Assembly: GCF_002093745.1 (NCBI RefSeq)
Contig: NZ_MTSB01000010.1
Coordinates: forward strand, 124,001 to 188,000
DNA from: Pseudomonas graminis
GTDB taxonomy: Bacteria > Pseudomonadota > Gammaproteobacteria > Pseudomonadales > Pseudomonadaceae
Length of the DNA: 64,000 nucleotides
Reading direction: 5' to 3'
Positions within the stretch are counted from its first letter, which is position 1, and each line of letters opens with the position of its first letter. Position numbers and translations under genes: made by a program. The notes below the pieces were generated by a model. It saw only the letters and a program-made list of their open reading frames with translations. It did not search any database and was not told the origin of the DNA. Shown here piece after piece: positions 1 to 64,000 of the stretch.

Positions 1-1
1 C

Positions 2-670
2 CAAGAGCTGAAAGGCTATGTCGATGAGCTGATGGCCCTCAAAAAACCGATCCCGGCGACGTATTACGAGGGCGACACCGTCAAGCAGCTTAATGTCGAG
101 CCGCCACGCGTGTTCACCGGCCAGACCGAGCTGTACAACAAGCTGATGGAAAACGGCATCGAGGTCTACGTGATGACCGCTGCGTCCGAAGAGCTGGTGC
201 GCATGGTCGCCGCCGACCCCAAGTACGGTTACAACGTCAAACCACAGAACGTGATTGGCGTGACCACGCTGCTCAAGGACCGCAAGACCGGTGAACTGAC
301 CACAGCACGCAAGCAGATCACCGCAGGCAACTATGACCCGAAAAGCAACATGGGCCTGGAGCTGACGCCGTACCTGTGGACCCCGGCAACCTGGATGGCC
401 GGCAAGCAGGCGGCGATTCTGACGTACATCGATCAATGGAAAAAACCGGTCCTGGTGGGTGGCGATACCCCGACCAGCGATGGCTACATGCTGTTTCACA
501 GCGTCGACGTGAGCAAGGGCGGCGTACACCTGTGGATCAACCGCAAGGACAAGTACATGACCCAGCTCAACGGCATGATCAAGGCCAATGCCGAGGCTCA
601 GGCCAAGGAAAAGCTGCCAGTCACGGCAGACAAGAACTGGGTGATCGTCAAGCCGGACGAGATTCAGTAA
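2..670 (+). CDS. Phosphorylcholine phosphatase-like HAD hydrolase (3' part)
   Basis: This is the C-terminal part of a HAD-superfamily phosphatase resembling the periplasmic phosphorylcholine phosphatase PchP of Pseudomonas, which frees choline from phosphocholine. The frame is open from base 2, ahead of the first Met at 32, so the window edge cuts the gene and any signal peptide and the nucleophile Asp motif lie outside. VYVMTAASEE fits HAD motif II. GGDTPTSDG fits motif III with its acidic residues. Convergent trmB follows after a hairpin. The product could feed choline into the betaine pathway at 33-47 kb, which is inference. A HAD enzyme with another phosphomonoester substrate is the alternative. 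Confidence 0.7.
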   Translation, partial: QELKGYVDELMALKKPIPATYYEGDTVKQLNVEPPRVFTGQTELYNKLMENGIEVYVMTAASEELVRMVAADPKYGYNVKPQNVIGVTTLLKDRKTGELTTARKQITAGNYDPKSNMGLELTPYLWTPATWMAGKQAAILTYIDQWKKPVLVGGDTPTSDGYMLFHSVDVSKGGVHLWINRKDKYMTQLNGMIKANAEAQAKEKLPVTADKNWVIVKPDEIQ

Positions 671-698
671 GCGGCGGGAAACGCTTCAAGCGGCAAGG

Positions 699-722
699 TC
701 GTGCCCGGGTGACCGGGCACGA
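699..722. terminator. Hairpin between convergent genes
   Basis: A perfect 10-bp stem (TCGTGCCCGG / CCGGGCACGA) with a GTGA loop sits between the convergent phosphatase gene and trmB. No clear T tract follows on either strand, so it may be a weak bidirectional terminator or only a hairpin. Confidence 0.4.
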
Positions 723-731
723 TCAGCCCAT

Positions 732-1466
732 TCAATCGACCTTTTCGAACTTCAGGTCCCAGACCCCGTGGCCGAGTTTCTCGCCACGGCGTTCGAACTT
801 GGTGATCGGACGCTCTGCAGGACGTGGCACGTACTGGTTGTCCTCGGCCAGATTGCGATAGCCAGGCGCTACGCTCATCACTTCCAGCATGTATTCCGCG
901 TAAGGCCCCCAATCGGTGGCCATGTGGAACACCCCGCCCACCTTCAGCTTGCTGCGCACCAGTGCGACGAACTCGGGTTGTACGATGCGGCGTTTATGGT
1001 GGCGACTCTTGTGCCAAGGGTCCGGGAAGAAGAGCATCAGCCGATCAAGGCTGTTATCGGCAATGCAGCGGTTCAGCACTTCAATGGCGTCACAATCGTA
1101 GACGCGCACGTTGGTCAGCCCTTGGGTCAACACACCATTGAGCAACGCGCCCACGCCCGGCGAATGCACTTCGACACCGATGAAATCCTGCTCGGGAGCA
1201 GCCGCAGCCATTTCCAGCAACGATTGACCCATGCCGAAGCCGATCTCCAGCGTGCGCGGTGCAGAGCGGCCGAACACGTGGTCGAAATTCACCGGCGCGT
1301 CGGTCAGCGACAGGCCGAACAGCGGGCGGCCCTGATCCAGACCACGTTGCTGGCCTTCGGTCATGCGACCGGCACGCATCACGAAACTCTTGATGCGGCG
1401 GTGCGGGCGCTCTTCGCCTTCTTCGGTAGCAGGCAACTCTGGGTGCGGAACGTGCGAATCAGTCAT
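732..1466 (-). CDS. trmB: tRNA (guanine-N7-)-methyltransferase
   Basis: TrmB uses S-adenosylmethionine to make m7G46 in the variable loop of tRNAs. The 244-residue product has the SAM-binding motif LEIGFGMG, the acidic [10 protein letters not shown] strand and the family signature [15 protein letters not shown]. The ATG at 1466 is preferred to a TTG one codon earlier because it begins the usual Pseudomonas N terminus [10 protein letters not shown]. It lies 10 bp downstream of thiG and is probably the last gene of a thiS-thiG-trmB operon. This is the common order in Pseudomonas, so the link to thiamine genes is positional and not functional. Confidence 0.96.
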
Positions 1467-1476
1467 CAACGGGCTC

Positions 1477-2271
1477 TTACTTGATCAGGCCATCCAGCGG
1501 CGAGGACGCGCTGGCATAGAGTTTTCGTGGCATGCGCCCGGCGAGGTACGCCAGACGACCGGCAATTACAGCGTGCTTCATGGCTTCAGCCATCATGACC
1601 GGCTGCTGAGCGTGGGCGATGGCCGAGTTCATCAACACGGCTTCGCAACCCAGCTCCATCGCGATGGTGGCATCGGACGCCGTGCCGACACCGGCATCGA
1701 CCAGCACCGGCACCCTGGTTTCCTCAAGGATGATCTGCAGGTTGTACGGATTGCAGATGCCCAGACCGCTGCCGATCAGACCGGCCAGCGGCATGATCGC
1801 AATGCAGCCGATTTCCGCCAGCTGACGGGCAATGATCGGGTCATCGCTGGTGTAGACCATGACATCAAAGCCGTCCTTGACCAGTATTTCAGCGGCCTTG
1901 AGGGTTTCGATGACATTGGGGAACAGGGTTTTCTGATCCGCCAGTACTTCGAGCTTGACCAGGTTACGGCCGTCGAGCAGTTCGCGGGACAGGCGGCAGG
2001 TGCGCACCGCCTCGACCGCATCGAAGCAGCCGGCGGTGTTCGGCAGAATGGTGTAGCGGTCCGGTGGCAGCACGTCGAGCAGGTTCGGCTCGCCCGGGTT
2101 CTGACCCAGGTTGGTGCGGCGCACGGCAACGGTCACGATTTCGGCACCCGAGGCTTCGATGGCCAGACGGGTCTGTTCCATATCGATGTATTTGCCGGTG
2201 CCTACCAGCAGCCGCGACTCGAACGTCCGGCCAGCCAGGACGAAAGGCTTGTCGCTGCGAACATTGCTCAT
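1477..2271 (-). CDS. thiG: Thiazole synthase
   Basis: ThiG makes the thiazole phosphate of thiamine from 1-deoxyxylulose 5-phosphate, dehydroglycine and sulfur carried as ThiS thiocarboxylate. The 264-residue TIM-barrel product has normal length and typical segments: [12 protein letters not shown] near the N terminus, NLVKLEVL carrying the Schiff-base lysine, and GLIGSGLGI with [13 protein letters not shown] for the phosphate-binding end. Its partner thiS is 48 bp upstream on the same strand and trmB follows. Downstream of base 2280 on this strand there is no sign of thiF or thiH, so the remaining thiazole genes lie elsewhere. Confidence 0.97.
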
Positions 2272-2319
2272 CGGAAATCCTCTTTGAAGTGCATGGGGAG
2301 TCGGTGCAGCGGGTAAGAA

Positions 2320-2520
2320 CTAGCCACCGCCGATGGCATGGACCACTTCGACCTGATTGCCTTCGCTCAGAACCGTGGACGCATGTTGACTGCGCGGCAC
2401 GATATCCAGATTCAGCTCAACTGCCACCCGGCGTCCGGCAAGGTCCAGACGGGTCAGCAGCGCCGCGACGGTTTCGCCATCGGGCAATTCAAAGGGTTCG
2501 CCGTTCAACTGAATGCGCAT
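2320..2520 (-). CDS. thiS: Sulfur carrier protein ThiS
   Basis: ThiS is a small ubiquitin-fold protein of 66 residues. Its C-terminal Gly-Gly is adenylated and converted to a thiocarboxylate that gives sulfur to ThiG. The product ends in HAIGGG, so the required diglycine is present with no extra residues, and MRIQLNGEPFELPDG is the usual N terminus. It is the first gene of the minus-strand thiS-thiG-trmB group. The roughly 110 bp between it and the DUF423 gene must hold its promoter, although no strong sigma-70 match was seen there. Confidence 0.95.
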   Translation of the reverse strand: MRIQLNGEPFELPDGETVAALLTRLDLAGRRVAVELNLDIVPRSQHASTVLSEGNQVEVVHAIGGG

Positions 2521-2630
2521 GCGACAGCAGCCATCATTTTAGGGGGCGAGCATTCTAGCCCGATCAAACGGTATGACCAAGGCAAAGCCACGCCATTCGT
2601 CTCAAGCGTGACCTGTCGTTCAGAAAGCCC

Positions 2631-3011
2631 TCAAGGCGCAGAGCCCAGCCTCCAGGCCGCCAGCCCCAGCATCGACCAGCCAAACAGAAACGCCAGGCCG
2701 CCAAACGGGGTGATGATGCCCAGCTTGCTGATGCCGGTCAGCGTCAGCGCGTACAGGCTGCCGGAGAACAGCAGAATGCCGAGTGCGAACGAGAACCCGG
2801 CCCAGGTGACAAGGCGTCCGGGGACCTGAGTTGCCAGGACAGCCACGCCGAGCAGAGCCAGCGCGTGAACGAGTTGATAAAGCACACCGGTATGAAAAAC
2901 CGCCAGGTACTCGGCGCTCAGGCGCTCTTTCAGGCCGTGCGCCGCAAACGCACCCAGCGCCACGCCGGTAAAACCGAAGAAAGCAGCCAGCATCAAAAAG
3001 CTACGAAGCAT
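2631..3011 (-). CDS. DUF423 family inner-membrane protein
   Basis: This is a 126-residue hydrophobic protein of the DUF423 (YgdD-like) family, whose biochemical role is unknown. About four membrane helices can be seen. The conserved features are FFGFTGVALGAFAAHGLK at the N terminus and GLAFLFGWSMLGLAAW at the C terminus, including the family's GAFAAHGL motif. It is divergent from mtgA, with start codons about 80 bp apart, and thiS follows on the same strand. That neighbourhood is conserved in Pseudomonas and gives no functional clue. Confidence 0.9.
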   Translation of the reverse strand: MLRSFLMLAAFFGFTGVALGAFAAHGLKERLSAEYLAVFHTGVLYQLVHALALLGVAVLATQVPGRLVTWAGFSFALGILLFSGSLYALTLTGISKLGIITPFGGLAFLFGWSMLGLAAWRLGSAP

Positions 3012-3052
3012 CAGGAACTCCAGTGAAAAATCGTCGTAAGGCCCACGGTCTG

Positions 3053-3058
3053 TATAAT
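3053..3058 (+). promoter_or_regulatory. Candidate -10 box for mtgA
   Basis: A perfect TATAAT lies 33 bp upstream of the preferred mtgA start, in the divergent DUF423/mtgA spacer. No good -35 element stands 17 bp before it, so this is a tentative promoter call. Confidence 0.4.
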
Positions 3059-3091
3059 GGCCCGCTCAACGGGTTCGGCCAAGCCATCTCT

Positions 3092-3802
3092 ATGCTGCAA
3101 ACTATTCTTCATCGTGTCGTCAAAGCCCTGCTGTGTTTCGCTGCGGGCAGCATTCTTGTGGTCATGGTCCTGCGCTGGGTACCGCCACCAGGCACGGCGC
3201 TGATGGCCGAGCGCAAGGTCGAATCGTGGTTTGATGGCGAACCCATCGACCTGCAACGCGACTGGGAACCCTTCGACAAGATCTCCGACAACCTGAAAAT
3301 CGCCGTCATTGCCGGCGAAGACCAGAAATTTGCCGAGCACTGGGGCTTCGACGTCGATGCCATCCAGGCCGCCCTTCTGCATAACGAGCAAGGCGGCTCG
3401 ATCCGCGGTGCCAGCACGCTGAGCCAGCAGGTGTCTAAAAACCTGTTCCTGTGGTCGGGCCGCAGCTACCTGCGCAAGGGGCTTGAAGCGTGGTTCACCC
3501 TGCTCATCGAACTGCTGTGGTCCAAAGAACGCATCCTTGAGGTGTACCTCAACAGCGTCGAATGGGACGAAGGGGTATTCGGCGCGCAGGCGGCCGCACA
3601 ACACCACTTCCGCACCAACGCCAGCGCCCTCTCCGTGCAACAGGCCAGCTACCTCGCTGCTGTCCTGCCCAACCCGCGCCAGTGGAGCGCCAGCCACCCG
3701 AGCGGCTACGTCTCGCGCCGCGCCGGCTGGATTCGTCAGCAGATGCGTCAGCTGGGTGGGGATGAGTACTTGCAAGGGCTGAACAGCAGCCGTCGCTGGT
3801 GA
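3092..3802 (+). CDS. mtgA: Monofunctional peptidoglycan glycosyltransferase
   Basis: MtgA polymerises lipid II into glycan strands in the inner membrane but has no transpeptidase domain. The 236-residue product has one N-terminal membrane segment (about residues 10-30) followed by a GT51 domain. The catalytic region is GEDQKFAEHWGFD (Glu near 76), followed by the second conserved block GASTLSQQVSKNL and by ILEVYLNSVEW. The frame is open to an ATG at 3023, but the start at 3092 (MLQTILHRVV) gives the family's normal length and leaves room for the TATAAT at 3053. It converges on rpoH across a strong terminator. Confidence 0.95.
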   Translation: MLQTILHRVVKALLCFAAGSILVVMVLRWVPPPGTALMAERKVESWFDGEPIDLQRDWEPFDKISDNLKIAVIAGEDQKFAEHWGFDVDAIQAALLHNEQGGSIRGASTLSQQVSKNLFLWSGRSYLRKGLEAWFTLLIELLWSKERILEVYLNSVEWDEGVFGAQAAAQHHFRTNASALSVQQASYLAAVLPNPRQWSASHPSGYVSRRAGWIRQQMRQLGGDEYLQGLNSSRRW

Positions 3803-3855
3803 TCGCACCACAGAAGAGGACGCGGTGCGTCGCACGATAGTTGATTGATACACAC

Positions 3856-3885
3856 AAAAACGCCCCGATCATCTCGGGGCGTTTT
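3856..3885. terminator. Bidirectional Rho-independent terminator (mtgA / rpoH)
   Basis: AAAAACGCCCCGA and TCGGGGCGTTTT form a GC-rich stem flanked by A and T runs. It lies between convergent mtgA and rpoH and can end transcription from both sides. Confidence 0.9.
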
Positions 3886-3901
3886 GCATTGCTGGCCAGC
3901 C

Positions 3902-4756
3902 TTACGCAGCGATCGACGTCTTGAGCTTGTTCATCGCGCTTTTTTCCAGCTGACGAATACGCTCGGCGGAGACGTTGTACTTCTGCGCCAGGTCGTGCAG
4001 CGTGGCTTTCTCTTCTGCCAGCCAGCGCTGGTAGAGGATGTCGCGGCTGCGTTCGTCCAGTACGTCCAGCGCCTGATGCAGGTTGGCGGTGGAGTTGTCG
4101 GTCCAGTCGGAGTCTTCCAGTTGACGCGCCGGGTCGTAGCGGTGGTCTTCCAGGTAGTTGGCTGGCGACTGGAACGCGCTGTCATCGTCAGCTTCGGCAG
4201 CCGGGTCGAACGCCATGTCGTGACCGGTCAGACGGCTTTCCATTTCGCGGACTTCACGCGGCTCGACACCCAGGCTTTCCGCGACGCGATGCACTTCGTC
4301 GTTGTTCAGCCAGGCCAGACGCTTCTTCTGGCTGCGCAGGTTGAAAAACAGCTTGCGCTGCGCCTTGGTCGTGGCGACCTTGACGATGCGCCAGTTACGC
4401 AGGATGAACTCGTGAATCTCGGCCTTGATCCAATGCACGGCAAAGGAAACCAGACGCACGCCCATTTCAGGGTTGAAACGCTTCACGGCTTTCATCAAGC
4501 CGACATTGCCTTCCTGGATCAGATCAGCCTGAGCCAGACCGTAACCCGAATAACTGCGAGCGATATGCACGACAAAACGCAGGTGCGCGAGAACCATTTG
4601 TCGGGCCGCGTCCAGATCCTGCTCGTAGTAGAGACTCTCAGCCAGTTCACGCTCCCGCTCGGGCGTCAGCAGTGGAATGCTGTTGACCGTCTGCACATAG
4701 GCCTCAAGGTTCGCACCCGGGACTAAAGCATAAGCAGGTTGCAAAGAAGTGGTCAT
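3902..4756 (-). CDS. rpoH: Heat-shock sigma factor sigma-32
   Basis: RpoH directs RNA polymerase to heat-shock promoters. The 284-residue product shows region 2 ([20 protein letters not shown]), the RpoH box [15 protein letters not shown] that distinguishes it from other sigma-70 proteins, and the region 4 helix-turn-helix ending [17 protein letters not shown]. The frame extends upstream to 4828, but the ATG at 4756 ([14 protein letters not shown]) follows a GGAGG ribosome-binding site and matches the genus N terminus. A candidate AlgU promoter lies about 50 bp upstream. ftsX is the next gene upstream on the same strand. Confidence 0.98.
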
Positions 4757-4804
4757 ACGAAAAAACCTCCAGCGCACATGTGATGTGCAGTTCAGCACTA
4801 GCCA

Positions 4805-4832
4805 GATTGACCCGGAACCGCTAACCAAGTTC
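4805..4832 (-). promoter_or_regulatory. Candidate AlgU (sigma-E-like) promoter of rpoH
   Basis: On the minus strand, GAACTT (4832-4827) is followed after exactly 16 bases by TCAATC (4810-4805). The consensus for AlgU/sigma-22 is GAACTT-N16/17-TCTGA, so the -35 is perfect and the -10 partial. The site ends about 49 bases before the rpoH start. AlgU control of rpoH is known in P. aeruginosa; its use here is inference. Confidence 0.55.
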
Positions 4833-4873
4833 CTTGATATTCATAAGCCAATCGGGTGAACAAAAATTTGCCT

Positions 4874-5908
4874 CTACCGGGGCGCCAGCTCACGCAAGTG
4901 ACGAGCGACCGCAATCCAGGCACCGATATACCCTAACAGAACCGCTCCAAGCAAGAGCGAAAGACCATCGCCCATTGGAACGCCCGCCAACGCGAAGTCA
5001 CTTCCGTAAAGACCCGCCAGCCCGACAACAGCACCGTTCAACCAGTTGAGGCCATAGGCCAGAACGCCCCAGGACAGGACGCCTGCCCCTAGACCGTACA
5101 GCGCGCCCATATAGAGGAAGGGTCTGCGCACGTAGCTGTCGGTACCGCCTACCAGCTTGATGACTTCAATTTCAGTGCGACGGTTTTCGATGTGTAGACG
5201 TATTGTGTTACCAATGACCAGCAGCAAAGCCGAGACCAGCAGAACCGTCAAGCCGAAAACGAACCGATCTCCCAGTTTGAGGATCGCTGCCAGTCTTTCG
5301 ACCCAGACCAGATCCAGCTGGGCCTGCTCGACTTTCGGCAGTTCGGCGAGCCGGGTGCGCAAGGCCTCCAGCGCAGGCTTGTCCACTTCATCCGGCGTGA
5401 CCAGAACCACGCCCGGCAGCGGGTTATCCGGCAATTCCTTGAGCGCTTCCCCCAAACCGGATTGTTGCTTGAACTCGCCCAATGCCTGTTCGCTGCTGAT
5501 GTACTCGGCATCCGCCACACCGGGCATGGCCTTGATTTCATCGCGCATGCGGGTGCCATCAGCGGTGCTGGCATCCATATTCAGGTAGATGGAAATCTGC
5601 GCGGCGCGCTGCCACGAACCGCCAAGCCGCTCGACATTGCCGAGCAGCAACGACAGGCCCATTGGCAGGCTCAGGGCAATGGCCATGACCAGACAGGTAA
5701 AGAAGCTGCCGATCGGCTGTTTGGCCAGGCGGCGCAGGCTGTCGACCAGACTGGAGCGATGGCTTTCCAGCCAGGCGGACAGCAACGCGTTGAAGTCCGG
5801 GCCGTCGTCATCATGGTCATGACGCTGCTTTTTCTGCTTCGGCGGTAGCGGGTCGGCGGCTTTGGGCGCGACGCGCTCCGACACCTTGGGGCTGCGTGTG
5901 GCACTCAT
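4874..5908 (-). CDS. ftsX: Cell-division ABC transporter permease FtsX
   Basis: FtsX is the membrane part of the FtsEX complex, which activates periplasmic amidases at the septum. The 344-residue product has a charged cytoplasmic N terminus (residues 1-60, with KKQRHDHDDDG), a first membrane helix near residues 68-90, a periplasmic domain of about 110 residues, and three further helices (about 215-240, 265-290 and 310-335). Its start overlaps the ftsE stop by 4 bp, which suggests translational coupling in a ftsY-ftsE-ftsX operon. rpoH lies downstream on the same strand. Confidence 0.96.
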   Translation of the reverse strand: MSATRSPKVSERVAPKAADPLPPKQKKQRHDHDDDGPDFNALLSAWLESHRSSLVDSLRRLAKQPIGSFFTCLVMAIALSLPMGLSLLLGNVERLGGSWQRAAQISIYLNMDASTADGTRMRDEIKAMPGVADAEYISSEQALGEFKQQSGLGEALKELPDNPLPGVVLVTPDEVDKPALEALRTRLAELPKVEQAQLDLVWVERLAAILKLGDRFVFGLTVLLVSALLLVIGNTIRLHIENRRTEIEVIKLVGGTDSYVRRPFLYMGALYGLGAGVLSWGVLAYGLNWLNGAVVGLAGLYGSDFALAGVPMGDGLSLLLGAVLLGYIGAWIAVARHLRELAPR

Positions 5909-6576
5909 ACTCCAGCCTCCCCGTCACCGATCAGACGACCGCGCTGCAAGGTCAGCATGCGATGGCGCATGCGAGCGATCAATGCCAGGTCGTGACTGGC
6001 GATCAGTACGCTGGTCCCCAGTCGATTGATGTCTTCAAACACACCCATGATTTCCGCTGCGAGACGTGGATCGAGGTTACCGGTCGGTTCGTCCGCCAGC
6101 AGCAATGCCGGGCGATGAACGATAGCGCGGGCAATGCCGACGCGCTGTTGCTGACCGGTGGACAGGTCGCCAGGGTACAGCTCGGCCTTATCGGACAACG
6201 CTACGCGCTCCAGTGCCGAATCGACCCGTTTGGCAATCTCGGGCTTGGACAGACCGAGTATCTGCAAAGGCAATGCGATGTTGTTGAACACCGTTCGATC
6301 AAACAGCAACTGGTGATTCTGGAACACCACGCCGATCTGACGACGCAAAAACGGAATCTGCGCGTTGCTGATCTGCCCAAGGTCCTGACCGGCCAGCATC
6401 AGTTTGCCGGTTGTCGGGCGCTCCATGGCAAGCAACAGGCGCAGCAGCGTGCTTTTGCCTGCACCGGAGTGGCCGGTGACAAACAGAAACTCGCCGCGAC
6501 GTACTCGAAAGCTCAGTTCATGCAACCCGACGTGTCCATTCGGGTAGCGTTTACCGACCTGCTCGAATCGAATCAT
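5905..6576 (-). CDS. ftsE: Cell-division ATP-binding protein FtsE
   Basis: FtsE is the ATPase that drives FtsX in septal peptidoglycan splitting. All ABC motifs are intact in the 223-residue product: Walker A GHSGAGKSTLLRL, Q-loop near VVFQNHQLL, signature LSTGQQQRVGIARA, Walker B LLLADEPTGNLD and the H-loop LIASHD. It overlaps ftsY by 4 bp at its start and ftsX by 4 bp at its stop. This tight packing is the classical ftsYEX arrangement of Gammaproteobacteria. Confidence 0.98.
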   Translation of the reverse strand: MIRFEQVGKRYPNGHVGLHELSFRVRRGEFLFVTGHSGAGKSTLLRLLLAMERPTTGKLMLAGQDLGQISNAQIPFLRRQIGVVFQNHQLLFDRTVFNNIALPLQILGLSKPEIAKRVDSALERVALSDKAELYPGDLSTGQQQRVGIARAIVHRPALLLADEPTGNLDPRLAAEIMGVFEDINRLGTSVLIASHDLALIARMRHRMLTLQRGRLIGDGEAGV

Positions 6577-8081
6577 GAACGCTCCCGCTCCGCAAACAGA
6601 GCCTGAACAAAGGGTTCGGCTTCAAAGGTGCGCAGATCGTCGATCCCTTCACCGACACCGATATAACGAATAGGCAGGCCGAACTGCTTGGCCAGCGCAA
6701 AAATGACGCCGCCCTTGGCAGTGCCGTCCAGCTTGGTGAGCGCCAGCCCCGTCAATGTGACCGTCTGGTTGAATTGTTTGGCCTGATTGATGGCGTTCTG
6801 CCCGGTGCCTGCATCGAGTACCAGCAGGACTTCGTGAGGCGCATCGGCGTCCAGTTTGCCGATCACACGGCGCACCTTCTTCAGTTCCTCCATCAGGTTG
6901 TCCTTGGTGTGCAGCCGGCCCGCCGTGTCGGCGATCAATACATCGATACCGCGAGCCTTGGCAGCCTGTACGGCATCGAAGATAACGGACGCAGAGTCGG
7001 CACCGGTGTGCTGAGCGATGACCGGTATGTGGTTGCGTTCGCCCCAGACCTGCAACTGCTCGACAGCGGCGGCACGGAACGTATCACCCGCTGCCAGCAT
7101 GACTTTCTTGCCTTCCAGTTGCAGCTTCTTGGCCAGCTTGCCAATGGTCGTGGTCTTGCCGGCGCCATTGACGCCCACTACCAGAATCACGAACGGCTTG
7201 TGCTCGGCTTTGATCACCAGCGGCTGCTCGACAGGCTTGAGCATCGCGGCCAGCTCACCCTGCAACGAGGTGTACAACGCCTGAGCGTCAGTCAACTGCT
7301 TGCGGGCGACTTTCTGGGTCAGGCTCTTGATGATGACCGAAGTGGCCTCGACACCGACATCTGCCGTCAGCAAACGGGTCTCGATCTCTTCCAGCAGGTC
7401 ATCATCGATGGCCTTCTTGCCCAGAAACAGGCTGGCCATACCCTCGCCGATGCTGGCGCTGGTTTTCGACAAACCTTGCTTGAGGCGAGCGAAGAAGCCG
7501 ACCTTGCCAGCCTCTGAATCCTGCACAGGCGCTGGAACCGGCGCTGCCTCCTGAACAGGCACCAGAGGCTGCGCAACCGCTGGAGTCGGAACGGCTTCGG
7601 CTGCCGGCTCACGCAGAGACGGCACGAATACCGGTTCGGGAACGCTGAGCGGCGTACGCTCGGCCACCGGTTCAAGCACCGGTGGCGCGGGCACGACCGG
7701 CTCAGGCACTGCCTGCGGATGGCCATGCTCGGGGATCAGCGGCGTGACGTGCGGCTCGCGCTCGTCGCTCAATGCCACAGGCTCCTCGGTCACCGGCAAC
7801 GTCAGCCAGGGCTGCGGCGACGGTGCGCCAGGCTCGACCAGGGCTTGCGGCGCAGGTACGGTGGCTTCAGGCTGAATGTCGGGCGCGGATTGCGAGGCAA
7901 CAGGAGGCTCGACCTGCGGCGGCGTGTCGATCACCTGATCGGGCACCGGACCGGATTGGGCCGGGGATGATTCTGGCGGCGTTGGCTCGGTGTGCTGCGG
8001 CTTCTTGCGCAGCCATCCGAACAGGCCTTTCTTCTCTCCAGCCGCAGCTGGGGTCTTCTTGTCGTCGTTGGAACCAAACAT
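6573..8081 (-). CDS. ftsY: Signal recognition particle receptor FtsY
   Basis: FtsY docks SRP-ribosome complexes at the membrane. The product has 502 residues. Residues 1-190 form a long proline- and acid-rich A domain that starts FGSNDDKKTPAAAGEKKG and is low in complexity. Residues from about 195 form the NG GTPase: G1 GVNGAGKT at 303-310, DTAGR, TKLDGTAKGG and the C-terminal GVGEGIDDL. The A domain is typically long in Pseudomonas. It is the first gene of the ftsY-ftsE-ftsX operon and is divergent from the M16 peptidase genes, with 256 bp of spacer in which no clear promoter was recognised. Confidence 0.97.
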   Translation of the reverse strand: MFGSNDDKKTPAAAGEKKGLFGWLRKKPQHTEPTPPESSPAQSGPVPDQVIDTPPQVEPPVASQSAPDIQPEATVPAPQALVEPGAPSPQPWLTLPVTEEPVALSDEREPHVTPLIPEHGHPQAVPEPVVPAPPVLEPVAERTPLSVPEPVFVPSLREPAAEAVPTPAVAQPLVPVQEAAPVPAPVQDSEAGKVGFFARLKQGLSKTSASIGEGMASLFLGKKAIDDDLLEEIETRLLTADVGVEATSVIIKSLTQKVARKQLTDAQALYTSLQGELAAMLKPVEQPLVIKAEHKPFVILVVGVNGAGKTTTIGKLAKKLQLEGKKVMLAAGDTFRAAAVEQLQVWGERNHIPVIAQHTGADSASVIFDAVQAAKARGIDVLIADTAGRLHTKDNLMEELKKVRRVIGKLDADAPHEVLLVLDAGTGQNAINQAKQFNQTVTLTGLALTKLDGTAKGGVIFALAKQFGLPIRYIGVGEGIDDLRTFEAEPFVQALFAERERS

Positions 8082-8337
8082 GGAGGACGGCTATCTCAAG
8101 GTTGCGGGACGCCAGAGGGCGGCCCGGAAAAATTCTGACATGCAAAACAGACTGCGTTTAGGACTTCTTGTTCACTCAACGGCCGCTTGTCCAGCTACCT
8201 TTACCTGCGTTTCAAACAGGTTTCACTCGCAATCGGCCAGTGAAGGCTGTCTCTGAAGCAAACGGATCAGTATCCTAACACCCCCGTGCCCGCTGACGCT
8301 AAGTTCACGCGGCCCGTCCTACAGGTTCAAACAACGA

Positions 8338-9690
8338 ATGAATGCTTTAGCCCGCCGCGCCGCAGGCCTGCTGCTCAGCACAATTTGTCTGCCTCTGACA
8401 GCATTGGCTGCCGATCCGCAACCGACCCATGAATTCACCCTCGACAATGGCCTCAAGGTCATCGTCCGCGAAGATCACCGCGCCCCTGTGGTGGTTTCCC
8501 AGATCTGGTACAAGGTGGGCTCCAGCTACGAGACACCAGGCCAGACCGGCCTGTCCCATGCACTTGAACACATGATGTTCAAGGGCAGCAGCAAGACCGG
8601 GCCGGGAGAATCCTCACTGATCCTGCGTGACCTGGGCGCTGAAGAGAATGCGTTCACCAGCGATGACTACACCGCTTACTACCAAGTCATGGCCCGTGAT
8701 CGCCTGAGCGTCGCACTGGAGCTGGAAGCCGATCGCATGGCCACGCTCAAACTGCCGCCTGACGAGTTCAGCCGCGAGATCGAAGTCATCAAGGAAGAGC
8801 GTCGTCTGCGCACCGATGACAAACCGATGGGCAAGGCTTTCGAACGTTTCAAGGCAATGGCCTACCCTGCCAGTGGCTATCACACGCCAACTATCGGCTG
8901 GATGGCTGACCTTGAGCGCATGAAGGTTGAAGAACTGCGCCACTGGTACGAATCCTGGTACACGCCGAACAACGCCACACTGGTGGTGGTCGGTGACGTG
9001 CAGCCCGACGAGGTCAAGGCACTGGCAGAACGCTTCTTCGGCCCGATCCCGCGCCGTGACGTGCCGCCCTCGAAAAAGCCGCTCGAGCTGGCCGAGCCCG
9101 GTGAGCGCAAGATCACCCTGCACGTCAAAACCCAGCTGCCCAACCTGATTTACGGCTTCAACGTGCCCAGCGTTGCAACGGCCGAAGACCCACGTTCAGC
9201 CAACGCGCTGCGCCTGATCGCCGCGCTGCTGGATGGCGGCTACAGCGCGCGTATTCCGGCACGTCTGGAGCGCGGTGAAGAACTGGTGTCCGGCGCCTCG
9301 TCGCGCTATGACGCCTTCGCCCGTGGCGACAGCCTGTTCATGATCAGTGCCATACCGAATACGCAAAAGAAGAAGACCCTGGCCGATGTCGAAGCCGGCA
9401 TCTGGCGTCTGCTCAATGACCTGAAAACCAAGGCACCGTCCGCCGAAGAACTTGACCGCGTCCGCGCGCAGGTCATTGCCGGCGTGGTGTACGAGCGTGA
9501 CTCGATCACCAGCCAGGCGACCATGATCGGCGAGCTGGAAACCGTCGGCCTGTCCTGGAAATTGATGGACAAAGAACTGGAAGACCTGCAAAGCGTCACG
9601 CCACAGGACATTCAGAAAGCTGCCAATACCTATTTCACCCGCGAGCGCCTTAGCATTGCGCACGTTCTGCCTGAGGAGAAAGCCAAATGA
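8338..9690 (+). CDS. M16 family zinc peptidase (catalytic subunit)
   Basis: This is a 450-residue secreted peptidase of the pitrilysin/insulinase family. A signal peptide ends near ALAADP (about residue 24). The inverted zinc motif HxxEH is present as HALEHMM, with the distal Glu in ELEADRM, so the enzyme should be active. C-terminal M16 domains follow from about residue 190. It overlaps the next gene by 4 bp (ATGA). That neighbour is a related protein without the zinc motif, so the two probably form an active/inactive heterodimer as in other bacterial M16 pairs. The substrate is unknown. Confidence 0.92.
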   Translation: MNALARRAAGLLLSTICLPLTALAADPQPTHEFTLDNGLKVIVREDHRAPVVVSQIWYKVGSSYETPGQTGLSHALEHMMFKGSSKTGPGESSLILRDLGAEENAFTSDDYTAYYQVMARDRLSVALELEADRMATLKLPPDEFSREIEVIKEERRLRTDDKPMGKAFERFKAMAYPASGYHTPTIGWMADLERMKVEELRHWYESWYTPNNATLVVVGDVQPDEVKALAERFFGPIPRRDVPPSKKPLELAEPGERKITLHVKTQLPNLIYGFNVPSVATAEDPRSANALRLIAALLDGGYSARIPARLERGEELVSGASSRYDAFARGDSLFMISAIPNTQKKKTLADVEAGIWRLLNDLKTKAPSAEELDRVRAQVIAGVVYERDSITSQATMIGELETVGLSWKLMDKELEDLQSVTPQDIQKAANTYFTRERLSIAHVLPEEKAK

Positions 9691-11180
9691 TCAAGCGCCA
9701 TGCTCCACGTCATGCGCTGCTCGGCCTGATCCTGGCGGGTTCGCTCGGTGTCTTTGTCGCTCAGCCGGTGCTGGCCGATGACGCCCCTGCTGCCGAGCCA
9801 GCCCAGACCACACCGGCATTGGGCAGTAACCTGCAAACCCTGAAAGAGCTGGACGGCAAGGCGCCAGCACGTCGCGCCCTGAACATCCAGACCTGGAACA
9901 CCGCCGAAGGCGCCAAGGTCCTGTTTGTCGAGTCCCGCGAACTGCCGATGTTCGACATGCGCCTGATCTTTGCTGCCGGCAGCAGCCAGGATCAGAAATC
10001 ACCGGGTATCGCCCTGCTGACCAACGCCATGCTTAACGAAGGCGTCAAAGGCAAGGACGTCAGCGCCATCGCCCAGGGTTTCGAAGGGCTGGGCGCAGAC
10101 TTCGGCAACGGTTCCTATCGCGACATGGCCGTTGCATCGCTGCGCAGCCTGAGTGCGGTCGACAAACGCGATCCGGCCTTGAAGCTGTTCGGCGAAGTCG
10201 TGGGCAAGCCGACGTTCCCGGCTGACTCGCTGGCGCGTATCAAGAACCAGTTGATCGACAGCCTGGAAAGCCAGAAACAGAGCCCGGCCGCGTTGGGCAC
10301 CAATGAACTGTTCAACCGCCTGTATGGCGATCACCCCTACGCCCACCCGAGCGAAGGGAACATCAAAAGCATCAACGCCATTACCCTTGCTCAGCTCAAG
10401 GCTTTTCATGCCAAGGCCTATGCGGCGGGCAATGCCGTGATTGCGCTGGTGGGCGATCTGTCTCGTGACGAGGCGCAAGCCATCGCGGCGCAGGTCTCCG
10501 CCTCACTGCCAAAAGGTCCGGCACTGGCCAAGGTCGCCGAGCCGGTCGAGCCCAAGGCCGCTCCGACCCACATCGAGTTTGCGTCCAACCAGACCCACCT
10601 GATGCTCGCGCAACTGGGCATCGACCGAAATGACCCGGATTACGCGGCGCTGACGGTAGGCAACTCGGTACTGGGCGGCGGCGGTTTCGGCAGCCGGCTG
10701 ATGACCGAGGTGCGTGAAAAACGCGGATTGACCTACGGCGTCTCTTCCGGCTTCACGGCCATGCAGGTGGCCGGGCCGTTCATGATCGGTTTGCAGACCC
10801 GTGCGGAAATGAGCGAAAACACCCTCAAACTGGTGCAGGACATCGTTCGTGATTTCCTGGCAAACGGCCCGACCCAGAAAGAAATCGACGACGTAAAGCG
10901 CGAGCTGACCGGGAGCTTCCCGCTCACCGCAGCCAGTAACTCGGCGATTGTCGGCCAACTGGGTGCCATCGGCTTCTATGATCTGCCGTTGACCTATCTT
11001 GAGGACTACATGGCCGCCGCCCAGAGCGTGACGGTCGAACAGGTCAAGGCTGCGATGAGCAAGCACTTGAGCGCCGACAAAATGGTCATCGTGACCGTCG
11101 GCCCGACGGTGGAGCAAAAGCCCTTGCCCGCGCCGACCGACAAACCCGCCCGCCAACCTGTAGGGGTCCCGGAACACTGA
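9687..11180 (+). CDS. M16 family peptidase-like subunit (no zinc motif)
   Basis: This 497-residue protein has a signal peptide (to about VLADDAP) and the M16 fold, but the zinc site is absent: where HxxEH would be expected it reads IALLTNAML. The conserved Arg/Tyr region REKRGLTYGVSSGF, typical of the non-catalytic partner, is intact. It is translationally coupled to the active M16 gene upstream (ATGA overlap) and to rsmD downstream (TGATG). It probably serves as the substrate-binding half of a heterodimeric periplasmic peptidase. Confidence 0.9.
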   Translation: MIKRHAPRHALLGLILAGSLGVFVAQPVLADDAPAAEPAQTTPALGSNLQTLKELDGKAPARRALNIQTWNTAEGAKVLFVESRELPMFDMRLIFAAGSSQDQKSPGIALLTNAMLNEGVKGKDVSAIAQGFEGLGADFGNGSYRDMAVASLRSLSAVDKRDPALKLFGEVVGKPTFPADSLARIKNQLIDSLESQKQSPAALGTNELFNRLYGDHPYAHPSEGNIKSINAITLAQLKAFHAKAYAAGNAVIALVGDLSRDEAQAIAAQVSASLPKGPALAKVAEPVEPKAAPTHIEFASNQTHLMLAQLGIDRNDPDYAALTVGNSVLGGGGFGSRLMTEVREKRGLTYGVSSGFTAMQVAGPFMIGLQTRAEMSENTLKLVQDIVRDFLANGPTQKEIDDVKRELTGSFPLTAASNSAIVGQLGAIGFYDLPLTYLEDYMAAAQSVTVEQVKAAMSKHLSADKMVIVTVGPTVEQKPLPAPTDKPARQPVGVPEH

Positions 11181-11770
11181 TGGCCAATCCACGTCCGAAG
11201 GGCCATAACGGCCTGGGTCAGCTTCGTATCATCGGGGGAGAATGGGGCAGCCGCCGCCTGACGTTCCCGGACGCCCCCGGCCTGCGTCCGACGCCGGATC
11301 GCGTGCGCGAAACCTTGTTCAACTGGCTCGCGCCCTCCATCGCGGGCGCCAGGGTGCTGGACGTTTTCACGGGCAGCGGCGCGCTGTTTTTCGAGGCCCT
11401 GTCCCGTGGCGCCAGCATGGGCCTTGCCCTGGACAGCAACGCCGCAGCCATTGCCAGCCTGCGCCAGAACCTCAACGCCTTGAACTGCACCAGCGGCCAG
11501 GTTTCCCAGAACGACGCCCTGCGCCACCTGGAAACCGCCGTCGCAGCCCCCTTCGACGTGGTCTTCCTCGACCCGCCCTTCCATCAAGGCCTGCTTGCCT
11601 CGGCCTGCAACCTGCTGGAAACCCGCGGCTGGCTGGCCGACACCGCCTGGATCTACACCGAAAGCGAAACCCCACCGTCAACCACCGGCCTGCCCGGCAG
11701 CTGGCGCCTGCACCGCGAGAAAAAGGCAGGGCAGGTGTATTACGCGTTGTGGCAGCGGGGCCAAGGCTGA
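11180..11770 (+). CDS. rsmD: 16S rRNA (guanine966-N2)-methyltransferase
   Basis: RsmD methylates G966 of 16S rRNA with SAM. The 196-residue product carries RIIGGEWGSRRL at the N terminus, RPTPDRVRETLFNWL, the SAM motif DVFTGSGALFFEALSRGA and the catalytic DPPF, all standard. Its ATG shares one base with the stop of the M16 gene before it, so it ends a three-gene operon. In many Gammaproteobacteria rsmD lies beside ftsY; here the M16 pair stands between them and is divergent from ftsY. Confidence 0.95.
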   Translation: MANPRPKGHNGLGQLRIIGGEWGSRRLTFPDAPGLRPTPDRVRETLFNWLAPSIAGARVLDVFTGSGALFFEALSRGASMGLALDSNAAAIASLRQNLNALNCTSGQVSQNDALRHLETAVAAPFDVVFLDPPFHQGLLASACNLLETRGWLADTAWIYTESETPPSTTGLPGSWRLHREKKAGQVYYALWQRGQG

Positions 11771-11810
11771 CAGCTCACGTACACATGCTCCGCGTTTGGC
11801 ATGCAGCGCT

Positions 11811-12046
11811 TGACGACGCAGAGCGTCGTGAAAGGCATTCCCACGCTGGAGCGTGCGGAACGAGACTTTTGTGACTATCGTGCCGACGCTCTGCGTCGGC
11901 ATGCAGTTCTGGACGCTCCGCGTCCTCTTGACGACGCAGAGCGTCGTGAAAGGCATTCCCACGCTGGAGCGTGCGGAACGAGACTTTTGTGACTATCGTG
12001 CCGATGCTCTGCGTCGGCATGCAGTTCTGGACGCTCCGCGTCCTCT
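11811..12046. repeat. 118-bp tandem repeat, two copies
   Basis: Two near-identical 118-bp units (11811-11928 and 11929-12046) fill most of the 385-bp gap between rsmD and the YheT-type gene, with a fragment of another copy at about 11785-11806. Each unit contains short palindromes such as GACGCAGAGCGTC and GCCGACGCTCTGCGTCGGC. Related sequences occur at about 20130-20275, 32530-32700, 48360-49210 and 58312-58740, so this is a dispersed intergenic family. No coding content was recognised. Confidence 0.85.
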
Positions 12047-12155
12047 CGTCCCCGCAGAGTTTCATGAACACATTCCGGCTCGCATAACGATCAGCCCCCC
12101 TTACATCCCGGACTGCTTAGTGGCAACGTATAGCCTGTCACCCCTGAACTGATCG

Positions 12156-13199
12156 TTGAGCAAGCACGTGCCCACACGCCCTACCTTTCTGTCCCATGCC
12201 AATCCATTCGTCCCGGCCGTCGGCCTGCGTAATCCGCACCTGCAGACGCTGTGGGGGCCGTTGTTGCGCAAGCCGACGCTGCTGGCGCGGACTCGCGAGC
12301 GGCTGTGGCTGAAGGACGGAGATTTTCTGGACATGGACTGGCATGGGCCGGATGAGGACGATGCGCCGCTGGTGCTGGTTCTGCATGGCCTGACCGGGTC
12401 GTCCAACTCGCCTTATGTCGCGGGGCTGCAGAAGGCGCTGGCTGCGCGAGGCTGGGCCAGTGTGGCGCTGAACTGGCGTGGCTGTTCGGGAGAGCCGAAT
12501 CTGCTGTCGCGCAGTTATCACTCGGGGGCCAGCGATGATCTGGCTGAGGTCATTGCGCACCTGAAGGCAAAACGTCCTCGGGGTGCGCTTTACGCTGCCG
12601 GGTATTCGCTGGGCGGCAATGTGCTGCTCAAGTACCTGGGCGAGTCGGGCAAGAACAGCGATTTGCTGGGCGCCGTGGCCGTGTCAGTGCCCTTTCGCCT
12701 GGACGAATGCGCCAACCGTATCGGCCAGGGATTCTCCAAGGTATATCAGCGGCACTTCATGCGCGCGATGCTCGCCTATGTTCGCGACAAACAGCAGCGC
12801 TTCCAGCATGAAGGGCTTACCGAGGGGCTTGCTGAACTGGCGGCCCTCGGCTCGCTAGAGAACATGCGCACGTTTTGGGACTTCGATGGGCGGGTGACTG
12901 CGCCGTTGCACGGCTATGCCGATGCCACCGATTATTACCGCAGGGCCTCCAGTCGTTATTACCTGGGCCAGATTCAGACCCCGACGCTGATCATTCAGGC
13001 CAGCGACGATCCGTTCGTCTTCCCTCACAGCCTGCCCGAGCCGAGCGAGCTGTCGTCCTGCACCGAATTTGAGCTGCACGCCGCAGGCGGCCATGTCGGA
13101 TTCGTCGACGGCTCGCTGCGCAACCCGGGTTACTACCTCGAGCGCCGCATCCCGCTGTGGCTGAGCGCTGCCCATGAGCACAGCGCCCGCCCGGACTGA
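12156..13199 (+). CDS. YheT-type alpha/beta hydrolase
   Basis: This 347-residue cytosolic alpha/beta hydrolase belongs to the YheT/abhydrolase-2 group. Substrates are poorly known. It shows PHLQTLWGPL near the N terminus, the oxyanion region LVLHGLTGSSNS, the nucleophile elbow AGYSLGGN (catalytic Ser), an Asp in QASDDPFVF and the catalytic His in AAGGHVGF, so the triad is complete. The start is probably the TTG at 12156; a GTG at 12168 is possible, and neither has a strong Shine-Dalgarno. It is convergent with the sulfurtransferase gene, only 7 bp away. Confidence 0.88.
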   Translation: MSKHVPTRPTFLSHANPFVPAVGLRNPHLQTLWGPLLRKPTLLARTRERLWLKDGDFLDMDWHGPDEDDAPLVLVLHGLTGSSNSPYVAGLQKALAARGWASVALNWRGCSGEPNLLSRSYHSGASDDLAEVIAHLKAKRPRGALYAAGYSLGGNVLLKYLGESGKNSDLLGAVAVSVPFRLDECANRIGQGFSKVYQRHFMRAMLAYVRDKQQRFQHEGLTEGLAELAALGSLENMRTFWDFDGRVTAPLHGYADATDYYRRASSRYYLGQIQTPTLIIQASDDPFVFPHSLPEPSELSSCTEFELHAAGGHVGFVDGSLRNPGYYLERRIPLWLSAAHEHSARPD

Positions 13200-13206
13200 C
13201 CGCCGG

Positions 13207-14064
13207 TCAGACGGCGCCGGTGGCCACCTCGCGGGCCGGATCGGTAATCCATTCACTCCAGGACCCGGCATACAAGGTACCCAGCGGATACCCGGCCAGG
13301 CACAGGGCGAACAGGTTAAGGCAGGCAGTGACGCCTGAACCGCAGTACGAAACCAGGCTTTCCGGTGGGCGACCTTGCAGCGTTTCGGCGAAGCGTTGCT
13401 TGAGTTGCCCGGGTGACAGAAACCGCCCGTCTGGCCCGAGGTTCTCGCTGCACGGTACACACTGCGCGCCGGGAATATGGCCAGCGACCGGGTCGAGGGG
13501 TTCGACGTCGCCGCGAAAACGGGCTTCGGCACGGGCATCGATCAGGGTCATTTCCGGACGCCCGAGACGGCCCTGCAAGCGGTTGCCACTGAGCAGCATC
13601 GACATGTCCGGCTCGCCCTGAAAGCTTCCGGGCTGATGATCCGGTGCATTCAGGCTCAATGGCAGGCCTGCTGCATGCCAGGCTTTCAGCCCGCCATCCA
13701 GCAGGTAAACGCCTTCGCGCTTGCCCATCCATATCAGCAGCCACCACGCACGCGCGGCGTACATGCCGGGGCCGTCGTCATACAGCACGACATCGCTGTC
13801 GGCATGAATGCCCCACGACTGAAGACAGCGCAACAAGGCGGCCGGATCCGGCAGCGGGTGGCGTCCGGTCTTGCCCTTGACCGCCGGCCCGCTGAGGTCG
13901 CGCTTCAGGTCGGCGAAGGACGCACCTTCGATATGGCCCTGAGCGTAACTGCGCTGGCCGTAATCGGCATCTTCCAGTGAAAAACGGCAATCGAGAATCA
14001 CCAGACCGGGCGTTTTCTGGCGTGCAGCCAGTTGTTCAGGGCTGATCAGTTGCGCGATGGACAT
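13207..14064 (-). CDS. sseA: 3-mercaptopyruvate/thiosulfate sulfurtransferase
   Basis: This is a two-domain rhodanese of 285 residues. The N-terminal domain (about 1-140) is inactive. The C-terminal domain has the active loop CGSGVTA, the form usual for 3-mercaptopyruvate sulfurtransferases (thiosulfate enzymes usually have CRKGVT-type loops). LYDDGPGMYAARAWW links the domains and the C terminus has LYAGSWSEW. No signal peptide is visible, so it is cytosolic. Its TetR-type neighbour is on the same strand upstream with a 55-bp gap, and a shared transcript cannot be excluded. Confidence 0.88.
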   Translation of the reverse strand: MSIAQLISPEQLAARQKTPGLVILDCRFSLEDADYGQRSYAQGHIEGASFADLKRDLSGPAVKGKTGRHPLPDPAALLRCLQSWGIHADSDVVLYDDGPGMYAARAWWLLIWMGKREGVYLLDGGLKAWHAAGLPLSLNAPDHQPGSFQGEPDMSMLLSGNRLQGRLGRPEMTLIDARAEARFRGDVEPLDPVAGHIPGAQCVPCSENLGPDGRFLSPGQLKQRFAETLQGRPPESLVSYCGSGVTACLNLFALCLAGYPLGTLYAGSWSEWITDPAREVATGAV

Positions 14065-14119
14065 GACACACTCCTGTAACAGTAAACCGAATGACCAGGC
14101 CGCTCACCGGCACCGAACT

Positions 14120-14782
14120 TCACGCCAGTACCTCGGGCAGCGGCGAATGAAACGCTTCGCACAAGGCGTCGAAGGCTTCGCGGGCCTGAGGCGCGACAAA
14201 GCCTGATTCGAGCATAAGCACTTGATAGACACCACGTCGAATGGCTGAGTCGTTCACTTCCGTGGAGTTTTCACGGTTGGTACACAAAAAACGTACCCAT
14301 GACGTCAGGACAATCCAGGTATTGAGGCTGGTCCATTCGATCTGCGATTCATCCATTTTCAAAATGCCCGCTCTGATGAACCCTCGATAGATGGTCACGG
14401 CCTGCATCAGACAGCGGTAGGAAAAGCGCCGATAGCGCAGGGCTAGCTCCGCATCCGACGTCAGCAGATGCTCAAGGTCGCGATGCAGAAAACGGTAGCG
14501 CCACATGGCGTCGATGATCGCCAGGAAATAATCGCGTTTGTCTTCGATCGTCGGCGGACGGTCGACAGGCAACGTCAGGAAACTGCCCACCAGCTTTTCA
14601 TAAGCGCCAAACAACTCGGCGATGATGACCTGCTTGTTGGCGAAGTGGTAATAAAGGTTGCCGGGCGATATGCCCATGTGCGCTGCAATATGATTGGTGG
14701 TAACACTACGCTCGCCTTGCTGGTTGAACAGCTCCAGGCTGGTTTGCACAATCCGTTCACGGGTTTTGGTACGGGGCGCCAT
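14120..14782 (-). CDS. TetR family transcriptional regulator
   Basis: This is a 220-residue TetR repressor. The N-terminal helix-turn-helix is clear (TKTRERIVQTSLELFNQQGE then MGISPGNLYYHFANK). The ligand domain starts near residue 70 and includes MWRYRFLHRDLEHLL, a pattern seen in a Pseudomonas TetR subgroup that often sits near aldehyde dehydrogenase or GMC oxidoreductase genes. No such enzyme genes stand beside it here, so its target is unclear. The 332 bp upstream to coaD hold no recognisable gene. Confidence 0.85.
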   Translation of the reverse strand: MAPRTKTRERIVQTSLELFNQQGERSVTTNHIAAHMGISPGNLYYHFANKQVIIAELFGAYEKLVGSFLTLPVDRPPTIEDKRDYFLAIIDAMWRYRFLHRDLEHLLTSDAELALRYRRFSYRCLMQAVTIYRGFIRAGILKMDESQIEWTSLNTWIVLTSWVRFLCTNRENSTEVNDSAIRRGVYQVLMLESGFVAPQAREAFDALCEAFHSPLPEVLA

Positions 14783-15594
<812 letters not shown>

Positions 15595-15627
15595 CTGCGC
15601 TGCATGTGAAGGTGCATCCCGGAGCCT

Positions 15628-15944
<317 letters not shown>

Positions 15945-15947
15945 TCC

Positions 15948-16283
15948 TTACTGCTGCCTGCCGTAACCGTCGCCGGTGCAACCCAGGCAGCGCACAAAGG
16001 CGGCCTTGCCCGGATCAACCACCAGCGCCTTGCCCGTCGCCCCGAGATTGCCGCCTGCTGCGGCGAACGGCGAAGCGATTACGAACAGACCTGCGCCGAT
16101 AACAGTGGCCACGATCAAAAGAGGTCGGGCGATCAGCAGATCACCGATCATCGCGAACGCCGGCGGGTTTTGAATGGTGTAGACCGGATCGCCGCTGCCT
16201 TCCGCGGTATCGGCGGCAGCGGGCATTGCCTGCAAGCCGATGAACAACGCCAGCGTGGCAGCGAGAATACGAAACGGGCTCAT
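15948..16283 (-). CDS. Small exported protein of unknown function
   Basis: This is a 111-residue protein with a signal peptide (cleavage likely after AAADT, about residue 25), a hydrophobic segment (about 47-75, including [19 protein letters not shown]) and a C-terminal [13 protein letters not shown] with a CxxC pair. Related Pseudomonas proteins are sometimes annotated as multidrug transporters, but one membrane helix cannot support that. It converges with the ferredoxin gene, 3 bp away. Function is not known; the CxxC could be a disulfide or a metal ligand. Confidence 0.7.
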
Positions 16284-16379
16284 GGCGTGGTCCTTGAGGC
16301 GGTGCAGATTAAGGTGCCATCACTATAAACGCGGATGGGTGTTAAGCAAGTGCCCCCAGCCGGGTGATCACCGGTTATT

Positions 16380-17192
16380 TCAGCGCTGGCACTTCGGGCA
16401 ATAGACACTGGCACGCTGGCCCAGCTTGATCTCGCGTAACGTTGTGCCGCAGACCTTGCAGGGCTGGCCACCGCGTCCATAGGCAAACAGCTCTTGCTGA
16501 AAATACCCTGGCTTGCCGTCACCGCCGATGAAGTCACGCAGCGTCGTGCCACCGCGCTCGATGGCGTACGCCAGGATCCGCTTGATCTCGATCGCCAGTT
16601 TCAGATACCGCGCTCGAGAGATGCCCTTGGCCTCACGGCGCGGATCGATGCCCGCTGCGAACAGCGCTTCGGTCGCGTAAATATTGCCCACCCCCACCAC
16701 GACGGCGTTGTCCATGATGAACGGTTTGACCGCAATCGACTTGCCCCGCGAGCGCTCGTAAAGCCGCTCGCCGTCGAACAGATCGGTCAAGGGTTCCGGA
16801 CCGAGACGAATCAGCAGTTCGTGGTTGTGGGGATCGTGGCTCCAGAGCATCGCCCCAAAGCGACGCGGGTCGGTATAGCGCAGGGCCAGCCCGGACTCCA
16901 GCTCAATATCGACATGTTCGTGCTTGAGCGCCGGTAGCCCGGCCTCGACCAGACGCAGATTGCCCGACATGCCCAAATGGCTGATCAGGGTGCCGACTTC
17001 AGCCTGAATCAGAAGGTACTTGGCGCGGCGGTTCACTTGAACAATGCGCTGACCGGACAGGCGAACATCAAGGTCTTCCGGGATGGGCCAGCGTAAACGG
17101 CTGTCACGCACGATGACGCGGCTGACGCGCTGACCTTCGAGATGCGGCGCGATGCCACGACGGGTTGTTTCGACTTCTGGTAACTCAGGCAT
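16380..17192 (-). CDS. mutM: Formamidopyrimidine-DNA glycosylase
   Basis: MutM (Fpg) removes 8-oxoguanine and formamidopyrimidines and nicks the abasic site. The 270-residue product begins [14 protein letters not shown], giving the catalytic Pro1 and Glu2 after Met removal. The helix-two-turn-helix region and the C-terminal zinc finger ([11 protein letters not shown]...CPKC) are intact, with the conserved Arg in the finger loop. The 96-bp spacer upstream of base 16380 towards the small exported-protein gene has no visible feature. The HDOD gene lies 45 bp upstream on the same strand. Confidence 0.97.
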
Positions 17193-17237
17193 GGATAACT
17201 CGGTCGTGCGGGAAGGAAAGTGCGGCAGCGCGCAGGA

Positions 17238-18116
17238 TCAGCGCGCGCCCAGCTCGCGAATGCTTTCCCTCAGGTATTCAAAGTCGTACTCGGACAAACC
17301 AACGTAATCCAGCACCAGCGCCCCAATGCTTTCCCATTCATGGTCCACATCCTGGTTGCCCAGCACATGGTAGGACTGGCAAATGTGCTCGGCCATTTTC
17401 AGGGGTGCCAGCAGGTTCTTCAAGGTAGCGTTACGGCTGGTATCGTCTTGAAAAATCGATAATGCGTTGTGATGATTGGCGATCGCGTCGGTAACGTGCG
17501 CAGGCAGACGCCAGGACTTGGCGGTGTAATAGCCCACCACCGAATGGTTGGTGTCGAAGACACTGTTCTCGGTATCGACGATGCGGCAATCGGGCCCGGC
17601 ACTGGCGTAGGCGTCTTCCAGCACGCGCATGTAATTGGGGAATCGCTTGAGCATCAACGGAATGCCGCAATCATGAAAAAGGCCCAGCGCGTAGGATTCG
17701 TCCACGGTCTGCGAGCCGATGCGCTTGGCCAGCGTCAGGCTGGTCATCGCCACGTCCTGCGCCGTATCCCAGAAGCGGTTGAGCGCGACGATGGTTTCAT
17801 CCGTCATTTCGCCCCTGATCGACTGCGCATTGATCAGGTTGATGACCGTACGGCTGCCCAGCAGATTCACCGCCTTCTCGATGGAGGCGATCTTGTTCGA
17901 AAGCCCGTAATGCGCAGAGTTGACGATTTTCAACAGCGCTCCGGACAACCCCGGGTCCTGCGCAATCAGATGAGCAATCGCACGCAGGTCCGGATCGGGC
18001 ATGTACTGCTCCATCTGCAGATCCACCATGATCTGCGGCTGCGGAGGCACACTGATGCCTTGCAGCTCCCGCTGGATCTGTTCTGGAGTTAGCTCTTGAG
18101 ACAGCTCTTGGGGCAT
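17238..18116 (-). CDS. HDOD domain protein
   Basis: This 292-residue protein is mostly one HDOD domain, an HD-like fold without the full HD catalytic set, found in bacterial signalling proteins. Visible blocks are MQYMPDPDLRAIAHLIAQDP-like start, LLKIVNSAHYGLSNKI, EKAVNLLGSRTV, ALGLFHDCGIPL and ITNHH-type AIANHHNAL. The frame runs on to 18332, but the ATG at 18116 (MPQELSQELTPEQ) fits relatives and leaves the spacer to the divergent PfpI gene. Its partner process is unknown; related proteins act in motility, biofilm or cell-cycle control. Confidence 0.85.
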   Translation of the reverse strand: MPQELSQELTPEQIQRELQGISVPPQPQIMVDLQMEQYMPDPDLRAIAHLIAQDPGLSGALLKIVNSAHYGLSNKIASIEKAVNLLGSRTVINLINAQSIRGEMTDETIVALNRFWDTAQDVAMTSLTLAKRIGSQTVDESYALGLFHDCGIPLMLKRFPNYMRVLEDAYASAGPDCRIVDTENSVFDTNHSVVGYYTAKSWRLPAHVTDAIANHHNALSIFQDDTSRNATLKNLLAPLKMAEHICQSYHVLGNQDVDHEWESIGALVLDYVGLSEYDFEYLRESIRELGAR

Positions 18117-18298
18117 AGGTACGCACTCGAAGTCAGGACTTGATTCTGCCCCCTTGGCAGGGAACGGTCCATCACCATCGCCGGAGATTTTCCTGGAACT
18201 TTGATCGGCACACAGATTCGGACTCTGTGTTGACGGCGTAACGGACCGCTCTGGAAGCGGCAATACGCCATCCCGAAAGCCTGACACTGGAGGATCCC

Positions 18299-18838
18299 AT
18301 GTCCAAAGCACTGACCGGCAAGCGCATCGCAATTCTTGTAACCGACGGTTTCGAACAGGTCGAATTGACCGGACCGAAAGAAGCCCTGGAGCAAGCAGGT
18401 GCCACCGTGGAGATTCTTTCCACCGAAGAAGGCAAGGTCAAAGGCTGGAATCACGACAAGCCTGCGGACGATTTCAAGGTCGACCGCACATTCAAGGCTG
18501 CCAACGCCGCCGACTATCACGGCGTGGTATTGCCGGGCGGCGTGCAGAACTCCGACACCATCCGCGTGGACAGCGACGCGCAACAACTCGTCAAGGACAT
18601 CGACGCCTCCGGCAAACCGCTGGCCGTCATCTGTCATGGCGGCTGGTTGCTGATCTCCGCAGGCCTGGTCAAGGGCAAGACGCTGACCAGCTTCAACACC
18701 CTGAAAGATGATCTGGTCAATGCGGGCGCCAAATGGGTCGATCAGGAAGTCGTGACCGATGGCACGCTGATCAGCAGCCGCCAGCCTGACGACATTCCGG
18801 CCTTCAACAGCAAACTGATCGACGCGCTGTCGGCGTAA
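18299..18838 (+). CDS. DJ-1/PfpI family protein
   Basis: This 179-residue class I glutamine-amidotransferase-like protein belongs to the PfpI/YhbO group, with reported glyoxalase, deglycase or chaperone roles. The nucleophile elbow AVICHGGW carries Cys112 and His113, and an acidic residue is present in DGFEQVEL. The start ATG follows GGAGG about 7 bases upstream. It is divergent from the HDOD gene and is followed by a long palindrome. The precise reaction cannot be told from sequence. Confidence 0.9.
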   Translation: MSKALTGKRIAILVTDGFEQVELTGPKEALEQAGATVEILSTEEGKVKGWNHDKPADDFKVDRTFKAANAADYHGVVLPGGVQNSDTIRVDSDAQQLVKDIDASGKPLAVICHGGWLLISAGLVKGKTLTSFNTLKDDLVNAGAKWVDQEVVTDGTLISSRQPDDIPAFNSKLIDALSA

Positions 18839-18854
18839 TCGGCTGCGATAAATC

Positions 18855-18885
18855 GCGTCATCCCGGCGCATGACCGGGATGACGC
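18855..18885. terminator. 12-bp inverted repeat before rlmI
   Basis: GCGTCATCCCGG and CCGGGATGACGC form a perfect 12-bp stem around a 7-base loop, just after the PfpI gene. A TATAAT at 18888-18893 and then a T run (18900-18906) follow. It may be the terminator of the PfpI gene placed directly in front of the rlmI -10 box, or an operator-like palindrome. Confidence 0.5.
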
Positions 18886-18919
18886 GCTATAATCCCGCTC
18901 TTTTTTCAGGAGCGACGTC

Positions 18920-20116
18920 ATGTCCCTGCCTAGCTTGCGCCTCAAAGCCAACGCCGACCGCCGCCTGCGCGCCGGCCATCTGTGGGTCTACAGCAACGAG
19001 ATCGACGTGGCTGCCACGCCGCTGCACGGTTTTGCAGCCGGTGATCAGGCACTGCTCGAAGCTGCAGGCGGCAAGCCGCTGGGCATCGTTGCCATGAGCC
19101 CCAACAACCTGATCTGCGCACGCCTGCTGTCCCGCGACATCAAGCTGCCGCTCGACAAGTCCCTGCTCGTTCACCGCATCAACGTGGCGCTTTCGCTGCG
19201 CGAGCGCCTGTTCGACAAGCCTTTCTATCGCCTGGTCTACGGCGACTCAGACCTGCTGCCAGGCCTGGTGGTCGATCGTTTTGGTGACATTCTGGTTGTT
19301 CAGCTGGCGTCGGCCACCATGGAACACCACAAGGAAGACATCATCGCGGCGCTGGTTCAGGTCATCAAGCCCAGCGGCATCCTGTTCAAGAACGACTCGG
19401 CGGCCCGCGATGCGGAAGGCCTGAACCGTTACGTCGAAACCGTGTTCGGCCTGGTGCCGGAATGGGTCTCACTGGAAGAGAACGGCGTGAAGTTCGAAGC
19501 ACCGGTCATGGCCGGGCAGAAAACCGGCTGGTTCTACGACCACCGCATGAACCGCGCGCGCATCGCCCCGTATGTCAAAGGCAAGCGCGTACTGGACTTG
19601 TACAGCTACATCGGCGGCTGGGGTATTCAGGCCGCGGCCTTCGGTGCCACTGACGTAACGTGCGTCGATGCCTCCTCCTTTGCCCTGGATGGCGTGGAGC
19701 GCAACGCAGCGCTGAACGGTTTTGCGGAAAAACTGACCTGCATCGAAGGCGACGTGTTCGAAGCATTGAAAGAACTGAAAGCCGGTGAAGAGCGTTTCGA
19801 CGTCATCGTGGCCGACCCGCCTGCGTTCATCAAACGCAAGAAAGACATGAAGAACGGTGAAGGTGCCTACCGCCGCCTGAACGAACAGGCCATGCGCCTG
19901 CTCAGCAAGGACGGCATTCTGGTCAGCGCCTCCTGCTCGATGCACCTGCCGGAAGACGACCTGCAAAACATCCTTCTGACCAGCGCCCGCCACCTGGATC
20001 GCAACATCCAGCTGCTGGAACGCGGCGGCCAAGGCCCCGACCACCCGGTCCACCCGGCCATCGCCGAAACGCGCTACATCAAGAGCATCACCTGCCGGTT
20101 GCTGCCCAATAGCTGA
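18920..20116 (+). CDS. rlmI: 23S rRNA (cytosine1962-C5)-methyltransferase-like
   Basis: This is a 398-residue class I SAM methyltransferase with an N-terminal PUA domain (about 1-75, RLRAGHLWVYSNEID), a central EEHVL-type domain and a C-terminal Rossmann domain. DLYSYIGGWGIQAAAFGA is the SAM motif, VADPPAFIKRKKDM the catalytic block and SCSMHL the second cysteine motif, all as in RlmI. An AGGAG ribosome-binding site precedes the ATG at 18920. A repeat-rich spacer follows. Other m5C methyltransferases of the same architecture are the only alternative. Confidence 0.92.
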   Translation: MSLPSLRLKANADRRLRAGHLWVYSNEIDVAATPLHGFAAGDQALLEAAGGKPLGIVAMSPNNLICARLLSRDIKLPLDKSLLVHRINVALSLRERLFDKPFYRLVYGDSDLLPGLVVDRFGDILVVQLASATMEHHKEDIIAALVQVIKPSGILFKNDSAARDAEGLNRYVETVFGLVPEWVSLEENGVKFEAPVMAGQKTGWFYDHRMNRARIAPYVKGKRVLDLYSYIGGWGIQAAAFGATDVTCVDASSFALDGVERNAALNGFAEKLTCIEGDVFEALKELKAGEERFDVIVADPPAFIKRKKDMKNGEGAYRRLNEQAMRLLSKDGILVSASCSMHLPEDDLQNILLTSARHLDRNIQLLERGGQGPDHPVHPAIAETRYIKSITCRLLPNS

Positions 20117-20129
20117 TGACTGAAGGGCC

Positions 20130-20280
20130 GCTCTGCGTCGAACGATAGCCGAGGTTATCGTTCCGCACGCTCAGCGTGGGAATGCAGTTCGCGACGCTCT
20201 GTGTTGCAAGAGGACGCGGAGCATCCTGAACGGCATGCCGACGCGGAGCGTTGCACGATAGTCGAGAGATGATTGGCACG
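20130..20280. repeat. Single copy of the GACGC/GCGTC intergenic repeat family
   Basis: This spacer between rlmI and the TraX-like gene has the same short blocks as the tandem arrays at 11.8 and 58.3 kb: TATCGTTCCGCACGCTCAGCG, CGGCATGCCGACGCGGAGCG and GCACGATAG. It looks like a degenerate single or double copy. Confidence 0.7.
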
Positions 20281-20293
20281 AGCCTCATTATTC

Positions 20294-21040
20294 TCAGACC
20301 CGCTCCAACACCGCCCGCAACCCCAGCAACACCATAAAATGCAGCGGATAGATCGCGTATGCCCAGCGGCGCATCGGGATCACTGCGAAATCAGGCTTGC
20401 TGCGCAACAACACCATGCCCAGCACGGGCGCCAGTAAGCACGCGACTATCGAACCCACGGAAATCGGATCGCCCCAACTGGCGCCCGCGAACATCTGTGG
20501 CCAGGCGTTGCCTGCCAGGCACAAAGCAGCCGGAAACAGCGAATACCAGAGCGGCCTTCTCAGTACCAGCACAAAGGCCAGCGGCAGCAGCACGCCAGCA
20601 AAGCCAAACATAAGCTGTTGCTGACATACCGCCGCCAGCAGTAACGCCACAATTGCCATGATCCGGGTGGTGACATTGCGATGCTGCCAGCCTTGGGCGA
20701 TCAGCAGCCCCAACAACAGCGTCGGCATCACATTCAGCACCGTCGCGTCGGTCATGAACAGCCGGTACGGAATTTCCGATAATGCCGCGAAAATCAGCAA
20801 CCAGCCCAGGTAGCGCCATTGCACACGCGGGGCCACAATGGATGCGCTGCGCCGAGAGAGGTTGACGGCAATCGCCAGACAGAACCAAGGGAACGCAAAA
20901 CGCCCCGGCACATACAGCACGTCAATTGACCAGCCCACATAGCGCAGATGATCGAGCACCATGCTCAACATCGCCAGCCACTTGAGCAGGTCCAGCGCCT
21001 TGTTGCGTCCCGGCAGAAAAGGCGGGTTGGATAGATCCAT
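20294..21040 (-). CDS. TraX family membrane protein
   Basis: This 248-residue polytopic protein belongs to the TraX family, named after the F-plasmid pilin acetylase. Chromosomal members are common and probably acylate cell-surface components, but their substrate is unknown. The N terminus has the family motif ALDLLKWLAMLSMVLDHL (with the conserved D-H pair), then about seven hydrophobic helices, and ends AYAIYPLHFMVLLGLRA, the other signature. The start at 21040 (MDLSNPPFLPG) follows GGAG; the open frame upstream overlaps ltaE and is not coding. Confidence 0.88.
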   Translation of the reverse strand: MDLSNPPFLPGRNKALDLLKWLAMLSMVLDHLRYVGWSIDVLYVPGRFAFPWFCLAIAVNLSRRSASIVAPRVQWRYLGWLLIFAALSEIPYRLFMTDATVLNVMPTLLLGLLIAQGWQHRNVTTRIMAIVALLLAAVCQQQLMFGFAGVLLPLAFVLVLRRPLWYSLFPAALCLAGNAWPQMFAGASWGDPISVGSIVACLLAPVLGMVLLRSKPDFAVIPMRRWAYAIYPLHFMVLLGLRAVLERV

Positions 21041-21139
21041 ATCACTCCAGATCGGGTAAGTCAGTCGTGCAGCCAACACATGACCGCGTCCGCTATTGTC
21101 GCTACAGTGCGCACCATAATCGCCCATAAGGAATCGGCC

Positions 21140-22180
21140 ATGACAGACCAAAGCCAACAGTTCGCCAGCGACAACTATTCCGGTATCTGCCCCGAAGCCT
21201 GGGCAGCGATGGAGCAGGCGAACAAAGGGCATCAACGTGCCTATGGAGACGATCAATGGACTGCGCGCGCGTCGGATGATTTCCGCCGTCTGTTCGAAAC
21301 CGACTGCGAAGTGTTCTTTGCCTTCAACGGCACGGCAGCCAACTCCCTGGCGCTGTCGTCGTTGTGCCAGAGTTACCACAGTGTCATCTGTTCGGAAACG
21401 GCCCACGTCGAAACCGACGAATGCGGGGCACCGGAGTTTTTCTCCAACGGCTCCAAATTGCTGACCGCCCGCAGCCCTGGCGGCAAGCTGACCCCTGAAT
21501 CGATTCGTGAAGTGGCGCTCAAGCGTCAGGACATTCATTACCCCAAGCCACGGGTCGTGACCTTGACCCAGGCCACTGAAGTGGGCGGTGTCTATCAGCC
21601 TGAGGAGCTAAAAGCGATCAGCACGACCTGCAAGGAACTGGGCCTGCACCTGCATATGGACGGCGCGCGGTTCTCAAACGCTTGCGCCTTTCTGGACGCA
21701 TCACCCGCCGAGCTGACCTGGAAGTCCGGCGTCGACGTGCTGTGCTTCGGCGGCACCAAGAACGGTATGGCGGTAGGCGAAGCCATTCTGTTCTTCAACC
21801 ATGACCTGGCCGAAGACTTCGATTACCGCTGCAAGCAGGCCGGGCAACTGGCGTCGAAAATGCGCTTCCTGTCAGCGCCGTGGGTCGGCCTGCTGGAAAA
21901 CGACGCGTGGCTCAAACACGCGCGCCATGCCAACCGTTGCGCCCAGTTGCTGGCTGAGCTGGTCAAGGACATTGCGGGCGTGGAGCTGATGTTTCCAGTA
22001 CAGGCCAATGGCGTGTTTCTGCAATTGTCAGAACCGGCCATTGCCGCCCTGACGGCAAGGGGCTGGCGCTTCTATACCTTCATCGGCAACGGTGGCGCAC
22101 GCTTCATGTGTTCGTGGGACACCGAAGAAGACCGGGTACGCGAACTGGCCGCCGACATCAGGCTGGTCATGCAGGGCTGA
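21140..22180 (+). CDS. ltaE: Low-specificity L-threonine aldolase
   Basis: This PLP enzyme splits L-threonine and L-allo-threonine into glycine and acetaldehyde. The 346-residue product shows FASDNYSGICPEAW at the N terminus, the histidine region SETAHVETDECGAPEFF and the PLP lysine in CFGGTKNGMAVGEA. The start at 21140 follows AAGGA and gives the usual genus N terminus (MTDQSQQFASDNYSG). It is divergent from the TraX-like gene. Threonine aldolase supplies glycine to one-carbon metabolism. Confidence 0.93.
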   Translation: MTDQSQQFASDNYSGICPEAWAAMEQANKGHQRAYGDDQWTARASDDFRRLFETDCEVFFAFNGTAANSLALSSLCQSYHSVICSETAHVETDECGAPEFFSNGSKLLTARSPGGKLTPESIREVALKRQDIHYPKPRVVTLTQATEVGGVYQPEELKAISTTCKELGLHLHMDGARFSNACAFLDASPAELTWKSGVDVLCFGGTKNGMAVGEAILFFNHDLAEDFDYRCKQAGQLASKMRFLSAPWVGLLENDAWLKHARHANRCAQLLAELVKDIAGVELMFPVQANGVFLQLSEPAIAALTARGWRFYTFIGNGGARFMCSWDTEEDRVRELAADIRLVMQG

Positions 22181-22303
22181 CGCGTCTATTCAGAGCCTGT
22201 AGGTGCAGACTGGCGATCTACGGGGTAATCTCCTTCTCAAAGGCAATCGGCTCAAAATGCCGTCCGGACTTCACCGACCGCCCTCAAGAAGGAGCTTGTC
22301 TGC

Positions 22304-23746
22304 ATGTTCGATTTCTCCGCCCGGCTCAAGCAGCACTTCGCTGCTTTGCAGAGTGAAGCGCAATTCTTTTCCGTACGTTACGTGCGTCGCACCGGCCAAC
22401 AGCTATGCGTGCGCAAAAATGTGGCCGAGCCGCCCTCGCTGAGCAGCGACGAAGGCGCCATGCTGACCGTGCGCCTGAACGGCGTCGAAGCGTACGCAGC
22501 CACTAACGACATTTCCCGCCAAGGGCTGCAAGCGGCCCTGCAACAGGCCGAGACGCTGGCTCGCCGTCTGGCGCCGCATGCGCTGCTGGATCTGAGTACG
22601 CAAGCAGTGTCGACAGCCCGGGCCGACTACCTGTCGCCCAACATGGACCAGGCCTTCCCGCCGCTGAGCGACTGCATCGGCCTGCTGATGGCCGAGTCCA
22701 ATGCAGTCCCGAAAGACGAGCGCCTGGTCAACTGGCAGGCCATTCTGGGGCTGGAAACGGTCGAGCAGCTCTATCTGAACAACGCGGGCGCCGAGGTTCG
22801 TCAGGCACAGCGTTTCGTTTTCCCGGGCATGAGCGTGACGGCCTACGACGGTCACGACAGCCAGACCCGCACCCTGGGCGGCCATAATTTCGGTCAGCAG
22901 GGCGGTCTTGAAGTGTTGAGCAACTGCGGGCTGATCGGCTCTGCGGCCAACGTGGCCGATCAGGCGTTGCAACTGATCCTGGCGCCCAACACGCCATCCG
23001 GCCCGCGAGACTTGCTGTTGATGCCGGACCAGATGGTGTTGCAGATTCATGAGGCCATCGGCCATCCGCTGGAACTGGACCGGATTCTCGGCGACGAGCG
23101 CAATTACGCGGGCACCAGCTTCGTCAAGACGTCGGATTTCGGCACGCTGCAATACGGTTCCAGCCTGTTGAACGTGACGTTCGACCCGGACATTCCCGAA
23201 CAGCTTGCCAGTTACGCGCACGATGACGACGCCACCCCGGCGAGCAAGCAGTTTCTGATACGCGACGGCGTGCTGCAACGCCCGCTCGGTGGCGCGCTGT
23301 CGCAATACCGCAGCGGCATGGAAGGCGTAGCCAACAGCCGCGCCTGCAACTGGAATCGCGCACCTATCGACCGCATGGCCAACCTGAACATCGAGCCGGG
23401 CGACCGGTCCATGAATGACCTGATCGGCGATATCGAGCACGGCATTCTGATGTCGAGCAACCGCTCGTGGTCCATCGACGATGCCCGCAACAAGTTCCAG
23501 TTCGGCTGTGAATGGGGCCAGTTGATCGAGAACGGTGAGCTGAAAGGCGTGGTGAAGAACCCTAATTATCGGGCGATCTCTGCGCAGTTCTGGAAAAGCC
23601 TCAGTGCGGTCGGCGACGCCAGTACCTTCAAAGTGCTGGGCACGCCCAACTGTGGCAAGGGCGAACCCAATCAGGCGATCTGTGTCGGCCATGCCTCTCC
23701 GGCCTGTGTATTTGCCAATATCGACGTATTTGGAGGGGCTGCCTGA
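22304..23746 (+). CDS. TldD/PmbA family metalloprotease-like protein
   Basis: This 480-residue protein belongs to the TldD/TldE (PmbA) family and has the metal-binding HExxxH motif as HEAIGHPLELDR, so it is the potentially catalytic TldD-type member. The C-terminal half has DDDATPASKQFLIRDG and the ending CVFANIDVFGG. It overlaps the next gene by one base (TGATG) and the two should form a TldD/TldE-like heterodimer. The housekeeping TldD/PmbA pair is involved in microcin maturation and toxin-antitoxin turnover; this second pair, with an unusual N terminus (FSARLKQHF), has no known substrate. Confidence 0.88.
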   Translation: MFDFSARLKQHFAALQSEAQFFSVRYVRRTGQQLCVRKNVAEPPSLSSDEGAMLTVRLNGVEAYAATNDISRQGLQAALQQAETLARRLAPHALLDLSTQAVSTARADYLSPNMDQAFPPLSDCIGLLMAESNAVPKDERLVNWQAILGLETVEQLYLNNAGAEVRQAQRFVFPGMSVTAYDGHDSQTRTLGGHNFGQQGGLEVLSNCGLIGSAANVADQALQLILAPNTPSGPRDLLLMPDQMVLQIHEAIGHPLELDRILGDERNYAGTSFVKTSDFGTLQYGSSLLNVTFDPDIPEQLASYAHDDDATPASKQFLIRDGVLQRPLGGALSQYRSGMEGVANSRACNWNRAPIDRMANLNIEPGDRSMNDLIGDIEHGILMSSNRSWSIDDARNKFQFGCEWGQLIENGELKGVVKNPNYRAISAQFWKSLSAVGDASTFKVLGTPNCGKGEPNQAICVGHASPACVFANIDVFGGAA

Positions 23747-25071
23747 TGCCGCACCAACAGCAATTCGAGGCGCTGGCCGCCACGCTCAAGGCTGCCATCA
23801 GCCCGACCGAACAGTTCACCCTGGCTTACGATGCCGAGGTGTCGGACTTTATTCGCTTCAATCACGGTCAGGTTCGCCAGGCCGGGCGCGTGCAGCAGGC
23901 GGTCGCCACCTTCAAGCTGATCGACAATGGACGCCACGCCAATCTGCAAGTGACGCTGTCCGGCGATACCGACATCGACACCCAGCGCCTGAGCGATGCC
24001 CTGCAACAGTTGCGCGACACCCTGCCGTCGTTGTCCGAGGATCCGTATCTGCTGCCCAATACAGAGGCCTGGCAAAGCAGCAACGTGCAGAACGTCCCAC
24101 TGCCGGACAGCGCGGAAGTGGTCGGGCAGATCAGCGAATTGTCGCGTGACCTGGACCTGGTGGGTTTCTACGCTGCCGGCCCGCTGTACCGCGGGTTCGC
24201 CAGTTCCTGGGGGGCGCTGGGCTGGCATCAGGCCAACAGCTTCAATTTCGACTGGAGCCTGTTTCATGAGAACGGGCAGGCGGTGAAAGCCGGCTACGCC
24301 GGTCACGACTGGAACAGTGAGGCCTTTGTACGGCGCTTCGAGCAGGCACGCGAACAACTGGAGTTCCTTGGTCGCCCGCTGCACACCCTCGAACCTGGCC
24401 AGTATCGCGCCTACCTGGCTCCGGCGGCCGTGAATGAGGTCATTGATATGCTCACCTGGGGCGGGTTTTCCGCGCAAGCGCTGGCCAGCAAACGCAGCCC
24501 GCTGCAACGCTTGTACGACGGTGACGCCCGGTTCAGCCCGCTGATCAGCATTGACGAGCACGTCAGCGGTTCGTTCTCCCCTGCTTTTTCGCGGGAAGGT
24601 TATCCGCGCAAGGACCTGGCACTGGTGGTCAACGGTCAGGCTCGCGAGCGACTGGTGGACTCAAGCAGCGCCGCCGAATATGACCTGCCCGCCAATGGCG
24701 CGGATTACGGTGAAGGGCCTAACGCGCTGGACATGGCCGGGGGTTCGCTGGAGCTGGATCAGGTGCTTGAAAAACTCGGGACCGGCCTTTACATCAGCAA
24801 CCTGTGGTACTTGAACTTCTCGGACCGGCCGGCAGCACGCCTGACCGGCATGACACGTTTCGCAACGTTCTGGGTCGAAGACGGCAAGATCGTCGCGCCG
24901 GTCAGCACCATGCGTTTCGATGACAGTGCCTACAGCCTTTTAGGCAGCGCACTGGAAGACCTCACCCGAGAGCGGGAACTGATCCTGCAATCGAGTACCT
25001 ACAGTCAGCGCCAGACCGGCTCCATCCATTTGCCCGGTGCGCTGATCAGTCAACTCACTCTCACGTTGTAG
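23746..25071 (+). CDS. TldE/PmbA family protein (partner subunit)
   Basis: This 441-residue member of the PmbA/TldE family lacks an HExxxH motif, as expected for the non-catalytic partner. It has FTLAYDAEVSDFIRFNHG near the N terminus and GLYISNLWYLNFSDRPA with MTRFATFWVEDGKI near the C terminus, which match PmbA-type core strands. It is translationally coupled to the TldD-type gene upstream, and the MFS gene begins 9 bp downstream, so all three may form one operon. Whether the exporter moves a product of the protease pair is speculation. Confidence 0.86.
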   Translation: MPHQQQFEALAATLKAAISPTEQFTLAYDAEVSDFIRFNHGQVRQAGRVQQAVATFKLIDNGRHANLQVTLSGDTDIDTQRLSDALQQLRDTLPSLSEDPYLLPNTEAWQSSNVQNVPLPDSAEVVGQISELSRDLDLVGFYAAGPLYRGFASSWGALGWHQANSFNFDWSLFHENGQAVKAGYAGHDWNSEAFVRRFEQAREQLEFLGRPLHTLEPGQYRAYLAPAAVNEVIDMLTWGGFSAQALASKRSPLQRLYDGDARFSPLISIDEHVSGSFSPAFSREGYPRKDLALVVNGQARERLVDSSSAAEYDLPANGADYGEGPNALDMAGGSLELDQVLEKLGTGLYISNLWYLNFSDRPAARLTGMTRFATFWVEDGKIVAPVSTMRFDDSAYSLLGSALEDLTRERELILQSSTYSQRQTGSIHLPGALISQLTLTL

Positions 25072-25080
25072 CAGGAGCCT

Positions 25081-26529
25081 ATGCCGAACTCAGCAGCGCC
25101 GATCATGGACGAAAAGACCCTGCGCTGGATGCCCTGGGTCATTGCCATCGCGTTCTTCATGCAAAGCCTGGACGGCACGATCCTCAATACGGCACTGCCG
25201 TCGATGGCGCGTTCGCTGGCAGAAGATCCACTGCGCATGCAGTCCGTGGTCATTGCCTACATGCTGACCATCGCGCTACTGATTCCGGCTTCAGGCTGGA
25301 TCGCTGACCGGTTCGGCATCAAGCGCATCTTTTTCAGCGCCATTTTGCTGTTCAGCTTCGGTTCGCTGTTGTGCGCGCTGTCCTGGTCGCTGGATGTACT
25401 CGTGGCCGCGCGGGTGATTCAGGGGCTGGGAGGCGCGTTGATGGTGCCCATCGGGCGTCTGATCGTCTTGCGCGCTTACCCCCGGTCGGAACTGGTGAGG
25501 ATCCTGGGTTTCATCACCGTCCCCGGTCTGCTCGGCCCGTTGCTGGGTCCGACACTGGGCGGCTGGATGGTCGAATACCTGAGCTGGCACTGGATCTTCC
25601 TGATCAATATCCCGGTCGGGCTGCTGGGGTGTTACGCGGTCAAACACTTCATTCCCGACCTGCCTGGCGGTGGCCGGACGCACTTCGACGGCATCGGATT
25701 CATCCTGTTCGGCACGGCGATGGTGCTGATCACCATTGCCCTTGAAGGCCTGGGCGAATTGCACCTGCCACACATGCGCGTGGTGCTGCTGCTGTTTGCC
25801 GGGATGGGTTGCCTGGCAGCGTACTGGCTACGCGCGGGGCACATCGAGTCGCCGTTGTTCGCCCCTTCGTTGTTCCGTACCCGGACGTTTGCGGTCGGCA
25901 TCATGGGTAACCTGTTCGCTCGGCTGGGCAGCGGCGCCCTGCCGTTTCTGGTGCCATTGCTGTTGCAAGTGGCGCTTGGCTATTCGCCCTCTCAGGCCGG
26001 CATGAGCATGCTGCCACTGGCCGCCGCCGGTATGTTCGCCAAGACGGTGGCGCGCTGGCTGATCGAACATTTGGGCTATCGCCGCATTCTCACCGGCAAT
26101 ACATTGTTGCTGGGCATCCTGCTGGCAAGCCTGGCGCTGGTGGATATGCAGACACCGTACTGGGTCTTGCTGATACAACTGGGGCTGCTCGGCGCTGTGA
26201 ATTCGTTGCAGTTCACGGCAATGAACACCGTGACCCTGATCGATCTGGACGACGCCAGCGCCGCGAGCGGCAACAGTTTGCTCTCGGTCGTGGCACAGTT
26301 GTCCCTGAGCCTGGGGGTTGCCAGCGCGGCGGCATTGTTGGGCGGCTTCAGCGAAGAAGTCGCCACCGGTGAAGTCAGCAGCATGCTGGGTGCGTTTCAG
26401 ATGACGTTCCTGAGCGTCGGGGTGCTGGCGATGTTCGCGGCAGGGATTTTCCTGCAGTTGCCTGCCAAGGACGCAGAAACGCGCTCCGCACAGGCAGGCG
26501 TTCTCAAGAATGACGTGGAAGAAAGCTGA
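25081..26529 (+). CDS. DHA2 family MFS drug exporter (MdtD-like)
   Basis: This 482-residue membrane protein belongs to the 14-helix DHA2 family of drug:proton antiporters. Visible signatures include FMQSLDGTILNTALPSMA in helix 1, the motif A region GWIADRFGIKRIF, and the antiporter motif C region GLLGPLLGPTLGGW in helix 5. It is most like MdtD. It begins 9 bp after the TldE-like gene on the same strand, which suggests shared expression. Substrate is not predictable. Confidence 0.88.
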   Translation: MPNSAAPIMDEKTLRWMPWVIAIAFFMQSLDGTILNTALPSMARSLAEDPLRMQSVVIAYMLTIALLIPASGWIADRFGIKRIFFSAILLFSFGSLLCALSWSLDVLVAARVIQGLGGALMVPIGRLIVLRAYPRSELVRILGFITVPGLLGPLLGPTLGGWMVEYLSWHWIFLINIPVGLLGCYAVKHFIPDLPGGGRTHFDGIGFILFGTAMVLITIALEGLGELHLPHMRVVLLLFAGMGCLAAYWLRAGHIESPLFAPSLFRTRTFAVGIMGNLFARLGSGALPFLVPLLLQVALGYSPSQAGMSMLPLAAAGMFAKTVARWLIEHLGYRRILTGNTLLLGILLASLALVDMQTPYWVLLIQLGLLGAVNSLQFTAMNTVTLIDLDDASAASGNSLLSVVAQLSLSLGVASAAALLGGFSEEVATGEVSSMLGAFQMTFLSVGVLAMFAAGIFLQLPAKDAETRSAQAGVLKNDVEES

Positions 26530-26742
26530 TTCAAATGGCTGAAAACAGGGCTTTCAGGCCCGAAAACAGAGTATTTTAAGTAACCGACCAGATACATTGC
26601 AGAACCAGGACAATCGGCCGACACATTTATAGCACTAAGCCACCGTGGTCTCTTGTAAGCATGGGCCGCATGATGCAACCTTGCCGTACGCGAAAGCGGG
26701 TTTCTGCCCGTCGCGACTAGTATTCTGGAAGCGAGTTTGTTC

Positions 26743-29434
26743 ATGAAAAGCCAAACCGATGCTGCCGGTAGATCCGCAGCCGAGGTAGTGACGCAATTGC
26801 CAGTGCCTTCGCGCCTGGGCATGCTGCGTTTCGAGCGGCTGAATGAAGCCAATTGGGCGCTGTTGTTTCTTGATCCAAACTGCGAAAAGCAGTTGGGGCT
26901 GCCCGCGGTTGACCTTTGCGCTCTGATTGGATCCCCTTATGCCAGTCTCATGGAGCCGGAAGTACGCTATCAACTGCACGATGACATCCAGCTGCAACTG
27001 GCGTCCTCTCCGAATTACCTGATTCGCTACACCCTGCACAGCCCGAAGGGGCCGCTTGGCCTGCTGGAAATCGGCGAAGGCTACCGGCAGCACAACCGGC
27101 ATCTTCTGCGCGGTTATTTTCTGATCGTCGAGGGGCTCGTTGTCGAAAACGAGTCAGCCGCAGACTCCGATCTCGAAACCCGCAACCTCAGGCTGCAGAT
27201 TGCGCTGGAGCTCAACCAGCGCGCCCAGCGTGACCAGTTTCCACCTGGAGCGCGTGCGCGCCCAGCAAGACCTGATCCTGCGCCTGACACGCCACCGTTA
27301 CACCACCGCCAACACCCTGCTGGAAGCGGCGGAACTGATCACCCGAAGCGCCTGTGACATCTACGATGTCGATCACGCCAGCATCTGGAACCTCAACGAC
27401 AAGCGTCTGGAGCCGATCACCGATTATCACCGGGAAAGCGGCCATTATCAGACCCTGTCGCCGATCGACATCAGCCCTTATCCGACTTATCTGCAGGCCC
27501 TGAACACCAGTCGCGCCATCGATGCCAGCAATATCCAGAAAGACCCGCGCACCCGTGAAATGGCAGAAGGCCTGAGGCCGGGTGAAACACGGGCCGTTCT
27601 GGATGCCAGTATTCGTATCGACGGCCAGGTCGTCGGCGTGCTCTGTCTTGAACAGTCCGGCGCGACACGCGACTGGCAGTCCGACGAGATTGCCTTCGCC
27701 GGCGAGCTGGCGGACCAGTTCGCTCAGGTCATCAACAATCACAACCGGCGTGCCGCCACCATTGCGTTGCACCTGTTCCAGCGCGCCGTCGAACAAAGCG
27801 CCAATGCCTTTCTGCTGGTCAACTGCAACGGCGTGGTGGAGTACGTCAACCCGAGCTTCACGGCGATCACCCAGTACAGCTCCGATGAAGTCTCCGGGCG
27901 CAAGCTCTCGGAGCTGCCGGCCCTGGAAAACCTCAACCAGTTGCTGCTGGAAGCCAACTCCAGCCTGACCAACAGCAACAGTTGGCAGGGCGAGTTCAAA
28001 AGCCGACGCAAGAACCTCGAACCCTACTGGGGCCAATTGTCGATTTCCAAGGTGTATGGCGACAATCGCGAGCTAACGCATTACATCGGCATTTACGAGG
28101 ACATCACCCAGAGCAAGCTGGCCCAGCAGCGCATCGAGCGCCTGGCCTACACCGATAACCTGACCAATCTGGGCAACCGTCCGGCGTTCATCCGCAATCT
28201 GGACGAGCGCTTTGCCCGTGACACTGATACACCGATGAGCCTGTTGCTGGTCGACATCGACAATTTCAAGCGCATCAACGACAGCCTCGGCCATCAGACT
28301 GGCGACAAATTGCTGATCAGCCTGGCGCGTCGCCTGCGCAACACGCTCAGCCCGTCGGACGTCCTGGCGCGCTTCGCCAGTAATGAATTCGCGGTGCTGC
28401 TGGACAACACCGGGCAGGAAGCCGGGCAGGCCATTGCCAGCCAGGTTCTTGCCACGCTGGACAAACCGATGTTCGTCGACAACCAGTTGATCAGCGTGAC
28501 CGGTTCGGTCGGCCTGGCCTGCGCGCCATTGCATGGCCGTGATCCACAGACCCTTATGAAGAATGCCGGCCTGGCCCTGCACAAGGCCAAAGCCAATGGC
28601 AAGCATCAGGTTCAGGTGTTCACTGAAGCGTTGAACGCCGAGGCCAGCTACAAGCTGTTCGTCGAGAACAACCTGCGCCGCGCGCTGACCCAGAACGAGC
28701 TGGAAGTCTTCTATCAACCCAAGCTGTGCCTGCTGACTGGCCGCCTGTTGGGCATGGAGGCGTTGCTGCGCTGGAATCACCCTGAAAAAGGCATGATTCG
28801 CCCAGACCAGTTCATCAGCGTGGCAGAAGAAACCGGCCTGATCATTCCCATCGGCAAATGGGTTGCCCGCCAGTCCTGCCGCATGAGCAAAGACCTCACC
28901 GCAGCGGGCTTCGGTCATCTTCAGGTGGCGATCAACGTGTCGCCCAAGCAGTTTTCCGATCCCGAGCTGGTGTCATCGATTGCCTCTATTCTCAAAGAGG
29001 AAGAACTTGACCCTTCGTTGCTGGAGCTGGAACTGACCGAGGGCCTGTTGCTGGAAGCCACTGAAGACACTCGCCAGCAACTCGACTCGCTGAAGAAACT
29101 CGGCCTGTCACTGGCCATGGATGACTTTGGCACCGGTTATTCTTCGTTCAGCTACCTGAAAAAATTCCCCATCGATGTGATCAAGATCGATCGCAGCTTC
29201 ATTCGCGATATTCCGGATGATGAAGACGACATGGAGATCACCTCCGCGGTCATCGCCATGGCTCACAACCTCAAGCTCAAAGTGGTCGCCGAAGGCATTG
29301 AAACTGCCGCCCAACTGGCGTTTCTGCGCCGTCATCGGTGTGACGTAGGCCAGGGTTATCTGTTCGACAGGCCTATCCCCGGCGAAGAGCTGATCGAGAA
29401 ACTGAAGCGCTACACCCGTCGCCCTCTGGCCTGA
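26743..29434 (+). pseudogene. dipA: DipA-like GAF-PAS-GGDEF-EAL c-di-GMP phosphodiesterase, frameshifted
   Basis: Joining two overlapping frames gives one protein of about 896 residues. The N-terminal part (from 26743) continues in frame to RDQF, then should read HLERVRAQQDL; one extra T in the TTT run at 27238-27240 shifts it and translation stops at 27357. Downstream are a GAF domain (about residues 190-340), a PAS domain (350-460), a GGDEF domain with the motif changed to ASNEF, and a full EAL domain (GMEALLRWNH, INVSPKQF, ELTEGLL, AMDDFGTGYSS, VIKIDRSF, AEGIET). The layout and the adjacent msrA match P. aeruginosa DipA, a dispersal phosphodiesterase. The frameshift may be real or a homopolymer read error. 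Confidence 0.85.
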
Positions 29435-29581
29435 CCACCTTCCCTGCACCCTGCTCTCTCGGGCACACTGTGGGTCTGTTATTACACGGCAGCCCTTGTT
29501 TCTGCCTGTAACGGGACCTATCTCTTTGTATCAACCCGTCCTGTTACCTGCTGCCCGTCTCACAACGAGAGGATATGGTTC

Positions 29582-30229
29582 ATGACTCTGCGCTCGGAAA
29601 TTCTTGTGAACAAAAACGTACTGCCTACCGCCGAACAAGCCATCCCGGGTCGTGAAACACCTATGGCGCTTCCGGAAACTCACTTCGTCAACGGCAATCC
29701 GTTGCTGGGGCCATTCTCGAGCAACGTGGAATTCGCCATCTTCGGCATGGGCTGCTTCTGGGGCGCAGAACGTCGCCTGTGGCAACAGGAAGGTGTTGTC
29801 AGCACCGTGGCGGGTTACGCCGGCGGGTTCACACCGAACCCGACCTACGAAGAAGTCTGCTCCGGCCTGACCGGCCACACCGAAGTGGTGCTGGTCGTCT
29901 ACGAGCCTGAAAAGATCAGCTACGAATCGCTGCTCAAAGTGTTCTGGGAAGCACATAACCCGACTCAGGGCATGCGTCAGGGCAACGACATCGGCACTCA
30001 GTACCGCTCGGTCATCTACTGCACGACGCCTGAACAGCTCGCCACCGCCAAAGCCAGCGCTGACGTGTTCCAGGCCGAACTGAACAAAGCCGGCCTGGGC
30101 GGGATTACCACCGAAATCGAAGAAGCCCCGACGGTCTATTTCGCCGAGGCGTATCACCAGCAATACCTGGCCAAGAACCCGCAGGGCTACTGCGGCCTGG
30201 GCGGCACCGGGGTTTGCCTGCCGGCTTGA
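29582..30229 (+). CDS. msrA: Peptide methionine sulfoxide reductase A
   Basis: MsrA reduces methionine-S-sulfoxide in proteins. The 215-residue product has the active-site [10 protein letters not shown] with the nucleophile Cys, [19 protein letters not shown], and a C-terminal pair of cysteines for recycling in CGLGGTGVC. The ATG at 29582 follows GAGGA. Its final 31 codons plus the 3' flank are duplicated immediately downstream. dipA precedes it and rlmJ converges on it, as in P. aeruginosa. Confidence 0.97.
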
Positions 30230-30622
30230 GCTGGCTGACTGGCAGGAAAAGGCAACTATGCCTTGTTAGCAGGATAAGTGGGAGCGAGCTTGCTCGCGAA
30301 GGCAATGGTTCAAACGCCCTGTTTTCGGGGACTGCACTGGCCCTTTCGCGAGCAAGCTCGCTCCCACAAAAGCTCATTCTACTTCGCCGAAACCTACCAT
30401 CAGCAATACCTGGCCAAAAACCCGCAGGGCTACTGCGGCCTGGGCGGCACTGGGGTATGTCTGCCGGCTTGAGCTGGCTGACTGGCAGGAAAAGGCAACT
30501 ATGCCTTGTTAGCAGGATAAGTGGGAGCGAGCTTGCTCGCGAAGGCAATGGTTCAAACGCCCTGTTTTCGGGGACTGCACTGGCCCTTTCGCGAGCAAGC
30601 TCGCTCCCACAAAAGCTCATTC
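30137..30622 (+). repeat. 243-bp tandem duplication of the msrA 3' end and REP pair
   Basis: Copy 1 (30137-30379) holds the last 31 codons of msrA, 45 bp of spacer and an inverted REP pair (30278-30367). Copy 2 (30380-30622) repeats this at an exact offset of 243 bp. The portion after the stop codon is identical in both copies, whereas the coding portion differs at about ten positions, nearly all synonymous. The REP arms read GGGAGCGAGCTTGCTCGCGA and its complement. Confidence 0.92.
30380..30472 (+). pseudogene. msrA C-terminal fragment (second copy)
   Basis: These bases encode the last 30 residues of an MsrA ([13 protein letters not shown] then [17 protein letters not shown]) with a stop, but there is no start or catalytic domain. 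It is the coding part of the second copy of the 243-bp duplication and differs from the intact gene by one amino acid (T for A) and by several synonymous third-position changes. Confidence 0.9.
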
Positions 30623-30690
30623 ATTGCTGCGCCTGGGAATACAGAACCTCTCGCACCCTTCGGGCTTCAGAGTGGTCACGGCTGGCTCAA

Positions 30691-31527
30691 TTACTCGGCG
30701 ATCAACCAGTCCATCTTCCAGCCGCCTTGGGTCTGGCCCAGCTTGTCGGCCAGGTACGGCATAAATTCGCGTAGTTCTTCTTCAAGCCCCCACGGCGGAT
30801 TGGCGATAGCCAGGCCGGAGCCGTTCAGGCTCGCTGGCTTGTCCAGCGGATGGACATACAGCTCGACGCGTAGCAGCTTGGGTGCGCCGGTTTCTGCCAA
30901 GTCCTGATAGAAACGCCGCAGCAGGCGCGGGTCCTTGATCGGGTACCAGATCGCGGCCACCGTCTGGCGCATGCGCCCGATGGTTTCCTTGAGCGCTACA
31001 GCGCAGCGTTTCATTTCATCGAGTTGCTCGAACGGCGGGTCGATCAGCATGACGGCACGCTTTTCAGCGACAGGCAGCAAGGCGCGTGGCACGTGCCAGC
31101 CCTCCCCCAGATGCACCGCAACGCGGCGGTCGCCTTTCATGTTCTCCTTGAGCAGACGCCCGTCTTCAGGGTGCTTTTCGTTAAGCAACACACGCTCGCG
31201 CTCGCGAGTCAGGCGACGGGCCAGCTCAGGCGAACCGGGGTAGTAGCGCAGTTCGCCATCGGGGTTCATGTCGTGCAGCACTTGCAGGTAATCAGCCGCC
31301 AGCGCAGGCAGGTCGGGGGTGTTCCACAGACGACCGATGCCTTCCAGCCACTCGCCGGTGCGGGTGGCCTGATCGCCTTTGAGGTCGTACAGCCCGAGAC
31401 CGGCGTGGGTGTCGAGGTAGGCGAACGGCTGATCCTTGCGCGCCATCAGGGCGATCAAGCGAGTCAGGGTCAGGTGTTTGAACACGTCGGCGTGGTTGCC
31501 GGCATGGTAGGCGTGACGGTAATTCAT
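30691..31527 (-). CDS. rlmJ: 23S rRNA (adenine2030-N6)-methyltransferase
   Basis: RlmJ makes m6A2030 in 23S rRNA. The 278-residue product begins MNYRHAYHAGNHADVFKHL, the RlmJ signature, and has the SAM-binding DTHAGLGLYDL and the catalytic DPPFEQ. The frame stays open to 31734, but only the start at 31527 (after AGGAG) gives the family N terminus; the extension runs into a structured RNA element. It converges on msrA across the REP duplication. Confidence 0.95.
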   Translation of the reverse strand: MNYRHAYHAGNHADVFKHLTLTRLIALMARKDQPFAYLDTHAGLGLYDLKGDQATRTGEWLEGIGRLWNTPDLPALAADYLQVLHDMNPDGELRYYPGSPELARRLTRERERVLLNEKHPEDGRLLKENMKGDRRVAVHLGEGWHVPRALLPVAEKRAVMLIDPPFEQLDEMKRCAVALKETIGRMRQTVAAIWYPIKDPRLLRRFYQDLAETGAPKLLRVELYVHPLDKPASLNGSGLAIANPPWGLEEELREFMPYLADKLGQTQGGWKMDWLIAE

Positions 31528-31681
31528 GGCAGCTCCTGGCAGGCTGCGCAGTTTAGCAAACCTGAGCAATGAACAAGAATTTGTAACGAATTTGCGGGAC
31601 TCGTCTGTATCGCTTGAAGGAAATTTCCGAGAAACTCCCACGCCCTTGTGCCTGTCCGTTTCGATCTCTACTCTGCGCCCG

Positions 31682-31868
31682 TCGCTGCATATCCAGCGAT
31701 GAGGATTAGTAGCCCTCGATGTGATTAGGCGCAATGCGCCACCTTATGCAAGGCGCTTTTATACGGCCTGCATCTTTATGGTGGCCGTGCGTGGGGCGTC
31801 TTCGGATGCACCGGTTCCTAATCACCGGGCTACTACCTGCGTGCGGCCGCCACCTTCGATTAGTAGCC
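31682..31868 (+). ncRNA. C4-like antisense RNA leader
   Basis: This 5' leader of the DUF3077 gene is highly structured. A small hairpin (TCGCTG/CAGCGA, 31682-31699) is followed by a closing stem TAGTAGCCC (31707-31715) with GGGCTACTA (31827-31835), continued by TGATTAGG (31722-31729) with CCTAATCA (31817-31824). Inside are GGCGC-AAT-GCGCC (31728-31740), ACGGCC/GGCCGT (31763-31788) and GCGTC-UUCG-GATGC (31796-31809). The same two 3' segments can pair with TAGTAGCC (31861-31868) and with GATTAGG (31892-31898), which overlaps the downstream Shine-Dalgarno. This two-site geometry is that of the phage P1/P7 C4 antisense RNA; the Rfam match itself was not tested. Confidence 0.7.
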
Positions 31869-31906
31869 GAAGTGACGACCTACTGATTATCGATTAGGAG
31901 TCTCAC

Positions 31907-32137
31907 ATGCTGAAAATCGTACCCGATCCACCCCTCTTCACGGCCAACCCGGACATCAACCATGAAGACGCACTCATGCACGCCAGTGACCTGCTGCGTT
32001 GCGCCATCACCAGCGCCGCGGAGTTCAGCGACAGCATGACAGGCACGCAGCGGGACATGACACTGTCGATCATGCACCTGACCGAGATGGCAAAGGTGAT
32101 GGTCGACAGGACCATCGATAACCTTCAATCCAGCTGA
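31907..32137 (+). CDS. DUF3077/DUF6124-type small protein
   Basis: This 76-residue protein begins MLKIVPDPPLFTANPD and resembles small Pseudomonas proteins of the DUF3077/DUF6124 type, present in several copies per genome and of unknown function. After the proline-rich N terminus it is predicted to be helical (HASDLLRCAITSAAEFSD and MTLSIMHLTEMAKVMVD). The ribosome-binding site TAGGAG (31895-31900) lies 7 bases before the ATG and is inside the sequence that the upstream C4-like RNA can mask, so translation is probably controlled by it. Confidence 0.8.
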   Translation: MLKIVPDPPLFTANPDINHEDALMHASDLLRCAITSAAEFSDSMTGTQRDMTLSIMHLTEMAKVMVDRTIDNLQSS

Positions 32138-32259
32138 CCTCGCCGTGAACTGAAAACGACGCACCTGTAGTCAATTCTGCCATCCGCCCCTTTCAGGGGT
32201 TGCCCGTGGCCGGCTGTCCTACCAGAATCGGAAAAAGCCCGATCAAAGGAACAGACGCC

Positions 32260-32526
32260 ATGATGCACGCAGACCTGATTGACCAGGAAGACCTGCTCGG
32301 CCAGCTCAGAGCACTGGGATTCGAAACACCGAGCGGCGCAACGGCTGAACAAGCCTGCGCACACGCCGTCTGCGGCCTCAACGCCGAACGCGCGACAGCC
32401 CTGCGACGCCTGATCGAGCAACTCCTGACCGGCAGCGCCACTCTACTCCCCGCCGTGCGCCAGGCCATCGACCAGCAACTGCTGCCCGCGCTGGCGGTTT
32501 ACAGGCAGACTCAGAATGGGTCATGA
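32260..32526 (+). CDS. Small helical protein of unknown function
   Basis: This 88-residue protein is not recognised. It starts MMHADLIDQEDLLGQL, 9 bases after AAAGGA, and is rich in Ala, Leu and Gln with heptad-like helices (LRRLIEQLLTG, VRQAIDQQLLPALAVY) and two cysteines. Codon use is like the neighbours. It follows the DUF3077-type gene by 122 bp on the same strand and may belong to the same accessory patch. A GCCTGC-type repeat remnant follows. Confidence 0.6.
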   Translation: MMHADLIDQEDLLGQLRALGFETPSGATAEQACAHAVCGLNAERATALRRLIEQLLTGSATLLPAVRQAIDQQLLPALAVYRQTQNGS

Positions 32527-32529
32527 GGT

Positions 32530-32700
32530 CGCAGCCAACTGCTGACTATGCGTCGCGGCGCATAAGGTGACGCAAAGCGCCAACCAAGGCATTACTGCGC
32601 TGGAGCGTGAGGAGCGATGATATCAACTGTCGTGTGGTGTTCCGCGTCCGATCCTGAACGTGCAGCGCGGTGCAATCTTGCGACTGGAGCGAGAGCGAAA
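32530..32700. repeat. Degenerate intergenic repeat remnant
   Basis: The 252-bp gap between two small genes contains degraded pieces of the family seen at 11.8 and 58.3 kb, such as CTGGAGCGTGAGGAGCGATGA, CAACTGTCGTG and TTCCGCGTCCGATCCTGAACGTGCAG-type blocks. No gene is visible in it. Confidence 0.5.
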
Positions 32701-32778
32701 CGGGTTTGATGCCAACACGGAGGGTCGGTTCGAGATTTCAAGCATCGACAGCCCAGCTGCATTGGCTGCCGATGAAGG

Positions 32779-32955
32779 CTACAGGCGGGTAATGACTTGA
32801 ACTGCAATCAATGTGGCGAGCGCAGCAAGGGCTCCAATAGCAAATGGCAAAAGCCCTATACGAGAGGCAAATGATTCTTTGGCACTCATGCGTGCATCCA
32901 GGTCGGCTATTTCACGACTGACGGATGAACTCACCTTGGGCGTTAAAGTATCCAT
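32779..32955 (-). CDS. Tiny membrane protein (unknown)
   Basis: This 58-residue protein has a polar N-terminal half (SREIADLDARMSAKESFASR) and one C-terminal membrane helix (about residues 33-56, LPFAIGALAALATLIAVQVI). The ATG at 32955 follows ACAGGACG, the same leader as the next gene upstream on this strand. The longer frame to 33027 lacks a ribosome-binding site. It is not recognised; size and topology recall small phage or stress membrane proteins, without more support. Confidence 0.5.
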   Translation of the reverse strand: MDTLTPKVSSSVSREIADLDARMSAKESFASRIGLLPFAIGALAALATLIAVQVITRL

Positions 32956-33064
32956 GATTCGTCCTGTAGAAATATGGCACAGGCTATAGCGAGCCTCGTG
33001 AGAGCAATTTGAACCTTTCACCCGCAAATTTCAAGGATGGCATAGGTCCTTCGAACCCCGTCGA

Positions 33065-33259
33065 TCAGTTCGGTGCGAGCAACTTGAGAATTGCGCTGCC
33101 TGCGGTTATGAGGCCTGCACCTACCAGAAACGGGTACCAAAACGCCTCTCGTTTCAATTTTCTGTCTTCTGACAGCAGCTTTCGTGTTTCTGCAACAAGC
33201 TTCCGACATTCCAATTGAAGCTTCTCAAGCTCCAGGTTGTGACGATCGTTTTGTAACAT
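33065..33259 (-). CDS. Tiny coiled-coil membrane protein (unknown)
   Basis: This 64-residue protein has a highly charged heptad segment (LELEKLQLECRKLVAETRKL, residues 9-28, continuing to about 38) followed by a single membrane helix (about 41-62). The ATG at 33259 follows CTACAGGACG, which is also found before the gene at 32779-32955, so the two may be distant duplicates or share control. No family was recognised. It lies between that gene and gbcB, all on the minus strand. Confidence 0.5.
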   Translation of the reverse strand: MLQNDRHNLELEKLQLECRKLVAETRKLLSEDRKLKREAFWYPFLVGAGLITAGSAILKLLAPN

Positions 33260-33389
33260 CACACGTCCTGTAGGTTGTCGGCACGGCTGCCCGCAATGCC
33301 CGAACAGATAATTATCTTTCAAGGCTAATCGTGTAAACCCTCTTTATGATACAGAACCAGACGGGTTCAAAGCGTACGAAAAAATCGCC

Positions 33390-34490
33390 TTAATACTCAA
33401 TCCGCACATCGCCCTGCGGCACGCTGCAGCAGGACAGAATGTAGCCCTCTGCAACATCCTCATCCGTAATGCCGCCGTTGTGTTCCATTTCCACTTCGCC
33501 ACTCAATTTCATGACCTTGCACGTTCCGCAGATGCCCATACCGCAGGCTTTGGGGATCATCAGGCCGAGTTTGGCGGCGGCGGCGTGGACGGTTTCGCCC
33601 GGGGCCACGCGGATGCTCTTGCCGGTGTCGGTGAACTCCACTTGATGCAGGTCGGCGATATCGACGTCCGGCGCGTCGGCAGCAATTTCGGCCTGCTCGA
33701 CCGCATCGGCGCGGGCTTCGGCGGGTGTCGCGCCAAATGATTCTTCATGGTACTGAGCCATGTTGAAGCCGTTTTCCTGCAACAGACGCTTGACCGCTGT
33801 CATGTAAGGCGTCGGCCCGCAACAGAAGACTTCGCGCTCCATGAAGTCCGGGGCCATCAGCTCGAGCATTTTCTGATTCAGGTAACCTCGATAACCCGCC
33901 CAGGGTTCGCCCAGCCCGTGTTTTTCACAGACCAGGTGCAGGCTGAAGTTGTCGATCCGCGAGGCCATATGCTCCAGCTCGCGGTGGTAGATGATGTCCT
34001 TGGGCGAGCGCGCGCTGTGGACGAACACCATATCGACGTTGGCGTTGGTGTCGTAGAACCAGCGCGCCATCGACATCACCGGCGTGATGCCCACGCCGCC
34101 ACTGAGGTAGAGGATTTTCGGGTTCGGGAAATCGATGGCGTTGAACAACCCGACCGGGCCATGCACCGCCAGCTCCTGCCCTTCGCTCAGGGTGTCATGC
34201 AGATAATTGGAGACCTTGCCGCCCGGCACACGCTTGACGGTGATCGAGAAACTGTACGGCACCGAGGGCGAACTCGAGATGGTGTATGAGCGCATGATCG
34301 GCAGACCGTCAATCTCCAGCTCCAGGGTCACAAATTGCCCGGGCTTGAAAAAGAACATGATCGGCTGGTCGGCCATGAAGCAAAAGGTGCGAACGTCCCA
34401 GGTTTCCTGAATGACTTTGACGACTCGTACCAGATGGCGCCCGTTAGCCCATGTCTGGGTCGTGACCGGGCTCAGGAAACTTTGGGACAT
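33390..34490 (-). CDS. gbcB: Glycine betaine demethylase reductase subunit
   Basis: GbcB passes electrons from NAD(P)H to the Rieske oxygenase GbcA. The 366-residue product combines a ferredoxin-NADP reductase-type FAD domain (RSYTISSSPS; about 1-110), a nucleotide-binding domain (LSGGVGITPVMSM, CCGPTPYM) and a C-terminal plant-type 2Fe-2S domain (KACGMGICGTC... with the last Cys in SCCSVPQG). It is divergent from gbcA over a 309-bp spacer, as in P. aeruginosa, where GbdR activates both genes. Confidence 0.93.
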   Translation of the reverse strand: MSQSFLSPVTTQTWANGRHLVRVVKVIQETWDVRTFCFMADQPIMFFFKPGQFVTLELEIDGLPIMRSYTISSSPSVPYSFSITVKRVPGGKVSNYLHDTLSEGQELAVHGPVGLFNAIDFPNPKILYLSGGVGITPVMSMARWFYDTNANVDMVFVHSARSPKDIIYHRELEHMASRIDNFSLHLVCEKHGLGEPWAGYRGYLNQKMLELMAPDFMEREVFCCGPTPYMTAVKRLLQENGFNMAQYHEESFGATPAEARADAVEQAEIAADAPDVDIADLHQVEFTDTGKSIRVAPGETVHAAAAKLGLMIPKACGMGICGTCKVMKLSGEVEMEHNGGITDEDVAEGYILSCCSVPQGDVRIEY

Positions 34491-34799
34491 ACTCGATCTC
34501 CACGGCCGACTGTCGGCCTCTCATGCTGCGGATTCTGCGTAACGCGCGAGACGACCATTTACCTGCCAACGACATTCACGTACTTACCGCGACCAGCCCC
34601 GAGGAACAAGGCCTGTCGCGTCGGGAACGGATTCGGCCATGTCGCCCATGGATAAGGTTCGCCGCACGCCCGGCTCCACACTCGCCGACAGGGATTATCC
34701 GCATGAACGACTGATCTACTGTCTTGCGTGCAACGCGCCCCCCAACCGTATCAGCCACATTCGCAGGCCGCCCATGACGCGGTCATGAGGGATTTAACG
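34491..34799. promoter_or_regulatory. Divergent gbcB/gbcA control region
   Basis: The 309-bp spacer separates the two starts and holds no gene. In P. aeruginosa the AraC-type activator GbdR acts between these genes. Two TGTCGC hexamers (34614-34619 and 34640-34645) are visible here 26 bp apart, but I cannot claim they are the operator. Confidence 0.4.
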
Positions 34800-36098
34800 A
34801 TGGACGTCACCGCAACTTTGAGCCTGGGCGATCCGCTGGAACCTGCACGCAAGGCCACTGCAGACATGCTGCAGAATCGCGAGCGCACCTACTCGCTGCC
34901 GCAGCCGTTCTACAGTGATGAACGGCTGTTTGAAATCGACATGCAGGAAATCTTTCATAAAGAGTGGCTGATCGCCGGGATGACTTGCGAGATCCCGACC
35001 AAGGGCAACTACCTGACGTTGCAGATCGGCAAGAATCCGATCCTGGTGGTCCGCGGCCCGGACGGCGCAGTCAATGCGTTCCATAACGTATGTCGCCATC
35101 GTGGCTCGCGTCTGTGTACAGCCGAGAAAGGCAAGGTCGCCAAGCTCGTCTGCCATTACCACCAGTGGACCTACGAACTCGACGGGCGCCTGCTGTATGC
35201 AGGCACCGAGATGGGCGACGACTTCGACATGAAGCAGTTCGGCCTCAAGCCGGTCCACGTCAAGACCGCAGGCGGTTACATTTTCATCAGCCTGGCGGAG
35301 AACCCGCCGGCCATCGATGAGTTCCTGTCGACCCTTCGGCACTACATGGAACCCTATGACATGGAAAACACCAAGGTGGCGGTGCAGACCACCTTGATGG
35401 AAAAAGCCAACTGGAAGCTGGTGCTGGAAAACAACCGTGAGTGCTACCACTGCGGCGGTTCGCACCCGGAACTGCTCAAGACCCTGCTGGAATGGGACGA
35501 CGTCACCGACCCGCGTGCCGATCAGGCATTCAAGGATCATGTGGCCGCATCCGCCGCAGCTTGGGACGCGGAGAAAATCCCCTACGCCCACGCCAGTTTC
35601 GGGCTGCGCAACCGCATCGTGCGCATGCCGTTGCTCAAGGGCACGGTCTCGATGACCCTGGACGGCAAGGTCGGCTGCAAGAAACTGATGGGCCGCATCC
35701 AGAACCCGGACTTGGGTTCGATGCGCATCCTGCATTTGCCGCACTCATGGAACCACTGCATGGGCGATCACATCATCGTGTTCACCGTCTGGCCCATCAG
35801 CGCGCAGGAAACCATGGTGACCACCAAGTGGATTGTCCACAAAGATGCAGTAGAAGGCGTGGACTACGACGTTGAGCGCATGCGACAGGTCTGGGATGCC
35901 ACCAATGACCAGGACCGTCGCCTGGCCGAAGAAAACCAGCGCGGCATCAACTCCACCGCCTATCAGCCCGGCCCTTACTCGAAAACCTATGAGTTCGGCG
36001 TGGTCAACTTCGTTGACTGGTACAGCTCGCGCATGCTGGAAAACCTTGGGGCAGAGCCTGCGCCTTATTTGAAGGGTGTGGCGGTGAATCACGAGTAA
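34800..36098 (+). CDS. gbcA: Glycine betaine monooxygenase, Rieske oxygenase subunit
   Basis: GbcA demethylates glycine betaine to dimethylglycine, releasing formaldehyde. The 432-residue product has a Rieske 2Fe-2S centre (CRHRGSRLC and CHYHQW) and a mononuclear iron domain with ENNRECYHCGGSHPEL. The open frame begins at 34728, but the ATG at 34800 follows GAGGG and matches the usual N terminus (MDVTATLSLGDP). GbcB, its reductase, is divergent. The demethylation chain continues with DgcA/DgcB at 41-46 kb. Confidence 0.94.
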   Translation: MDVTATLSLGDPLEPARKATADMLQNRERTYSLPQPFYSDERLFEIDMQEIFHKEWLIAGMTCEIPTKGNYLTLQIGKNPILVVRGPDGAVNAFHNVCRHRGSRLCTAEKGKVAKLVCHYHQWTYELDGRLLYAGTEMGDDFDMKQFGLKPVHVKTAGGYIFISLAENPPAIDEFLSTLRHYMEPYDMENTKVAVQTTLMEKANWKLVLENNRECYHCGGSHPELLKTLLEWDDVTDPRADQAFKDHVAASAAAWDAEKIPYAHASFGLRNRIVRMPLLKGTVSMTLDGKVGCKKLMGRIQNPDLGSMRILHLPHSWNHCMGDHIIVFTVWPISAQETMVTTKWIVHKDAVEGVDYDVERMRQVWDATNDQDRRLAEENQRGINSTAYQPGPYSKTYEFGVVNFVDWYSSRMLENLGAEPAPYLKGVAVNHE

Positions 36099-36341
36099 GG
36101 ATTGCCCCTACCTTTTTACTCTTGCTCGGGACGTTCGCGTTTCTTGTCGATACCGGCATTTCTGACAGTTACGCGAAACTCCTTCCCATGCTCAACTTGA
36201 GTCGCGGTGAATCGAATGCCTCAGGCACGATGGCCGGCGATTATCAGAGCTGTAGGACTGCTGAAATAACCAGACCCAAGGATCGGGCTGGACCGCGTGC
36301 CTGAAAACACTGTGTACATCCAACGGACGGAGACACGAACC

Positions 36342-38774
36342 ATGCTCAACCCTAACGTCATAAAGCAATATAAAAACAAGAAAATCGATGCAGCCTCTGA
36401 CATGCCGGACATCAGAGGCAAGAAGATACTGATGGGCTTCTGGCATAACTGGGGTTCTGAACCGGGCCAGGGTTACCAGCAGGGTCTGTTCAAGGAAATG
36501 GCGCTGACTGACATTCCAAAAGAATATAACGTTGTGGCCGTGGCGTTCATGAAAGGCGCTGGCATCCCCACCTTCAAGCCCTATAACCTGAGCGACGCTG
36601 ACTTTCGCGACCAGGTGGCGCAACTGAATGCGCAAGGCCGTGCGGTGCTGATTTCCCTCGGCGGGGCTGATGCGCATATCGAGCTATGCACTGGCCAGGA
36701 AGAAGCGCTGGCGTATGAAATCATTCGTTTGGTTGAAGTCTATGGCTTTGACGGTCTGGACATCGACCTTGAGCAAGCCGCCATTACGTTTGCCGATAAC
36801 CAGACCGTATTGCCAGCGGCACTGAGAATGGTACGCGAGCATTACGAAACCGAAGGGAAGCATTTCATCATCAGCATGGCACCGGAGTTCCCCTACCTGA
36901 GAGCCCCTCAAAAACTGGCGATCTTTAACGAGATCAGGAAGTACTTTCCCTTCCTGAACCCGCTGGTGTCGTTTCTTGAATCGCTTAGAACCCAAGGTGC
37001 GTACATCAAATATATCGAAGCGCTGGAGGACATTTACGACTTCATCGCACCCCAGTATTACAACCAGGGGGGTGACGGTGTCTGGGTCGATGAGCTGAAC
37101 ATGTGGGTCACTCAAAGCAACGATGCCCTGAAGAAAGAGTTTCTTTACTACCTGACCGATAGTTTGATCCACGGTACACGTACCTACACAAAAATCCCGG
37201 CCGACAGGCTGGCTATCGGTCTACCCACCAACAGAGACGCCGCCGCTTCCGGTTACGTGATTGATATTAATCACGTCAAAAATGCACTGAAAGAGCTGGA
37301 GGACGCTGGTAATCCTATTCGCGGTCTGATGACCTGGTCAGTCAACTGGGATGCCGGAAAAAACAAGGCAGGTGAGGAATACAACTGGGAATTCAAGAAT
37401 CGTTATGGCTACTTGACCGGAGGTGAGACGCCTGTGCCTGACACACCGTCAGTGCCTGCCGGCCTCAAATCAACCGAACAGACTCCGACATCGGTGACAC
37501 TGAGCTGGTCGCCCTCGACAGGCGCGCACCCGATCCGGCAATACGAGTTGCGCCGCAACAACAGCGACGCCCTGTTCTCGGACAGCCCAGCTTACACTGA
37601 TACCGGCCTTCAGCCTGGCACCACTTACAGCTACCAGGTGCGTGCGATAGATGTCATGGGCAACACCTCTGCATTTTCCGCAGCGCTCAGCGTACTGACG
37701 CAGGGGCAAGGCGGAGGTAATACAAAACCGACCGCGCCCGTTTTGAGCCTTGAAGAGGTCACAGAAAACAGCGTAACGCTGACATGGACGGAGTCCACCA
37801 GTAACAGCGAAATCAAAACGTATGTCGTTGAACGGGATGGCTGGCCTTTAGAAATAACCTGGAGTATCGAGACTCGCTACGTCGATAACAACCTCATTCC
37901 CAGTACCAACTATGAATACCGCGTCTTTGCGCAGGATGCCGAATCTGAGTATTCACCGCCCGGTAATTTGCTGAAGGTCCGGACCGGTGACGGCCCGCCT
38001 GTACCCCTCAACCCCCCAGAGCCTGATGACTTGAGATCAACCGTACAGACCACATCGTCGGTGACGCTGGAGTGGAGCCTTGTCGAACACCCTCATGGTC
38101 CGGTTGTCTATGAACTGGTCAGGGATAAGGTCCCGCTGGGTACAGTCGAAAAGCCTCCTTTTACCGACACAGGGCTCTCGCAAAGCCACCTGTATGGTTA
38201 TCAGATCAAGGCAACGGACAGTCTGGGGAACAGTTCCATACTGTCTGAAGAAATCCTGGCGACAACCAAGAGTGTGCCATCTCCTGATCGGCCTAACCCT
38301 CCTGAAAACCTGCGTCAGACAGGCGCAACGGCGACCAGTGTTTCATTACAGTGGGACAAGCCTCAAAGCCCCTCGAAAAATGGGAACACGCTCTCAAGCC
38401 CTACTGAAGTAGCGTCTTACCATGTTTACTACATCGGCGGTAAAACAGTGAATCTTGATTCAACGACGTTCACGTACACCGCTGAAGGGCTGACCGCTGG
38501 CAAGATGTACCAGTTTTTGATAGGCGCGCGGAATATAGACTCAGACCTATCTGGCCCCAGCAATGTTGTGCAGGCGTTCACCAGCGCGGCATTGGACGAG
38601 TGGGCACAGAATGTTGAATACGTGAAAGGCGATAAGGTGACGTATAACGGCGCTACTTATATCTGCATCAATCCTCACCGCTCACAATCAGACTGGGCGC
38701 CAGGCAGTGCGCCGACCTTATGGGAGCTCTGGGTAGAGAAGGTGTATCGCGACCTCCCAAAAGAATGGCAGTGA
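36342..38774 (+). CDS. GH18 chitinase with FN3 repeats and a chitin-binding module
   Basis: This 810-residue protein has a GH18 catalytic domain (residues 25-360) with the catalytic motif FDGLDIDLEQ (acid Glu144), MAPEFPY and QYYN, then four fibronectin type III modules (about 366-453, 463-548, 555-643 and 650-748), and a CBM5/12-type module (about 754-800, EYVKGDKVTYNGATYIC). The ATG at 36342 follows ACGGAG; a GTG at 36297 would add 15 residues. No signal peptide is seen in either form. GC content looks lower than in flanking genes, which fits acquisition by transfer. A terminator follows. Confidence 0.88.
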   Translation: MLNPNVIKQYKNKKIDAASDMPDIRGKKILMGFWHNWGSEPGQGYQQGLFKEMALTDIPKEYNVVAVAFMKGAGIPTFKPYNLSDADFRDQVAQLNAQGRAVLISLGGADAHIELCTGQEEALAYEIIRLVEVYGFDGLDIDLEQAAITFADNQTVLPAALRMVREHYETEGKHFIISMAPEFPYLRAPQKLAIFNEIRKYFPFLNPLVSFLESLRTQGAYIKYIEALEDIYDFIAPQYYNQGGDGVWVDELNMWVTQSNDALKKEFLYYLTDSLIHGTRTYTKIPADRLAIGLPTNRDAAASGYVIDINHVKNALKELEDAGNPIRGLMTWSVNWDAGKNKAGEEYNWEFKNRYGYLTGGETPVPDTPSVPAGLKSTEQTPTSVTLSWSPSTGAHPIRQYELRRNNSDALFSDSPAYTDTGLQPGTTYSYQVRAIDVMGNTSAFSAALSVLTQGQGGGNTKPTAPVLSLEEVTENSVTLTWTESTSNSEIKTYVVERDGWPLEITWSIETRYVDNNLIPSTNYEYRVFAQDAESEYSPPGNLLKVRTGDGPPVPLNPPEPDDLRSTVQTTSSVTLEWSLVEHPHGPVVYELVRDKVPLGTVEKPPFTDTGLSQSHLYGYQIKATDSLGNSSILSEEILATTKSVPSPDRPNPPENLRQTGATATSVSLQWDKPQSPSKNGNTLSSPTEVASYHVYYIGGKTVNLDSTTFTYTAEGLTAGKMYQFLIGARNIDSDLSGPSNVVQAFTSAALDEWAQNVEYVKGDKVTYNGATYICINPHRSQSDWAPGSAPTLWELWVEKVYRDLPKEWQ

Positions 38775-38839
38775 TCCCGGTACTGACACATGCCTGCCGT
38801 AATCGCTCATGAAAAGGGCGCGGTAGCGCAATGATGAAG

Positions 38840-38887
38840 CGACTTATCCACAGAGCCTCAGGGTATTCATGGATAAGTCGTTTTTTT
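38840..38887 (+). terminator. Rho-independent terminator of the chitinase gene, with a DnaA-box-like arm
   Basis: CGACTTATCCA and TGGATAAGTCG form a perfect 11-bp stem with a 19-base loop and a T7 tail (38881-38887). It lies 66 bp after the chitinase stop. The left arm and first loop bases contain the 9-mer TTATCCACA (38844-38852), making the hairpin part of the DnaA-box cluster. Confidence 0.85.
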
Positions 38888-39011
38888 AAGGGCCAGATAG
38901 CTCGGAGATCAATGGTTTATCCGAGCTACTTTTCAGGCAAGCCGCTGTCTATTTTTTGCTCAAACGGCTGCAACCGGCGTTTTTAGTGGCGTACAGAAGA
39001 ACGCAAACACC

Positions 39012-39396
39012 TTATCCACAGAGACACCAACAGGCTTTGGGCATAACTTTATAAACGCAAGCGCTGCTGTGGACAACGTTCAGAATGGCTGGAAAGAATG
39101 CGACTGAATGAATACGACACCCTCAGCGCCAAGCCCTGATCACTTTTTGAACGATTCTTTAGAAGCCTCTGTTTAAAAGGCTTCCAGACGACCATGAACA
39201 ACTTATCAACAGGCAGGCCAACAGGGATTGTGGGCAAGTCAGACGTACTTTTTGTACAGCCTCCGAAAAAAACCAATAAAAATAATGGCTTAAGCTGATC
39301 GTTTTTTGAACAGCATGACACAGACCACGTTTTACAAGGGCTTCAGGCTTTCACAAACATATTATCCACAGCCGCACGCACAGAGATTGTGCGTAA
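39012..39396 (+). repeat. 35-bp inverted DnaA-box element, three copies
   Basis: Three copies (39012-39046, 39203-39237 and 39362-39396) share one geometry: a plus-strand box (TTATCCACA, TTATCAACA, TTATCCACA), and starting exactly 26 bases later a minus-strand box-like 9-mer (TGGGCATAA, TGTGGGCAA, TGTGCGTAA). An ACAG begins 18 bases after each plus box. The spacer between copies is 144-156 bp and otherwise AT-rich. It occupies the 643-bp chitinase-etfB gap, which has no gene. Confidence 0.7.
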
Positions 39397-39417
39397 GTGC
39401 AGCGAAGCAACCGCGCC

Positions 39418-40224
39418 TCACCTCAAAACCCCCTCATCGACCAACAGTTTCAGGATGGCAGCCGCTCCTTCATCAGGGTGTACGCCCTTCAACACCTGCC
39501 CACCGCCCCCACTTGCCTTGGCGGTGGCCGCTTTCATACGATCAGCACCGCTCTTGGCCTTGATGACTTTCAGACGTTTCGGCCGTGGCCTGGCGGCTTG
39601 CAGCGCGTGGTCAGTGAATAACTCATCGACCACCCTTTGAGTCTCACTGACGTCCAGCGCGCCGCGCTGCGCAGGGCCGAACGCACTTTGTCGGGGTTTG
39701 GGAGCTGCGTTATCCACAGTTGCCACAAACGGCAAGCGAACCTTGAGGCGGCGACGTTGACCACGCGGCAGGGCTTGCAGCACCAGCGCAGTGCCGTTAT
39801 CCAGTGACTCGACCTCTGCCAGCCCTGTCACCACTGGCCAGCCGAGGCCCTCGGCCAGCAGAAATGGCAGCATGCCAGAGCCTTCACCGGTTTCAGCCTG
39901 GCTGCCGGCCAACACCAACTGCGCACCCGAGTCGCGTATGTACTCCGTCAACGCGAACAGTGCATCGTCACCGTCTGCCTGCTCAAGCACATGCAGCTCG
40001 CTCAAGCCCATTCCCAGGTAGGCGCGCAAGGCGGGTTCTTCAGGATTGCCGGCATGCAACACTTGCAAGTTATCCCCAGCCAGCTGCAAGCCAAGCTCTA
40101 CTGCGCGTGCGTCCTGTTCAGCGCGTCGCGCCCGACCGGATGTCGGGTGCGCGCCCACAGAAACAAGGCCGATGACGGACACCGCCGGTTTATCCACAGA
40201 CGAATCATTCAGTTCAGGCTGCAT
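39418..40224 (-). CDS. etfB: Electron transfer flavoprotein beta subunit (betaine cluster)
   Basis: This 268-residue ETF beta subunit should pair with EtfA upstream to carry electrons from dimethylglycine demethylation to the respiratory chain. Visible are the family core SELHVLEQADGDDALFAL, GSQAETGEGSGMLPFLLA and PRGQRRRLKVRLPFVATV. The ATG at 40224 is preferred to a GTG one codon earlier. It overlaps the end of etfA by 11 bp. It is a paralogue-type protein of the glycine-betaine cluster, not the general ETF. Two DnaA-box 9-mers lie within it. Confidence 0.88.
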   Translation of the reverse strand: MQPELNDSSVDKPAVSVIGLVSVGAHPTSGRARRAEQDARAVELGLQLAGDNLQVLHAGNPEEPALRAYLGMGLSELHVLEQADGDDALFALTEYIRDSGAQLVLAGSQAETGEGSGMLPFLLAEGLGWPVVTGLAEVESLDNGTALVLQALPRGQRRRLKVRLPFVATVDNAAPKPRQSAFGPAQRGALDVSETQRVVDELFTDHALQAARPRPKRLKVIKAKSGADRMKAATAKASGGGGQVLKGVHPDEGAAAILKLLVDEGVLR

Positions 40225-41434
40225 CACGCGTCTCCCCGTTACGCCATGCGTCGACCGCTGCGATCAAGGCCCTCAGGATGTCGGCACTGTCACCAATCAC
40301 TGACAAGTCAGCACGCTTGATCATGTCGCAGCCTGGGTCCAGATTGATCGCAATGACCTTGTCGCAGGCACCGATACCTTGCAGGTGCTGGATGGCCCCG
40401 GAAATACCCACAGCCAGATAAACCCGTGCCGTGACCCACGTGCCGCTCGCGCCCACCTGACGCTCACGTCCCATGTAACCGTCGTCCACCGCCACCCTAG
40501 AGGCACCCTCAGTTGCGCCGAGCGCCATCGCTGTGCGGTGAAAAAGATCCCAGTCCTTGACGCCATTACCGCCCGACAGAATGAACTCTGCTTCAGCCAT
40601 GGGGATAACGGCAGGATCGACAGCAACCGCGCCAAGGTCCTCGATACGCGGCAGGCTACGCGCCACGTCTGTGGATAACTCGACGGGCAATGCTTCATGC
40701 CGGGTTTCGCTGACAGGCTCGGCGCACTCGACAGCGGCCAGAATGAGACGTGCCAATGGCCGAACCAGGTCTTCACGCCCTGCCCCGGCGCGACTGATGC
40801 ACTGTTGGTCTTTGATCTGCCAGACGCGCGTCGCGGGGCGCTCGCCGAGGCTGGCTGCAAAACGTCTTCCCAGTTCGCCACCGCCAGTGCGGCTGTCAGG
40901 AAGTAACCAGTGCCGCGGGCTGAACTGGTTATCCACAGCACACAGCCCTTGCACACGTTGCTCAGGTGAATAACCGCTGAACGCATTGCCGTCGAGCAGC
41001 AACAGGCGATCCACCCCCGACGTATCGAACGCGGTCTCTTTATGTTCGCCGAACACAACCGCCAGCACTGCGCCGTCGGCACCCGCCAACTGGCGCGCCA
41101 GGCCCAGCAGGTCGCGGTCATGGCTGGTCAATCGACCGCCGACCATGTCGGGAACAACGCTGATGTAGAACGCTGGCTCGGCCACCGCGAACAGCGGCAG
41201 CTGGACCTCGGCTGCGACCGAGCGCCTGACGGTGCCGCCCTGTTGCGCGCCACTGCGGTCGATGCGCTTGATACCGTTCGGCCCCATGAAGCCCAGGCCA
41301 TGCACGTTCTTGCGCATCAACCCGTTTGGCCCCATCCAGCTGCTTTGCGCAGGTTGCATCGCCGCGTGCAGCGGGTGCAGACGATTGCGGGTAATCCATT
41401 CGGCCCGCGGATCGCGGCGGATAATATCGCTCAT
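40214..41434 (-). CDS. etfA: Electron transfer flavoprotein alpha subunit (betaine cluster)
   Basis: This 406-residue ETF alpha subunit has an N-terminal extension (residues 1-70 with KNVHGLGFMGPNGIKR) and the FAD-binding C terminus (YLAVGISGAIQHLQGIG, NLDPGCDMIKRADLSVIGD). It lies between dgcB (TGATG overlap) and etfB (11-bp overlap), so translation is tightly coupled. It likely accepts electrons from DgcA/DgcB. The 9-mer TTATCCACA occurs inside on both strands; on one it forces a rare TTA leucine codon. Confidence 0.88.
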   Translation of the reverse strand: MSDIIRRDPRAEWITRNRLHPLHAAMQPAQSSWMGPNGLMRKNVHGLGFMGPNGIKRIDRSGAQQGGTVRRSVAAEVQLPLFAVAEPAFYISVVPDMVGGRLTSHDRDLLGLARQLAGADGAVLAVVFGEHKETAFDTSGVDRLLLLDGNAFSGYSPEQRVQGLCAVDNQFSPRHWLLPDSRTGGGELGRRFAASLGERPATRVWQIKDQQCISRAGAGREDLVRPLARLILAAVECAEPVSETRHEALPVELSTDVARSLPRIEDLGAVAVDPAVIPMAEAEFILSGGNGVKDWDLFHRTAMALGATEGASRVAVDDGYMGRERQVGASGTWVTARVYLAVGISGAIQHLQGIGACDKVIAINLDPGCDMIKRADLSVIGDSADILRALIAAVDAWRNGETRDAA

Positions 41435-43392
41435 CAGAGCACCTCCGCAGGTTCACGTTTTGCAGAGGCCGGGCTGGGGATAACGTCATCGATCAGCGCG
41501 TCAGCCACCAGTTCGGCAATGTCCTTGATGGGCGGACGCGGTTCGACAACACCTTCGAGCATGGCCGTGCATTGTGGACAACCCACTGCCACCAGCTCGG
41601 CGGCGGTCTCGCGAATGTCTTCCATGCGCATGTCGGGAACTCGCTGTCTGCCGGGGATATCAGTAATGGGCGCGCCGCCACCGCCACCACAGCAACGAGA
41701 GCGAAAGCCCGAGCGCTGCATTTCCTGGAGGTCGATCCCGAGCGCACGCAGCACATCGCGTGGCGCTTCATATTCGCCGTTGTAACGGCCCAGGTAACAC
41801 GGGTCGTGATAGGTCACGCGGGTGCCTTTGTGCTGACTCAGGTTCAGTGCGCCGCTCTTGATCAACTCAGCCATGAACGTGCTGTGGTGCTGCACCTGAT
41901 AGTCGCCTCCCAGCGCGCCGTATTCGTTTTTCAGCACATGAAAGCTGTGCGGGTCGCAGGTGACGATGCGCTTGAAGCGGTAGTGAGCCAGGGTCTGGAT
42001 GTTGCGGCGGGCGAGCATCTGAAACGTCGCTTCATCGCCCAGACGTCGTGCCACGTCGCCACTGTCCCGCTCTTCGAGGCCCAGCACGGCGAAATCGACC
42101 TTGGCCGCTTTGAGGACTTTGACGAAGGCACGCAGGGTGCGTTGATTGCGCATATCGAAGGCGCCATCGCCGACCCAGAACAGCACGTCAGCGGTCTTGC
42201 ATTCGCTGAGCAGCTTCAGGTTCAGATCCGCCGCCCAGTTCATCCGCCCGCCCGGTGCGAAACCGCCGGGGTTGTCGGTGGCGATCAGGTTATCCAGTAC
42301 TTCGGCGCCCTTGTTCGGCGTCGCGCCTTTTTCCAGGGTCAGGTAACGGCGCATGTCGACGATGGCATCAACATGCTCGATCATCATCGGGCACTCTTCG
42401 ACACACGCACGGCACGTGGTGCAGGACCACAACGTCTCGGCGTCCACCAGACCGTTGACGATAGGCTGATGCGGATGGCCGCCATGCTCGCCCAGCGGCT
42501 TGCCTTTGCCGTCCAGCGATGGATACGGGCTGCCGGCGAATTTCGCGTCGGTGCCACCGGCCAGACCGACGACCATGTCCTGAATCAGCTTCTTGGGGTT
42601 CAGCGGCTGACCTGCCGCAAACGCCGGGCACGCGGCTTCACATTTGCCGCACTGTACGCAGGCGTCGAAGCCCAGCAGTTGATTCCAGGTGAAGTCTTGA
42701 GGTTTCTCCACACCCAACGGAGCAGTCCGGTCGTTCAGGTCCAGCGGTTTCAAGCCGGTGGAGCGTCCGCCGCCAAAGCGCTCGGCGCGCCGGTGCCAGG
42801 CCAGGTGCAAGGCACCGGCAAAGGCGTGCTTCATCGGCCCGCCCCAGGTCATGCCGAAAAACAGTTCGCTCACGCCCCACAGCACGCCCAACCCAAGGAC
42901 GACCACCAGCACCCAGCCGCCGAAATGCTCTGGGAGAATGCCGGCAACCGGCAACGTGACCAGAAAAAAGCTCGCGGAAAACGCCATCAGGCTTTTCGGC
43001 AGGCGCATCCACGGGCCTTTCGACAGGCGCGCAGGCGGGTTGAGACGACGACGGTAGACAAACACCGCGCCGACGAACATGACCGCCGTCATCAGCAGCA
43101 GCGCGTAGCCAAGCACGCGGTTATGCAGACCGAAACCATGCACCAGAATCGCCAGCACTATCGAGGCGACGGCTCCGCCCGCGGTGGCTACGTGGGTGTT
43201 GGCGATATATTTGTCGCGTGCGACCACATGATGGAGATCGACCATGTAACGCTTGGGCATGGCCAGCAGACCGCCGAGCAGATCGACTTTCGCAGGCCGG
43301 CCGTTACGCCACATGTTTACCCGCCGCCATGCGCCCAGCGCCGCGAGGGCCAGGGCGCTGAACAGCAGGATGGGAAGAAGGGTGTCTAGCAT
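41434..43392 (-). CDS. dgcB: Dimethylglycine demethylase iron-sulfur subunit
   Basis: DgcB is a membrane-associated iron-sulfur protein of 652 residues. The first 220 hold about five membrane helices (MLDTLLPILLFSALALAALG start). Two 4Fe-4S motifs (CVQCGKCEAACP and CTTCRACVEECP) and two CCG domains (with CCGGGGGAP) follow. The ATG at 43392 is used by relatives; the frame extends to 43428. It overlaps etfA by one base and lies downstream of dgcA, separated by about 185 bp with a REP-like sequence. Confidence 0.92.
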   Translation of the reverse strand: MLDTLLPILLFSALALAALGAWRRVNMWRNGRPAKVDLLGGLLAMPKRYMVDLHHVVARDKYIANTHVATAGGAVASIVLAILVHGFGLHNRVLGYALLLMTAVMFVGAVFVYRRRLNPPARLSKGPWMRLPKSLMAFSASFFLVTLPVAGILPEHFGGWVLVVVLGLGVLWGVSELFFGMTWGGPMKHAFAGALHLAWHRRAERFGGGRSTGLKPLDLNDRTAPLGVEKPQDFTWNQLLGFDACVQCGKCEAACPAFAAGQPLNPKKLIQDMVVGLAGGTDAKFAGSPYPSLDGKGKPLGEHGGHPHQPIVNGLVDAETLWSCTTCRACVEECPMMIEHVDAIVDMRRYLTLEKGATPNKGAEVLDNLIATDNPGGFAPGGRMNWAADLNLKLLSECKTADVLFWVGDGAFDMRNQRTLRAFVKVLKAAKVDFAVLGLEERDSGDVARRLGDEATFQMLARRNIQTLAHYRFKRIVTCDPHSFHVLKNEYGALGGDYQVQHHSTFMAELIKSGALNLSQHKGTRVTYHDPCYLGRYNGEYEAPRDVLRALGIDLQEMQRSGFRSRCCGGGGGAPITDIPGRQRVPDMRMEDIRETAAELVAVGCPQCTAMLEGVVEPRPPIKDIAELVADALIDDVIPSPASAKREPAEVL

Positions 43393-43518
43393 CTGAAGCT
43401 CCAAAGACGAAGCGATCCTGTAGGCCAACTTATCTGGACGCCTTGCGGGAACGAGCCATATGACGCCTCGCTTGCTCGTGAAAGCAGCGGATCAACCGGT
43501 GTGCTGGCGGATCCACTG

Positions 43519-43570
43519 CATTCGCGGACACGTCCGCTCCCACGGCCTGCGGCCAGAATCAAAAGCAGGC
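43519..43570. repeat. Single REP half-element in the dgcA-dgcB spacer
   Basis: On the minus strand this reads CTGCTTTTGATTCTGGCCGC, AGGCCGTGGGAGCGGACGTG and TCCGCGAATGC. It is a single copy of the element found as an array at 48.4-49.2 kb, with GGAC/GTCC arms. It is inside an operon, so it may alter mRNA processing or stability. Confidence 0.75.
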
Positions 43571-43575
43571 GAGAC

Positions 43576-45636
43576 TCAAAAATCCTTGCACAGCCGCAAG
43601 CCGTCATAGATCGCCGCATGGGTATTGCGTTGCGCCACACAGTCGCCGATACGAAACAGCAGGTAACCGTCACCGGGCTGGCTCAACGAAGGCTGTGGCT
43701 GAATGGCGAACAATGCGTCGATATCAATCTGACCCTTGTTGCGTGAGCCTTCCTTGAGCGCGTAATAAATCGCTTCGTCCGGGCGCACGCCGTTTTCCAC
43801 CACCACCTGATCCACCACACGTTCTTCCTTGGCGCCGGTGTATTCGTTTTCCAGTACGGCGACCAGCTTGTCGCCCTCGCGATAGACCTTTTCCAGCATC
43901 ATGTCGCCGGTCATGATTACTTCTTTGGGGTACATGCTGCGGTAGTAGGTCGGGAACGAGGTGCCGCCAATGGCGACACCCGGCTTGATGTCATCGGTAA
44001 CAATTTCGACCTGGCTGCCCTTGTCGGCCAGGAAGTCGGCCACCGACATGCCGGTGAACTCGCAGATGGTGTCGTAGACCAGCACGTTCTTGCCCGGCGC
44101 GACCTTGCCGTCCAGCACGTCCCAACTGCTGACCACCAGCCCCTCTGCCGCGCCCCAGTGTTCGTTCTGCTCCAGAAACGGATGACCGCCCACCGCCAGC
44201 ACCACGATGTCCGGGCGCAAGTCGAGGATGGTGGCCGCATCGGCCGCAGTGCCCAGCCGCAGATCGACGTTCAGGCGCGCCAGTTCCAGCTGGAACCAGC
44301 GCGTGATGCCGGCGATCTGGTCACGCTGCGGTGCCTTCGACGCGGTAGTGATCTGCCCGCCGATAAACGCCTTCTTTTCGAACAGCGTCACGTCGTGGCC
44401 TCGCTCGGCAGACACCCGCGCCGCTTCCATCCCGGCAGGGCCGGCACCGACCACCACCACCTTGCGTTTCGGCCCGGCGGATTTTTCGATGATGTGCGGC
44501 ACGCCCATGTATTCGCGGGACGTGGCGGCGTTCTGGATGCACAGCACATCCAGCCCTTGATACTGACGGTCGATGCAGTAGTTGGCGCCGACGCACTGTT
44601 TGATCTGATCGATCTGACCCATCTTGATCTTGGCGATCAGGTGCGGGTCGGCGATGTGTGCGCGGGTCATGCCGACCATGTCGACGTAGCCGCCTTCCAG
44701 AATCCGCGTTGCCTGGTTCGGGTCCTTGATGTTCTGCGCATGCAGGACCGGCGACTTGACCACTTCCTTGATGCCGGCCGCCAGATGCAGAAACGGCTCC
44801 GGTGGATAACTCATGTTCGGGATGACGTTGGCCAGGGTGTTGTGGGTGTCACAGCCCGAACCCACCACACCGAGGAAGTCGATCATGCCGGTGTCGTCGT
44901 AATACTTGGCAATCTGCTTCATGTCCTCGTGGCTCAGGCCGTCGGGATGAAACTCGTCACCGCAGATGCGCAGCCCCACACAAAAGTCAGGTCCGACTTC
45001 CTTGCGCACCGCCTTGATGACCTCCAGACCGAAGCGCATGCGGTTTTCGAAACTGCCGCCCCACTCATCGGTACGCTTGTTGACCCGCGGGCTCCAGAAC
45101 TGGTCGATCATGTGCTGATGCACCGCCGACAGCTCGACCCCGTCCAGCCCGCCGGCCTTGGCGCGCGCCGCCGCGCTGGCGTAGTTACCGATCACACGCC
45201 AGATTTCCTCTGGCTCGATGGTCTTGCAGGTCGCCCGGTGGACCGGTTCGCGAATGCCCGACGGCGACATCAGCGTCGGCCAGTGATCACCGTCCCAGCG
45301 CGAGCGTCGGCCCATGTGGGTAATCTGGATCATGATCTTGGCGCCGTGCTTGTGCATGGCGTCGGCGAGGTTCTGAAAGTGCGGGATAATCCGGTCGGTC
45401 GCCAGGTTGACCGACTTCCACCAGCCTTGCGGGCTGTCGATGGCCACACTGGACGAGCCGCCGCAGATGGCCAGACCGATGCCGCCCTTGGCCTTCTCTT
45501 CGTAATACTTCACGTAACGGTCAGTGGTCATGCCGCCGTCGGTGGCATACACCTCGGCGTGCGCGGTGCTGAGCACGCGGTTGCGGATCGTCAGTTTGCC
45601 AATCTGGATCGGCTGGAACATCGCTTCAAAAGCCAT
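43576..45636 (-). CDS. dgcA: Dimethylglycine demethylase flavoprotein subunit
   Basis: DgcA oxidatively demethylates dimethylglycine to sarcosine. The 686-residue product is an Old Yellow Enzyme-type FMN barrel (about 1-380; QITHMGRRSRWDGDH, SAVHQHMIDQFWSP, GLRICGDEFH) with a 4Fe-4S site in CVGANYCIDR... and a C-terminal FAD/NAD domain (VVVVGAGPAGMEAARV). It precedes dgcB and follows the DUF5943 gene by 15 bp, forming the minus-strand betaine-catabolism operon. Confidence 0.93.
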   Translation of the reverse strand: MAFEAMFQPIQIGKLTIRNRVLSTAHAEVYATDGGMTTDRYVKYYEEKAKGGIGLAICGGSSSVAIDSPQGWWKSVNLATDRIIPHFQNLADAMHKHGAKIMIQITHMGRRSRWDGDHWPTLMSPSGIREPVHRATCKTIEPEEIWRVIGNYASAAARAKAGGLDGVELSAVHQHMIDQFWSPRVNKRTDEWGGSFENRMRFGLEVIKAVRKEVGPDFCVGLRICGDEFHPDGLSHEDMKQIAKYYDDTGMIDFLGVVGSGCDTHNTLANVIPNMSYPPEPFLHLAAGIKEVVKSPVLHAQNIKDPNQATRILEGGYVDMVGMTRAHIADPHLIAKIKMGQIDQIKQCVGANYCIDRQYQGLDVLCIQNAATSREYMGVPHIIEKSAGPKRKVVVVGAGPAGMEAARVSAERGHDVTLFEKKAFIGGQITTASKAPQRDQIAGITRWFQLELARLNVDLRLGTAADAATILDLRPDIVVLAVGGHPFLEQNEHWGAAEGLVVSSWDVLDGKVAPGKNVLVYDTICEFTGMSVADFLADKGSQVEIVTDDIKPGVAIGGTSFPTYYRSMYPKEVIMTGDMMLEKVYREGDKLVAVLENEYTGAKEERVVDQVVVENGVRPDEAIYYALKEGSRNKGQIDIDALFAIQPQPSLSQPGDGYLLFRIGDCVAQRNTHAAIYDGLRLCKDF

Positions 45637-45651
45637 AACGCGATCCTCGAC

Positions 45652-46182
45652 TTACAGCGGCTTGACGACAAACAGTCCGTCGTCGTGACCTTCTTCGGAG
45701 CCGCCGTAAACCTGCTCGGCGACGGTACGGATCGAGCTGCCGCTGGCGGCGAGTATCTGGTCCATCGCACCGGCAAACCAGCCGGTGAACATGTAGTCGA
45801 CCTTGCGCCCGACCTTGCCGTAGACGTACACGAAGCAGGAATGCTCAAGCTTGATGCTGGCGGTGCCTTTTTCGATATCGATGTCCTGAATCTTGAACAG
45901 CCCCCACCCACGCTGGGACAGACGCTTCATGTAGTGTTCGAACACCGCAACGCCCTCCAGGCCGTGGCATTCGGCTTCTTTTTCACACCAGTGCCAAGCG
46001 GATTTGTAACCCGCCTTGTAGAGAATGTCGGCGTAGGCGTCAGCGCCCAGCACTTCCTCGATCCCCATGTGGTTGTTGACGAAAAAGTGCCGAGGCACGT
46101 AGAGCATCGGCAACGCATCGGAGGTCCAGACGCCAGTTTCGCTGTCGACTTCGATGGGCAGTTGCGGGGCGATTTTAGCCAT
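45652..46182 (-). CDS. DUF5943 protein of the betaine operon
   Basis: This 176-residue cytosolic protein is conserved next to dgcA in Pseudomonas and is assigned to DUF5943. It is an alpha/beta fold with HFFVNNHMGIEEVLG, WHWCEKEAECHGLEG and GWFAGAMDQIL, similar in outline to 4-vinyl reductase-type domains. The ATG at 46182 (MAKIAPQLPIEV) is used; an upstream extension is unlikely. It lies between the dipeptidase gene and dgcA in one operon, so a small role in dimethylglycine or formaldehyde handling is possible. Confidence 0.85.
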   Translation of the reverse strand: MAKIAPQLPIEVDSETGVWTSDALPMLYVPRHFFVNNHMGIEEVLGADAYADILYKAGYKSAWHWCEKEAECHGLEGVAVFEHYMKRLSQRGWGLFKIQDIDIEKGTASIKLEHSCFVYVYGKVGRKVDYMFTGWFAGAMDQILAASGSSIRTVAEQVYGGSEEGHDDGLFVVKPL

Positions 46183-46266
46183 GGGGGTCAAACTCCAGAT
46201 GATTCGGGTTACGCCCACCGCTGTCAGGGCTGCGGGCGTTCAATTCGATAAGGTAGGGCTGGCGGG

Positions 46267-47244
46267 CTACTCGCCCCAGACATCAGCCAGAACGTTGACC
46301 CAGTTCTCACCCATGATCTTGCGCACCACGCGCTCGGAATGGCCGCGCTTGAGCAAGGTTTCGGTCAGGTTGGGAAACTCGCCCACGGTACGGATACCCA
46401 GTGGGTTGATGATCTTGCCAAAGTTGGTCAGCCGGCGGGCGTAACCCTTGTCGTGGGTCAGGTATTCGAAGAAGTCCTGACCGTGGCCTTGGGTAAAATC
46501 GGTGCCGATACCGATGGCGTCTTCGCCGACGATGTTCATCACGTATTCGATGGCTTCGGCGTAGTCGTCGATGGTCGACTCGATGCCCTTGGCCAGAAAC
46601 GGCGCGAACATGGTCACACCCACGAAGCCGCCGTGATCGGCAATGAACTTCAGTTCTGCGTCGGATTTGTTGCGCGGGTGTTCTTTGAGGCCGGACGGCA
46701 GGCAGTGGGAATAGCAGACCGGCTTTTTCGATTCGAGAATGACTTCTTCCGAGGTTTTCGACCCCACGTGAGACAGGTCGCACATCACCCCGACACGGTT
46801 CATTTCAGTGACGATTTCACGCCCGAAACCCGACAGCCCGCCGTCGCGTTCGTAACAGCCGGTGCCGACCAGGTTCTGGGTGTTGTAGCACATCTGCACG
46901 ATGCCGACGCCGAGCTTCTTGAAGACCTCGACGTAACCGATCTGGTCTTCGTAGGCATGCGCGTTCTGAAAGCCGAACAGGATGCCGGTCTTGCCCAGCT
47001 CCTTGGCCTTGCGGATATCGGCGGTGGTCTGCACCGGCATGACCAGATCGCTGTTCTCGCGCATCAGTTTCTGGCTGGTGCAGATGCTGTTGATGGTGGC
47101 CTGAAAGCCTTCCCATACTGACACGGTGCAGTTGGCCATGGTCAGGCCGCCCTTGCGCATGTCTTCAAACAACTCGCGATTCCACTTGGCGATGATCAGC
47201 CCGTCAATAACGATGCTGTCGGCGTGCAGTTCGGCTGGGCTCAT
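46267..47244 (-). CDS. M19 membrane dipeptidase-type protein
   Basis: This 325-residue M19 (renal dipeptidase-like) metallo-enzyme is the first gene of the betaine operon. The N terminus has SIVIDGLIIAKWNRELFE, where family members usually have a HxD metal pair; here an IDG is seen instead. Later blocks CDLSHVGSKTSEEV, CYSHCLPSG and GIGTDFTQGHG hold metal-ligand residues. No signal peptide was seen, so it is probably cytosolic. Its operon partners suggest a role in choline/betaine derivatives and not general peptide turnover. Confidence 0.82.
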   Translation of the reverse strand: MSPAELHADSIVIDGLIIAKWNRELFEDMRKGGLTMANCTVSVWEGFQATINSICTSQKLMRENSDLVMPVQTTADIRKAKELGKTGILFGFQNAHAYEDQIGYVEVFKKLGVGIVQMCYNTQNLVGTGCYERDGGLSGFGREIVTEMNRVGVMCDLSHVGSKTSEEVILESKKPVCYSHCLPSGLKEHPRNKSDAELKFIADHGGFVGVTMFAPFLAKGIESTIDDYAEAIEYVMNIVGEDAIGIGTDFTQGHGQDFFEYLTHDKGYARRLTNFGKIINPLGIRTVGEFPNLTETLLKRGHSERVVRKIMGENWVNVLADVWGE

Positions 47245-47462
47245 CAGGCTGTCCCCTTTTTTGGTTCCGGCGCACCGAATCGGCTGTCGGCGCTAATGAG
47301 GTCAGCATATGCCGGAGGGTCCTCTGAACCGGGTGCAAAAACGACAGGGGGTTTGCCGAAAGCGTCAAGAGGCGACATCACTTCATCGGGGGCTGTCGTA
47401 AACCTGTTCATTGTCTCGCGCTTGAGACAGAATCAGGCGTATCAATGGATCGGAGCGACTCG

Positions 47463-47873
47463 ATGAAAACGTTTTTGCTGACCCTGGCCCTGACGGCGAC
47501 GGCTGTGACAGGCGTACAGGCGGCTCAGAACCCTGATGCCTCGCCGTGCGACGGTGTTGAAGACGACAAGCAGACGCGGGATTGCTCGTTTTATAGCCGC
47601 ACCACCGCTGAACAGTTGCTCAAGGAAAACTTCAACAACCTGCTCAAGCGCGTTCAATCCCAGTTTGTCGCCAACAAGACGCAGTTCAACGATTTTACGA
47701 GCAAACTCAAGACCGCTCAGCAAGCGTGGGAAAAGCTGCGTGACGCCGATTGCGCGGTTGAGGTATTCCCTTCTGCAGCAGGCAGCGAGGCGTTCACTAT
47801 CAGTGAAAACGACTGCATCGCGCGCATGAGCGACGAGCGTTCGGAGTACCTGGAGTCGATTGCGCAGGAATAA
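47463..47873 (+). CDS. LprI-type (DUF1311) small secreted protein
   Basis: This 136-residue protein has a signal peptide (MKTFLLTLALTATAVTGVQA) and a DUF1311/LprI-like helical domain with cysteine pairs (SPCDGVEDD, RDCSFYSR, WEKLRDADC, ENDCIARM). Mycobacterial LprI inhibits lysozyme; whether this one does is unknown. The ATG at 47463 lies in a spacer divergent from the dipeptidase gene. A shorter frame ahead of it adds residues without purpose. Confidence 0.8.
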   Translation: MKTFLLTLALTATAVTGVQAAQNPDASPCDGVEDDKQTRDCSFYSRTTAEQLLKENFNNLLKRVQSQFVANKTQFNDFTSKLKTAQQAWEKLRDADCAVEVFPSAAGSEAFTISENDCIARMSDERSEYLESIAQE

Positions 47874-47928
47874 CGGCTACGATGAGATAACCTGTTTCTT
47901 TATATGAACAAGCTCATCAGGTTTTCTC

Positions 47929-48348
47929 ATGATTATTTGCGGTGTAGAAATCAAAGGCAGTGAAGCCATCTTCGCCCTCGCCACCCGACAGGCCGGCGAT
48001 ACCGGGCATTTGCCGCTCGCCACGAAGAAGCTTGCGCTGGAGGACGATGACGAAGCCGGTAACGTCAAAGCCTTCGCCTCGCAGCTCGCCAGTTTCGTGC
48101 GCGAAAACGGCGTCAGCCATGTCGTCATCAAGAAACGCAGTAAAAAAGGTGAATTTGCGGGTGGCCCGACCACGTTCAAGATCGAAACCATCTTTCAGAT
48201 GATGTCCGATTGCGAAGTGCTGCTGATCTCGCCGCAGACCATCAACGCGCAGAACAAGAAACACAACTTCGCCCTGCCCGACACGCTGAACAAATATCAG
48301 CACGAAGCGTACAAGGCGGCGTGTGCGGGGCTGATGAAAAGCGTTTAA
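47929..48348 (+). CDS. DUF3010 family protein
   Basis: This 139-residue protein begins MIICGVEIKGSEAIFAL and matches the DUF3010 family of Gammaproteobacteria, function unknown. An RNase H-like fold start (CGVEIKGSEA) is plausible. It has basic SHVVIKKRSKKGEFAGGPTT in the middle and ends KYQHEAYKAACAGLM. It lies 55 bp after the LprI-type gene on the same strand, and a REP array begins 15 bp after its stop. Confidence 0.88.
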   Translation: MIICGVEIKGSEAIFALATRQAGDTGHLPLATKKLALEDDDEAGNVKAFASQLASFVRENGVSHVVIKKRSKKGEFAGGPTTFKIETIFQMMSDCEVLLISPQTINAQNKKHNFALPDTLNKYQHEAYKAACAGLMKSV

Positions 48349-48364
48349 ACACCCCAAGAGCGAA

Positions 48365-49210
48365 CGCAGAGCGTCGCAGGATAGCCGGGATTATCGTTCC
48401 GCACGCCCCAGCGCTTAGCGTTACACAAGTCTGCTTTTGATTCTGGCCGAAGGCCGTGGGAGCGAACTTGTTCGCGAAAGGGCTTGTAGAATCGCCGAAA
48501 ATGCATCGACTGAAACATTGTCTTCGCGAACAAGTTCGCTCCCACGCCGAGTCGGGATTATCGTTCCGCTCGCCCCAGCGCTTAGCGTTACACAAGTCTG
48601 CTTTTGATTCTGGCCGAAGGCCGTGGGAGCGAACTTGTTCGCGAAAGGGCTCGTATAATCGCCGAAAATGCATCGACTGAAACATCGTCTTCGCGAACAA
48701 GTTCGCTCCCACGCCGGATGCAGAGCGTCGCAGGATAGCCGGGATTATCGCTCCGCACGCCCCAGCCCTTAACGTTACACAAGCCTGCTTTTGATTCTGG
48801 CCAAAGGCCCTTGGAGCGAACTTGTTCGCTCCCACGCCGGACGCAGAGCATCGCAGGATAGCCGGGGTTATCGTTCCGCACGCCACAGCGCTTAGCGTTA
48901 CACAAGTCTGCTTTTGATTCTGGCCGAAGGCCGTGGGAGCGAACTTGTTCGCGAAAGGGCTCGTATAATCGCCGAAAATGCATCGACTGAAACATCGTCT
49001 TCGCGAACAAGTTCGCTCCCACGCCGGATGCAGAGCGTCGCAGGATAGCCGGATTATCGTTCCGCACGCCACAGCACTTAGCGTTACACAAGTCTGCTTT
49101 TGATTCTGGCCGAAGGCCGTGGGAGCGAACTTGTTCGCGAAAGGGCTCGTATAGTCGCCGAAAATGCATCGACTGAAACATCGTCTTCGCGAACAGTTTC
49201 GCTCCCACGC
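48365..49210. repeat. REP tandem array, five units
   Basis: Five units fill the 961-bp DUF3010-fba gap: about 48365-48545, 48546-48713, 48714-48835, 48836-49022 and 49023-49210. Each has a GACGC/GCGTC block, TTTTGATTCTGGCCGAAGGC, and an inverted REP pair with arms GGGAGCGAACTTGTTCGCGA and its complement around a roughly 45-bp centre holding GCATCGACTGAAAC. Unit 3 lost the centre and one REP, leaving the perfect palindrome GGAGCGAAC-TT-GTTCGCTCC (48813-48832). Confidence 0.9.
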
Positions 49211-49265
49211 CCTTCGGGCAGAAGCATGGAGACAATCTGCCACACAACCACGTCTAACCCGACAT

Positions 49266-49294
49266 AAAAAAACCCGCATTTCTGCGGGTTTTTT
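49266..49294. terminator. Terminator after fba
   Basis: AACCCGCA and TGCGGGTT form an 8-bp stem around TTTC, flanked by an A run and a T run, so it works as a Rho-independent terminator in both directions. It lies 16 bp after the fba stop. Confidence 0.9.
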
Positions 49295-49309
49295 CAATGC
49301 TCAGTCAAC

Positions 49310-50374
49310 TCAGTTGACCTTGGCATCCAGTTCGCCACGGGCGTAGCGTTCGAACATGGCGTCCAGAGAGATCGGTTTGATCTTCGAGGCGTTGCCAGCG
49401 GTGCCGAAGGCTTCGTAACGCGCGATGCACACGTCACGCATGGCCACAACCGTCTTGGCCAGGTACTTGCGCGGGTCAAACTCGCTTGGGTTCTTGGCCA
49501 TGAATTCGCGGATGGCACCGGTAGACGCCAGGCGCAGGTCAGTGTCGATGTTGACCTTGCGCACGCCGTGCTTGATGCCTTCAACGATTTCTTCGACCGG
49601 CACGCCGTAGGTTTCTTTGATGTCGCCGCCGAACTCGTTGATGATCTTCAGCCATTCCTGTGGGACCGACGAAGAACCGTGCATCACCAGGTGAGTGTTC
49701 GGGATGCGCTTGTGGATCTCTTTGATCCGCTCGATCGCCAGGATGTCACCGGTAGGCGGCTTGGTGAACTTGTAAGCGCCGTGGCTGGTGCCGATGGCGA
49801 TGGCCAGTGCGTCAACCTGGGTGCGCTTGACGAAGTCAGCCGCTTCTTCCGGGTCAGTCAGCATCTGGCTGTGATCCAGAACGCCTTCAGCGCCAACGCC
49901 GTCTTCTTCACCGGCCATACCGGTTTCCAGCGAACCCAGCACGCCCAGCTCACCTTCCACGGAAACGCCGCAAGCGTGAGCGAAGGCCACAACGCGGCGG
50001 GTCACGTCGACGTTGTAATCGTAATCAGCTGGCGACTTGCCATCTTCGCGCAGCGAGCCGTCCATCATCACCGAGCTGAAGCCCAATTGAATCGAGCGCT
50101 GGCAGATGTCCGGGCTGGTGCCGTGGTCCTGGTGCATGACCACCGGGATGTGCGGGAATTCTTCGATGGCCGCGAGGATCAAGTGACGCAGAAACGGAGC
50201 ACCGGCGTATTTGCGGGCACCCGCCGAAGCCTGAACGATCACCGGGGAGTCGGTCTTGTCGGCCGCTTCCATAATGGCGCGCATCTGTTCCAGGTTATTT
50301 ACGTTGAAAGCTGGAACGCCATAGCCGAATTCGGCTGCGTGGTCCAACATCTGGCGCATGCTGATAAGTGCCAT
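49310..50374 (-). CDS. fba: Class II fructose-bisphosphate aldolase
   Basis: This zinc aldolase interconverts fructose 1,6-bisphosphate with two triose phosphates. The 354-residue product begins [20 protein letters not shown]. Zinc and substrate ligands are in [24 protein letters not shown] and [10 protein letters not shown]. It belongs to the class IIB-like, plant-symbiont type. In Pseudomonas, which lack phosphofructokinase in the usual pathway, it acts mainly in gluconeogenesis. pgk, epd and tkt lie upstream on the same strand, with three tiny lipoprotein-like genes between. Confidence 0.96.
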
Positions 50375-50480
50375 TGTCTGTCTCTCTCCCGGTAGGGTCG
50401 TTATCGTGCAAGCCTGCCGTAGTGGCGGCTGCTATTCAAGTTATAAGCATCGGCCATGAAGGCCATGCGTGTGATCCGAG

Positions 50481-50807
50481 TTATCTGGCCTTGCAGCCGC
50501 GACCGATCAGATCGTTGGTAGCGTCCCAGTAGACCAGGCCTTCGCTACCCTTGTTGACGAATGCCAACACGTTGTTGCTGTAAAGCGTTCCGCTGGCAGC
50601 GCCGGGTTCAGCCTTGAGCCTGAAGACCTGATCGCTCTGATTCAGACGGACATCGACTTCCTTTTGTGACGAGTCGATGTAGCGCCAGTGAACCTCTGCG
50701 TTGCTGTCGCAAACCCAGCGATTCCATGGATCATTCTGCTGCGGGGTGCCCATGCTCGAACAACCGCCGAGCGCTGCCAAAGCCACAAGGGCAAACAAGC
50801 CTTTCAT
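50481..50807 (-). CDS. MliC-type lipoprotein (lysozyme inhibitor-like)
   Basis: This 108-residue lipoprotein has a signal peptide with lipobox LGGC (Cys near residue 15) and an MliC-like barrel: VCDSNAEVHWRYIDSS, VRLNQSDQVFRLK, GTLYSNNVLAFVNKG. MliC proteins block C-type lysozyme in the periplasm. The ATG at 50807 is preferred to a GTG immediately before it. It is the nearest of three tiny exported-protein genes between fba and pgk. Confidence 0.8.
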   Translation of the reverse strand: MKGLFALVALAALGGCSSMGTPQQNDPWNRWVCDSNAEVHWRYIDSSQKEVDVRLNQSDQVFRLKAEPGAASGTLYSNNVLAFVNKGSEGLVYWDATNDLIGRGCKAR

Positions 50808-50840
50808 CACGTCTCCTGCCTGCCCTGCCGAACCGGAATA

Positions 50841-51038
50841 TCAGGGGCAGTTCTGTTCCTGTTTACTGTCGTCGGCCGGTTCACCCGTAACGTGCGCCTC
50901 GACCCGTTGAGTATTCTCGGTCGTAGGCACATTCACAGGGGCCGGGCTGAATAGTTGGCATGTCTTGGCGTGCGAGCCAGAACCGGTACAGCCAGCCAGT
51001 GCAACAACGCTTATCAGCGCCAGGGCAGCGATCTTCAT
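50841..51038 (-). CDS. Small lipoprotein, unknown function
   Basis: This 65-residue product has a signal peptide and lipobox LAGC (MKIAALALISVVALAGC) and a short hydrophilic tail with PVNVPTTENTQRVEAH and two further Cys residues. The ATG at 51038 follows AAGGAG. No family was recognised. It lies 34 bp upstream of the MliC-type gene on the same strand. Confidence 0.65.
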   Translation of the reverse strand: MKIAALALISVVALAGCTGSGSHAKTCQLFSPAPVNVPTTENTQRVEAHVTGEPADDSKQEQNCP

Positions 51039-51124
51039 GGTGAAACTCCTTCCTCGGAAAAAACATCCACTCAATAAAGACCGCTGAAGCCCGTCAATGT
51101 TGCCAGGCAGGTTTCAGGCCCCCG

Positions 51125-51358
51125 CTACAGGCAACCAATGTTGCCTGTGGCTCTGGGCATGAATTCATACCGATCCCACACTTCCTGACCGCCACGCTTA
51201 TAGATCACCGGCACTGTCTCGGCCTGCCAGCCCGCCTGATAACAGCTCAACTGGAGCGGCTGGGTCGGGGAGTCACCCTCCACTTCTTCCGCCACTGGTT
51301 TGCCTGCGCAACCGGCCAGCAAACCTGCAACAAGAAACCACGGTAACGCCCTGACCAT
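51125..51358 (-). CDS. Small lipoprotein, unknown function
   Basis: This 77-residue product has a signal peptide and lipobox LAGC (LPWFLVAGLLAGCAG), then about 55 residues with SCYQAGWQAETVPVIYK and GNIGCL. The Cys pair after the lipobox may form a disulfide. An ATG at 51358 follows AAGGAG. It is 27 bp after pgk and may be cotranscribed. No family was recognised. Confidence 0.65.
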   Translation of the reverse strand: MVRALPWFLVAGLLAGCAGKPVAEEVEGDSPTQPLQLSCYQAGWQAETVPVIYKRGGQEVWDRYEFMPRATGNIGCL

Positions 51359-51385
51359 TGACCACTCCTTGTCCAAGGGCATTAT

Positions 51386-52549
51386 TCAGGCCTTGGCACG
51401 TTGTTCGAGCATTTCAACCGCAGGCAGAACCTTGCCTTCCACGAATTCGAGGAACGCGCCGCCACCGGTCGAGATATAGGAAATCTGTTCGGCCACACCG
51501 TACTTGTCGATAGCCGCCAGCGTGTCACCCCCACCGGCAATGGAGAACGCCTTGCTTTCGGCAATGGCCTTGGCCAGCGTCTTGGTGCCTTCGCCAAACT
51601 GGTCGAATTCAAACACGCCGACCGGACCGTTCCACAGGATAGTCCCCGAAGATTTCAACAATTCGGCAAAGTGCGCAGCCGTCTGCGGGCCGATGTCCAG
51701 AATCATGTCGTCATCAGCAACGTCGGCAATCAGTTTGACGGTCGCAGTGGCGCTTTCAGCGAATTCCTTGGCAACCACGACATCGGTCGGCAAAGGCACG
51801 CTGACCTTGGCGGCGATGGCGCGAGCGGTGTCGAGCAGATCAGGCTCGTACAGCGATTTGCCCACCTTGTGACCGGCCGCAGCCAGAAAGGTATTGGCAA
51901 TGCCGCCGCCGACAATCAACTGATCGCAGATCGCGCTCAGGCTGTTGAGTACGTCAAGCTTGGTGGACACCTTGGAGCCAGCCACGATGGCGGCCATCGG
52001 TTGTGCCGGCGCACCCAGAGCCTTGCCCAGCGCGTCCAGTTCGGCGGCCAGCAATGGGCCTGCCGCTGCCACCTTGGCGAACTTTGCCACGCCGTGGGTC
52101 GAACCCTCTGCGCGGTGAGCGGTGCCGAAAGCGTCCATCACGAACACATCGCACAGCGCCGCGTACTTTTGCGCCAGCTCGTCGGCGTTCTTTTTCTCGC
52201 CCTTGTTGAAGCGAACGTTCTCGAACAACACGACATCACCAGGCTTGACGTCAACGCCGTCCAGATAATCAGCCACCAGCGGAACGTCACGACCCAGTGC
52301 CTTGCTCAGGTAGTCAGCCACCGGTTTAAGGCTGTTTTCAGCAGAAAACTCACCCTCGGTCGGACGACCCAGGTGCGAGCAGACCATGACCGCAGCACCT
52401 TTTTCCAGGGCCAGCCTGATGGTCGGCAGCGATGCAAGGATACGTGCGTCACTGCTGACAACGCCGTCCTTGACCGGGACATTGAGGTCTTCGCGGATCA
52501 GTACACGTTTACCCTGCAGATCGAGGTCGGTCATCTTCAACACGGTCAT
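51386..52549 (-). CDS. pgk: Phosphoglycerate kinase
   Basis: Pgk interconverts 1,3-bisphosphoglycerate and 3-phosphoglycerate with ATP. The 387-residue product has [11 protein letters not shown], the [11 protein letters not shown] substrate block, [21 protein letters not shown] and the ATP loop [13 protein letters not shown]. Two in-frame ATGs occur; [14 protein letters not shown] at 52549 is the usual genus start and has AGGA before it. It follows epd by 20 bp. epd-pgk-fba is a common order. Confidence 0.97.
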
Positions 52550-52569
52550 GAGCATTCCTGTTTTTACTG

Positions 52570-53613
52570 TTATTGGTCAGCGACGCGCAGAAAATGATCA
52601 GCGACGTCGAGCATTCGGTTTGCAAAACCCCACTCGTTATCGAACCAGGCCAGCACATTGACAAGCCTCGGGCCGGAAACGCGGGTCTGACTCGCATCGA
52701 CAATGGCCGAATGCGGGTCATGGTTGAAATCGCAGCTGGCGTGCGGCAGCTCAGTGTAAGCCAGCAAGCCTTTGAGCGGGCCGAGAGTGGCGGCCTCACG
52801 CAAAAGACGGTTGATCTCCACGGCGTCCGTGTCGCGCGACATCTGCAGCGTCATGTCCAGACACGACACATTGACGGTCGGCACACGAACAGCTTTGGCC
52901 TGAATTCGGCCGGCAAGTTCCGGAAGCAGCCGTTCGATTCCTCGGGCCAGACCGGTGGACACCGGAATGATCGACTGGAAAGCCGAGCGGGTGCGGCGCA
53001 GATCCTCATGGTGATAAGCGTCGATCACCGGCTGATCATTCATCGCCGAGTGAATCGTGGTGATGGTGATGTATTCAAGACCAATGGCCTGATCCAGCAA
53101 CCGCAACAGCGGCACGCTGCAGTTGGTGGTGCAGGACGCCGCCGACACCAGCAACTCGCGCCCGGTCAGCCTGTGCTGGTTGATGCCGAACACCACGGTG
53201 GCGTCGACATCGCGCTCACTGGCCATCGGCTGGGAAAACAGCACACGCGGCGCACCGGCGTTCAGAAAACGCTGGCCGTCTTCCCGGGTGTTGTAGACAC
53301 CTGAACACTCCAGCACCAGATCGACTTCCAGACCGGCCCAGTCGACACCTTCCGGCGTCGGGCTGCGCGAGACCCTGATGCGGTGATCATTGATGTGCAG
53401 GTATTGCCCTTCGACTCGCACCTCGCCAGGAAACCGGCCGTGGGTAGAGTCAAAGCGCGTGAGGTATTCGAGGCTGGCCATGTCGGCCAGATCGTTAATG
53501 GCAACCACTTCAAACCCGGCCTTCGCCCCCCGCTCGCACAGCGCACGAACAACGCAACGACCGATACGACCGTAGCCGTTCAGAGCAACTTTATAAGGGC
53601 GGGGCTGAGACAT
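52570..53613 (-). CDS. epd: Erythrose-4-phosphate dehydrogenase
   Basis: Epd oxidises erythrose 4-phosphate to 4-phosphoerythronate for pyridoxal phosphate synthesis. The 347-residue product is a GAPDH-fold enzyme with NAD fingerprint [14 protein letters not shown], the active-site SAASCTTNC and [13 protein letters not shown]. Residues typical of Epd rather than GapA occur ([17 protein letters not shown] [10 protein letters not shown]). The frame reaches to 53724 but the start at 53613 ([13 protein letters not shown]) is supported by a GGCGAAA-less but conserved N terminus. It is followed by pgk. Confidence 0.92.
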
Positions 53614-53674
53614 GGAGTTTTCGCCAAGGGATGGATCAGATTGCGTAAAGCTCGATAGGTATGGTGATGAATAT

Positions 53675-53758
53675 GTGGGAGCGGACTTGTCCGCGAATGG
53701 AGCACTGCGGAATATATGATTCACCGCAATGCCCTCTTCGCGGACAAGTCCGCTCCTA
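53675..53758. repeat. Inverted REP pair between tkt and epd
   Basis: Two REP arms, GGGAGCGGACTTGTCCGCGA and its complement TCGCGGACAAGTCCGCTCC, face each other around a 40-bp centre. The arms differ from those at 30 kb (GAGC/GCTC) and 48 kb (GAAC/GTTC) by matched changes on both sides. It lies in the short tkt-epd gap. Confidence 0.88.
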
Positions 53759-53781
53759 CAACATCAGTATCAAGCAGCTGA

Positions 53782-55779
53782 TCAGTCTTCCAGCAGCTCT
53801 TCAGCAATGCTCAGGACGTTTTCCAGCGTGAAACCGAACTCTTCGAACAGGGCAGGCGCCGGGGCCGACTCGCCGAAGGTGGTCATGCCGATCACGCGAC
53901 CTTCCAGGCCGACGTATTTGTACCAGTAGTCCGCATGAGCGGCCTCGATAGCGATACGCGCGCTGACCTGAAGTGGCAGAACGGATTGCTTGTAGCCCGC
54001 ATCCTGGGCTTCGAAGACGCTGGTGCAGGGCATGGAAACGACACGGACGTTGCGACCCTGAGCGGTCAGCTTGTCGTACGCCTCGACGGCCAGACCGACT
54101 TCCGAACCGGTAGCGATCAGGATCAGTTCGGGCTCTGCAGCGCAATCGCGCAACACGTAACCACCACGGGTGATTGCATCCAGTTGCTGCTCGTCACGCG
54201 CCTGATGGGTCAGGTTCTGGCGGGAGAAGATCAGCGCCGAAGGACCGTCGTTGCGCTCAAGCGCGTATTTCCAGGCCACCGCCGACTCGACGGCATCTGC
54301 CGGGCGCCAGGTGTCCAGATTCGGCGTGGTGCGCAGGCTGGTCAATTGCTCGATCGGCTGGTGCGTCGGGCCGTCTTCGCCCAGACCGATGGAGTCGTGG
54401 GTGAACACATAGATCACACGCTTCTTCATCAGCGAGGCCATACGCACCGCGTTGCGCGCGTATTCCATGAAGATCAGGAAGGTTGCGCCGTACGGCACGA
54501 AACCACCGTGCAGAGCGATACCGTTCATCATGGCGGCCATGCCGAACTCGCGAACGCCGTAATGCAGGTAGTTGCCGTTAGGGTCTTCGCCGGTGATGCT
54601 CTTGCAGCCTTTCCAGATGGTCAGGTTGGAACCTGCCAGGTCAGCCGAACCGCCCAGAATTTCAGGCAGCAACGGGCCGAGTGCGCTCAAGGCATTCTGA
54701 CTGGCTTTGCGGCTGGCGATGGTTTCGCCCTTGGCGTTGACTTCTGCCACATAGGCCTTCGATTTTTCAGCGAAGTCCGCTGGCAGCTGACCGCTCATGC
54801 GACGGATGAAATCGTTGGCCAGCTCCGGAAACGCGGCAGAGTACGCAGCAAAACGCTGGTCCCACTCAGCTTCGACCGCCAGGCCTTTTTCCTTCGCATC
54901 CCATTCGGCGTAGATATCAGCCGGAATCTCGAAAGGACCGTGGTTCCATTTCAGTGCCGTACGGGTCAGGGCGATTTCGTCGGCACCCAGCGGCGCACCG
55001 TGGGACTCTTCCTTGCCCTGCTTGTTCGGCGAACCGAAACCGATAGTGGTCTTGCAGCAGATCAGGGTGGGCTGATCGCTCTTGCGAGCCGTGTCGATGG
55101 CCGTTTTGATTTCTTCCGGGTCGTGACCGTCGACATTGCGGATCACCAGCCAGCCGTAGGCTTCAAAGCGCTTCGGCGTGTCATCGGTGAACCAGCCCTC
55201 GACTTCGCCGTCGATGGAAATGCCGTTGTCGTCGTAGAACGCAATCAGCTTGCCCAGTTGCAGCGTACCGGCCAGGGACGCGACTTCGTGGGAAATGCCT
55301 TCCATCATGCAGCCATCACCCATGAACACGTAAGTATTGTGATCAACAATGGTGTGGCCTGGACGGTTGAACTGTGCAGCGAGGGTTTTCTCGGCAGCGG
55401 CAAAGCCGACGGCGTTGGCAAAACCCTGACCCAGCGGACCAGTGGTGGTTTCGACGCCTGGGGTGTAACCGAATTCCGGGTGGCCCGGAGTACGGCTGTG
55501 CAACTGACGGAAATTCTTCAGGTCGTCGATGGACAGGTCGTAGCCGGTCAGGTGCAGCAGCGAATAGACCAGCATCGAGCCATGACCGTTGGACATGATG
55601 AAGCGGTCACGGTCAGCGAACGAAGGGTTCTTCGGGTTGTGCTTCAGGTAATCACGCCACAGTACCTCGGCGATATCCGCCATGCCCATCGGGGCACCCG
55701 GATGGCCGCTGTTGGCTTTTTGCACGGCATCCATGCTTAGGGCACGAATAGCATTGGCACGCTCACGACGGCTTGGCAT
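53782..55779 (-). CDS. tkt: Transketolase
   Basis: Tkt moves two-carbon units between sugar phosphates with thiamine diphosphate. The 665-residue product begins [20 protein letters not shown] and has [17 protein letters not shown], the cofactor motif [29 protein letters not shown] and [17 protein letters not shown]. The frame continues to 55902, but 55779 is the family start with AGGAG upstream. It is upstream of epd, pgk and fba on the same strand and likely belongs to the same cluster. Confidence 0.97.
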
Positions 55780-55975
55780 CGCTGATCTCCTGGGGATTGA
55801 GAAATAGGACTGAGAAAATAAAGAGGGCCATTTTCCCTCACGGACAGGCCGGGGGCAATCACAGATAATCGACCATAGGCTTTTTTCCTGTGTAACGGAC
55901 ATTATTTAGCCTGTAAAGACTGGATCACCTGCACGCACGACAAGTTCATGAAGGTTGACCAGCGTCACTCGCCGG

Positions 55976-55999
55976 CAATATCAAAACTTTTTGATATTG
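55976..55999. promoter_or_regulatory. Palindromic operator candidate (SahR-type)
   Basis: CAATATCAAAA and TTTTGATATTG form a perfect 11-bp inverted repeat with only CT between. It is 42 bp before the ArsR-methyltransferase gene start and is the only such palindrome nearby. ArsR-family operators are short inverted repeats, and TATCAA/TTGATA cores are reported for methionine-cycle SahR regulators. The binding itself is inference. Confidence 0.6.
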
Positions 56000-56040
56000 C
56001 CCTTGCAGGGTCAGGAATCGCTCTCTAGACTGCGATGCCT

Positions 56041-57036
56041 ATGAACCTGCGCGTACCTGCCATTCGCCATGATGCATGCGACGACCTCTCTGCTCTGTGC
56101 AAGGCCGGCGGCGATCCTTTACGGCTGAATGTATTGCGCGCACTGACCAACGATTCATTCGGCGTGCTCGAACTGGCGCAGATTTTCGCGATTGGCCAGT
56201 CAGGCATGAGCCATCACCTGAAGGTCCTGGCGCAGGCTGATCTGGTGGCAACGCGGCGGGAAGGCAACGCGATTTTCTATCGCCGCGCCCTGCCCCATAC
56301 CGCGCTACCGGGTGGCAGGCTGCACGCGGCATTGCTTGATGAGGTCGATACGCTGGACCTGCCCGATGACGTTCAGGGGCGTATCGGCCTGGTCCATCGG
56401 CAACGCGCACTGGCCAGCCAGGATTTCTTTGCCCGGACCGCCGAAAAATTTCGCGCCCAGCAGGACCTGATCGCCGGCCTTGCACAGTACAGCGAAAGCC
56501 TGCTGACGCTGCTCGACAAACTGAGCTTCGGCGCGCAGGCGACCGCCCTGGAAGTAGGCCCCGGTGACGGCGGCTTCCTGCCGGAACTGGCACGGCGCTT
56601 CGGGCAGGTCATTGCGATGGACAACAGCCCGGTCATGCTGGACATGGCACGTGGCGTCTGCGAGCGTCGCGCGCTGGCTAACGTTGAGCTGAGACTGGCC
56701 GATGCACTGACCGGCAGTAAAGTCAGCGCCGATTGCGTCGTACTCAACATGGTGCTGCATCATTTTGCGGCACCGGCCGAAGCCTTGAGGCAATTGGCTG
56801 AACATGTAAAACCCGGCGGTAGCTTGCTGGTAACAGAATTGTGTAGTCATGACCAGAGCTGGGCCAGGGAGGCCTGTGGCGATCTCTGGTTAGGTTTCGA
56901 GCAGGAAGACCTGGCCCATTGGGCCATCGCTGCGGGGCTAGTTCCCGGGGAAAGCCTTTATGTAGGCTTACGTAATGGTTTCCAGATCCAGGTTCGCCAT
57001 TTTCAGCGACCGGCTGGCGACACTCACCATCGGTAA
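56041..57036 (+). CDS. ArsR-type regulator fused to a SAM methyltransferase domain
   Basis: This 331-residue protein has an N-terminal ArsR winged helix (about residues 15-85; PLRLNVLRALTNDSFGVLEL, IGQSGMSHHLKVL) and a C-terminal class I methyltransferase-like domain (from about 145; SAM motif ALEVGPGDGGFLPEL). Such proteins next to metK or ahcY resemble the SAH-sensing SahR group of Proteobacteria. The methyltransferase fold may be only a ligand sensor. An alternative ATG 6 bp earlier exists. metK begins 20 bp downstream, so it probably controls itself and metK. Confidence 0.85.
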   Translation: MNLRVPAIRHDACDDLSALCKAGGDPLRLNVLRALTNDSFGVLELAQIFAIGQSGMSHHLKVLAQADLVATRREGNAIFYRRALPHTALPGGRLHAALLDEVDTLDLPDDVQGRIGLVHRQRALASQDFFARTAEKFRAQQDLIAGLAQYSESLLTLLDKLSFGAQATALEVGPGDGGFLPELARRFGQVIAMDNSPVMLDMARGVCERRALANVELRLADALTGSKVSADCVVLNMVLHHFAAPAEALRQLAEHVKPGGSLLVTELCSHDQSWAREACGDLWLGFEQEDLAHWAIAAGLVPGESLYVGLRNGFQIQVRHFQRPAGDTHHR

Positions 57037-57056
57037 AATGAAGGAAACCCGTAGAG

Positions 57057-58247
57057 ATGAGCGAATACTCACTTTTCACCTCCGAGTCCGTGTCCGAAGG
57101 GCATCCGGACAAGATCGCCGACCAGATTTCCGACGCGGTTCTGGACGCCATCATCGCTGAAGACAAATACGCCCGTGTAGCGTGCGAAACACTGGTCAAG
57201 ACCGGTGTGGCAATCATCGCTGGCGAAGTGTCGACGTCGGCCTGGGTCGATCTGGAAGACATCGTGCGTAACGTCATCCTCGACATCGGCTACAACAGCT
57301 CCGACGTCGGCTTCGACGGCGCGACCTGCGGTGTGATGAACATCATCGGCAAGCAGTCGGTGGACATCGCCCAGGGCGTTGACCGCAGCAAGCCTGAAGA
57401 TCAGGGTGCTGGCGACCAGGGCCTGATGTTCGGCTACGCCAGCAACGAAACCGACGTGCTGATGCCAGCGCCGATCACCTTCTCTCACCAGTTGGTGCAG
57501 CGTCAGGCTGAAGCCCGCAAATCCGGCCTGCTGCCGTGGTTGCGCCCGGATGCAAAATCCCAGGTCACGTGCCGCTATGAAAACGGCAAAGTGGTCGGCG
57601 TCGACGCCATCGTGCTGTCGACCCAGCACAACCCGGATGTGTCCTATAAAGACCTGCGCGAAGGCGTGATGGAGCTGATCGTCAAGCACGTCATCCCTGC
57701 GCACCTGCTGCACAAAGACACCCAGTTCCACATCAACCCGACCGGCAACTTCATCATCGGCGGCCCGGTGGGCGACTGTGGCCTGACCGGCCGCAAGATC
57801 ATCGTGGACACCTACGGCGGCATGGCCCGTCACGGTGGCGGTGCATTCTCCGGCAAGGATCCCTCGAAGGTTGACCGTTCGGCGGCCTACGCCGGTCGTT
57901 ACGTGGCCAAGAATATCGTGGCGGCCGGTCTGGCCGAGCGTTGCGAAATTCAGGTGTCCTACGCCATTGGCGTCGCTCAGCCGACGTCGATCTCGCTGAA
58001 CACTTTCGGCACCGGCAAGCTGTCCGACGACAAGATCATCAAACTGGTCCGTGACAACTTCGACCTGCGTCCTTACGCCATCACCACCATGCTCGACCTG
58101 CTGCACCCGATGTACCAGGCCACTGCGGCCTACGGCCACTTCGGCCGTACCCCGGTCGAAATGACCGTTGGCGATGACACCTTCACCGCCTTCACCTGGG
58201 AAAAAACCGACCGCGCCGACGCCCTGCGCGCTGCTGCCGGCCTGTAA
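57057..58247 (+). CDS. metK: S-adenosylmethionine synthetase
   Basis: MetK makes SAM from methionine and ATP. The 396-residue product has [20 protein letters not shown] at the N terminus, [29 protein letters not shown] and the closing [14 protein letters not shown]. It is 20 bp after the ArsR-methyltransferase gene, so it is probably in its operon. A terminator follows 13 bp after the stop. SAM feeds the many methyltransferases in this window. Confidence 0.98.
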
Positions 58248-58259
58248 CCCCCCAGAAAG

Positions 58260-58297
58260 AAGCCCCGGACGACCTGGTCGTTCGGGGCTTTTTTTTG
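58260..58297 (+). terminator. Rho-independent terminator of metK
   Basis: AAGCCCCG and CGGGGCTT enclose a second small stem (ACGACC/GGTCGT) and are followed by T7. The position directly after metK and the strong T tract make this a clear terminator. Confidence 0.93.
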
Positions 58298-58311
58298 CCA
58301 TCTATCGTGCC

Positions 58312-58740
58312 GATGCCGGAGCGTACGGAACGATAATCTCAACTATCGTGCCGACGCTCCGCGTCCGGTCTTGAGTGTGCGGCGCGGTTCGGAATTGTGA
58401 CGCGGAGCGTCACGAACTGCATTCCGACGCCGGAGCGTGCGGAACGATAACCTCAACTATCGTGCCGACGCTCCGCGTCCGGTCTTGAGTGTGCGGCGCG
58501 GTTCGGAATTGTGACGCGGAGCGTCACGAACTGCATTCCGACGCCGGAGCGTGCGGAACGATAACCTCAACTATCGTGCCGACGCTCCGCGTCCGGTCTT
58601 GAGTGTGCGGCGCGGTTCGGAATTGTGACGCGGAGCGTCACGAACTGCATTCCGATGCCGGAGCGTACGGAACGATAACCTCAACTATCGTGCCGACGCT
58701 CCGCGTCGGCATGCCTTTCTGGACGCTCTGCGTCCGATCT
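58312..58740. repeat. 114-bp tandem repeat, three copies plus a partial
   Basis: Units start at 58312, 58426 and 58540, with a shortened fourth from 58654. The offset is exactly 114 bp. Each has GACGCCGGAGCGTGCGG, AACGATAACCTCAACTATCG and GACGCGGAGCGTCACGAACT blocks that form nested palindromes. The 602-bp metK-ligB gap holds nothing else recognised. The family recurs at 11.8, 20.1 and 48.4 kb. Confidence 0.9.
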
Positions 58741-58834
58741 GGAGCCGGCGGCGCAGGGCTCTGGCAAAACCCGGTAACCAGGCCATCCTTCTACACGCAT
58801 CGCCAGCGGCTAGCCTCATCGGGCCAATCCCTAA

Positions 58835-60532
<1,698 letters not shown>

Positions 60533-60586
60533 GTAGCGGACTTTCATTTTTTCGTCCGGGCATCGTCATCTTCAAACGGAGTTCAT

Positions 60587-60997
60587 ATGAAGTTTTTATC
60601 ACCACTGATCCTTTTCACCAGTTGCACGCTGCTGACGACCACACTGTTGGCTGACGAACAGGCACCACCGCCTTCCGAGTGTCTGGTCAAAAGTCAGGAA
60701 ATCAGCAGCAAGATTCAGGACGCCAAGACCGAGGGCAACAAGGCCGAGCAGACCGGACTGGAGAAAGCGCTGGTCGAGGTCAATGCCAACTGCACGGAAA
60801 CCTCGCTGCTCAAACAGCGCGAGCAAAAGGTGCTGGACGCCAAACGCGAAGTCAGCCGCCGTCAGAACGACCTGAACAAGGCCATGGACAAGGGTGATCC
60901 GGAGAAGATCAACAAACGCAAAGACAAGCTTGCCGAGTCCCGCAAGGAACTGCAGGAAGCACAGACCGATCTGGAAAAAGTACAGCCGGACGACTGA
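60587..60997 (+). CDS. DUF1090 family periplasmic protein
   Basis: This 136-residue protein has a signal peptide (SPLILFTSCTLLTTTLLADE) and a long charged coiled-coil body (EKALVEVNANCTETSLLKQR, EVSRRQNDLNKAMDKG, LAESRKELQEAQTDLEK). It matches DUF1090/YqjC, of unknown role. The ATG follows ACGGAG. It lies 54 bp after ligB. Confidence 0.9.
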   Translation: MKFLSPLILFTSCTLLTTTLLADEQAPPPSECLVKSQEISSKIQDAKTEGNKAEQTGLEKALVEVNANCTETSLLKQREQKVLDAKREVSRRQNDLNKAMDKGDPEKINKRKDKLAESRKELQEAQTDLEKVQPDD

Positions 60998-61047
60998 TAA
61001 ATACGCTTGCGACACTGCCCGTCATGGGCAGCGTCGCAACCGGGCAT

Positions 61048-61449
61048 TCAGGCCGCTGCCGGAAAGGCCGAGACGCCGAACAGCGCGACGATCAGGCCCA
61101 TGCCGACCAGCCACACCAGCGAACGCAGGGCGGCCAGGTCGGCCAGATAGAAAATGATGTACAGCAGACGACTGGTGATGAACAGCACCGCCAGCACGTC
61201 GATGGTCACCAGCTGCGCATTGCCGGCAATGTGCGCAATGATCACTGCCGCAGCGAACGCCGGAGTCACTTCAAAACTGTTGAGCTGAGCCGCGTGAGCC
61301 CGACGAGGGAACCCCTCGAGCTTGTCGAGAAAGGCGCGCGGGTCATGATTGTGTCCGCTGCCGAATTTGCCGCTGCCGAACTTGGCAATGCCGGCACATA
61401 GAATCGGCAGCAATATCGCGACCAGCACGCACCAGAAAGCAACTGTCAT
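61048..61449 (-). CDS. MAPEG family membrane protein
   Basis: This 133-residue protein has four membrane helices of the MAPEG type (eicosanoid/glutathione metabolism superfamily). Bacterial members are mostly of unknown function. RAFLDKLEGFPRRAHAAQLNSFE is the loop 1 block, split here as AFLDKLEGFPRRAHAAQLN (residues 40-58), and SRLLYIIFYLADLAALRS is helix 3. The loop has a repeated FGSGKFGSG. It converges with the DUF1090 gene. Confidence 0.85.
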   Translation of the reverse strand: MTVAFWCVLVAILLPILCAGIAKFGSGKFGSGHNHDPRAFLDKLEGFPRRAHAAQLNSFEVTPAFAAAVIIAHIAGNAQLVTIDVLAVLFITSRLLYIIFYLADLAALRSLVWLVGMGLIVALFGVSAFPAAA

Positions 61450-61564
61450 ACGTCCATCCTTATCGTTTTGGCTTCATCAGAAGCATTCGGGCAAAGCCCG
61501 CTCACAGACTATGAGCCGGGCGGTCCGCGAAAGGTTCTTGAAGAACGACCACCACCTGACGCAT

Positions 61565-62956
61565 TTACACCAGTTTAGGAAAGATCAGGCTGAACGTGGT
61601 GAATTTTTCCGGCTCGCTCTGCACCGTTACCTGCCCCTCATGCAGGCTCATGATCGAGCGCACAATCGCCAGCCCAAGCCCCGTGCCGCCCTGCTGCCGT
61701 GCGCGGCTGACGTGTACCCGGTAGAAACGGTCGAACAGGCGTGGCAGGTGTTCGGCATCGATGCCATCGCCCGCATTGCGCACCGCAAGCACGACCTCAT
61801 CTTTCAGGGCAGTGAGCTTGACCGTGATGACGCTGCCGGGCAGGCCGTGGCGGATGGCGTTGGACAACAGGTTCGAAATCGCTCGCTGAATCATCAGCCT
61901 GTCACCCATCGCTTTCGCGCTGCCCTGAACCTGCAAGGTGATCTCGCGCTCTTCAGCCGAGGACGAAAACAGTTCGGCGACCTTGTCTGCCTCTTCCCGG
62001 AGATCAATGACCTCGACCGGCAGCGGCGCAGCCGGCTGACTCACGCTGGCCAGAAACAGCATCTGGCTGATCATGCGCGACATGCGCTCCAGTTCTTCGG
62101 TGCAGGATTCCAGCGCCTGCTTGTACTCTTCGGAAGGACGGGGCCTGGACAGCGTGACCTGCGCCTTGCCCATCAGGTTGTTCATGGGCGAACGCAACTC
62201 GTGCGCCAGGTCGTCCGAAAACTGCGCCAGTTGCTGCACATCGCCATCCAGCCGGTGAAGCATGAAGTTCACCGCATGGGCCAGATCCCGCAGCTCGTCA
62301 GGCAAGCCCTTGACCTTCATGCGGTGGGACAGGTCGCGGGCCGAAATCAGCGCGGTCACTTTGCGAAACGCATTCAATGGCCTGAGGCCACGACGCACTG
62401 TCCACCAGACACCGAAGCCGATCAGCAGCAGAATCACCGGCAGCATCAGGAACGTCGACGTCATGTAGGCATGCAGCAATTCGGTGTCGCTTTCCCGGTC
62501 TATCGACAGCCTGATCAGAATGTCCTGATCCGTCCTCAGGCGTATCTTCTTGTAGCCCAGCAAAATCTTGTGACCCTTCGCCGAGGTCAACTCCTGGAAG
62601 CCCTGCGGCGGAACGTCGGCCTCCAGGACCGGCAGATTCCGTCCTTCCTCGTTACCGACACTCATCAACTGCTGACGAGGGGTGCCCGCGTCGAGGATGG
62701 TCAGCGCGAAGCTGTCGTGCCCGACGATCTGGTCGCGCAGCGTGTGGGGGTACTGAACGATGTCCTCGACGGCCAGAAAACCTTCGCTCAGGCCGTGTTC
62801 GATCTGCGCGAACTTCTCTTTCAGCGCATCTTCGGCACGCAGGTCCAACTGATGGGAAATGGCCGCGTACGCGAACGTCTCCATCACCAGCACCAGAAAC
62901 GCGATCAACGCCGTCACCGTCAACCCCAGGCGCGTCGAGAGACGGGTCGGCGTCAT
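61565..62956 (-). CDS. Heavy-metal sensor histidine kinase
   Basis: This 463-residue kinase of the CusS/CopS group has a first membrane helix (about 10-32), a periplasmic sensor of about 125 residues, a second helix (about 160-182), HAMP, the H box FSDDLAHELRSPMNNL, the N box RAISNLLSNAIRHG, G1 NAGDGIDAEHL and G2 GGTGLGLAIV. It overlaps the response regulator by 4 bp (ATGA), so the two are coupled. The sensed metal, probably copper or zinc/cadmium/cobalt, cannot be assigned from sequence alone. Confidence 0.9.
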   Translation of the reverse strand: MTPTRLSTRLGLTVTALIAFLVLVMETFAYAAISHQLDLRAEDALKEKFAQIEHGLSEGFLAVEDIVQYPHTLRDQIVGHDSFALTILDAGTPRQQLMSVGNEEGRNLPVLEADVPPQGFQELTSAKGHKILLGYKKIRLRTDQDILIRLSIDRESDTELLHAYMTSTFLMLPVILLLIGFGVWWTVRRGLRPLNAFRKVTALISARDLSHRMKVKGLPDELRDLAHAVNFMLHRLDGDVQQLAQFSDDLAHELRSPMNNLMGKAQVTLSRPRPSEEYKQALESCTEELERMSRMISQMLFLASVSQPAAPLPVEVIDLREEADKVAELFSSSAEEREITLQVQGSAKAMGDRLMIQRAISNLLSNAIRHGLPGSVITVKLTALKDEVVLAVRNAGDGIDAEHLPRLFDRFYRVHVSRARQQGGTGLGLAIVRSIMSLHEGQVTVQSEPEKFTTFSLIFPKLV

Positions 62957-63627
62957 TCGCGCACTTCCAGCACGTAACCGACGCCGCGCAGGGTGTGAAT
63001 CAACTTGGTCTCGAACGGATCATCGATCTTCGCGCGCAGGCGCCGGATCGACACTTCCACCACGTTGGTGTCGCAATCGAAGTTCATGTCCCAGACCAGC
63101 GAAATGATCTGCGTACGCGACATGACCTCGCCACTGTGGCGCATTAACAGGTGCAGCAGCGCGAACTCCTTGGTGGTCAGGTCAATGCGCTGCTTGCCGC
63201 GAAACGCCCGATGCCGCCCCTGGTCCAGTTCCAGATCACCGACCTGCAACACCTTGGCGGTCGTGGTCTGCTCGCTGCGGCGCATCAGGGTGCGAACCCG
63301 CGCCAGCAGCTCGGGAAACTCGAATGGCTTGACCAGATAATCGTCAGCGCCCATTTCCAGCCCTTTGACTTTCTCCTCCAGGCGACCGCGTGCGGTGACC
63401 ATCATGATGCGCGTGTTGACGGTTTTCCTCAGGCGGCTCAGCACTTCCCAGCCATCCATCTCGGGCAGGTTCACGTCCAGAATGACCACGTCATAAGCCT
63501 GATGCTGCGCAAGGTAAAGCCCGTCAAGGCCAGTGGCGGCGATATCGACGACATAGCCACTTTCGGTCAGACCCTGATGCATGTACTCGGCAGTTTTCGG
63601 CTCGTCCTCTACGACAAGGATTCGCAT
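62953..63627 (-). CDS. OmpR-type response regulator of a metal two-component system
   Basis: This 224-residue regulator has a receiver domain (VEDEPKTAEYMHQGL; phospho-acceptor Asp in DVVILDVNLPEMDGW; Lys in YLVKPFEF) and a winged-helix DNA-binding domain (TTKEFALLHLLMRHSGEV, EVSIRRLRAKIDDPF). It is of the CopR/CusR/CzcR type. The start ATG at 63627 (MRILVVEDEP) fits; the longer frame to 63729 does not. It is divergent from the efflux outer-membrane gene at 63881, its likely target. Confidence 0.9.
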   Translation of the reverse strand: MRILVVEDEPKTAEYMHQGLTESGYVVDIAATGLDGLYLAQHQAYDVVILDVNLPEMDGWEVLSRLRKTVNTRIMMVTARGRLEEKVKGLEMGADDYLVKPFEFPELLARVRTLMRRSEQTTTAKVLQVGDLELDQGRHRAFRGKQRIDLTTKEFALLHLLMRHSGEVMSRTQIISLVWDMNFDCDTNVVEVSIRRLRAKIDDPFETKLIHTLRGVGYVLEVRE

Positions 63628-63822
63628 AATCAGGCTTCCTGTTTGATGAACGGATAATGACGATGCCGTGCAGTGTACTGAAAAGAAACACCCTTTCCGC
63701 CGGATAACAGAATCGTAATTTTCCGGCAATCCCTGTGATAACTCCCATTGCCTAAAGTCCTCCCAGCCAACTTCAGCGCTCAGGTGCCTGTTTGTTATTT
63801 TCTGCTTTGACGGGGTGATTCA

Positions 63823-63884
63823 TGGGACTGGAGAACAGCGTACGCCTTCGACGTATCGATGGGTTGGCAGGGAGCCCGACATGA
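63823..63884 (+). CDS. Possible 20-codon leader peptide
   Basis: An ATG at 63823 opens a 20-residue frame (MGLENSVRLRRIDGLAGSPT) whose TGA overlaps the ATG of the efflux gene at 63881 as ATGA. A weak GGGGTG precedes it. The overlap suggests translational coupling, but such short frames can arise by chance. Confidence 0.3.
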
Positions 63885-64000
63885 GGGCACGCGCGTTGTG
63901 TCTGTTGTTATTACCGTTTGTGGCACCCGGTGTTGCATCCGCCCAAGGCATCAGCCTGCCTCAGGCACTGGAAGCCGCATTTGCTCGCAACCAGGAGCTT
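63881..64000 (+). CDS. Outer-membrane efflux protein (TolC/CzcC-type), 5' part
   Basis: The first 40 codons begin MRARALCLLLLPFVAPGVAS, a signal peptide, followed by QGISLPQALEAAFARNQEL, the start of an outer-membrane efflux domain (ALEAAFARN is the usual helix). The window end cuts it. It is divergent from the metal two-component system, so a CzcCBA- or Cus-like RND efflux operon probably continues beyond the window. Confidence 0.75.
   Translation, partial: MRARALCLLLLPFVAPGVASAQGISLPQALEAAFARNQEL

Follow-up and report, generated by a model that had tools for sequence, protein, structure and literature searches.

The control of replication initiation by DnaA-box loci outside oriC has been worked out in detail mainly for E. 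coli. The map positions of DARS1 and DARS2 in that organism are given in PMC4585315, which also places datA 10 map minutes from oriC. According to PMC10380432, the hallmark of DARS is a pair of boxes, I and II, arranged head-to-head across a 5-bp spacer, an arrangement that is called essential; the same source describes DARS-like sequences in many proteobacteria, and Pseudomonas may therefore already be listed among them. Clusters of DnaA boxes near oriC are also described as restraining untimely initiation in B. subtilis and Streptomyces coelicolor (PMC4585315, PMC10950094).

The locus described here lies at the etfB and etfA genes of Pseudomonas, and it shares with the B. subtilis and Streptomyces clusters the presence of DnaA boxes near oriC, a likeness by description and not by sequence. 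With oriC it has in common a dense grouping of strong and weak boxes, but dnaA, preceded by a box cluster of its own, sits on a different contig (C39:151962-153473) from the etf locus, which is on C1. In the arrangement of its boxes and its chromosomal place the locus resembles the DARS/datA class, a likeness from which we do not conclude membership of either.

The DnaA-box cluster at etfBA

Seven exact copies of the 9-mer TTATCCACA lie within 2.1 kb of the window (the whole 64-kb stretch of DNA analysed), each at the position and on the strand reported in the initial annotation, and a scan of the full 64 kb bore out that it contains no other copy. The several near matches mentioned there correspond to five one-mismatch boxes between 38.7 and 41.5 kb (39068 (-), 39203 (+), 40070 (+), 40600 (-) and 41475 (-)), out of 13 in the window. 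In 100 dinucleotide shuffles of the window TTATCCACA occurred 0.18 times on average and at most twice, and in the whole genome (5.69 Mb, 42 contigs) it has 104 exact matches where the reversed 9-mer used as a control has 13, an approximately 8-fold excess. At this genome density a 2.1-kb stretch should hold 0.038 copies, and a Poisson estimate puts the chance of finding at least seven boxes together anywhere in the genome at about 6e-11; the shuffles and this estimate together rule out chance clustering. Among the 100 of 104 copies that were listed, the etf stretch has the highest density (seven in 2.2 kb) and is followed by five copies just before dnaA and by three stretches with four, which contradicts a genome-average density at this locus and puts it ahead of oriC. 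The etf locus is also the densest among the 100 of 125 copies listed for P. cerasi (the other 25, by list order, are located past 5.74 Mb or on different replicons and are unranked), and 74 of these 100 boxes lie at most 1 Mb from dnaA.

Four of the seven exact boxes fall inside the genes and three in the gap behind them. Both genes are on the minus strand, with etfB (39418-40227) coding for an ETF domain protein and etfA (40214-41434) for ETF alpha; the window also encodes an iron-sulfur protein with DUF3483 and an FMN oxidoreductase, which we take from the gene order to be dgcB and dgcA, respectively. The gap contains three array units on the minus strand, each with the layout I-5-II-3-III-2-IV: unit 1 (39351-39396, strong box 39362-39370), unit 2 (39192-39237, strong box 39203-39211 with one mismatch, TTATCAACA) and unit 3 (39001-39046, strong box 39012-39020). 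Their matches to a unit profile in their own genome have E values of 5.2e-12, 5.1e-9 and 6.5e-13.

The remaining exact box (38844-38852) lies in the stem of a terminator-like hairpin (38836-38884, plus strand; predicted fold -23.2 kcal/mol, z -6.3) located 3' of a GH18 chitinase-like gene (36297-38774, plus strand). The hairpin was revealed by folding, having been missed by the rule of the terminator scan (loops of 3-8), and the full unit layout was looked for and not seen at 38836-38884. Promoter and terminator scans of 38600-39500 gave results at about the chance level, and no Rfam match was obtained for 38000-41600. A functional part for the chitinase gene is ruled out, the array sitting at other distances from etfB elsewhere; because the array keeps its build with other DNA between itself and etfB, we consider this gene an accessory neighbour. 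Further away, a repeated stretch at 30105-30774 yields duplicated spurious peptides on both strands and presumably consists of REP-type extragenic repeats.

A conserved unit in a phased series

The comparison set comprised 80 named loci together with 92 loci from 99 evenly drawn genus genomes, etfB being present in 93 genomes when the window's own is included. Boxes recur at matching places relative to etfB across the compared loci. The repeat found behind etfB has a unit that reads TTRCCCMCA, 5 bp, TGTTGGCG-, 3 bp, TGTGGATAA, 2 bp, TGTTCGC, a consensus built solely from Pseudomonas sequences. Arrays of at least two units in series (chained from units of at least 22 bits on one strand and at most 215 bp apart) are present in 76 of the 92 other genus genomes with etfB, a count drawn, as are the other conservation counts, from related genomes. 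The non-conservation at other etfAB loci that the initial annotation had allowed for is contradicted by this result.

The array is mostly found just downstream of etfBA and is sometimes displaced. Exact boxes alone identify a module of three or more in the examined stretches of 61 of the 92 genomes, while the unit sequence profile located arrays with unchanged spacings in 11 further genomes that seemingly had none (in each genome 150 of about 800-1600 candidates were scored, and the matches are those among the ones listed). Array loss is thereby ruled out in these 11, where displacement or a change of contig is seen instead: the array lies ~11-12 kb from etfB in six genomes, lies ~32 kb away and inverted in one, and is on another contig than etfB in four. 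One more array lies 7.3 kb from etfB. Within the stretches examined no array was found in 16 of the 92 genomes, and among the 80 named loci it is present in 65 and absent in 15, within stretches of 10.8-20.8 kb; the array-poor relatives evidently live without it. On a tree of etfA and etfB the array occurs in 77 of the 81 tips of one clade, window included, and its presence changes three times, most simply through one gain and two losses, although the tree is midpoint-rooted and this history is as short as an ancestral array followed by three losses. A gain is favoured because of the outgroup counts, which show no cluster at etfB outside the genus: the 18 etfB loci taken from the family's other genera (a count that excludes L272, a weak hit, and two loci from within the genus, L252 with six boxes and L258 with none) have no box cluster within flanks of ~1.5 kb, from which a displaced array would escape detection, and two of them carry one exact box.

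The spacing between units is regular. In four-unit arrays it falls into classes of about 128, 139, 150, 161, 172, 182 and 193 bp, with almost no spacings in between, and 384 of 391 unit intervals lie within 1.8 bp of a 10.7-bp ladder that was fitted, in both period and phase, to these very intervals. The seven off-ladder intervals (148, 166, 168 and four of 169 bp) deviate by up to 5.3 bp. For the 62 four-unit tips the rms deviation is 0.55 bp, against 3.1 bp if the units were unphased, and the spacing class changes on the tree 10, 7 and 6 times. Spacings between units thus shift in steps of whole helical turns. The simplest interpretation is that a change in length survives only if it amounts to whole turns, because DnaA molecules bound to adjacent units would have to make contact on the same side of the helix, presumably by looping, and the ladder would then be the evolutionary trace of a DNA loop. 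In the window the three units stand 159 and 191 bp apart; another 168 bp separate unit 3 from the box within the hairpin, and this fourth box is off the ladder.

The boxes inside the genes are coding box 1 (etfA, 40929-40937, plus strand, V-D-N), coding box 2 (etfA, 40670-40678, minus strand, L-S-T written as TTA-TCC-ACA), the box near the etfB start (40190-40198, plus strand, V-D-K) and coding box 3 (etfB, 39710-39718, plus strand, V-D-N), in agreement with earlier remarks on their reading frames, their presence on both strands and the TTA codon. All four are exact 9-mers. To gauge their conservation, codons were shuffled within each gene, preserving protein and codon usage, in 93 genomes (the even draw and the window). 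Coding box 1 is kept in 76 of the 93, compared with 1.6 in the shuffles (maximum 5), coding box 2 in 60 (0.04, maximum 1) and coding box 3 in 48 (4.8, maximum 11), while the etfB-start box is kept in eight (0.94, maximum 4). Coding boxes 1-3 thus exceed the codon-shuffle expectation, as anticipated by the proposal that the DNA rather than the peptide is conserved, and peptide conservation is ruled out as their sole cause. The three boxes accompany the array: coding box 1 is found in 74 of 76 genomes with an array and in 1 of 16 without, the corresponding numbers being 59 and 0 for coding box 2 and 47 and 0 for coding box 3; for coding box 1 the association is partly due to shared descent. They provide a clean example of protein-coding DNA constrained by a DNA-binding role.

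Resemblance to DARS and datA, and alternative readings

The E. coli sites were set by the map positions in PMC4585315 together with box content, the genome record annotating none of them. The DARS1 region reads TTATCCACT-5-TGTGGATAA-3-TGTGTATTA and the DARS2 region TTATTCACC-5-TGTGGATAG-3-TGTGAAGAA, and both share with the Pseudomonas unit the order of box I in the opposite orientation, 5 bp, box II, 3 bp and box III, with box I placed 26 bp, and box II 12 bp, ahead of box III. An offset scan from the strong box places the best DnaA-like 9-mer at -26 and in the opposite orientation, i.e., at the place of box I, where 226 of 242 units match at least 6 of 9 bases (z 4.7). The box II site at -12 is weak, with the right place and strand but 54 of 242 units matching at least 6 of 9 (z 2.0). 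Higher scores are reached at offsets -28, -25 and +12, of which -28 and -25 overlap the box-I site; better versions of box II occur in units elsewhere, such as CGTGGATAG (L286) and, from a weak match, TGTGGATAG (L281). In contrast to DARS, the strong box of the Pseudomonas unit is box III and box II is the weak one, a fourth site is added 2 bp further on, and the units stand in a phased series with additional boxes in coding sequence.

With datA the etf locus shares a box cluster outside oriC at a comparable distance. In a set of 33 genomes, the 26 with an array show distances between etfB and dnaA of 325-1115 kb, with a median of 529 kb or 8% of the genome and a single value above 660 kb; etfB is upstream of dnaA in 21 of them and downstream in five. 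Because the seven genomes without an array are equally distant (369-630 kb), this distance is a property of the neighbourhood and no argument for function. The two best E. coli datA boxes, moreover, lie on one strand and 162 bp apart, close to the 161-bp class of the Pseudomonas array. The locus might accordingly be a counterpart of datA, at which ATP-DnaA would be bound together with a bending protein and ATP hydrolysis after duplication of the site would damp re-initiation. We consider this unlikely, given that no conserved, position-locked IHF site, such as datA has between its essential boxes, was found in 144 intervals, where near matches show a modest excess (one-mismatch sites in 32, with no fixed place, against 20.3 expected, sd 3.6; exact sites in two against 1.1); exact sites were present in 12 of 124 modules, against 4.75 expected. 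Furthermore, the same scan did not find the DARS-type unit layout in the 7-kb E. coli datA region. IHF sites, together with Fis sites, are a feature of DARS2 as well. Of the suggestion that the cluster is datA-like, the distance from oriC and the same-strand boxes about 160 bp apart therefore stand, whereas no IHF site conserved in place was found in the array and the layout is that of a DARS core instead.

It is unlikely, too, that the boxes merely soak up DnaA near the origin. Exact boxes are indeed numerous, and the copies listed for P. cerasi crowd around dnaA, as has been reported for E. coli (PMC12371093), but plain titration requires neither helical phasing, nor a fixed layout of weak boxes, nor a conserved order, and seven of 104 boxes would make up a small part of the sink. 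The location of the boxes in and behind the operon could also mean that DnaA regulates transcription or termination of the etf/dgc genes and not replication. This is very unlikely, however, as the array remains intact at 7-32 kb from etfB, is inverted relative to it in one genome, and has its boxes at the far end of the operon instead of the promoter. Most improbable of all is that some other protein recognizes the unit, which would then contain the DnaA 9-mer incidentally: boxes II and IV are a weak fit to the DnaA consensus and related units are found elsewhere, yet the invariant core is a strong DnaA 9-mer (although the units counted had been selected by their exact boxes), the boxes crowd around dnaA, and those in coding sequence are kept as 9-mers.

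Possible role of the array and related units elsewhere

We think it likely, from the comparative data above, that the etf locus is a conserved chromosomal DnaA control locus outside oriC, whatever the sign of its effect. The initial proposal of a DnaA-related function at the DNA level is backed by conservation in the genus, by conservation beyond the peptide and by a box density above that of oriC. From the layout of the unit we lean towards DARS-type ADP release from DnaA, then datA-type ATP hydrolysis, then titration, and the DARS-type promotion of ADP release is put forward as a tentative assignment. In such a scheme DnaA, as the 9-mer suggests, would occupy the array units; successive units would face the same side of the helix, and DnaA on neighbouring units could meet by looping out ~150-193 bp. 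The looped complex may then adjust the amount of free initiation-competent DnaA, and a locus ~0.5 Mb from oriC would be duplicated early in each round. Possibly, then, many Pseudomonas carry a timing element of a new build, in which DARS-type units in helical register form a looped multi-DnaA machine ~0.5 Mb from oriC, complemented by boxes in a metabolic gene pair.

A search for the SeqA family gave no match in any of 40 genus genomes, while E. coli, one of the controls, was positive. No report of such a locus in Pseudomonas was found among the listed titles and abstract openings of a literature search. A conserved and deletable locus in Pseudomonas, given this negative SeqA search, would make the question of titration versus switch testable in a second lineage. 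If the proposed role is true, the related units at other loci, some of them in genomes without the etf array, would make the locus one node of a genus-wide, SeqA-free DnaA circuit.

A second conserved place with related units is L176:3491-3706, with relatives in L281-L285, L287, L288 and L300. These units are often about 337-375 bp apart, lie near ABC-transporter or short-chain dehydrogenase genes, and also occur in lineages without the etf array. L286:3923-5011 (G060) is a six-box array of units with steps of 124 and 225-227 bp, again in a genome without the etf array, and in a further genome of that kind boxes crowd around dnaA (G003 contig C1, ~1386000-1492000, with 10 in 1441796-1450411). 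At L177:4070-4509 there is a trio of boxes with spacings of 229 and 202 bp, of which two boxes are unit-like, and a similar trio occurs in P. cerasi (5084353-5084802).

A different arrangement is the palindromic, DARS1-type pair of strong boxes placed head-to-head, TTATCCACA-5-TGTGGATAA, which adjoins an FKBP gene in the window's genome (L275:5186-5208, G000 contig C9:43186-43208) and is also found at L276:4493-4515, at L277:4661-4683 and, from a position list alone, in G100; in three complete genomes it lies about 1.1-1.7 Mb from dnaA. Finally, a SoxG gene is adjoined by four boxes whose flanks are almost identical and whose spacings are 233, 233 and 319 bp (L175:5767-6560, G000 contig C1:105767-106560), and this stretch is probably a tandem repeat that contains a DnaA box.
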